A stretch of 39,276 nucleotides of DNA, taken from contig SKHG01000019.1 in assembly GCA_007117035.1 (NCBI GenBank), forward strand, positions 1-39,276. The letters run 5' to 3'. Source of the DNA: Candidatus Campbelliibacteriota bacterium. Lineage in GTDB: Bacteria; Patescibacteriota; Minisyncoccia; Phycocordibacterales; CSBR16-193. The notes under the pieces are model-generated. The model made no database searches. It was given only the letters and a program-made list of their open reading frames with translations, and was not told the origin of the DNA. The stretch's first letter is position 1, and each line of letters starts with the position of its first letter. This document shows, one piece after another, positions 1 to 39,276 of the stretch. Both the position numbers and the translations under genes were made by a program.

Positions 1-2201
1 AGGTTGTTAGCTGAGATGTTTCCGTCTATGTCTAAGACTGATCCGTTCCAGGTAATTGGAGAACCAGTTAGTGTGCTAGTACCGTCCCAGAGAGCAAGTT
101 GGGTTGATGTACCAGAGCCTGACACATTACCTCCAGAATTTGTCCAGAAAAGATTTCCATCACCATCAGTTGTTAGAACTTGATTAGAGTTTCCTCCTAA
201 TCCCGGCCAGTTGTATGTAATTCCGTTAATAACAGTAGTGGCGTCAATTGTAGTTGTTCCAAAAACACTTAAATCATTGTTTATAATTAACGCTCCAGAC
301 ATTGTGTCACCAGTTACAGCCACAAACTCACCGTCAGCAACACTTTGTGTATAGTAACGACCATCTCCCCAAACATCATCGAAAGCCAAAGTATTTCCAA
401 TAACACCAAGACCTTGTCCAGCAAGTGAAGTAAATGTATCACCGCCAATAGTTAATGAACCAAACAAAGCTTCTCCCACAACATGCAGATCAGCTTGAGG
501 GGTACTGGTTCCAATTCCGAATCTATAAAGATTATCATCCCAATATAGTTCACTCGAACCCATTATGGTATCCCCATCCCTCCAGAAGGTAATCATTCCA
601 TCCTCAGGTGCTCCATAAATAGAAGCGGTGGAAACACCATCAACTACAAAAAACTTTAAATTACCATCACCGTCAGTACCCAAAACATGACCATGATTTG
701 CGTCTTGACCAGGTAAAGTCCAGACCATTGAATCAGTAGAGGTTGCCATACTATCTGGCGCTCTAAAACCAACATACTTTGTTGTATCGTCTCCGTAGTA
801 AAATCTAAATTCATTTTGATCAAATAATGAAAAAGTTCCAGATACAGCAAGTGTGTCATTCATCCAGGTTAAACCACTAGAACCTGAAACAGAACTTTCG
901 TCTGACCAAAATGTTAATTCACCAACATTAGCCGAACCTAAAATACCACCGATACTTTGTAATGTTAGAACTCCTGATTGTCCTTCTAAACTTCTAACTC
1001 CACCTCCTCCACTTCTGGCAGAGATTTCAAAAGACCCGTCACCTAAATCACTAATAGTTACATTTGTGCCCTGTCTTAAAGATCTAACTAAATCAATACC
1101 GACAATATCACCTCCTTCTAAATCAATTATTTCACCACCAGTTGTTATTCCACCCAAAGCTCTTAATTGATTTGATACGTTCATCATTCCATCTACTGTT
1201 AACACACCTTCTATATTGGTGTTTGCTAACGAACTCAAACCAGACACATTTAAACCGTCCGCAACATATAGTTCATTTAAATTTGTTATATTAAAAACTT
1301 CTAAACTATCAAAAAAGGAATCTGTGGCAGAAAGTTCAGAAAGTGTAGTAAGACCATCCACTGTTAGTGACTGAAGAGTTGTTTCTCCAGCGACTAAATT
1401 ATTTAAGTTGGATAATCCAGAAGCAGAGAAGGAAGTAAGCTCAGTAAGACCATTAACGATCAAATCGTTATTGATTATTAAATCAACATTAAATTCCAAA
1501 ATACTATAATCACTAACCAGGTCCTGGAAGATACCTCCAACAAACTCATCGTTAAGAGAATCATCAAAACCAAACTGATCGAATCCTATAAAAACAGGAT
1601 CAGTTGGATCAGCCTGAGCAAGTAAATTTTGTCTATCAAACTCTCCAAATTCTGAACGTTGATTATTATTGAATCCCAAAAAAGATAGAGCGGGCATTTC
1701 AGAAGAACTGTTCTTAATTATATTTGCTACATTATCTACAGCCTTACCAACAGTTCCGTTTAAAGAAGCAAAAGTTAAAACCGAACCGAAGAAGAAAACA
1801 ATAATTGCTATGATTGAAGCCTTAACAAAAATCTTCTTTGAATTATTTAAAAACGACTCGGCGTCAGAAAAATTATCGCCCTCGTTATATTTAATCCACT
1901 TGTCTTTATATTTTGAAACTATAGCTTCAGTATTTTTTGAGGAAACAGAACTTGAACTTTTTTTTATGGATGAAGTACTGAATGATTCCTTTGACCTACA
2001 AGAAATGTTTTCGAGTGATTTCTTTTTGTATTCTAAAATACTCTCTCGATCAATTAACCAACCTCTTCCGTTCTTTTTTCTTTCAGCACCAATTAAACCT
2101 GCTCTAGAAAGCTGGCCCACATAATCCGAAGTATAGCCAGTTATTTTAGAGGCTTCTTTCGTGGAAACTAAATTTTTTATTTTATTATCAAATTCACTCA
2201 T
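1..2201 (-). CDS. Large surface-fibre-like protein, partial (C-terminus beyond window): N-terminal HTH/excisionase-like domain, one TM helix, then long repetitive beta-rich/tail-fibre-like region
   Basis: Own minus-strand translation (not in the ORF track because it runs off the edge): MSEFDNKIKNLVSTKEASKITGYTSDYVGQLSRAGLIGAERKKNGRGWLIDRESILEYKKK... TM ~ KASIIAIIVFFFGSVLTFASL ... then NDLSVFGTTTIDATTVINGITYNWP, GIGTSTPQADLHVVGEALFGSL-type fibre motifs. Confidence 0.85.
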   Translation of the reverse strand, partial: MSEFDNKIKNLVSTKEASKITGYTSDYVGQLSRAGLIGAERKKNGRGWLIDRESILEYKKKSLENISCRSKESFSTSSIKKSSSSVSSKNTEAIVSKYKDKWIKYNEGDNFSDAESFLNNSKKIFVKASIIAIIVFFFGSVLTFASLNGTVGKAVDNVANIIKNSSSEMPALSFLGFNNNQRSEFGEFDRQNLLAQADPTDPVFIGFDQFGFDDSLNDEFVGGIFQDLVSDYSILEFNVDLIINNDLIVNGLTELTSFSASGLSNLNNLVAGETTLQSLTVDGLTTLSELSATDSFFDSLEVFNITNLNELYVADGLNVSGLSSLANTNIEGVLTVDGMMNVSNQLRALGGITTGGEIIDLEGGDIVGIDLVRSLRQGTNVTISDLGDGSFEISARSGGGGVRSLEGQSGVLTLQSIGGILGSANVGELTFWSDESSVSGSSGLTWMNDTLAVSGTFSLFDQNEFRFYYGDDTTKYVGFRAPDSMATSTDSMVWTLPGQDANHGHVLGTDGDGNLKFFVVDGVSTASIYGAPEDGMITFWRDGDTIMGSSELYWDDNLYRFGIGTSTPQADLHVVGEALFGSLTIGGDTFTSLAGQGLGVIGNTLAFDDVWGDGRYYTQSVADGEFVAVTGDTMSGALIINNDLSVFGTTTIDATTVINGITYNWPGLGGNSNQVLTTDGDGNLFWTNSGGNVSGSGTSTQLALWDGTSTLTGSPITWNGSVLDIDGNISANN

Positions 2202-2578
2202 TCTGGAATTTTATAGAAAAATCAGATATACCGAGATACATCTAAAAACATAGTCATCTCGTAAATATTCTGAACAATAAACATCACCAACTTACAGTTA
2301 ATTTTAACACATATATCAAATAGAGGAAATCTGTTTATACTAATATGTGGATAAGTTTTTTAGTTGGATTGTTTTATTGATTTTTTTTAGAATTCCTCAT
2401 TTTACAAGTAAAATGTAATAAATCTTATGATTTCTATTCGATTTACTCTTCCACACACTAAGAATACAAGTATCCAGCTGATTTTTAATTAAAATCGTAT
2501 ATAATCATATTTTTCTAAAAATCATCAGACCTAATAAACTATCTCAAAAAAACAAACTGTTTAATAATATTTATCACA

Positions 2579-2613
2579 AAACGAGATACGGCTATAAATA
2601 TGAGTATCTCGTT
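2579..2613. repeat. Perfect 10-bp inverted repeat AACGAGATAC-N14-GTATCTCGTT just upstream of atpC
   Basis: aacgagatac 2580-2589, gtatctcgtt 2604-2613; related half-sites cgagat...atctcg near 2230-2258. Confidence 0.7.
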
Positions 2614-2642
2614 ACACTAGTTATTTATTTTCTTATATATGA

Positions 2643-2655
2643 TATAATTTATTTT
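2643..2655 (+). promoter_or_regulatory. -10 box (TATAAT 2643-2648) 7 nt before the atpC ATG; leaderless-type promoter candidate
   Basis: gaTATAATttattttATG. Confidence 0.5.
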
Positions 2656-2922
2656 ATGAAAGAACCTCAAGCAAAACCCACTATAGATTTGGAAATACAA
2701 AAAATTGATGGGAATATATGGAAAGGAAAAGCTTTCTCTGTAAGCGCTAAAAATATTCATGGTGAATTCGATATACTACCCTACCACGCAAATTTCATAT
2801 CAATTCTACTAGAAGGACCAGTTGTTATTAGAGAAGAGTCCGGTCAGACAAAAAAAATATCACTACCTAGGTCAGTGATGCATTTAAAAGACAACTACAT
2901 TAAAATATACTCTGCAATATAA
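2656..2922 (+). CDS. atpC: F-type ATPase epsilon subunit, N-terminal beta-sandwich domain only (88 aa)
   Basis: AKPTIDLEIQKIDGNIWKGKAFSVSAKNIHGEFDILPYHANFISILLEGPVVI resembles the epsilon N-domain (GE..ILP.HA...); convergent with atpD. Confidence 0.75.
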   Translation: MKEPQAKPTIDLEIQKIDGNIWKGKAFSVSAKNIHGEFDILPYHANFISILLEGPVVIREESGQTKKISLPRSVMHLKDNYIKIYSAI

Positions 2923-2924
2923 TA

Positions 2925-5149
<2,225 letters not shown>

Positions 5150-6611
5150 ATTTTGTCCAGTAAATTAATATTTTTTGAAAATTCCTTTAGAAAATTGTCA
5201 AACGAAATTTCACCCTTCAAGACTAAATTTTTTGACTCCCAAAAGCCCCTGTGGGTCCTGAGTAATTTGATTATATCTTTTTTTGCCGACTTGATTAGAC
5301 TCAAATCATTTTCATCATTGTGTATCCAGTCCGTAAAGACAATTGATAGCAACAGGATTTGTATCTCAAACTCTATTAAATCAGTCTCCGTTTGATTTAA
5401 AAGTTCCTGCAAGACAGAACCCTGTTTAAGAATTTTTTTTGTGTAACCACTAACTTGGGTACCGAACCTGCTGTACTCTTGATGTTTAGGGTATTCTGCC
5501 CAAACAGATCGGAGTTTAGTTGAAAGTTCACGAGACAAAACGGTTTGTGTAGAATGTCCGATACGAGTAACCGATTTAGAAATAGAAACAGCAGGAAGAT
5601 AACCTTCGGCTTCTTTGTTTGTGGTAAAAAACAAATGACCGTCAGTTGATGCCATTATGTTTGTAGATATAAGACTGGTGTAATTTTCAACATTTGTTTC
5701 TAAAACAGGAAGGAGGGTTATACTACCACCGTTTTTAAAACTTCCCGCTCTTTCCATCAAATGTGCCTGCTGATAAAAGATATCACCTGGATAAGATTCC
5801 TTTCCGGGTAATTCCCCAGCAAGTAAAGCAACTTCTCTAATATAATTTGCGTGCATCGACATATCATCTATAACCAAAAGAACATCCTCTCCTTTTTTTG
5901 AAAAATATTCTGCGATTAGAAAGGCAGTGGATGGCGCAATTGTTATCATTGGAGCAGGTTCATCAGAAAGAGCAGAGACTATTATAGTATTGTCCTCAAC
6001 TCCTTTATTCTTTAAAAAATTCTTTAAGTTTTCAACGAATGAAATTGGTTTTCCGACAGCTGCATAAATACAAAGTGTGTTGTGTTTTTTTTGATTAACT
6101 ATCACCTCTCTTAAAAACTTTTGTTTACCACTATGAATAGGCCCATAGATTAACTCTCTCTGCCCCTTACCAATCGGGACCATTATATCAATAAGACTAA
6201 ATCCAGTAACAAGCTGTTTACTAATAAAACTTCTTACATCCACTCCAGGAGCTTTAGCGTCAAACAATAAAGGTTCGGTTGGCCCATAAGAACCTGATGT
6301 TTTTTTATTATCAAGAATAATATCACCCAGAGCATTTAGGACCTTACCTTTAATATGGTCTCCGACCGAGATTGATAGTTTGGCTGAGTGTATATAAAAC
6401 TGTGTACCTGTTGAAACTGTAGTTTTTTCCAAAAGCAGAGCAACTATATATTCAGCATACAAAGCGTGAACCTTTGCTCTTTCCCCTTCTCTACTTACAA
6501 TTATGTCATTAACTTTAGCTGAGGGTAAGCCTTTAATTTTAAGCAAATATCCATTAACAGCTGTCACTGAGCCTATTTCCTGATGTGTTATTTTAGGGAT
6601 CATTTTTATAA

Positions 6612-7142
6612 TTATATCACAGTATTAGACAAAACATCTTTTACAGATTCTACGATATGATTATGTCTATCTTGTCTCATTTTTCTAAATGTAAAGTCAT
6701 ACTGCTGGTTACACCAAGTAAAACGACAACCAGCAGTTAACTTATTATCAATTCTTATGTTAACCAAAACCTTTTGTCCAATCCTGTCTCTTATCCACGA
6801 ACTTATTTCTCTCTGAATATTTTGTTCTAATGAGACAGGAACTGTTAAAGTGAAAAACCGGCCAGATTCTATTCTTTCATAGAAATCCCTAAGGTTCTTG
6901 TAAAAATCACCAGATTTTAGAACGTCAAAAAATTCTTCTCCCCACTGGCTAAATGATTCAGAATGATAACTGTCGACTTCTTCTGATTCTAAAAAATTAT
7001 GTACTTTTTCTGTAAAACTAAGGTCATTGAGATCTGAAGTAAACTCTACTTTTTCTAAAAATCTTTTTATTAATGAAAAGCGAAATAGAAAATCTGATCT
7101 AGTGTATGTATTAGAAATTACAATCTCATCTACATTTATCAT
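6612..7142 (-). CDS. atpH: F-type ATPase delta subunit-like
   Basis: C-terminal IRDRIGQKVLVNIRIDNKLTAGCRFTWCNQQYDFTFRKMR resembles the delta C-domain; operon position. Confidence 0.7.
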   Translation of the reverse strand: MINVDEIVISNTYTRSDFLFRFSLIKRFLEKVEFTSDLNDLSFTEKVHNFLESEEVDSYHSESFSQWGEEFFDVLKSGDFYKNLRDFYERIESGRFFTLTVPVSLEQNIQREISSWIRDRIGQKVLVNIRIDNKLTAGCRFTWCNQQYDFTFRKMRQDRHNHIVESVKDVLSNTVI

Positions 7143-7156
7143 ACCTCAAAAAATTA

Positions 7157-7888
7157 TTAAAAAGCTCCTCCTTCTTTAGCCTCTTCAAGAGCTTGTTTGA
7201 TTATATCAGCATGCTGGTCAGCACTAAGGGATCTTTTTAAGGTAATTTGAGTTGTCTTTTCAACTAACAAAGCAATCTGCTCATCAACCAACCTAAGTCT
7301 CTCGTTTCTATAATCTGCAATCTGTCTTTTAGATTCCTCAAGCTCTTTCGATATAACTGTTTTGAAATTTTCTGCTTCAGTGTCTTTGATTGAGTTTATT
7401 TCTTGCTCAAGTTTTTTTGTGACCTCCTCAATATTTGATTTAATTGACTCTACTTTAGAAAGAACATCGTTTGAAACAGAATTCACAGAATCATCTATAG
7501 ATTTTTTAAAAACAGCTTTTTGTTCAGTAAAAAAATTAACTAAATTTTGGTTTTGCGAGACAATAGAATTACGAAATTCGGAACCAACAGACTCCAGCTC
7601 TTGTTCAAACTTCTGCCTAATTAATTCAGCACCACCCTTTGCTTCAATTAAATATTCGTTAGCTGACTTTACTGCCTCCGATTTTACAGAGTCAGCTTCT
7701 TCTCGAGCCTTTTGATTGATTTTTGATGCATCAGAATTAGCCTTTTCAATTATTTGCTCATAGACAGGATTTGTTAAACTTTTGAAACGACTAACAACAA
7801 AGTAAACAGAGAGCCAAAAAATAAAACTCACAATAAATAAAACTGAAATTAAAGTAATGATAAATATATCGTTTTCAAAAATACTCAT
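7157..7888 (-). CDS. atpF: F-type ATPase b subunit-like, extended coiled coil (243 aa)
   Basis: N-terminal TM then long charged helical region; position between c-like gene and delta. Confidence 0.75.
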   Translation of the reverse strand: MSIFENDIFIITLISVLFIVSFIFWLSVYFVVSRFKSLTNPVYEQIIEKANSDASKINQKAREEADSVKSEAVKSANEYLIEAKGGAELIRQKFEQELESVGSEFRNSIVSQNQNLVNFFTEQKAVFKKSIDDSVNSVSNDVLSKVESIKSNIEEVTKKLEQEINSIKDTEAENFKTVISKELEESKRQIADYRNERLRLVDEQIALLVEKTTQITLKRSLSADQHADIIKQALEEAKEGGAF

Positions 7889-7919
7889 AATATAAATTAT
7901 AACACAATAAATTTATAAA

Positions 7920-8774
7920 CTAAAGATATATGATTGGCAGAACCAAAATAAACACACTCAAACTTAAACCTGCCAGACTAATGAAAATCATGATTGTGAT
8001 ATGAAGAATTATCATCTTTTGTATTGGTGATTTTGCTAATGGATTTCTAGCCAAAGCAGAAAGACCTCCACCAACATTAAGTTGGAAGAATCTGTAGGAC
8101 AGATAAATAGAACCTAGAGCTACCAAAGTAGCTAATAGATAACGAACCACAGTAACCCAAGGGTTTTCAATATAGTTGTTTATAAAAGAAGATAAGACAC
8201 CTTCATCTAAATTTTCAGGGTCCTCCCCTGTTTGTTCTTCGATTGACCTAGAACCAATTTGCAAATCTACTCTAATCTTCCCCGTCAAAACAGCCTGACC
8301 TCGATCTGGCACTATTATCTCAGAAACATTTTCTCCAGTACCATCAAAATTTTCCAACGCAACTCCAACTAAATACCTATGCTCTTCGGAAGCAAGCATT
8401 GCATGACCCGATACGAGTGATGTGGTTAAAGGATCACCTGATTTTATGGGCCCGTTTAATAATGAGACGTTAACCAATACCTGCCCGGTACGCACAACCA
8501 TAAATCCACCTTCATCAGTGTCTGACCTAAAACCCATAACAGGTCTCTCAACCACAATACCGAAAATATTAGGAGAACTCGGTTGGTTAGATAACTGAAA
8601 ACGGCCTGATAGCCTGTCACTAACGACTATATCTCCAGGACTAACAAATTCACCCGAAACACTTAACTGTTGTCCAACCTGAGATTCTGCAACTTGGTAG
8701 CTAAACAGAAAGACAAATAAGGTAAAGCAAAACAGAGCTTTTTTAATACCTATCTTATTCATAAATAAAAACAC
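7920..8774 (-). CDS. Signal peptide + extracellular domain + c-subunit-like two-helix hairpin (RNP loop) lacking an acidic ion-binding residue
   Basis: C-term TVVRYLLATLVALGSIYLSYRFFQLNVGGGLSALARNPLAKSPIQKMIILHITIMIFISLAGLSLSVFILVLPIIYL; loop ALARNPLA resembles AIARNPEA of F-ATPase c; operon slot of atpE. Start may be GTG 8774 or ATG 8762. Confidence 0.75.
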   Translation of the reverse strand: MFLFMNKIGIKKALFCFTLFVFLFSYQVAESQVGQQLSVSGEFVSPGDIVVSDRLSGRFQLSNQPSSPNIFGIVVERPVMGFRSDTDEGGFMVVRTGQVLVNVSLLNGPIKSGDPLTTSLVSGHAMLASEEHRYLVGVALENFDGTGENVSEIIVPDRGQAVLTGKIRVDLQIGSRSIEEQTGEDPENLDEGVLSSFINNYIENPWVTVVRYLLATLVALGSIYLSYRFFQLNVGGGLSALARNPLAKSPIQKMIILHITIMIFISLAGLSLSVFILVLPIIYL

Positions 8775-8864
8775 TTAACATCAAAAAAAGTATAATTAAT
8801 AACGCTTAATTCATTACACAACTCTTAAATAGGATTATATCACACCAAATCTTACGATGTATAG

Positions 8865-10466
8865 TTAAACCTTAAATTTATTATTTAAAATACCATTTCT
8901 AACCTTAACACCATCTGAAGTAAAAACTTTTTTATAATTATTCTCCCCTATTTTTTCATCTACAGTAACGTAATAATCTCCATTTGGAATGAGGACAAAA
9001 AATCTACCAAATTTATCACATGATGTTTTTAGAATTTCTTGACTATGTTTTAATGAATACACATTTAAAATAGCGTAGGAAAGTGGCTTATTGTTTGTTA
9101 GATAAGTAATACTTCCGTATTTTCTTTTTTTAAACACAAATCTTAATATTAAAACAATCAGATATAGCAAAAATATTAAATAGTTGTACCACACTGGTAA
9201 AACCATAACCAAAATTAAAGAAGCGATAAAACCAAGGTAAAAGAACCCCCTAGACAACACTACTTTAATTTCATTAGCATATGAATAGAAATTCATAACT
9301 CCCAACCTTTGTTTTGCAAATTCATTCCAATCAAATCTTTCTGAATCCATAGGAATATTTTTTGAAATAACCTCATTTTCAGACTTGATTTCAAAAAAAT
9401 CTCCAAAATATATATCCGCATAAAGACTATCGCTACGCTTTTTTTCCATTATCTTAGAAGGAAAAGAATAGTTAGCTTTTTCTACCTTAATTTTGTAGCG
9501 CCCAGGCTCTGCCAAAAATCCATAACGCCCATCAAGGTCTGTAATGACTGTTTTCTTTACTCGCTTGTTTTCATCCTCTAGAGTTACATAAACTGGATCA
9601 AGTGGTTGTTTGGTAACGGCGTCGTAAACTGTCCCCCATGGTTTACCTCTACTTCTAAAACTAACTCTAGACTGAATTAGTGCCCATATCCTTAACGGAG
9701 CAAAGATAAAATCTAGAAAAACAGAGCTCGCAAAAAGTAAACTAAACAAACTAGCAAAACCAACAAACAAACCTCCAGTAGATAAAACTTGTGCAATAAT
9801 TTGACTACCTGTATCTCTTAAATTACTAGCTACTCCGCTAGCAGTTTCCTCTGTTAAATCTCTAATACTTTGTAAGTTAACAGAAACAAAATCACCTATT
9901 GAAACAGAGGACCTGCTAATTTGATCTCTAACATCTGATTCCTCACCACCTCCTGTAACCTCTGTTTTCTGAGTAGAACCAATTTTTAATTGAACAGCAA
10001 TCTGTCCGACATAAACAGGATTAGGGCTACCTGAATGATATATTTGTCTTTGAGCATTTTCTTGATTAAAATCATCATCAGCAATTCCAAAAATATATTT
10101 ATGACTTTTGTTTGCCTTCATTGCAAAGCCTGGAATCGCCGAGGTTGTTAGTCTGTCCCCTTTACTAATATCCCCCCCTAAAAGAGAAACGTTGACCAAC
10201 AACTGTCCAATCCTAACAACAGAGGTTCCTTCATTTAGATTATCAGTTCTTAAAAAAAATTGAGGTTTTTTGGAAACCACACCAAAAACATTAAAAGCAT
10301 CTTCTGATTCAGAAATTTTAAAAATACCAGTAGTGTAATCTCTGACAACTATATCACCAACTCCGACATCTAAACCATCTATCACTACCTCATAACCCAT
10401 CTGGGAATAAATATGGGTAGGAAAAATAAGAACCCCACAAATTATTATTAATTTTAAAAATTTCAC
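8865..10466 (-). CDS. Membrane protein: same extracellular domain as neighbouring c-like protein + TM region + carboxypeptidase-regulatory-like beta domain + TMs + second beta domain
   Basis: RIGQLLVNVSLLGGDISKGDRLTTSAIPGFAMKA parallels RTGQVLVNVSLLNGPIKSGDPLTTSLVSGHAMLA of 7920-8774; GTVYDAVTKQPLDPVYVTLEDEN...TDLDGRYGFLAEPGRYKI; GTG start. Confidence 0.75.
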   Translation of the reverse strand: MKFLKLIIICGVLIFPTHIYSQMGYEVVIDGLDVGVGDIVVRDYTTGIFKISESEDAFNVFGVVSKKPQFFLRTDNLNEGTSVVRIGQLLVNVSLLGGDISKGDRLTTSAIPGFAMKANKSHKYIFGIADDDFNQENAQRQIYHSGSPNPVYVGQIAVQLKIGSTQKTEVTGGGEESDVRDQISRSSVSIGDFVSVNLQSIRDLTEETASGVASNLRDTGSQIIAQVLSTGGLFVGFASLFSLLFASSVFLDFIFAPLRIWALIQSRVSFRSRGKPWGTVYDAVTKQPLDPVYVTLEDENKRVKKTVITDLDGRYGFLAEPGRYKIKVEKANYSFPSKIMEKKRSDSLYADIYFGDFFEIKSENEVISKNIPMDSERFDWNEFAKQRLGVMNFYSYANEIKVVLSRGFFYLGFIASLILVMVLPVWYNYLIFLLYLIVLILRFVFKKRKYGSITYLTNNKPLSYAILNVYSLKHSQEILKTSCDKFGRFFVLIPNGDYYVTVDEKIGENNYKKVFTSDGVKVRNGILNNKFKV

Positions 10467-10516
10467 AAAAATTATCTAATAAACAAATTATATCACAAAT
10501 TATATCTCTAAATAAA

Positions 10517-10547
10517 AAACCTGAACTTAATCAGGTTTTTTATTTTA
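10517..10547. terminator. Intrinsic terminator downstream of 10571-13054 gene
   Basis: aaaaaacctgaacttaatcaggtttttt hairpin with T-run. Confidence 0.75.
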
Positions 10548-10570
10548 TTAAGTTTTTTAGAAACAAAAAA

Positions 10571-13054
10571 TTATTCCTCTTCTTCAGGTTCAGATAAATC
10601 TTCACCTTCTTCATCAAGAGGTAAAGAGTCGTCTGGCTCCAGATTATCATCGAAAATATTACCAGAAAGTCCATCTAGAGCGTCTCGTCCTGCTCTGATA
10701 TTTTCTCTAATTCTAATAAGGAATTCATTACCAGGTACAGTTTCAATCAAAACATCAAACCTCTGCACAGATTCTTCAATTCTTCCTAATTGGAAGTAAC
10801 TTAACCCTAAGAAATAATTAGCGTTCGAATATGTTGGAGCTAAATCAAGAGTTCTTTCAAACGCTTCAACTGCTTGTTGATACTGACCATCGTTGAAATA
10901 CAAAAGACCTAACTCGAAATGAACAATTGGATTTCTTGGTGCGGTCTGTAGGGCTTGTCGAGCTTGTTGGATAGCTGACTCAATATTACCTTCAGAAATC
11001 TCTATTCGAGCCAAAAGGAATATAGCTTGAGTATAGTTTGGCTTCAAATCACGAGCTCTGGCGATATTTTCTCTAGCCTTCTCTAAATCATTATTTGCGA
11101 TTTCAGTTCTTGCAATCTGGAGATAAATTGCTGGAGACTTTGGATTCAATTCTTTGGCTATTTCAAAAGTTTTTATTGCCTCTTCATACGATCCAGTAAC
11201 CCCTAAAACTAATGCCTGTCTATACACAACACCCAAGTTAACGTAGTTTCCATAATTACTTCTATCTTTGGTAACCGCATTCTGAGCACTTGCTATAGCA
11301 GCACTCAACAGGGCCACCAACTGATCATTCTCCTCTTCAGTGAATTCTTGGCCTTGGGCTTGGCGAACAATGACGTTTGCTCTGGATAAATAAAGCTGAG
11401 AAAGTCTTCTAAAATATAGATCTGCTGGATTCCTTTGTATTGCCTCAGTTAACATTTTTTGTGCCTGTGGAAAATTATTCTCCACCACAGCAACTTCAGC
11501 TCTTTGGAAATAGACATAAGATATAGCTTTTTGGCTTGCATAATAAACAAGCGCTAACGAAGCAATTATGAACAGCACAATGATAGCGACGTTAACAAAC
11601 TCTAGCTTCTTGTTTTCACCATTATAGATCAGTAATTCTCTACTTGGAGCAAAATTGTTCAAAAGGAGAACTGATATAAAGATTCCTGTAAAAACAAAAG
11701 TTAATGTCCATATCACAGCTCCCGGAATTGTCATAATATTCATAACCCACAAGAACAGTGAGGTTACAAAAGAGGAAGAACCGAGATAACGACTAAATTT
11801 ATCTACTCGCAGTCTAAAGAAGAAGATAAAGCCTAGATAGATAAATAATACAAAAAATAACAACCACGCCAAAATTCCCAACACACCAGTCGTTACAACA
11901 AACGTTAGAATGTTACTAAAACCATGATTAAAATCGACATTCCAAAAGATAGTTCTGTTTACTGGATCAGGTTTATAAATCACCCATTGATTTACAAATC
12001 TATTTGGTCCAACTCCCAAGACTGGTTTTTCAGACACTGTTTCATTAATAATATTTAGAGTTGTTGTAAAATCAGGTTTAGCTCCTAAATCAGTAATCTG
12101 ATAGTAATTGTTTATTTCTTCAGAAAGAAAATTTCCGCCAAAAATAAACAAAACTGAAAAAATTAAAACGACCAAAGAGCTAACTGAAAATTTCCTACTT
12201 GGTGTTTTTTTAACCTGATTATTTTCGTTAGAATCTTCGGAAGTTTCAGAAGTAACCTTTAAAGAAACAGCTGAGTTTTTGTTATTTGCTTTAGAAAAAC
12301 TTAAAACAAAATAAATTAATGAAAATATAGATAAGAAATACCAAATTAAAGGAACGTTAATAGTTGCCAGCATTATGACAGAAAGAATCAAAGTAACTAG
12401 AATAATCACTCGCATTAAACGAGGAAACTTCAATTCCTCTAAGGTCATTAAAGAAAGAATTACAGCAGTACCAAAAAAGATTCCAAGATCAGCCCAGCGC
12501 CCTACTGTGTTTGAGGTGATACTACCAAAAGTATCTCCGAACGAAAGAAAATCAACCCCGAACACAAATCTAGACAGATGAAACACAGATAAGATTAAGA
12601 CAGAAAGAAAAAATACCAGATAAACATAAAAAATCTGTATTTTGGTGTTAATAAACCTTGTAATCAAAAACAACAAAAGAAAAGAGACTAAAACGAAAAT
12701 AAATGTGGAGGTTTCGTAGCCAACACCCATAAATGACTTAGTAAAACTTAACGAAAAAAATGAGGAAAGCAAAAAAACCAATGGCACGAGAACTATCGGC
12801 CAAAAAATTATTTTATTGGGAAAATCAAAGCGTCCTTCCTTCAAAATATTCAGAAGAAATATTATGAAAAGTAAAACAGATACCGAAATAACAAAAAAGC
12901 TTTTAGTAAACTCAAAAGCAATTAATGGTGCAATGATAAGAGGTAAGAGAAAAACAAATACAAGTAAAATGTAAAAGGAAACTTTTTCTAAACCAGGGCC
13001 AGACCTTTCTGAACTTTCTATATCGTCACTGAAAATATATTTGAAATAAGACAT
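10571..13054 (-). CDS. O-antigen ligase (Wzy/WaaL)-like polytopic membrane protein with C-terminal TPR repeats
   Basis: Many TM helices, GVGPNRFVNQW motif, then TPR units (NPKSPAIYLQIARTEIANNDLEKARENIARARDLKP...). Confidence 0.75.
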   Translation of the reverse strand: MSYFKYIFSDDIESSERSGPGLEKVSFYILLVFVFLLPLIIAPLIAFEFTKSFFVISVSVLLFIIFLLNILKEGRFDFPNKIIFWPIVLVPLVFLLSSFFSLSFTKSFMGVGYETSTFIFVLVSFLLLFLITRFINTKIQIFYVYLVFFLSVLILSVFHLSRFVFGVDFLSFGDTFGSITSNTVGRWADLGIFFGTAVILSLMTLEELKFPRLMRVIILVTLILSVIMLATINVPLIWYFLSIFSLIYFVLSFSKANNKNSAVSLKVTSETSEDSNENNQVKKTPSRKFSVSSLVVLIFSVLFIFGGNFLSEEINNYYQITDLGAKPDFTTTLNIINETVSEKPVLGVGPNRFVNQWVIYKPDPVNRTIFWNVDFNHGFSNILTFVVTTGVLGILAWLLFFVLFIYLGFIFFFRLRVDKFSRYLGSSSFVTSLFLWVMNIMTIPGAVIWTLTFVFTGIFISVLLLNNFAPSRELLIYNGENKKLEFVNVAIIVLFIIASLALVYYASQKAISYVYFQRAEVAVVENNFPQAQKMLTEAIQRNPADLYFRRLSQLYLSRANVIVRQAQGQEFTEEENDQLVALLSAAIASAQNAVTKDRSNYGNYVNLGVVYRQALVLGVTGSYEEAIKTFEIAKELNPKSPAIYLQIARTEIANNDLEKARENIARARDLKPNYTQAIFLLARIEISEGNIESAIQQARQALQTAPRNPIVHFELGLLYFNDGQYQQAVEAFERTLDLAPTYSNANYFLGLSYFQLGRIEESVQRFDVLIETVPGNEFLIRIRENIRAGRDALDGLSGNIFDDNLEPDDSLPLDEEGEDLSEPEEEE

Positions 13055-13140
13055 AATATTATTTAAATTTTAGTAATAATTTTTAATTTTTTGTACAGAC
13101 AAAAACCTTACAGATGAATAATAACACGTTTTAGAAAATA

Positions 13141-14481
13141 TCAAATATTGGTGTCTTTGTATGAATCTAGGTTCTCCAAAAAGATTTTTTCCCTATGGTA
13201 CTCATTATCAAACTGAAAAAAGGATGAGAAACCTGGGCTAAACAACACAGTATCACCTTCACTGGATTCGAAGAAAGATCTCTTTAAAGCTTCGGATATA
13301 TCTGAAATTCTGTTTATTTTAGAGCTTTTAAGATGACTCATCAAATTATCACTTCCACTACCAGGTAATAAGTAAACTTTTTGCACATAATCTTCAATAG
13401 ATTTAACAAGTTTATCTGTCTTTAAATTTTTATCTTGACCACCCAAAATTAAAAAAATGTTTCCCTTCTCCTTTAAAGCGTCTAGTGCAACTACTGTTGC
13501 CTCAGGTGTAGTAGAGCTGTTGTCGTTATAAACTTCTCGATTAGAATATTTTCCACAATACTCCAATCGACCAGAAACTCCAGTGAAAGTCTCTAGAGCT
13601 GATTTAATATCCTCTCTAGAAACACCCAACGACTCAGCTAACCTAACTGCGATAGTAGCATTGTATCGATTGTGCTTTCCAAGGATTTTTAGAGTCCAGT
13701 CATTAGGAAGATCTTCAGCTCTTGTTACAAATGTTTCTTCATTTAAATATTCTCGATATTTATCTTTTAGTTTTTCGTAGGCTTGATCTCCAACAACTAA
13801 AACATCTCCGTTTTTTTGATATCTAAAGATATTAGCTTTGTCATCCAAATATCTATCAATATCACCTTTGTAATAATTTAGATGATCTGGAAAAAAAGTA
13901 GTAAAACCTGCGTATGATGGAGATAAATGAATATCAGCAAAACCTTGAAGTTGCCAGGAGTCCAGTTCCAAAACAGATATTTCTTCTGAAGTTACGCTAG
14001 ACAGATGACCTAAAGTAGAAACTCCGCGAACATTACCACCCAAGAAAACCTGCCTACCGCTTTTTTCTAAAATATGACTTATTAAATGAGTAACTGTGGA
14101 CTTCCCTCTAGTTCCAGTGACCCCGACTACTGTACTCGGTGTAAGAGAAGCAAAAAGAGCAGTACTCATATATACCAGAACACCGCTTTTTCGAGCTACC
14201 TCTATGTATGGTGAATCCAAAGGCACCCCTGCTGCTTTTATAACCATATCGGTATCTGTAAAATCTATTTCACGATGACGTCCAAGTACAAAAGAGACGT
14301 TACTAAAATCCTTTAACTGCTCAACACTTTCCTTAAGTTCATCTTCTGATTTAAGGTCTGTAACCAAAACATTAGCACCCTGCTCTGCTAAGAAACGCGC
14401 ATCGCCAAGACCACGACCAAGTAGACCTAATCCCATTAGGGTTACCCTTTTGTTCTGAAAGTGTTTCCTGTAATCCTTCAT
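13141..14481 (-). CDS. murD: UDP-N-acetylmuramoylalanine--D-glutamate ligase
   Basis: VVGVTGTRGKSTVTHLISHIL, YNDNSSTTPEATVVAL, ILGGQDKNL. Confidence 0.93.
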   Translation of the reverse strand: MKDYRKHFQNKRVTLMGLGLLGRGLGDARFLAEQGANVLVTDLKSEDELKESVEQLKDFSNVSFVLGRHREIDFTDTDMVIKAAGVPLDSPYIEVARKSGVLVYMSTALFASLTPSTVVGVTGTRGKSTVTHLISHILEKSGRQVFLGGNVRGVSTLGHLSSVTSEEISVLELDSWQLQGFADIHLSPSYAGFTTFFPDHLNYYKGDIDRYLDDKANIFRYQKNGDVLVVGDQAYEKLKDKYREYLNEETFVTRAEDLPNDWTLKILGKHNRYNATIAVRLAESLGVSREDIKSALETFTGVSGRLEYCGKYSNREVYNDNSSTTPEATVVALDALKEKGNIFLILGGQDKNLKTDKLVKSIEDYVQKVYLLPGSGSDNLMSHLKSSKINRISDISEALKRSFFESSEGDTVLFSPGFSSFFQFDNEYHREKIFLENLDSYKDTNI

Positions 14482-14513
14482 AATTTTTAGCCGAATATCT
14501 AAGAATCTATCTA

Positions 14514-14870
14514 CTACTTAATTGTTTTATACTCAATAAGATGTATGTGGAAGTGGTCCGGTATGGTTTGCTGATGAGGAAAGTTTAAAATACTTACATC
14601 AAAGTCTTTTGTTTTTTCTTGAATCTCATAGAGTTCCTGAAGTTCATTCTTCGAAAGATCGCTTAAAAGAGCTTTGTGTTTTTTAGGGAACAAAATCTGA
14701 TGTTTTTGAGCTATTTTGTCGTAAGGAAAATGGTTTGGAATCAATCGCCAGTACACAAAATCCTTTACAGGCTTAGTTCGACACAAAACACACCCTTTGG
14801 GTAAATTTTTTCTATACTCATCATAAATTTTCTGGGTTTTCTTTGTTCGCAATCCTAATTTTTTTTTCAT
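14514..14870 (-). CDS. Small HIT-like protein (divergent)
   Basis: CVLC motif and C-terminal DHFHIHLIEYK resembling HxHxH of the HIT family. Confidence 0.5.
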   Translation of the reverse strand: MKKKLGLRTKKTQKIYDEYRKNLPKGCVLCRTKPVKDFVYWRLIPNHFPYDKIAQKHQILFPKKHKALLSDLSKNELQELYEIQEKTKDFDVSILNFPHQQTIPDHFHIHLIEYKTIK

Positions 14871-14905
14871 GTTCTAGTGGTCTATTTCACCGAAGACAAA
14901 AATTT

Positions 14906-16321
14906 CTACATCTCTTCAATTCGCAAAGAGTTAGTTCTTCCTTTTGTTTTTTCAAAAGTCGAAACTCGTCCTGCAAGAATCACTCGACTACCTTTTTTTA
15001 TTAAACCTTCAGAAAACAAAAATGAACGAACTTTTTTCAAAAGCTCACTAAAACTACCGTTAATACCTTTCATTGCTATTGGTACACAACCAAAAGATAG
15101 AGTCAATTTTCTAGACACTCGCTCATCAGAAAAAGAGTAGATTAAAGGTTTTGGTCTCTGTCTTGCAATCATTCTTGCGGTTTTTCCTGAGCGAGTTGGG
15201 GCTATGACCAAACCTATACTCAATCTTTTAGAAATAGCAGAGACTGCTTCGGTTATAGTGTCGGTGATTGAGTTTGTAACTCCGAAAATCTGTTTTGGTA
15301 TATAAGGGGAACTCTTCTCAACCTCCTTACAAACTCTACACATCATTCTTACAGCACGAAATGGATATCTTCCAATCGCAGTTTCACCCGAAAGCATCAC
15401 AGCATCAGTTCCATCCATTACTGCATTGGCAATATCGGAAACTTCTGCACGAGTTGGGGTTGGTGAAGATATCATACTCTCAAGCATCTGGGTTGCGGTA
15501 ACAACTGGTTTACCAGCATGAACACATTTTTCAATTATCATCTTCTGAACAACCGGAACTTTTTCAGTCGGCATCTCAACCGAAAGGTCTCCTCGCGCGA
15601 TCATAATACCATCAGAAACCTCTAAAATTCTGTCGAAATCATCAACTGCTTCTCGAGTTTCAATCTTAGCAACAATATCTGGTCTATTTTTTTCTTTACT
15701 AATAATCTTTCTAACTGCCAAAACATCATCAGCAGATCGAATAAAAGACATTGCGATAAAATCAACTTTATTCTTAAGACCAAAATCTATATCTTCCTTG
15801 TCCTTTTTTGTCAGCGACGGTAATGAAAGAGTTCGGTTTGGTACAGAGACACTTCTGCGTCCTTTTATAAAACCACCCTCATCAACCCTACAAACAATTT
15901 CTCCTTTTCCACAAGACTGAACAATCAACTCAATCTTTCCATCATCCAATAAAATACTGTCTCCTTTTTCTACCTCCTCTGGTAATCTAGTGTGACTAAC
16001 TGAAACCATTTCTTGATTACCTTCTACGTCATCAGAACAAAGTGTAAAAATCTGACCTGTGACCAACTCAACCTCTCCATCAGAAAACTCCCCTGTTCTA
16101 ATCTCAGGTCCAGAAAGGTCTTGTAAGATACCAATGGTCTGAGGTAGTGTTTTTGTTATCTTTCGAACTCTATTCAACATCACTTTGTGACTATGGTGTG
16201 AACCGTGTGAAAAATTCAAACGTACCACATTAACTCCGGCTTTAAATAACTCCTCTAAATCACTTTCCTTTTCAACTGCAGGACCAAGCGTTGCAACTAT
16301 CTTTGTTTTTCTAGTATTCAT
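14906..16321 (-). CDS. pyk: Pyruvate kinase
   Basis: TKIVATLGPA, VVRLNFSHGSHHSH, MIARGDLSVEMP, PVVTATQMLESMI, PTRAEVSDIANAVMDGTDAVMLSGETAIGRYP. Confidence 0.97.
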   Translation of the reverse strand: MNTRKTKIVATLGPAVEKESDLEELFKAGVNVVRLNFSHGSHHSHKVMLNRVRKITKTLPQTIGILQDLSGPEIRTGEFSDGEVELVTGQIFTLCSDDVEGNQEMVSVSHTRLPEEVEKGDSILLDDGKIELIVQSCGKGEIVCRVDEGGFIKGRRSVSVPNRTLSLPSLTKKDKEDIDFGLKNKVDFIAMSFIRSADDVLAVRKIISKEKNRPDIVAKIETREAVDDFDRILEVSDGIMIARGDLSVEMPTEKVPVVQKMIIEKCVHAGKPVVTATQMLESMISSPTPTRAEVSDIANAVMDGTDAVMLSGETAIGRYPFRAVRMMCRVCKEVEKSSPYIPKQIFGVTNSITDTITEAVSAISKRLSIGLVIAPTRSGKTARMIARQRPKPLIYSFSDERVSRKLTLSFGCVPIAMKGINGSFSELLKKVRSFLFSEGLIKKGSRVILAGRVSTFEKTKGRTNSLRIEEM

Positions 16322-16326
16322 ATTAT

Positions 16327-16797
16327 TTATTTACTGATTAATGAATTTTTTTGCCTACCACCAAAATACACTACTGCCGAACGACTACCGAATAGATATA
16401 TAACCCCTCCAGCGCCTACCATAAAGAACACATACGACAGGAAGAAGTAAATCACATCTGTATAACCAATGAATAGACTATACCCAATAAAGCTTAAAAA
16501 GATTAAAGAATAAACTTCACGGGCCCATCTACGACCACGAAAAAAATATGGCATGGATATAATTATCAAAAGACTAATTATAATATGATACACAAACACA
16601 ATAATTAAGTTCAGAGAAAAAATTTCTCCAATAGTGTAATTCAAAATCATAAGCGCTACAAAAGTAATTAAAAAGTATAGACCAATCAACAGAGCCACTA
16701 AAGCCAATAATCTAATTCCGGTTGGAATATCGGTATTAAAAAAACTACGCTCAATTATACTTTTTTTGTTTTCTGTTACAGTATTGTTTTTCATCAA
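16327..16797 (-). CDS. Small polytopic membrane protein, unknown function
   Basis: About 4 predicted TM helices; no recognised motif. Confidence 0.6.
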   Translation of the reverse strand: MMKNNTVTENKKSIIERSFFNTDIPTGIRLLALVALLIGLYFLITFVALMILNYTIGEIFSLNLIIVFVYHIIISLLIIISMPYFFRGRRWAREVYSLIFLSFIGYSLFIGYTDVIYFFLSYVFFMVGAGGVIYLFGSRSAVVYFGGRQKNSLISK

Positions 16798-16798
16798 G

Positions 16799-16873
16799 TG
16801 CGCGTGCCAAGAATTGAACTTGGGACCTCTCCATTATCAGTGGAGTGCTCTAACCGGGCTGAGCTACACGCGC
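16799..16873 (-). tRNA. tRNA-Ile(GAT), no encoded CCA
   Basis: RNA GCGCGTGTAGCTCAGCCCGGTTAGAGCACTCCACTGATAATGGAGAGGTCCCAAGTTCAATTCTTGGCACGCGCA; cloverleaf intact; anticodon loop CTGATAA. Confidence 0.95.
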
Positions 16874-16982
16874 ATTTCCTTACTATCATAATAGGTTACC
16901 AAAAAAAGAGATTATAAACAAGAAAAAAGGCAGTTTATGTATAAACTATTTTATTAAATCATTTAGTATCAAAAACAGACAC

Positions 16983-17015
16983 AAAAAAATCGCAGTTATA
17001 TAACTGCGATTTTTT
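16983..17015. terminator. Intrinsic terminator between 16S unit and tRNA-Ile
   Basis: aaaaaaatcgcagttatataactgcgatttttt. Confidence 0.85.
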
Positions 17016-17020
17016 CTATA

Positions 17021-17046
17021 CAATTTCCTTTGTTTTGTTCCGTTCC
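17021..17046 (-). repeat. 3' arm of 16S precursor processing stem (pairs with 18767-18792)
   Basis: caatttcctttgttttgttccgttcc is the reverse complement of ggaacggaacaaaacaaaagaaattg with 1 mismatch in 26. Confidence 0.85.
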
Positions 17047-17159
17047 GATCGGTCTTTGCCGAATGTCAGGTTGTTTTTGAGCTCACAACCATTGCTTACC
17101 GATCACCCAAGATCGAACCGACCTTTCACCTCTTCGAATAAATCGAAGAAGGACAAAGA

Positions 17160-18718
<1,559 letters not shown>

Positions 18719-18766
18719 ATTTAATCACCTTTCCACCCACAAGGGGTAGTTGAGTTTTTATTGTTT

Positions 18767-18792
18767 GGAACGGAACAAAACAAAAGAAATTG
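18767..18792 (-). repeat. 5' arm of 16S processing stem
   Basis: See 17021-17046. Confidence 0.85.
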
Positions 18793-18938
18793 TTCCTTAC
18801 TATGATCCTGTAGAATATTTGGTTATTGCGCCCTGAACTACATTGCTAAAACTGTAATCCAGAGCAACTTGCACTTGGTTCTATTCTTTATTATTTTGTC
18901 AAAGATTCAAGTACCACTCTCTTTCGAGTGTAGGCTCC

Positions 18939-18966
18939 ATTATATACACTATTCTCAGAGAGTCAA
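18939..18966 (-). promoter_or_regulatory. 16S promoter: TTGACT-16-TATAAT
   Basis: Reverse complement of agtcaa 18961-18966 and attata 18939-18944. Confidence 0.75.
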
Positions 18967-18973
18967 GAAAATC

Positions 18974-19876
18974 TTAAATTTTCTTTCTTTTTTGCCATTT
19001 TTCTAGCTCCACGATAATTGGACTTGCTAAAAAGATCGACGAGTATGTTCCGGCGATAACTCCGACCGCCAGAACCAAAGCGAACAATTGAGTAACTGAA
19101 CCGCCCAAAAAATACAAAGCTCCTAGGACAAAAAGTGTGGTTAACGATGTATTAATAGACCTGACGTAAGTCTGTTTTAGACTTCGACCAACAACTTCAT
19201 CAAAAGGTTCTTTTAAATTATCTTCTTCGTTAACCCTTAAATTCTCACGAATACGGTCGAAGACCACAATCGTATCATTTACTGAAAATCCTAAGATTGC
19301 TAAAAGAGCAGTGACAAACAGAACATCAATCTCAGCTCCGATATAAAATCCTAAGACAGCAAACAAACCGACTGGAATAGTAATGTCGTGAATTAAAGCG
19401 AGAGTTGCGGTAAAACCGTAACGCCAAGATGAAACTGGCTTAGAAACTCTTCGGAAAACATAAGCGATGAACAGAATAATAGCAAGAGCAACTACCGCAA
19501 TAGCGATCAAAGCTTTAGACTTCAACTCATCACCAATACTTGGACCGATAGAGTTAAAGCGCTCTTCAACTGCTGAGAACTCACCAAAAGATAACGCACT
19601 GAGTAGCAGATCCCTTTCCTCACCGATATGATCTTGACCTCTGATTATAAACCCTCGGTCTGTTTCCTGAACTCTAGCAGAAAATCCAGCTTCAACAACA
19701 GCCGACTCAACATCTTCAAGAGCTGGAACTTTTTCTTCATAAGAAACTTCTATAATCGCACCGCCTGTAAACTCAATACCGTAATTTAAACCAAACATCG
19801 CAACAGCTCCAATAGAGGCCACTATCAAAAGAGTAGAGAGTCCGAAGAATATTTTTCTGTATTTTATAACAAACAT
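18974..19876 (-). CDS. secF: Protein translocase subunit SecF
   Basis: GIEFTGGAIIEVSYE, LGFSVNDTIVVFDRIREN, RSINTSLTTLFVLGALYFLGG. Confidence 0.96.
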   Translation of the reverse strand: MFVIKYRKIFFGLSTLLIVASIGAVAMFGLNYGIEFTGGAIIEVSYEEKVPALEDVESAVVEAGFSARVQETDRGFIIRGQDHIGEERDLLLSALSFGEFSAVEERFNSIGPSIGDELKSKALIAIAVVALAIILFIAYVFRRVSKPVSSWRYGFTATLALIHDITIPVGLFAVLGFYIGAEIDVLFVTALLAILGFSVNDTIVVFDRIRENLRVNEEDNLKEPFDEVVGRSLKQTYVRSINTSLTTLFVLGALYFLGGSVTQLFALVLAVGVIAGTYSSIFLASPIIVELEKWQKRKKI

Positions 19877-19878
19877 AA

Positions 19879-21387
19879 TTATTTAATTTCTTTTACGGTA
19901 TTATTTTGCGATTTTAAACCTTCTGAAAAACCTGACCCGAACAGAAGACCAATCAACTTTCCTTCCTTACCTCCGAAAGCTATTAAAAATGTTCTAGTTA
20001 CCGTAATGGCTGATACCATACTTATCAAAACTCCGATGAAAAAGACTAGAGCAAAACCCTGCACCAAGGCGGTACCAAACCAATACAGAATAACTGCAGT
20101 GATCATACTAGACATATTACCATCACGAATTGAGAGCCATGCTCTTGCAAAACCATCATTGATAGAATCAGTTAAATTCTTTCCGTTACGTAACTCTTCT
20201 TTCATTCTTTCAAATATCAAAATATTAGCATCGACAGCCATACCAATAGAGAGTATAAAACCAGCGATACCAGCTGCGGTTAAAGTTACTGGCAAAACTT
20301 TAAACAAAGTCATCATAATAACCAAATAAAGTGAAAGAGCGACAATTGCCAAAAGACCTGGTAGGCGATACCACAACATCAGGAATATAGAGACTAAAAT
20401 CAAACCAACTACTCCAGCAACTACTCCAGCCTGCATAACTTCAGCTCCCAAGGTTGGCCCTACAGTCTGTGTTGAGATCAATTCGATATTAACCGGTAAA
20501 GCACCAGCGCGAAGTCTCTGTGCTAACTCCAAAGCTTCACTGGTTGTAAACCCGCCTGAAATAATTGCCTCACCACCTCTAATCTCCTCCCGTATAACAG
20601 GTTCAGATATAGGTTCACCATCTAAAAAGATAGCTAAGTTTCTACCTAGGTTATCTCTGGTAATCTCTTGAAACAGCCGAGCTCCCTCTCTGTTAAATGT
20701 AATCGAAACTATCGGCTCTCTAGTAGTTTGGTGTCGTGCAAACTGCGCGTTGTTCAACATACTACCATCAAGGCCAGTCCACTCATAACCAATATATCGA
20801 TCTTTTTCTGAGTCTGAATCTGAGTCACTTTCTTGCTGATCTAAATCCTCATCAGCTTCCTCCAAAGATTGAGACCCTTCACTAATTTCCACACCATTTA
20901 GTTCCAGATCAAGTAATGTAGCATTAAGAGCGTTTTCATCTAACAAACGAAACTCCAGTATAGGTGTTTCTCCAATTGCTGAAATTGCTTCATCAACATC
21001 AGTCACTCCAGGCAACTCAACAATCAAACGATATTCTCCTTCACCTGTTATGCCACCACGTTCAACCTGCACTAGAGGTTCTGAGACTCCAAGGACATTA
21101 ACCCTGCGTTCGATTAGTTCCCGCAAAGCACTCATTCTCTGCTCTCTTTCTTGTCTGTCCTTAATTCCTTCTACATCAGCTCGATAGACCAAGTGCGCTC
21201 CACCAGCCAGATCAAGACCTAACTGAAAAGGAAAACGAGCTAAGCCCCTAACCTCCAATTCCTCACCTGCACCAATTCGTTCTGACACTTCCCTAGAGTC
21301 TATTTCAGACTGATACACAAAATAAACTCCTAAAATTAGAAGAAGTGAAAATATTATAGAAAGTAGTCTGTAACCAGTAATGTTCAT
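19879..21387 (-). CDS. secD: Protein translocase subunit SecD
   Basis: LGLDLAGGAHLVYRADV, ERRVNVLGVSEPLVQ, VDANILIFERMKEELRNGK. Confidence 0.96.
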   Translation of the reverse strand: MNITGYRLLSIIFSLLLILGVYFVYQSEIDSREVSERIGAGEELEVRGLARFPFQLGLDLAGGAHLVYRADVEGIKDRQEREQRMSALRELIERRVNVLGVSEPLVQVERGGITGEGEYRLIVELPGVTDVDEAISAIGETPILEFRLLDENALNATLLDLELNGVEISEGSQSLEEADEDLDQQESDSDSDSEKDRYIGYEWTGLDGSMLNNAQFARHQTTREPIVSITFNREGARLFQEITRDNLGRNLAIFLDGEPISEPVIREEIRGGEAIISGGFTTSEALELAQRLRAGALPVNIELISTQTVGPTLGAEVMQAGVVAGVVGLILVSIFLMLWYRLPGLLAIVALSLYLVIMMTLFKVLPVTLTAAGIAGFILSIGMAVDANILIFERMKEELRNGKNLTDSINDGFARAWLSIRDGNMSSMITAVILYWFGTALVQGFALVFFIGVLISMVSAITVTRTFLIAFGGKEGKLIGLLFGSGFSEGLKSQNNTVKEIK

Positions 21388-21456
21388 ATATACAGCACAC
21401 TTTACCTGATTTGGTCGAAATTATCAAGAATCATTAAAATAACCAAATAGGTTTAG

Positions 21457-22674
21457 CTATATTGTAAATTGACCATCTTTATAGACCACTTTTTCCGAAC
21501 CATCCTTTAGGTAAGCTGTAACCTTTCGGCGAGTTGTCGAAATGATGTCAGTGTGAACTGAAGAATCATTAAAACCAATCTTTTTCCAGTCAGACTTCTT
21601 TAAACTTTGGCATTCCCCGTTAAAACAATCAGCATAAGCCTTACCAAGAGCAATATGCGTGTTACCTTGTGGTCCACCTATGTTTTCATCATATAGAGTC
21701 TCAGCCATAAATTTATCTATTCGAGAAAATCTTTTGTCAGTCAATGAAAACTCTCCAACCTTATCAGCTCCCTCAACCTTAATCATCTCACGCAAAACTT
21801 TTTGATTTTTTTTAGCACGGCTTTTTATCACTCGACCGTCTTTAAACTCTAATTCTATTCCTTCGATTAAATTACCATAACGATATAATGGTTGATTAAA
21901 ACGGATCCAGCCTTCAGTCCCACGCCAATCTGGAGAGGTGAAAATTTCAAAACTTGGAATATTTCGACCACTACCACCAGACCATCTGCGATTCTCACCA
22001 ACTGATATCCACAAATCGACATCTTCACCTTCAATATGTAGTCGCTCTATTGGTAGAGTGGTCATTTTTTGACGCAATGAATTTATTTTTTTCAAAACTT
22101 CTTTCCAACTTTTAACAGGATCTTTTTTGTCTAAAAAACAAGCTCGAATTATCTGATCCCAATAGTTCTCCAAAGACAGACCAGCCTCCTGAGCCATAGC
22201 TGATGTACCGTACAGTCCTAAAGTCCAAGTATATTTACCTTCGTTTTCTTTCTTATCAAGCCAAGACCTTAAAGGCTTCAACGCTTCTCCTCGAGACATT
22301 ATCTTTTTTGGATCAATTCCTTCCAAAGAATGCTTGTCGACTTCAGACAAAATAGCGATCGAATGATCAATATCTTTCACCATTCCTTTGATATAGTTTT
22401 TTGGAAAAAACTCTAGTTGTTTTTTGTCAGCATTTTCAAAAAAAGCTCTAGAGAAATTAAAACTTTTGTTGTTGTCATCTGGCAAGTAATTGACGATAGT
22501 GTGCGCTCCACTAGACAACAGAGCCTTATAGAGCTCCATATAAAGTGGTTTAGCAGACTCAGAAACAACCAAACGAACCACTTCTCCTCTTTTCACCCCA
22601 CGACCGTCATTTAGAGCAAAATTAACCAAAACGTCAGCATATCTTTTCAAAATTTTTTCTGAAGGTTGATACAT
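21457..22674 (-). CDS. M29-family aminopeptidase (AmpS/PepS-like)
   Basis: FTSPDWRGTEGWIRFNQPLYRYG, GNTHIALGKAYADCF, SVHTDIISTTRRKVTAYLKDG. Confidence 0.82.
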   Translation of the reverse strand: MYQPSEKILKRYADVLVNFALNDGRGVKRGEVVRLVVSESAKPLYMELYKALLSSGAHTIVNYLPDDNNKSFNFSRAFFENADKKQLEFFPKNYIKGMVKDIDHSIAILSEVDKHSLEGIDPKKIMSRGEALKPLRSWLDKKENEGKYTWTLGLYGTSAMAQEAGLSLENYWDQIIRACFLDKKDPVKSWKEVLKKINSLRQKMTTLPIERLHIEGEDVDLWISVGENRRWSGGSGRNIPSFEIFTSPDWRGTEGWIRFNQPLYRYGNLIEGIELEFKDGRVIKSRAKKNQKVLREMIKVEGADKVGEFSLTDKRFSRIDKFMAETLYDENIGGPQGNTHIALGKAYADCFNGECQSLKKSDWKKIGFNDSSVHTDIISTTRRKVTAYLKDGSEKVVYKDGQFTI

Positions 22675-22676
22675 AT

Positions 22677-23996
22677 TTATTTCTTAAAAAGGCTAAAAAA
22701 CACAGCGATTAATACACGAAGATCCAAAACAAGTGAATGATTTTTAAGGTAGTAAAGATCGTACGAAAATATTCTACTAACACTCAAATTATTTAGACTA
22801 AAATTTTCTGAGCCAGACCAACTCCAGATTCCAGGTCTGATTATGTACCTAATGGTATAGAAAGGTAAATCGCTCTTCTTACTAAACTCCAAATCGTTTT
22901 CTTTTAGGTACGGACCGATGAAAGATATCTGACCCTTAACAACAGACCAAACAAAAGGAAATCTTTCTATTCCTGACTTTTGCAAAAAACGACCTAACGA
23001 AGGAACTGTTCCGTCCGGTAAAGAAACTCGGAATTTAAATAAGGTGATCGGGTTGTTGTTCCTTCCAATATATTCTTTTTTAATTAACGCTGAACCTTTA
23101 ATTCCAGAGAAACGCTGTGCGACGAAAACCAAAGGATGGATGAACAGTAATAAAGAGACGGACAGGATTCCCAAAATAACATCAAAACCTCTTTTAATCG
23201 AATCATACGGAGTGTGAGGAGACATAGAAAGGTTCTCCAAAAACCAACTATAGCGCAAAGCTGAAATTGGTGTTCTTTCAAAAAATTCCTCATAAAGTCT
23301 TTGGACATCCACAAACCTAACTTTAGAAAATATAAGGTTGTAAAGGTGAGGTAATATCTTTTCAACTCCCTTTTGTTGAAGATCAATTCCAACAACACGA
23401 ATATCTTCAGAATATATCAAACTTATAATATCCTCTTGGACATCAATAACATCTATCTTTTTTAAATCAATGGAAGAGACGAAAATAAAACCATTCTTAG
23501 AGTTTTTGTTCATATCCTCTTTCAGTTCATGCACCTCAGAACCAGTTCCGATTATCATAGCTTTTTTACGATTGCGTCCACCTAAAACAAAATCTCGCCC
23601 GACTGTTCTCCAAACATACAGGAAAAATAAAAGAACTAAAAAATAGATACTGACAAAAAATATAGGAACAGCTTCAAAACCTAAAAAGTAAAAGGACAGA
23701 CCAGCAATAACAAAATTAATAACAGTAGAGTAAAAAACTAATGCAGGAACCTTATATTTCAACATCAAAATCTGACGGTTATACAAACCAGCCATAAAAA
23801 ACACCACTAGCCAAATTGTAAAAAGTGGTAAGAAATAAGGTAGGTATGAATAGATTAAACCTTGATCTGGCCAACCCCAAACAAAAATAATGAGTGCCAA
23901 CCAAAAGGCCACAACAAAGCAAACGATGTCTCCAACAACAAGAAAAACATCGGTTTTATTTTCCGCCCAATCTCGTAAAACCTTCATCATTAACAA
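22677..23996 (-). CDS. Undecaprenyl-phosphate sugar phosphotransferase (polyprenyl glycosylphosphotransferase, WcaJ-like); ATG a few codons inside is the likelier start
   Basis: N-terminal TMs; YDSIKRGFDVILGILSVSLLL...TLFKFRVSLPDGTVPSLGRFLQKSGIERFPFVWSVVKGQISFIGP. Confidence 0.88.
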   Translation of the reverse strand: MLMMKVLRDWAENKTDVFLVVGDIVCFVVAFWLALIIFVWGWPDQGLIYSYLPYFLPLFTIWLVVFFMAGLYNRQILMLKYKVPALVFYSTVINFVIAGLSFYFLGFEAVPIFFVSIYFLVLLFFLYVWRTVGRDFVLGGRNRKKAMIIGTGSEVHELKEDMNKNSKNGFIFVSSIDLKKIDVIDVQEDIISLIYSEDIRVVGIDLQQKGVEKILPHLYNLIFSKVRFVDVQRLYEEFFERTPISALRYSWFLENLSMSPHTPYDSIKRGFDVILGILSVSLLLFIHPLVFVAQRFSGIKGSALIKKEYIGRNNNPITLFKFRVSLPDGTVPSLGRFLQKSGIERFPFVWSVVKGQISFIGPYLKENDLEFSKKSDLPFYTIRYIIRPGIWSWSGSENFSLNNLSVSRIFSYDLYYLKNHSLVLDLRVLIAVFFSLFKK

Positions 23997-24030
23997 TCAG
24001 TATATAACATTATTTCAAAGGTTCCCAATC

Positions 24031-25173
24031 TTAAGATATATAAGGGTCACTCAACATTTCATTTTCTCGAATATCTTTGTGTGTGACATAATTATGACGA
24101 CGAATACTCATCAATATTCCAAGACCAATAAAAGTAGCCAACAAGTGACTACCACCAAAACTCATAAAAGGTAAAGTAATACCTGTCACAGGCAAGATAC
24201 CGACATTTGCTCCAATGTGAATAAAAATATGACACATTATCATTGTCGCAAGACCAACACCAAACAAAACTTCAAAGTTGGTTGCTCCTTTTAAAGAGTT
24301 AGCAAATATTCGCCAGATAATTAAACCGAAAAGAAAAAAGAGGAAAAATACACCCAGAAAACCCCACTCCTCTGCGAAGGCTGCAAATATAAAGTCTGTC
24401 TCATGTTCTGGTAAAAATTTTAAGTGCGACTGAGTTCCGTAGCCAACACCCTTCCCCGACAAACCTCCAGATCCAACCGCTATGGTCGATTGTAATGTGT
24501 GATAACCTCCACCCTCCATATCAGCATAAGGTTGTAGAAAAGAGACGATTCGGTTTTTTTGATAATCCTCAAAAGCAAACAACCACAAACCACCAAAAAC
24601 TATCAGACCACTTAATCCAACGATTAAAAGGTGCTTTTTTGATATTCCAGAAACTAATATCATACCCAGCCAAATCATGATTATAACAACAGATGAACCA
24701 AAATCGGGTTGAAAAAAGATTAAGCTAAATATAATAAATGCATATATACCAGATATAATTATGTGACGAAAATCTGCAATCTCAACATGTCTTCTGCTAA
24801 AGTATTTAGCTAAAACAATGATTAAGGCAATTTTAGCAAACTCAGAAACCTGTATCGAGAATCCACCAATCTCTAGCCACCTTTGGGATCCTTGGGTTAC
24901 TTCACCTAAAACAAAAACAGCTAAAAGAGATATAACTGCAAGTATAAAAATTATGGTCACAACAACGGTCCTTCGAAGAAACTGCAAATTAACAGAACTT
25001 AAAATAAATAAAGCAGAGAAAGAAATACCAAGCCAAACTAATTGCTTTTCAAAAAAATAATTCTCTGCAGAAAAAGACTGCATTGTTAGTAAACCTAAAA
25101 TAGATACTGCCAATACAGAACCGATTAATACCCAGTCTATCCTGCAAAAAACAGATTGTATCTTATGAGACAT
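24031..25173 (-). CDS. rodA: SEDS-family peptidoglycan polymerase RodA/FtsW
   Basis: GSQRWLEIGGFSIQVSEFAKIALIIVLAKY, PDFGSSVVI, GYGTQSHLKFLPEHETDFIFAAFAEEWGF, LPVTGITLPFMSFGGS. Confidence 0.93.
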   Translation of the reverse strand: MSHKIQSVFCRIDWVLIGSVLAVSILGLLTMQSFSAENYFFEKQLVWLGISFSALFILSSVNLQFLRRTVVVTIIFILAVISLLAVFVLGEVTQGSQRWLEIGGFSIQVSEFAKIALIIVLAKYFSRRHVEIADFRHIIISGIYAFIIFSLIFFQPDFGSSVVIIMIWLGMILVSGISKKHLLIVGLSGLIVFGGLWLFAFEDYQKNRIVSFLQPYADMEGGGYHTLQSTIAVGSGGLSGKGVGYGTQSHLKFLPEHETDFIFAAFAEEWGFLGVFFLFFLFGLIIWRIFANSLKGATNFEVLFGVGLATMIMCHIFIHIGANVGILPVTGITLPFMSFGGSHLLATFIGLGILMSIRRHNYVTHKDIRENEMLSDPYIS

Positions 25174-25210
25174 AATTTTGTAAAACTAAACTTGTTTAAT
25201 TTATCTCCGA

Positions 25211-25957
25211 CTAAAAGGATCTCAGCCGAGCAGATATCTGAGTACTTATCGAATCGACAAACTCTTTTGGCCAAGTAAACGATACTGACCTCTCAGTCTC
25301 ACCCGAAATTCGATCAACAAAAGACCTAGAAAGACCTACTAAATCCCCGTTTTGATCAAGTAATAACGCAACAACCTCAATGTTTTCAACTGCTCTAAAC
25401 GACCTATTTCTTATCGAAGTATCTAGGCGTGTACTTTTTTCCTCAACGAATTTCTGAGTATTCTGAACAAACAAGTCTGTGTCTGGAGATTTACCTGCTT
25501 GCCAAGGAACATTCAGCCACTGAAAAGTTACAAACTCTGGAGTCTCTGCTGTATATATTCTGTCCTCAAAGACATAGAATTTTTGCAAAGAAGGTACTGA
25601 GGTACTACCATCTCTTGATGCAATAATCTCACCAAGGCTGTTATAGAAATTAAAACGATAATAGGCTCGAGAAGACGAAAGTTCACTGTGTGGGGATGAA
25701 ACTCTTGATACAGCATTATAGATTCCATCCGACGTCAGAACAGCCCTAGACCACAAAACCTGAGGGTTCTTGGGAGCCGAAACATCAACTCTCTCAGCTG
25801 GTGAGACAAGCAAAAAAATCGGTATCGTAACTATCAGTAAGAGAAAAATAAACACAGTTACGGTGAAAAAAACTTTCCTTTTAAAGGCCCATGGATTCAT
25901 ACTAACTATAATAAAGGGTAAATCGCTCGGAGGCAACCCTACCCTAACCCACATCAT
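25211..25957 (-). CDS. Single-pass membrane protein with extracytoplasmic domain, unknown function
   Basis: TM near N-terminus then soluble domain; common gene position upstream of rodA. Confidence 0.6.
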   Translation of the reverse strand: MMWVRVGLPPSDLPFIIVSMNPWAFKRKVFFTVTVFIFLLLIVTIPIFLLVSPAERVDVSAPKNPQVLWSRAVLTSDGIYNAVSRVSSPHSELSSSRAYYRFNFYNSLGEIIASRDGSTSVPSLQKFYVFEDRIYTAETPEFVTFQWLNVPWQAGKSPDTDLFVQNTQKFVEEKSTRLDTSIRNRSFRAVENIEVVALLLDQNGDLVGLSRSFVDRISGETERSVSFTWPKEFVDSISTQISARLRSF

Positions 25958-25969
25958 TAAATTTTAGAC

Positions 25970-26010
25970 ACAAAAAAACACGTCTTTAAAAAAGTACGCG
26001 TGTTTTAACA
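25970..26010 (-). terminator. Terminator after 5S rRNA
   Basis: Minus strand AAAACACGCG...GACGTGTTTTTTT. Confidence 0.7.
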
Positions 26011-26037
26011 AACAAGTTCTTCATAACTTAAATACTC

Positions 26038-26150
26038 TATGTTGGCGCCTACCTACTCTTGCCTTGCGACTACCATCGGCTCAAGAGGGCTTAACTGCCG
26101 TATTCGGAATGAGAACGGGTGTGACCCCTCCGATAAAGCACCAACATAGA
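26038..26150 (-). rRNA. rrf: 5S rRNA (ends approximate)
   Basis: ctatgttggcgcc...gccgtattcggaatgagaacgggtgtgacccctccg...accaacatag; terminal helix closes. Confidence 0.92.
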
Positions 26151-26174
26151 AAATTTAAGCGAAGATTTTAACTA

Positions 26175-26325
26175 TAAGGAAAGTCAGATCTAGAGATGAT
26201 ATTTCAAATATCATCTAAATCGGGATGAAAGGATTCGAACCTCCGACACATCGCATGGAGCGACAGCTCTCCCAGACTGAGCTACATCCCGAAAAAAGAA
26301 CAGATTCCAGATCTGACATTCCTTA
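26175..26325. repeat. 17-bp inverted repeat (16/17) bracketing the 23S-5S spacer tRNA
   Basis: taaggaaagtcagatct (26175-26191) vs agatctgacattcctta (26309-26325). Confidence 0.8.
26220..26291 (-). tRNA. tRNA, isotype uncertain; best reading Trp(CCA)
   Basis: RNA CGGGATGTAGCTCAGTCTGGGAGAGCTGTCGCTCCATGCGATGTGTCGGAGGTTCGAATCCTTTCATCCCGA; perfect 7-bp acceptor stem and TTCGAAT loop; weak anticodon stem. Confidence 0.7.
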
Positions 26326-26337
26326 CAGAATTTTTAC

Positions 26338-26366
26338 TTGATCACATGAAACAGGGTAAAACATTT
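26338..26366 (-). repeat. 3' arm of 23S processing stem (pairs with 30668-30694)
   Basis: ttgatcacatgaaacagggtaaaacat vs reverse complement of atgttttaccctgtcgcatgagatcaa. Confidence 0.8.
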
Positions 26367-26751
26367 TACTTATCGCAAAAGCGATATTTTTAGTTAAAAG
26401 ACAAACCTACTTCTCACCAAAGTGAGATGAGATTTTCTTCTCATATCTGCGTACACATTTCCTAACAGGATTCGAACATTAGTACTCCTCGGCTTAACAC
26501 ATTACTATGCTTACACCTAGAGCCTATCAACCTGGTCATCTCCCAGGAGTCTCAAACGATTCCTAATCTTAAAGTTGGCTTCCCTCTTAGATGCTTTCAG
26601 AGGTTATCCATTCCCGACATAGCTACTCGGCGGTGCCGCTGGCGCGACAGCCGATAGACCAGAGGTCAGTTCACAAAGGTCCTCTCGTACTATTTGCAAA
26701 TCTTTTCAAGAATCTACGCCTGCAGTAGATAGAGGACCGACCTGTCTTACG

Positions 26752-27169
26752 CATGATACCACCTGTTACCAGATGCATTGGACTGTAGCTTTTACCATCA
26801 CCATATAGGTGTGGCAAGTTGACGTTCAGTCTCTACGGGCCCCGTTTGTTTAAAACAAACGGGTTCCCTCGGTATTGCCCTTGAATTATTCAAGGGTTTC
26901 ACCGATATAAGTCCCGACTTAATAAAGTCGGGATCCTTAATTTTGCAATTCTACTAAAGTAGACACAAAACAAGGATCAACATAAGTACATATATATTTC
27001 TATATATGACCGCCGTAATGTGATCGTCTCTATTCCCAGCTTGGGCTGAGATCTTCAATTTATTTAAAAAATGAAGACTTTCTTATTTTTTCTTAGACAG
27101 AAAACCCGATTTTGTCATTATGTGCCGGATTCAGACTGTCTTACCCTCTTAAATAATTAAGAGAGCACG
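26752..27169 (-). other. Group I intron, ORF-less, inserted at 23S position equivalent to E. coli 2593
   Basis: Joined exon GACCGU|CGUAAGACAGGUC matches the length of E. coli GAACGUCGUGAGACAGUUC. IGS GCGGUC (27008-27013) pairs with exon GACCGU (U.G at splice site); UUACG (27014-27018) pairs with 3' exon CGUAA (P10). P7-type GUAGAGACUGAACG...AAGCUACAGUCC; terminal G. Confidence 0.9.
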
Positions 27170-27305
27170 ACGGTCTGAACCCAGCTCGCGTACCTTTTTA
27201 ATTGGCGAACAGCCAAACCCTTGGCAGCTTCTCCACCACCAGGATAAGGTGAGCCGACATCGAGGTGCCGAACACCGCCGTCGATCTGAACTCTTGGGCG
27301 GTACC

Positions 27306-27342
<37 letters not shown>

Positions 27343-27847
27343 TCCGGCCGCATCTAATACGAACCGTCGGATCACTTAGCTCCGCTTTCGCGCCTGCTCG
27401 AGATGTACCTCTCACAGTCAAGCCGGCTTATGCCTATACACTATCGGCACGGTTTCCATTCGCGCCTAGCCGACCTTAATAGACTCCTCCGTTACTTTTT
27501 AGGAGGAGAGCGCCCCACTCAAACTACCCGCCAGATACTGTCCCTCTACGTTTTTTCCGTACAGGTTGAGAAGTTATAGACTAATAGGATGGTATTTCAC
27601 TGACGACTCCAGACAAACCAAAATCTGCCCTTCAAAGTCTCCCATCTATTCTGCGCAATTAATCCATAACCCCAATATCAAGCTATAGTAAAGCTCCCGG
27701 GGTCTTTCTGTCTAACTGCAGGTAACCGGCATCTTTACCGGTACTGCATTTTCACCGAGCAAGTCCCCGAGACAGCTCTCCAGTCATTACGCCATTCGTG
27801 CACGTCTGAACTTACCAGACAAGGAACTGCGCTACCTTAGGACCGTT

Positions 27848-28640
27848 CTTTAAGGTTTTAAATGGACTGTAATTTGTAACTATTTATCAATTTTCTTTAT
27901 CTAAGTTGTTAACTCTATGTCGCCATAGAGATCGGACTATATCATCGTTTTCAAATCGTCGGCTCCAATTATTGATTTGAATCCGTCTTGCGTGTAGTCT
28001 CTGAGGATTCTTCTACCATTAAGACATCTGATAATGTATATTTTCGTTTTCTTCCCACTCCTTCATTTAGAATTTCTCTTAATTTAAGAATTTCTTCAAA
28101 ACCATCTTTTGTGAGATGATCTTTTTCAAACATTTGATCTACAATTTTTTTAAAAATTGAGAAATTTTGTTTTTTCTTTGAAGAAATAAAATTAAATTTC
28201 TTAAAGAATGGGACAACTCTCTCTTTAAGCGAAGTAACGTTAGTTACTTCATAATATACAACTCCGTCTTTTCTTTCTCTAAGAGTTCCACACCCCAGAT
28301 TCTTTTTAATCCAAGAAAGTATCACTCTATCTTTTTGAGAAATATTGAACGAAGCAGTTATCTTCCATTTTCCTACATAATCATTTCTTTTTTTGAGAGA
28401 AACATTAAAGCTTCCCTCTCCATCAGCGAAACCAGCTATATAATATCCATCTTTTGGATTTATATTTTTAAGCCATTGTTGTTCCATTGTTGAAATTAAT
28501 TTAGTAGAAGTCTTTCCTGCTGATTGACTGCATTATTGCATTGTTACTTTTTCATCGACATGAAATTAGTAGCAATAAATACTAACCAGTGTTTCCAGCA
28601 TATAGCAAGATTTATTTACGTAACTACAACGGTCATGTCT
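27848..28640 (-). other. Group I intron with LAGLIDADG ORF at 23S position equivalent to E. coli 1917
   Basis: Exon ...CGUAACUAU|AACGGUC... IGS GUAGUUACG (28619-28627) gives a 9-bp P1 with U.G; GACCGUU (28628-28634) gives a 7-bp P10; GAUAUAGUCC P7-like; terminal G. Confidence 0.93.
27969..28487 (-). CDS. LAGLIDADG homing endonuclease (single-motif) inside the L1917 intron
   Basis: YYIAGFADGEGSFNVSLKKR...KITASFNISQKDRVILSWIKKNLGCGTLRERKDGVVYYEV. Confidence 0.93.
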   Translation of the reverse strand: MEQQWLKNINPKDGYYIAGFADGEGSFNVSLKKRNDYVGKWKITASFNISQKDRVILSWIKKNLGCGTLRERKDGVVYYEVTNVTSLKERVVPFFKKFNFISSKKKQNFSIFKKIVDQMFEKDHLTKDGFEEILKLREILNEGVGRKRKYTLSDVLMVEESSETTRKTDSNQ

Positions 28641-30092
28641 ATAGTTACGGCCGACATTCACCAGGGCTTATATCAACCAACTTAAGAAAGCAAGCTTTCC
28701 TAAATCCCCGATATTTAACCTTCTGGCATTGGTCAGGCGTCACCCCCTATACATCCTCTTACGAGTTCGCAGGGAGCTGTGTTTTTGATAAACAGTTGCC
28801 AGAGAAACTTTAGCTGCGGCCACACTCCGTAAAGAGTATGGCAAGCCTTATCCCGAAGTTACGGCTGCTTTTTTGCCGAGTTCCTTGGGGACCTCTCACT
28901 CGTTCGCCTTGGTCTACTCGACCCGACCACCTGTGTTGGTTTCCGGTACGGTCTTGCTATACATCATCTTAGAGGCTTTTCTTGGAAGGTTGCTCATACA
29001 AATCAGATCATCCCGAAGGAATCACCTTTTCTCTGTGCTTGGGTTATTGTTGCGCGGATTTGCCTACGCAACACCCTTACACCAAGAACGGTAATCCGAT
29101 AAACCGCTCATATTACTAACCTCCGTCACCCCATCAAAATATAGCAAGGTCATGGAATATTAACCATGTGTCCATCCAGTACGGCTCTCGCCATCCTGTT
29201 AGGCCCGACTAACCCTTGGTTGATTAACATAGCCAAGGAAACCTTGGTCTTTCGGCGGGCAGGAATTTCACCTGCCTTGTGGTTACTTGTGCCAACATTC
29301 TTACTTCCACTCACTCCAGTATGGGTCGCCCCTTTACCTTCATCGCGGAGTGGAATACTCTCCTACCGCTCCATTTTTCCGAAGAAAAATAAAGCCCTCA
29401 GTTTCGGTACTACACTTGAGCCCCGATCATCTTTGGTGCAAAGTCTCTTGATGAGTGAGCTGTTACGCTATCTTTAAAGGATGGCTGCTTCTAAGCCAAC
29501 CTCCTCATTGTCGGAGAAACTTCACCTCCTTAATTTGCACTTAGTGTAGATTTAGGGACCTTAACTTGAGGTCCGGGCTGTTTCCCTTTCGACCAATGGA
29601 CCTTAGCGCCCACAGTCTAACTGCCATGCTTTTAATCTTGGGTATTCGGAGTTTGATTGGTTTGACGAGCCGAAGCCCTGTTCAGACCATCCAGTGCTCT
29701 ACCCCCCAAGGGAACGCACGACGCTAGCCCTAAAGCTATTTCGGAGAGAACCAGCTATTACCAAGTTCGATTAGCTTTTCACTCCTTACCACAAGTCATC
29801 CGATGGCTTTATACGACCAACCGGTTCGGGCCTCCCTTTGACTTTCGTCAAAGTTCACCCTGCTCATGGTAAGCTCACTTGGTTTCGGGTCTCATCACAC
29901 TTCTACTGTCGGCAGAACCGACAACGCCCTATTAAGACTCGGTTTCCCTACGCCTTCGGAGGTCTACTCCTTAGACAAAAAAATATGATGAACTCGTTGG
30001 CTCATTCTTCAATAGGCACGCCGTCGAGGTTGCAAGCAACCTCTTCGACTTCTTGTAGACATATGGTTTCAGATCTATTTCACTCCCCTTTC

Positions 30093-30126
<34 letters not shown>

Positions 30127-30667
30127 TCACTATCGATCTCTAAGAGTATTTAGCCTTGGGAGTTAGTCCTCCCTGCTTCCCCCGAGATTTTCGTGTCTCG
30201 GGGTACTCAAGATCAACAGCAGAAGAGATTCACTGTTTTCGCGTACGGGACCGTTACCCTCTAGGGTTCAACTTTCCAGTTGATTCCGCTAACAGTGCAT
30301 TTTTTGACTCTTCCGACATTACGTCATGCTGTTGTCTTACAACCCCAAACTCTTTATAAATAAAAAGTTTGGTTTGGGCTTTTTCCGTTTCGCTCGCCGC
30401 TACTAAGGAAATAACTATTGTTCTCTTTTCCTCCAGGTACTTAGATGTTTCAGTTCCCTGGGTCTGCGTCCTGTATAAATTACAGGACCTCTCTTTTCAC
30501 GTATGAAAAGAGAGAGGTTTCCCCATTCGGAGATCTCCGGATCAAAGGTTGCTAGGCACCTCCCCGAAGCTTATCGCAGCCGTGCTACGTCCTTCATCGC
30601 CTCTTAGAGTCAAGGCATCCACCATATGCCCTTAAATTCCCATTAGGAAATCTAAAAACAATTTTTT

Positions 30668-30694
30668 ATGTTTTACCCTGTCGCATGAGATCAA
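30668..30694 (-). repeat. 5' arm of 23S processing stem
   Basis: See 26338-26366. Confidence 0.8.
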
Positions 30695-30974
30695 ATTCAA
30701 ACGACAGTTTTCTACTTTTCTACTTTATCTGCCTCCACTAGCTCGGTGAAATCTTGTGAGGTAGCGGGGCAGGTCTGATTTGTCAAAGTCCTTTCGTTCA
30801 TTTCGTAACAATCATTTCGGTCCCTCGTTTTCTGACTTTTTCTTTGTAAAATTCAGAAAACGAGGAAACAAAAAGCTTGACCGAGAGGTCAAGCAGAAGC
30901 AAAGATGAAATATCGTGGTTCTTCACCGCTTCCGCATATTTGTTAATCTTTTCACTTTCATATGAATAAAAAAC

Positions 30975-31003
30975 AGTATATACAAGGATAACCAAAGTGT
31001 CAA
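30975..31003 (-). promoter_or_regulatory. 23S-tRNA-5S promoter: TTGACA-17-TATACT
   Basis: Reverse complement of tgtcaa 30998-31003 and agtata 30975-30980. Confidence 0.8.
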
Positions 31004-31009
31004 CAAAAA

Positions 31010-31726
31010 CTATCTTTTGTTTTTACTTTCGTTCTTACTGACGTCTTTCTCGGAAAGCCGACCTCGCATTTTTTCAATATATTCTTCGGCAAATCGTCTA
31101 CCACCAAGACCAAAAGACAGGCCAATCGCCAAGGTGAAAGCAATCACAACACCTTGTAATAGAGTGTGTATAAAAGCTTCTGGAACTATCTTCAAATGGT
31201 CAAGAGCAATCAAAACAGCAAAGATCCAAACAATCCATTTAATAATCTGCCCTGCCATCTCAGCCGAAGCAAGTCTGGCCGCCTTCATTGAACCTGTAAT
31301 AAATCTCTGTAGTGCATCACCCAAGACCGCCGCAATAACCAAAACCACAGCCGCGATTATAACCTGCATTAAGAAACTTAAAAGATCTTCCAGAATAAAT
31401 TCATTGACGGCAGTGAAACCCAAAAAGTTTAGAGCGGTTATTAAGAAACCAATTAAAATAAACCACTTAACCAAGGATCCAAGAAAGTAACTAGAGTTGA
31501 GATAGAACCCCCCTCTTTGTAGTACAGCCTCGACTCCAGTTTTTCGAAGTGCTTCGTCGACATCCAGAGTTTTAAAAATATGTGCGACAATGCGTCCCAG
31601 AACTGATCCAATCAACCAACCGACAAAAACAATAATGATCGCAATCACCAACTGCGGAGTGAACTCAGCCACTCCAGCCCAGAGTTCATAAAAAGAGGAG
31701 TTCAAACTTTGTATCCATTGTTCCAT
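31010..31726 (-). CDS. Conserved TM-helix / MscS-related small membrane protein
   Basis: PQLVIAIIIVFVGWLIGSVLGRIVAHIFKTLDVDEALRKTGVEAVL; GVVIAFTLAIGLSFGLGGRRFAEEYIEKMR. Confidence 0.7.
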   Translation of the reverse strand: MEQWIQSLNSSFYELWAGVAEFTPQLVIAIIIVFVGWLIGSVLGRIVAHIFKTLDVDEALRKTGVEAVLQRGGFYLNSSYFLGSLVKWFILIGFLITALNFLGFTAVNEFILEDLLSFLMQVIIAAVVLVIAAVLGDALQRFITGSMKAARLASAEMAGQIIKWIVWIFAVLIALDHLKIVPEAFIHTLLQGVVIAFTLAIGLSFGLGGRRFAEEYIEKMRGRLSEKDVSKNESKNKR

Positions 31727-31758
31727 AATATTTTAATTATGCTATTAAGATCACTACA

Positions 31759-32370
31759 CTATATATCGAGACGGTTCAAAATCTTCTGATGTGGAAAATC
31801 CAAAATATCTCTAACCAACTTGTCACACATTGTTAATCTATATTTAAAATCCTCTGTCTCAAAAATACTGTACTTCAATTCTTTACCAACTTCAGATTCC
31901 AAAGTTCGCAAAACCGAATTCAGATTATTCATTTTAAGATTATCGCCGACAATCATAATATCAATTCGAGTTTCCCATTCTTGAATAAACACTCCAGAGA
32001 TGACAATAAGTTTTATTGCTCCAGCTTTATTAAATTTCTTTAAAACATCTTTACTCTTAAAAGAGTTTGTAAAGACCAAAAGATTCTTCAGTGGTTCTAG
32101 ATATTTAAAATTAGGATTAAGCGACCAACCCTTAACTGATTTACTTTCTTTTTTAGTCTTACCATTTACTTTCTTTTTTTTCTGAACAGAATGTATTTTT
32201 ACAAAACCAATCTTTTCTAAAGTCGAAAGCTCCTTACGAACAGACTTAGCAGTTACATTAGATCGTTTTTTAATTTCATCAAGTTCAAAAATTGACTGAG
32301 AATTCAGCAAAAAAAGCTTCATCAACTTTACTTTGGCTACACTGCCAAATAGTTTTTCTAGGTCTTCCAT
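31759..32370 (-). CDS. Winged-HTH regulator with C-terminal nucleotidyltransferase-like domain
   Basis: LEKLFGSVAKVKLMKLFLLNSQSIFELDEIKKRSNVTAKSVRKELSTLEKIGFVKI; TRIDIMIVGDNL. Confidence 0.6.
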   Translation of the reverse strand: MEDLEKLFGSVAKVKLMKLFLLNSQSIFELDEIKKRSNVTAKSVRKELSTLEKIGFVKIHSVQKKKKVNGKTKKESKSVKGWSLNPNFKYLEPLKNLLVFTNSFKSKDVLKKFNKAGAIKLIVISGVFIQEWETRIDIMIVGDNLKMNNLNSVLRTLESEVGKELKYSIFETEDFKYRLTMCDKLVRDILDFPHQKILNRLDI

Positions 32371-32407
32371 ATGTAAGTATTATATCTGATACCGAACTTA
32401 GATTCAA
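32371..32407 (-). promoter_or_regulatory. TTGAAT-17-TATAAT promoter with -10 box 8 nt before ATG (leaderless candidate)
   Basis: Minus strand TTGAATCTAAGTTCGGTATCAGATATAATACTTACATATG. Confidence 0.65.
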
Positions 32408-32446
32408 TCTTAAATAAACAACGCAAATAAACAGATAACAAAAAAC

Positions 32447-32484
32447 CACCCCGTCCTTTGACTCTCAAAGGACGGGGTGGTTTA
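32447..32484. terminator. Strong intrinsic terminator after rplL
   Basis: aaaccaccccgtcctttgactctcaaaggacggggtggttt. Confidence 0.9.
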
Positions 32485-32500
32485 GACAAAACAGATGGAG

Positions 32501-33013
32501 TTATTTCAACTCGATTGTTCCCCCTACTGCTTCTACAGCCGCTTTCAAAGCTTCTGCTTCTTCTTTTGGCATTCCTTCTTTTAAAACTTCTGGAGCTGCG
32601 TCTACCAAGTCTTTAGCTTCCTTTAGACCAAGACCCAAAGCTGACTTTACTGCTTTGATAACTCCGATCTTCTGGTCACCTGCTGATTTCAACTCAACAG
32701 TAAACTCAGTTTTCTCATCAGCTTGTTCGGCTGCTTCACCACTTCCACCAGCAACCGCAACAGCAGCAGCTGAGACACCAAATTTTTTCTCAAAAAGTTT
32801 AACCAACTCGTTAAGATCAAGTACTGACATTTTTTCAATACTCTCCACGATAGCTTTAAATTTTTCTGGAACCTCAACCTCTTCATCTTGAGCTACAGCG
32901 ACAGGTTCAGGCTTCTCTTCTTCTTTAGTTTCTTCAACTGCGTCTGTTTTTGTTTCTTCTACTTTAGTCTCTTCCTCGGAAGAGGTGTCGTTCTTTTTAT
33001 CTTCTTCAGTCAT
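32501..33013 (-). CDS. rplL: Ribosomal protein L7/L12 with acidic N-terminal extension
   Basis: [23 protein letters not shown]...[46 protein letters not shown]. Confidence 0.96.
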
Positions 33014-33051
33014 AATAATTTATTTAATGATTAAATTCTTTTAATATCTCC

Positions 33052-33543
33052 TTAAGCTGATTTTGTTTCTGCAATTTTATCAAGTGCAATTACAAACCTC
33101 TGAATTGGTGAGTTAATAATGTTAACAAACTTACCAACCAATACTGGATAAGGTGGGATCGCAGCAACTTCTTCCATTTCTTCTTTGTTCATATATCGTC
33201 CGTCAAAAACTCCACCGATAATGGAGACGTTGTCCGGATGAGTCTTTTGGAAGTTGTAAACCTCTCGAGCCGGAGCAGTCAAATCGTCAGCATAAGCTAA
33301 CGCTACCTCTCCATCTAAAGAAGGTTGCTCACCTTCAATCTTTTTATCAGCCAACGCTCTTTTGATCAAAGTTTTTTTAGCAACGAAATAACCAACATCA
33401 TTTTGTCGCAAACCGGATCGAAGTTCATTAGCGTCAATCACGCTTAAGCCATGAAAGTTTACAAAGACCACTGACTGAGATGAATCAGCAACAGCTTGTA
33501 CTCTCTTAACGACTTCTTTCTTCTTGTCTTTTGTTAATGGCAT
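33052..33543 (-). CDS. rplJ: Ribosomal protein L10
   Basis: LTKDKKKEVVKRVQAVADSSQSVVFVNFHGLSVIDANELRSGLR; upstream of rplL. Confidence 0.92.
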   Translation of the reverse strand: MPLTKDKKKEVVKRVQAVADSSQSVVFVNFHGLSVIDANELRSGLRQNDVGYFVAKKTLIKRALADKKIEGEQPSLDGEVALAYADDLTAPAREVYNFQKTHPDNVSIIGGVFDGRYMNKEEMEEVAAIPPYPVLVGKFVNIINSPIQRFVIALDKIAETKSA

Positions 33544-33555
33544 AAATTAATGATT

Positions 33556-33715
33556 AGGGACCAAGACACAAGATCAACAGATCTTGGGCTTTGGTCCTTT
33601 TTATAAATCGACCTTTACAAAGGCAACTTCAGACACTTGTAAGTAAGATAGTTTTCTCACCTCGAGAGGATGGTTTTTAAGAGCTTTCACTCTCCTCTTG
33701 TCTTTGGCCTTATGA
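33556..33715 (-). promoter_or_regulatory. Structured rplJ-rplL mRNA leader
   Basis: Hairpin ggaccaagacacaagatc-aaca-gatcttgggctttggtcc plus second hairpin gagaggatggt...actctcctct. Confidence 0.55.
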
Positions 33716-33784
33716 AAGAAAATATACAGTAAAGATAAAAATATGTCAAAAAAATTACATACTGTTCCTTTTATTCAAAACAAC

Positions 33785-35050
33785 TTATCTGCTAAACAGA
33801 CCACGAACAAGATCGATAACAAAACCAGCACTGAAAGCTGATCTTGGATCGGGTTTTATCTCATAGATTGTTGTAAAACCAGAAATCTGAGACAAATCAT
33901 TCAGGCGCTCAAAACTCTCTTCTTTTTCTATAACTGGCGTTTCTTTAACGACAGCAACGACTCTTTCTGTTGGAGAAATTTCTACACTCTCTACAAAAGG
34001 ACTTCTCGTTTCCTGCACTACACGACTCTGTAAGACCAACAAAGATTCTTGGGCTTCAGAAAGTTTCTTCTGTAGTTGTTCTCTTTCCTGAACGGAAACA
34101 AAAGAATTTTTTCTAAAATAAACATCAGAGTATTTGTCGACTGGACCGAGAAGTTTTACTTCAGCATCTCCGCTTATTAAGAGCCCTGTTACCCGAGCCG
34201 GAAATCTAACAACTGCGTCTTGAGAAATAATAGTGTCTTGTGGAAAATCAAAACTCTGACCCAAAACCGATATAGACCAACCATGAAGATTTATCTCACC
34301 CCTCGATTTATTTCGAATCGAAACAGATTCCTCATCAACCAACTCAAGTGAAAGTTTAGGTTCAATCACTCGCACAGTTGTCCGAGAAACTGCCTCCTCC
34401 CCACCTTGTGCCTTTACAGTCAAAACCACATTGTACTCTCCGGGAAATTCATAACTGTAAGATATCTCTTTACCATTAAGAGAGCCTCCGTCACCCATAG
34501 CCCAATTAAAATTTAATCCCCTAAGATTTTCACCTTCTGTTTGAGCCAGAAAGCGAATCGAGTTACCTACCGATCCGAGCCTTTCTCTGCCAGCATAGAC
34601 CGAGATAGAATGCATCGGTTTTTTCTCAACAATCTCAACCGGAGAACTGTGTGTTGATGGAGGAGTGTCTTTGTCTTCTTCCTCTTCCTTTCCTTTTACT
34701 TCGTCATCTGTACCATTTTCATCATTTTCTTCTTTAGGTGGATCATCTACTACCTCGGAAGAACCGATAACAGCAAGACCTTGCTGTTTAATATTTTGAA
34801 GTGTTACTGGACCAATTCCACTAACCTTAATAAGGTCGTCAAGAACCGAAAAAGGTCTACTCGCGATTATTCTCTCAGAGTATGTCGGTCCAATTCCAAC
34901 AAGACATTCAAGCTCAGTCCGAGGGGCATGATTTATATCAACACTACTCAACTGAGCGCAGTCAATCGCAAACACAGCCGTAGGTAAAAACAAACTAACA
35001 GATAGAATAATCACAACAATTAAAGATGACCCTTTGAAAGTCATAATCAA
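33785..35050 (-). CDS. Secreted ComEA-like helix-hairpin-helix + PKD-like + lamin-tail-like domain protein
   Basis: Signal peptide; VDINHAPRTELECLVGIGPTYSERIIASRPF...LIKVSGIGPVTLQNIK; FNWAMGDGGSLNGKEISYSYEFPGEYNVVLTVKA; VSIRNKSRGEINLHGWSISV. Confidence 0.75.
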   Translation of the reverse strand: MIMTFKGSSLIVVIILSVSLFLPTAVFAIDCAQLSSVDINHAPRTELECLVGIGPTYSERIIASRPFSVLDDLIKVSGIGPVTLQNIKQQGLAVIGSSEVVDDPPKEENDENGTDDEVKGKEEEEDKDTPPSTHSSPVEIVEKKPMHSISVYAGRERLGSVGNSIRFLAQTEGENLRGLNFNWAMGDGGSLNGKEISYSYEFPGEYNVVLTVKAQGGEEAVSRTTVRVIEPKLSLELVDEESVSIRNKSRGEINLHGWSISVLGQSFDFPQDTIISQDAVVRFPARVTGLLISGDAEVKLLGPVDKYSDVYFRKNSFVSVQEREQLQKKLSEAQESLLVLQSRVVQETRSPFVESVEISPTERVVAVVKETPVIEKEESFERLNDLSQISGFTTIYEIKPDPRSAFSAGFVIDLVRGLFSR

Positions 35051-35123
35051 TATTTATATTTTTATTATATTTAAAAAACCTTCAGAAAGAAGGTTTAGGT
35101 GTGGATAACTTTTATAATATAAA

Positions 35124-35948
35124 TTACCGACTTCTTGGAGCAGATGGCGCTTCCGGTAAACACTCAGCCGAAGTTCGCCCAGAAACCTCTACAGCATCCT
35201 GACTCCAACCACCATTGTTCCAAGAGTATATTCTATATGTATAATCAGAGTCTGGAGATCCTGAATCAATAATAGCTGTGTTCGATCCCTGAAACCTGAC
35301 AGACTTACCACTAAAGCGATTAAACAAGCCAGGACGCCACTGTAGTCGGTTTTTACCGGTTAAGTGTGGAATCAAAGAACCTCCTGCACTGGCCATAGCA
35401 CTCCTCTCCACTTTGTAATGAGTGGCACCGTATACATCTGCCCAGCGAAGCTCAATGTGTCCACCACACTTATTAGAATCTCTGACAGAAACATGCTTCG
35501 GTGGCTCTGGTGGACAAAGAATATCAGCTATCAAATTTGAAGGCTTGGATATTTCACCAGAACCTTCCTTATTCAAGGCTCGAACAGAGTACGAGTACCG
35601 AGCTAAATATATTAAGTTCTCATCCAAAAAGGATCGTTCACTACCTTTATAAATTAATCGCCCATTACGATAAAGTTCATACTCATTTGCTAGCTCAACT
35701 CTATCCCATTCCACTAAGACCTTACCGCATATTTTTGAATCAACAAGAGGAACTCCAAGCACATTTTTGGGTAGACCAAACTGACTCTGTAAAAGGTCAA
35801 CTAAAGGTTGTGTTGAGACCATTCTAAACCAAGGATTTGGCAAAACATCTGTTTCTGCCTTAACTATACCTGGGAAAAAAGTAGCGAAAAGAAAGGCAAG
35901 AAAAATAACCAAAAGAGATATATTTCTAGCTTGTGAGATTTTTTTCAT
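35124..35948 (-). CDS. Secreted protein with fibronectin type III-like domains
   Basis: Signal peptide; ICGKVLVEWDRVELANEYELYRNGRLIYKG...YSVRALNKEGSGEISKPSN. Confidence 0.65.
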   Translation of the reverse strand: MKKISQARNISLLVIFLAFLFATFFPGIVKAETDVLPNPWFRMVSTQPLVDLLQSQFGLPKNVLGVPLVDSKICGKVLVEWDRVELANEYELYRNGRLIYKGSERSFLDENLIYLARYSYSVRALNKEGSGEISKPSNLIADILCPPEPPKHVSVRDSNKCGGHIELRWADVYGATHYKVERSAMASAGGSLIPHLTGKNRLQWRPGLFNRFSGKSVRFQGSNTAIIDSGSPDSDYTYRIYSWNNGGWSQDAVEVSGRTSAECLPEAPSAPRSR

Positions 35949-35990
35949 TCCAAAACCTTACCTTGAATTTTACAATCTGTCAAAAAAGAC

Positions 35991-36017
35991 TTGACTTATT
36001 CTCAGAATGTATATAAT
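35991..36017 (+). promoter_or_regulatory. Promoter TTGACT-15-TATAAT for the 36018-36165 transcript
   Basis: ttgacttattctcagaatgtatataat. Confidence 0.6.
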
Positions 36018-36019
36018 TA

Positions 36020-36165
36020 AGGGTCGCTACGGTTCGCGTTGGCGAGGGTTTTAGGGGGTTCTCACTTCTCCCCCTGTTTTTACCTCGTACAAAAGAGGAT
36101 GTAAAGCTCCTCGGCCTGCAGTGAGACACTCTTTTGAGATAGTCTTGCTGCAGGTTTTTTTGTTA
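36020..36165 (+). ncRNA. Unassigned structured RNA or truB leader ending in an intrinsic terminator
   Basis: Promoter upstream, GC-rich hairpins (AGGGGG...CCCCCU; GCGAGG...CCUCGU; GAGGA...UCCUC), terminator CCTGCAG...CTGCAGGTTTTTTT. Confidence 0.6.
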
Positions 36166-36235
36166 AAAAATAAACGAGATTATACCTAAAAAGATACGAT
36201 AAGTTATACTAAAGGAAAGAAACAAATTAAACATA

Positions 36236-36919
36236 ATGACAAAAATAGATATTCCCGAAATTTTATACATAAACAAGCCATCTGGTATTACATCGTTTGA
36301 TGTTATCAGACAATTACGACCAGTCCTCGAAACAAGAAAGATAGGACACGCTGGTACTCTCGATCCCCTAGCCAGTGGTCTATTGGTTTTGGGTATCAAC
36401 AAAGGTACAAAAAAGATGGGAGCTTGGATAAAACAAGACAAAGAATACGAGGTTGGTATTCTTTTTGGTAAAAAAACTGAAACTGGTGACACCGACGGGA
36501 ATATAATAGAAGAAAGACCGGTTGATGTCGATCTTGATAAACTGAAAAAAACTATAGAAAATCTGCCAGGTGAACTGGAGCTGATGGTTCCAAAATACTC
36601 TGCAGTCAAACAAAAAGGCACTCCGCTATACAAAAAAGCACGAGCTGGACTGCAGGTGAAACCCCCAACCAGAAAGATGAAGATCTACCAAGCCAAACTA
36701 CTAGAAACAAAGAAAGAAAAAGAAAGCGCTGTAGCTACACTTCACCTACAAGTAGCCAGTGGAGTGTATGTCCGTTCTATAGCAGAGTACGTTGGTGAAC
36801 AACTAGGATTACCCGCCACCGTCTGCTCACTCAGGAGAACCAAAATCGGAGAGACTTCTATCTCCGAAGCATTAACTCTAGATCAGGTTAAACTAAAATT
36901 TAAAGACAGGAATGATTAG
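36236..36919 (+). CDS. truB: tRNA pseudouridine(55) synthase
   Basis: YINKPSGITSFDVIRQLR, KIGHAGTLDPLASGLLVLGINKGTK, KEYEVGILFGKKTETGDTDG, VPKYSAVKQKGTPLYKKAR. Confidence 0.96.
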   Translation: MTKIDIPEILYINKPSGITSFDVIRQLRPVLETRKIGHAGTLDPLASGLLVLGINKGTKKMGAWIKQDKEYEVGILFGKKTETGDTDGNIIEERPVDVDLDKLKKTIENLPGELELMVPKYSAVKQKGTPLYKKARAGLQVKPPTRKMKIYQAKLLETKKEKESAVATLHLQVASGVYVRSIAEYVGEQLGLPATVCSLRRTKIGETSISEALTLDQVKLKFKDRND

Positions 36920-39231
36920 AGGTTTCTGTTAGATATCTGTCTGGACCTCTCAAGAATATCCTCGGCATACGGCTCAAGTCCAGGAAAATCTTCAATCATT
37001 TTATCTAACACTACCTCCACTTCATTAATGCGACCCATTAAAGCGTAGGTTTGTGAAATTAAACTATACTCTCGCAAAATATTTTCTAAAATCGAATTTA
37101 TCTCGTTTTCACTAGCATCATCTTTCAATATTTCAGAGAAATTATTTTGTAATATTTCAATTCGCTCTTCTCGAACATCTATCATCTTCTGAAAATCACC
37201 TCTCTCTGCCCATGGCCTCACAAGATCTTCTCGAAAAATATATTCTTTTCGATTAAGTGCTAAAAGTATCTCCTCAACCTTACTTTCATCTCCCAAATAA
37301 CGAGCTGTTAGAGCATAACGAATTATTGGTTCAGAAAAAGATTGGTCTAATAAATGAGCCTTTCGACTCAACTCTAACGCCTCCTCAAACTCCCCAAGTT
37401 CAATGTGGGAACTAGCTAATTGAATAATAATTTGTTGCTTCTTTGGAGAGTACTTTAAAGCATGATTTATAAGATCGACTGCACTTTCATAATTTCCAGC
37501 GTCATGATCCAACAGACCAAAGAAAAGATATGGGCGAGCCAATTCAGGTTCAATTTCTTCTAAATAATTTACAAAAGATTTTCTAGCTCTTTCATAAAAT
37601 AACTGTCGAGTTTCTATATCAAAATCAGTATTTTTTATAACCTGTCGAGCAGTCTGAGAGAATCTTTCTTGTGCTTCACTTCGACCAATAAGATTACCGT
37701 TTTCTACAGCCAACTCGAAGTTTTCAATTGATTGAACTAGACTGTGTCTAGCAATCTCTTGTGGACTGTACACAGCTCCTTTAACTGTCCTAAAAGACCG
37801 AAGGTCGTCAGGTAAAAACTGCCTACAAACACTCCCTTGCGATGCTCTTACAGACTGTTCAGTCTCCTCACCCCATGGTAGTTCGTACATCAAGGATTGA
37901 GCGCAGTTAAAAGCCAATCCTCCTTTCAAAATAGCTGTGCCGGCGTTCATTGGTTTAATGTTTACAAAATAAATCGTGAAAGACAGCAAAGTTAAAATAA
38001 TGAATCCCAAAACAGCTAGGACTTTAGGATCTTTTATAACCCGAACAGAATGATGCCTAGAATCTTTAGACAAAAGAAGCATCACCGAGGAAAAACCTGC
38101 TAAAGTAACAAACAAGATATAACTCACCAAAACATCAAAGACAAATATACTGTGGACCAAATAAGCTAAAATTAAAGATGAGAGTACAATTTTGTCATAC
38201 CGAGACAGGATCAATTCCGAAGTTTTCCAGAAGGAAAAGACAATAAAAAATAACAAAGCTAGGTAAGACAAAAGACCTAAAATACCACCAGCAACTAACC
38301 ACTCTAGAGGCATGTTGTGAACTCGGTCAAACCAAAATTCACGATCAAAAAGTACGGGATTATATTTTTCATCAAAAATATAACGGAAGTTCTCCTGTCC
38401 CCAACCCAAAACAGGTCTTTCTTTCACACCATCAAGAGCGATCTGCCAAAGAGTAATTCGAGCACCTTCGCCACCATCAACAAGTGAGATCTGACTGAAA
38501 CGATCAACTACTGGCCATGCAGAAACCCGCTCGTTAAAAGATACTACGGAAGAACTATTCAACATCTCAGGACTATTGTTTATATAAACTACAAAACCCA
38601 AAAAACTTCCTGCTACAAATGATAAGGTTACTGCTACTATGGCCATCCATCTAAGAATATTGTTTTGTTTTTCAAATATCGCAATTCCTAATGCTACAAC
38701 AAAACCACCAATCAAAATTCCTAACATTGTTCCGCGAGTCTCAGTCAAAATTATAACCACACCCTGAAGTAAAATTATTACTCCGTAAACAATTGCTATT
38801 TTTGATTTCCGCTGAAGACGTTGGAGAAAAAACATCATGGCCAAAAACAGATTGAACAGTAAATAACCAGCTAGATAAATTGGATTTCCTAACGGCGCAC
38901 TAACTCGACCAGGATTGTCTATAAAATACTCCCAAAAAGCAAACCCACAGACAACGACAGAGGTTGCAACTGAGGCTTCCAAAAGATAGAACCAAGTCTT
39001 TCTATCGCGTATAACAGAGATCGAGATAACAAAGAAAGCAAATAGGTGGAGTAGATTTAGATACCCCTCCATTCTCTCAAAGTTCGAACCCAAACTATTG
39101 GCTGGATCAACCCCCATAAGATTTGCTAGTGCCATAACCAACATAAACAAAACAAAAGCACCAAACACTAAATTCATACGAGGTCTGTAACGACTGTCTA
39201 TAATAGCTAAAATCACCCACCCTGCTAACAT
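36916..39231 (-). CDS. O-antigen ligase-like polytopic membrane protein with C-terminal TPRs (may extend past window)
   Basis: Multiple TMs; ERPVLGWGQENFRYIFDEKYNP...FDRVHNMPLEWLVAGGILGLLSY; TPR units near C-terminus. Confidence 0.78.
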   Translation of the reverse strand: MLAGWVILAIIDSRYRPRMNLVFGAFVLFMLVMALANLMGVDPANSLGSNFERMEGYLNLLHLFAFFVISISVIRDRKTWFYLLEASVATSVVVCGFAFWEYFIDNPGRVSAPLGNPIYLAGYLLFNLFLAMMFFLQRLQRKSKIAIVYGVIILLQGVVIILTETRGTMLGILIGGFVVALGIAIFEKQNNILRWMAIVAVTLSFVAGSFLGFVVYINNSPEMLNSSSVVSFNERVSAWPVVDRFSQISLVDGGEGARITLWQIALDGVKERPVLGWGQENFRYIFDEKYNPVLFDREFWFDRVHNMPLEWLVAGGILGLLSYLALLFFIVFSFWKTSELILSRYDKIVLSSLILAYLVHSIFVFDVLVSYILFVTLAGFSSVMLLLSKDSRHHSVRVIKDPKVLAVLGFIILTLLSFTIYFVNIKPMNAGTAILKGGLAFNCAQSLMYELPWGEETEQSVRASQGSVCRQFLPDDLRSFRTVKGAVYSPQEIARHSLVQSIENFELAVENGNLIGRSEAQERFSQTARQVIKNTDFDIETRQLFYERARKSFVNYLEEIEPELARPYLFFGLLDHDAGNYESAVDLINHALKYSPKKQQIIIQLASSHIELGEFEEALELSRKAHLLDQSFSEPIIRYALTARYLGDESKVEEILLALNRKEYIFREDLVRPWAERGDFQKMIDVREERIEILQNNFSEILKDDASENEINSILENILREYSLISQTYALMGRINEVEVVLDKMIEDFPGLEPYAEDILERSRQISNRNL

Positions 39232-39276
39232 AACCTCAACTACAATCCAAAAAAAGAATGTCTTTCCAGTAATATA

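Follow-up and report, generated by a model that had tools for sequence, protein, structure and literature searches.

An F1-type ATPase locus encoding a head-bearing, ion-site-less homologue of subunit c beside surface fibre genes: a candidate ATP-driven surface machine of CPR bacteria

What could an F1-type ATPase accomplish if the protein encoded where a membrane rotor would be expected carries a secreted head, and if a surface fibre is encoded next door? This question is raised by the window, the whole stretch of 39,276 nucleotides analysed here (contig SKHG01000019.1 of a Candidatus Campbelliibacteriota bacterium). In the direction of transcription, the genes follow the order X533, cX, b-like, delta-like, alpha, gamma, and beta, where cX designates a 284-aa protein and X533 a 533-aa protein (Table 1). 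We argue below that the locus, which many of the tiny and mostly uncultured CPR bacteria carry, probably encodes a surface machine driven by ATP and not an enzyme for producing energy.

The b-like protein has an N-terminal transmembrane (TM) segment followed by a long coiled coil; its position is conserved, and family models match it weakly. The epsilon gene is inverted and convergent with the beta gene, an arrangement common to the same-family loci L056 and L154, and in most other families it lies 3' of beta in the normal orientation. The product of the fibre gene comprises an N-terminal HTH_17 domain, one TM segment, and then a repetitive ectodomain, and its homologues adjoin the other cX loci. 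Directly upstream of X533, a minus-strand gene (10571-13054) encodes an O-antigen-ligase-like membrane protein with TPR repeats; it was considered as a part of the unit and dropped, having no counterpart upstream in the same-family loci.

Table 1. Positions and supporting matches of the features of the ATPase locus in the window.
Feature	Position	Strand	Evidence and remarks
Fibre gene, truncated at contig end, 733 aa present	1..2201	-	HTH_17 PF12728, E 1.5e-4; TIGR01764, 2.5e-4
F1 epsilon, beta-sandwich domain only	2656..2922	+	NCBIfam epsilon models, best 8e-10; epsilon profile 3e-22
F1 beta (catalytic)	2925..4334	-	PF00006, 9e-60; TIGR01039, 3.7e-129, under that model's cut-off
F1 gamma (central shaft)	4322..5149	-	PF00231, 4e-25
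F1 alpha	5116..6603	-	PF00006, 1e-58; PF00306, 1e-10; arginine-finger motif SVTRIG present
Delta/OSCP-like	6612..7142	-	Weak: PF00213, 0.015; TIGR01145, 0.015; family-conserved place between b and alpha
b-like peripheral stalk	7157..7888	-	Weak: PRK08476 (subunit B'), 2.4e-4; PF00430, 0.039; position conserved
cX, 284 aa	7920..8774	-	Signal peptide, secreted head, subunit-c-like hairpin without ion-binding carboxylate
cX head (aa 33-175)	8250..8678	-	AF2 pLDDT mostly >90; phage decoration/appendage fold
cX c-like TM hairpin (aa 205-283)	7926..8162	-	ARNPLAK loop; hhalign and Foldseek matches to subunit c
X533, 533 aa	8865..10466	-	PF13620, 2e-11; orthologues in G002 and G003 only
X533 head (aa 33-164)	9975..10370	-	42% identity to cX head; head profile 5e-35

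The first-pass annotation of the window had proposed that the two adjacent membrane proteins share a secreted N-terminal domain, and this was borne out. Both ORFs are real and lie on the minus strand, and BLASTP pairs residues 31-188 of cX with residues 21-177 of X533 (42% over 159 residues, 3 gaps) with an E-value of 5e-31, which places the similarity of the two heads far above chance; a profile built from the heads of 15 cX relatives also recovers X533. The likeness of this domain to parts of CPR fibre proteins, suggested in the same annotation, was tested and holds as well. Heads lacking the hairpin occur in open frames of about 360 to 7,900 aa in approximately 85 genomes of the order that have no full-length cX, and Peptidase_S74 was detected in two of the ten fibre proteins or fibre C-terminal pieces scanned, both of them beside cX-type loci (L084 and L085). 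The fold of the modelled head is that of phage capsid-decoration and appendage proteins according to Foldseek (PDB 8pkh, 9.9e-5; BFVD, 2.7e-10), these matches being of partial coverage and with moderate TM-scores, and the Pfam family XM1_gp53 (minor capsid) matches 8 of the 48 cX members, with a best E-value of 1.4e-5. The head is a fibre-associated domain, and some of those fibres carry Peptidase_S74. At nine loci, cX itself has an HTH_17 N-terminus, as in the fibres, and an additional TM segment separates HTH_17 from the head in the two such proteins examined (L123 and L146).

The proposal that X533 is a stator-like protein was not supported, since it matches no stator subunit and is missing from one of the four genomes of the window's family, as well as from all other loci. 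More precisely, X533 is present in three of the four genomes of this family (f1), with orthologues in G002 and G003, and is absent from G001 and from every cX locus outside f1. The protein is built of a signal peptide, the head, a TM segment, a CarboxypepD_reg-like domain, a TM pair, and a C-terminal beta domain; because its structural model is poor (pLDDT 45, 3 sequences), a fold is claimed for the shared head alone. X533 may be an accessory sharing the head-binding partner.

The rotor-like character assigned to the 284-aa protein, on the other hand, was upheld by profile-profile comparison, by a profile search of the PDB, and by fold, all of which identify the hairpin as a homologue of subunit c. 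Residues 205-283 are modelled as two long helices around the ARNPLAK loop with a pLDDT of about 90. The alignment of the cX hairpin with 12 canonical c proteins by hhalign gave a probability of 91.8 and an E-value of 7e-7; a search of the full set of PDB chains with a 48-member cX profile gave 17 hits at E<=1, each of them an ATP synthase c chain (best 0.0037); and Foldseek comparison of the hairpin with c-ring chains yielded target-normalised TM-scores of 0.72-0.89 at 1.2-2.4 Å. The polar loop of the subunit c family (RNP/RQP) is kept in cX. In subunit c, both termini face outward and the loop points towards F1, so the secreted N-terminal head of cX fits the topology of this subunit. The glycine-rich packing motif of canonical c (GPGIGIG) is missing from TM1 of cX, and ring assembly is therefore not assured.

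The ion-binding carboxylate of subunit c has been lost. None of about 75 cX relatives has an acid at the ion-binding position: where canonical c has its ion-binding Glu, the aligned residue of cX is hydrophobic (Met in the window). The canonical c of same-group genomes retains E at this site. In L142 and L148, an Asp is found about five residues before the usual ion position, where most other cX have Asn, and judging from the alignment it is possible that this represents a displaced ion site. No a subunit (PF00119) was found in the locus or in the whole genomes of four locus carriers, G000, G001, G003, and G129. G000 and G001 encode a V-type ATPase apart from the locus, the K subunit of which has two hairpins; G129 likewise has a two-hairpin, V-type-like K subunit belonging to a separate enzyme; and a canonical F1Fo is present elsewhere in the genomes of most other carriers. 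The head-c locus is therefore an additional enzyme in most carriers; no second alpha/beta pair was seen in G129 and G172. One could still suppose that the locus serves as an ion pump or ATP synthase, its a subunit having gone unrecognised and its ion site having moved; the complete F1, the b and delta subunits, and the early Asp of L142 and L148 could be cited in favour. However, the loss of the acid in every cX, the lack of an a subunit in the four whole genomes, and the F- or V-type ATPase that most carriers already possess make such a function very unlikely.

By its active-site motifs, F1 (alpha, beta, gamma, epsilon) appears to be catalytically intact. Both the Walker A motif (GGAGVGKT) and GERTREG are present in the window beta; Walker A is found in all 52 betas of this type, and GERxREG was recognised by pattern in 48 of them. 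The arginine-finger motif SVxRxG occurs in most alphas, this count being approximate, with 12 missed by the pattern and a few chance matches. The scores of beta and alpha, which fall under the curated cut-offs for canonical subunits, could be taken as a sign of a decaying duplicate of ATP synthase without present function, but the intactness of reading frames and catalytic motifs in CPR lineages far apart from each other, the conserved gene order, and the fusion of a head leave this explanation with hardly any credibility.

Full-length cX was detected in about 15 of the 397 sampled genomes of the order, including all four of the window's family. A class-wide profile search revealed further lineages with cX, and a scan of GTDB representatives, for which the query was a 6-row alignment subset, returned 63 records, labelled Campbellbacteria, Kaiserbacteria, Parcubacteria, Paceibacterota, Curtissbacteria, Saccharibacteria, Patescibacteria, or simply 'bacterium'. 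The order cX-b-delta-alpha-gamma-beta-epsilon recurs among those lineages. On the phylogenetic tree, a moderately supported branch (70/100, 72% of bootstrap trees) splits betas of this type from canonical CPR betas; with support only at this level, the tree was set aside as proof of one origin.

Variations of this layout were also observed. Some Saccharibacteria have two complete loci: in L241-L244, both are complete head-c F1 loci, the betas of which are about 68% and 59% identical to that of L176, and several of these genomes additionally contain a canonical-type beta and free-standing copies of cX. In the Parcubacteria genome Gr01-1014_30 (L155:9662-11050), a gene for a membrane histidine kinase lies between alpha and gamma, and in genome G344 (L057:8852-10881) b and cX are separated by three ORFs of no recognised family, one of them weakly matched in Pfam.

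On about 20 Saccharibacteria contigs, cX and a fibre gene are present with no F1 genes alongside. Such free-standing cX had been considered as evidence against a motor role, and this view was revised, since nearly all tested genomes with free-standing cX hold this F1 type elsewhere; the exceptions are G743 and G745, in which it was not seen. Judging from the free-standing copies, cX may have a role independent of the motor. Pairs of this kind would also suit a model in which cX forms a static head-bearing ring or patch and F1 operates as an ATP-driven clamp or switch over fibre binding, without continuous rotation. The unconserved ring-packing residues of TM1 and the lack of an a subunit to fix a stator are consistent with this model; however, the conservation of the gamma shaft, epsilon, the RNP loop, and the peripheral stalk is hard to explain without torque, and we consider a purely static or switching device to be decidedly unlikely.

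The neighbourhood of the locus points to surface fibres. Fibre genes accompany 24 of the 30 non-Saccharibacteria loci and 34 of the 37 Saccharibacteria loci; the first-pass annotation had suggested that the heads could engage fibres such as the one encoded at the edge of the window. Outside Saccharibacteria, where the count took in loci extending 1.5 kb or more past beta, the fibre-like ORF lies within 1.6 kb 3' of beta on the same strand, and no fibre-like ORF was found up to 8 kb downstream of about ten canonical F1Fo loci, a comparison in which the fibre queries, drawn from cX-type loci, somewhat favour those loci. In Saccharibacteria, a TM-anchored fibre-like ORF is located within 2.5 kb at these cX loci, with or without F1 genes, but fibre-like ORFs make up 104 of all 421 large ORFs at Saccharibacteria loci, about a quarter, which reduces the weight of this figure. 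The fibre at 1-2201 has no head domain within the 733 aa present.

A single-sequence search had given the impression that HTH-anchored fibres are nearly specific to the locus; this was dropped after a profile search revealed them in 199 of the 397 genomes of the order, with one to five copies each. In several motor-less genomes, a small HTH_17 ORF adjoins a large HTH_17 fibre ORF (G087:C2, G238:C1, G158:C16, G363:C5, and G253:C2), and in families f52 and f59 and some Kaiserbacteria the motor genes are located between two HTH ORFs. The existence of HTH ORF pairs with and without the motor between them suggests that the motor may be an addition to a widespread fibre apparatus. It can also be noted that a domain of DNA-binding type, HTH_17, sits at the cytoplasmic end of these surface fibres.

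The fibre is the most constant neighbour of cX, including cX without F1, and this could be explained if F1 powered the export or assembly of the neighbouring fibre in the manner of the F1-like ATPases of type III secretion, with cX acting as a membrane portal or cap and the head as a template or chaperone for trimers. The domain shared by head and fibre and the S74 chaperone domain on some fibres could be accommodated by such a scheme. However, the fibres have an ordinary N-terminal TM segment or anchor and could use Sec, and gamma, epsilon, b, and the c-type hairpin, all of them rotary parts, are kept, whereas the type III secretion ATPase system is not known to have a c-ring. No secretion-system component was seen in the cX loci. 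Taken together, our analysis makes an export function appear unlikely.

We return to a rotary machine. Retention of the shaft, the c loop, the stalk, and the active sites, combined with the loss of the a subunit and the ion site, the gain of a head and the neighbouring fibre gene, makes an ATP-driven rotor with mechanical output at the cell surface the best explanation of the locus. That the locus encodes an F1-type ATPase whose c homologue bears a head but no ion site, and that it is linked to fibres, can be held with considerably more confidence than the functional proposal that an F-type rotary ATPase has been turned into an ATP-driven surface machine, the chances of which we judge to be about even. 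The detailed version of this proposal, in which an ion-free c-ring spins a crown of phage-fibre-type heads and drives a surface fibre, so that the output across the membrane is purely mechanical, falls a little short of even chances.

According to this mechanism, cX would form a c-ring, and a ring of heads would project from the cell. ATP hydrolysis would turn gamma, epsilon, and the ring, with b and delta holding the stator, and with no ion path available this rotation would be spent as mechanical work. The heads could then act on the neighbouring fibre, or on the surface bound by it, by rotating, pulling, priming, or releasing. X533 would be a family-specific accessory with the same head. 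A device of this kind would be suited to attaching to, or moving on, the surface of a host. Some observations speak against the rotor: without an a subunit, b has no evident anchor beside the ring; HTH fibres are common in genomes of the order that do not have the locus; and cX and fibre genes occur together without F1 genes alongside.

Comparison with known systems places the locus more precisely. Like bacterial F1Fo, it encodes alpha, beta, gamma, and epsilon and a c hairpin with the RNP loop, together with weakly matched delta-like and b-like proteins in conserved positions; unlike bacterial F1Fo, it includes neither an a subunit nor the ion-binding carboxylate, its c bears a secreted head, and most of the examined genomes have it on top of a canonical enzyme of F or V type. 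N-ATPases (alternate F1F0), which are ion pumps with a and c subunits, resemble the CPR locus in being a second F-type ATPase, but the window beta reached only 406.2 bits against the corresponding model TIGR03305, the cut-off of which is 752. The fold of the head is common to phage decoration, cement, and appendage proteins (XM1 gp53, DUF2190, preneck appendage barrel), whereas in CPR bacteria the head is fused to a membrane rotor subunit of the bacterium. Giant fibres of CPR/Patescibacteria, with an HTH_17-TM anchor and, in some of them, Peptidase_S74, share the head, and some cX share the HTH anchor; these fibres differ from cX in having long repetitive stalks without a c-like hairpin.

Closest among known systems are the mycoplasma F1-like X0 ATPases, represented by Type 2, involved in the gliding of M. 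mobile (G1-ATPase), and Type 3 (MIB-MIP) (PMC3369863, PMC11864180, PMC12994834); a precedent for F1-like ATPases doing work at the cell surface is available (PMC11864180, PMC12994834). These systems are extra F1-like ATPases besides the normal one that seem to be uncoupled from Fo and linked with surface proteins (PMC3369863, PMC11864180, PMC12994834), and in this the CPR locus resembles them. However, none of the mycoplasma X0 proteins resembles a, b, or c, and one of them is a 12-TM protein (PMC3369863), whereas b, delta, and c are recognisable in the CPR locus; no 12-TM gene is present in the unit. The window beta scored 406.7 bits against the MSC_0618 model (NF045934, cut-off 570) and 365 against the MMOB1670 model (NF045858, cut-off 850), and the window alpha 248.2 against NF045936 (cut-off 520) and 304.1 against NF045863 (cut-off 600). 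Moreover, the window beta is nearer to canonical F1 beta (1e-116) than to the beta of G1-ATPase (2e-84). Given these scores below the mycoplasma cut-offs, the closer affinity of beta to the canonical enzyme, and the retention of b, delta, and c, the locus is not a member of the mycoplasma X0 families.

The open literature yielded no description of a comparable locus from CPR bacteria, subscription papers and preprints being largely outside this search. If the proposed function is true, an F1 ATPase would have been turned into a surface machine a second time, apparently independently and outside the mycoplasmas, and the recognisable b, delta, and c parts of the locus would make the path from an ATP synthase to a mechanical motor readable. 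The locus occurs in Saccharibacteria, a lineage with cultured members and genetic tools (PMC10633639). It is a candidate for the way in which CPR bacteria spend ATP at their surface, perhaps to attach to hosts or to move on them.

Follow-up and report, generated by a model that had tools for sequence, protein, structure and literature searches.

Order-wide loss of the anti-Shine-Dalgarno sequence in Parcubacteria-type Patescibacteria and a co-varying hairpin at its former site

The 16S rRNA gene described here comes from a Parcubacteria-type order of Patescibacteria whose sampled members have all lost the anti-Shine-Dalgarno sequence (aSD). The gene lies in the window (the whole stretch of DNA that was analysed, 39,276 nt), and the explanation that we regard, taken as a whole, as quite probable combines this order-wide loss with an SD-independent (largely leaderless) initiation of translation and a stepwise decay of the aSD during which a hairpin was retained. 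The aSD is often treated as near-universal, and here a large order of tiny, uncultured bacteria manages without it. This is relevant to the question of how ribosomes recognise start codons when SD pairing is absent. It also matters for gene prediction in Patescibacteria, where SD-based start models should fail, for the heterologous expression of their genes and for the cause, distinct from mRNA pairing, that keeps the 16S tail conserved.

The 3' end of the 16S rRNA gene

Bacterial 16S rRNAs usually carry GATCACCTCCTTA directly after helix 45. In the window's gene, GAAUAUAUCAAUC comes after the intact helix 45, and CCUCC is absent from its surroundings: the stretch between helix 45 and the trailer arm of the rRNA's processing stem contains no CCTCC (Table 1). 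The absence of the aSD, first noticed in a sequence-only reading of the window, is real and complete, and the well-paired helix 45 with its GGAA loop, the otherwise intact gene and the intact processing stem described in that reading are likewise borne out. Such an intact helix 45 accompanied by neither CCUCC nor a close variant is one of the marks of aSD-less bacteria in the sense of Lim 2012 and Amin 2018. The genome to which the window belongs (812,790 bases in 81 contigs, 96.6% complete) holds a single 16S copy, and a second, CCUCC-bearing copy, which the same reading had named as a finding that would overturn the loss, was not found in it. The exact sequence of the mature 3' tail is predicted here from the gene. 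The motif GATCACCTCCT has one occurrence elsewhere in the genome (C7:9094), which was discarded as it lies within protein-coding sequence and has no rRNA match.

The processing stem was located as the longest complementary stretch, an approach that replaced the free folding of leader-trailer duplexes, whose results were untidy, and equivalent stems are present in most of the relatives examined. In most of the relatives examined (L001-L023), the stem consists of a conserved element, CTTTTGTTCCGTTC on the leader side and GAACGGAACAAAAG on the trailer side.

Table 1. Location of the 16S rRNA features in the window and of KsgA in the same genome.
Feature	Position	Strand	Remarks
16S rRNA gene	17158..18723	-	Rfam RF00177, matched end to end (1-1533), 1360 bits; single copy of the genome
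Helix 45 of 16S rRNA, CACGGCTAGC-GGAA-GCTGGTCGTG	17171..17194	-	Well paired, intact, GGAA loop
13-nt 16S 3' tail GAATATATCAATC, without aSD, in place of GATCACCTCCTTA/T	17158..17170	-	Read from sequence; RF00177 match stops at 17158
Weak 3-bp hairpin CAA-UCU-UUG	17154..17162	-	Read from sequence; site of the order's usual UUCA...UGAA hairpin
Leader arm of 16S processing stem, ACAATTTCTTTTGTTTTGTTCCGTTCC	18767..18793	-	Pairs with trailer arm 17020..17046 at 26 of 27 positions; counterparts in relatives
Trailer arm of 16S processing stem, GGAACGGAACAAAACAAAGGAAATTGT	17020..17046	-	Pairs with leader arm 18767..18793
KsgA	G000:C3:32682-33449 (window's genome)		208 bits

Extent of the loss in the order, the class and the phylum

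In relatives from the family and the order, the aSD is missing wherever the 16S 3' end can be read. In a survey of the order with a helix-45-anchored pattern, 3' ends were recovered from 98 of 197 genomes, representing 60 families (our own count), and CCTCC was absent from 99 of the 100 ends obtained. The only end bearing it (G131:C6, tail GATCACCTCC) sits on a foreign-looking contig, and it was treated as contamination, and not as a true aSD-bearing member of the order, because its helix 45 is unlike that of the order and the same genome has an aSD-less copy. A pattern scan of named genomes additionally returned at least 120 contigs with a tail of the order's type, with Nomurabacteria, Zambryskibacteria, Taylorbacteria, Adlerbacteria, Yonathbacteria and Paceibacter among the matches listed; Nomuraibacteriota are placed by NCBI within the Parcubacteria group of Patescibacteria.

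Since the sister genomes show the same loss, the tail of the window's gene is explained neither by chance nor by an assembly error. The idea of an assembly or binning artefact, according to which the true 16S would carry CCUCC and the tail seen here would be chimeric, may draw on the fragmentation of the assembly (81 contigs) and on its estimated contamination of 3.5%, but it is scarcely credible when tails of the same type recur across 60 families (98 genomes) and on at least 120 contigs of named genomes, and when a matching processing stem follows the tail.

Beyond the order, the picture is a graded one. Among the matches listed, nearly all tails from the other classes of the phylum are GATCACCTCCTTTC, keeping GAUCACCUCCUUUC, and only a few are variants, e.g., ACCGCC in one family. 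Within the class, the other orders comprise 55 families with readable tails, of which, by our own classification, 16 are intact, 13 weakened (for instance, GATCATCTCC, GATTTTCTCC or GAACATTTCTT), 21 lost and 5 mixed between lost and weakened. These living intermediates mean that the steps of the aSD loss can be read and put to the test. The sequence-only reading had regarded the loss as rare and as a notable change in the translation system; the loss itself stands, while rarity does not apply within this clade, which shows a fixed loss in the order and graded states in the class.

Shine-Dalgarno motifs before genes

The use of SD motifs was assessed in six genomes, three of them aSD-less (the window's own included), one weakened (G575) and two aSD-intact (G223 and G640). 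Genes were predicted without SD information by our own script in about 0.27-0.4 Mb per genome, and SD cores were defined as AGGA, GGAG or GAGG at -18..-5 of the predicted start codons. In the aSD-less genomes, such cores precede 6.5% (the window's own), 3.4% and 5.5% of the genes, against 7-11% in upstream control windows, and in the two aSD-intact relatives they precede 12.1% (controls 9-11%) and 7.3% (controls 7-8%), so that no SD enrichment is seen in either of the two sets. As a positive control, E. coli gave 70% with annotated starts and 45% when its genes were called in the same way. Operon-internal genes do differ, an SD core being present in 9 of 259 in the aSD-less genomes vs. 37 of 297 in the intact ones (Fisher p = 9e-5), with equal control windows. 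The weakened genome reaches 20.6% of its genes; in it (G575:C1, a relative from the class), AGGAGG is found before genes 11 times vs. 0.5 expected, and its tail GAACAATTCTTTT should pair poorly with that motif.

The lack of enrichment even in the two relatives that keep CCUCC makes a sudden change in translation improbable. Judging from these two aSD-intact genomes, SD use probably lapsed before the aSD decayed. It would probably have been weak in the phylum ahead of the change in the aSD, which would have left the CCUCC core free for a stepwise decay, and the ribosomes of the order would now be unable to locate start codons via SD pairing.

Could the new tail (GGANYAWUUCAA) be part of a recoded system, in which a changed anti-SD pairs with a changed SD motif? 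The conservation of the order's tail at positions 7-11 does resemble that of a functional sequence. However, in the three aSD-less genomes, the pairing of their own tails to the region -20..-4 is no better than that of shuffled tails (z of 0.24, 1.05 and 0.44), which renders such a system unlikely, and no motif that would pair with the new tail was found upstream of their genes, the enriched upstream k-mers being A/T-rich and -10-like instead of tail complements such as TTGAA. Given that, in addition, the conservation of the tail is explained by the hairpin described below, we consider a recoded system very unlikely.

A promoter signal for probable leaderless initiation

A different signal is found upstream of the start codons. 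A TATAAT-like hexamer lies at exactly -12 from the start codon (i.e., spanning -12 to -7) in 19, 29, 22, 12, 17 and 25 genes of the six genomes, with an expectation per offset of 2.1-3.4 genes, and this excess is present in all six, both aSD-bearing and aSD-less. The genes with this box also show the features of an extended -10 element, namely T at -15 (68%) and G at -14 (54%). When a transcript starts with the start codon itself, its -10 box lies at -12; it is therefore likely that leaderless mRNAs are common in these bacteria, with or without the aSD. YchF, a factor that promotes leaderless translation, is reported to be broadly conserved in CPR (PMC12641178).

Nonetheless, the box at -12 accounts for about 4-9% of all genes and for about 10% of the divergently transcribed first genes, a minority that leaves most genes in need of another explanation; the leaders of the remaining genes are A/T-rich and G-poor. 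Initiation would most likely take place on leaderless mRNAs from extended -10 promoters, with transcription beginning at the start codon, and also on A/U-rich, probably unstructured leaders between the genes of an operon.

The replacement tail and its hairpin

The 92 distinct tails of the order follow the consensus GA-[A/T]-[T/C]-A-[A/T]-T-T-C-A-A, with T at position 8 in 90 of them (98%) and A at position 11 in 86 (93%). Positions 7-10 are complementary to four nucleotides lying slightly further downstream. Of 113 distinct tails that were taken from named contigs without regard to their downstream part, 85 contain the exactly complementary 4-mer (2.7 on average and at most 9 in 1000 shuffles), nearly always at tail position 13 or 14. 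When the downstream parts are exchanged between sequences, the 4-bp hairpin found in 51 of the 92 tails of the order compares with a mean of 26 and a maximum of 36, and that found in 21 of 29 weakened tails of the class with a mean of 12 and a maximum of 19, in tests that treat the sequences as independent and do not correct for shared ancestry. The arms co-vary: TTCA/TGAA, TTCC/GGAA and GTCA/TGAC are found in the order, and CTCC/GGAG, TCCT/AGGA, TTCT/AGAA, ATTC/GAAT, TTTC/GAAA and ATCC/GGAT, among others, in the weakened tails, while a CTCC/GGAG hairpin is also possible in aSD-intact relatives. In the window's own tail, only the weak hairpin of Table 1 can be drawn at the corresponding site, and RNAfold forms the hairpin for the order's consensus, not for this tail.

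The pairing of the former aSD positions in a hairpin accounts for the conserved tail of the order. The observed covariation argues that the aSD positions are held in a hairpin of the precursor, a pairing that would have outlasted the CCUCC sequence itself, and selection has probably retained in most of the order this small structure, in which the former aSD positions pair with the adjacent downstream sequence, with CUCC/GGAG arms in relatives and UUCA/UGAA or UUCC/GGAA arms in the order. It would probably assist the precursor in forming the 3' end of 16S rRNA; according to a 2025 study (PMC12641178), CPR retain RNase III, RNase J and PNPase. More tentatively, and with somewhat less than even confidence, the former aSD might now be purely structural, a co-varying hairpin at the 3' end of the pre-16S rRNA, or even of the finished subunit, that has lost its pairing with mRNAs. 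If true, two functions of a sequence that ranks among the most conserved in bacteria would have come apart, in cells that do without SD-paired initiation.

Another view would be that of neutral decay only, with tail and hairpin devoid of function and leaders that are merely A/T-rich. It finds some backing in the class outside the order, where several aSD-less families have variable, A/T-rich tails without the hairpin, and where the aSD-less families show no hairpin excess (8 of 40 vs. 8.2 expected). Yet the near-invariance of positions 8 (U) and 11 (A) among the order's distinct tails, the covariation of the hairpin's 3' arm in the order and the concentration of the -10 box at one exact offset all go against it, and we deem it unlikely, if less so than a recoded system.

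Other aSD-less bacteria

Bacteria lacking the aSD have been described before: PMC6107228 (Amin et al. 2018, citing Lim et al. 2012) names Flavobacteriia (Chryseobacterium, Elizabethkingia, Riemerella), Carsonella, Hodgkinia and some Mycoplasma, and Amin et al. count 128 organisms without the consensus aSD, mostly Bacteroidetes, Mycoplasma and Carsonella (PMC6107228). They resemble the present case in that helix 45 is retained, CCUCC is lost and SD motifs are absent before genes. Unlike them, the loss reported here affects a whole order of Patescibacteria (60 families sampled), has intermediates in sister families and is accompanied by a co-varying tail hairpin in most members of the order. Closer in phylogenetic terms are the single aSD-less genomes of Campbellbacteria, Ca. 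Wolfebacteria, Peribacter and two of SR1 listed in the accessible part of a 2024 study (PMC10783764), i.e., candidate-phyla lineages, including Parcubacteria-type ones, without CCUCC and with few SD genes; whereas those appear, in that part, as single genomes in a table, the extent in the clade, the graded decay, the hairpin covariation and the leaderless promoters are described here. Bacteroidota, in turn, share a weak SD signal and A-rich starts with the aSD-intact Patescibacteria G223 and G640, but most of them keep CCUCC without SD use, whereas CCUCC is gone in the window's order (PMC6847099, PMC10783764). The order-wide scale, the graded series and the co-varying hairpin appear to be new, in that no report of any of them was found in the open literature; this is provisional, because most subscription papers and all preprints lay outside the search.

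Translation factors and other features of the window

KsgA, which methylates the GGAA loop of helix 45, is above the cut-off in 18 of 21 genomes and is encoded in that of the window (Table 1). Era recognises and binds GAUCACCUCC; no match to it above the cut-off was obtained in the 21 genomes, and it was discarded as a partner, the only matches being to the GTPase domain and all under the cut-off. This agrees with most CPR being reported without Era (PMC10582724). Partial S1-type matches are present in 21 of 21 genomes and weak bS21 matches in 7, the window's genome included. In the latter, the S1-type match (G000:C2:52972-54012) contains one in-frame TAA, and the weak bS21 match (G000:C2:56710-56862) lies about 2.7 kb from it, a neighbourhood that is also found in G002, G008 and G014.

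The window holds no compact rRNA operon, because a gap of about 7.7 kb with protein-coding genes (18723-26459; SecD/SecF-like and others) splits the 16S from the 23S rRNA gene. The latter (26459-30647, minus strand) spans 4189 nt against a model of 2925 positions, and within it there are two group-I-intron-like matches (26759-27005, 48.8 bits, and 27913-28107, 32.9 bits; both short of the gathering score, 50), together with an ORF for a LAGLIDADG endonuclease (27969-28487). Finally, the usual P-loop of the ATP synthase alpha-type subunit is GDRQTGKT, and the subunit encoded in the window (5116-6603, minus strand; PF00006, 199 bits) has a divergent one, GPIHSGKQ.
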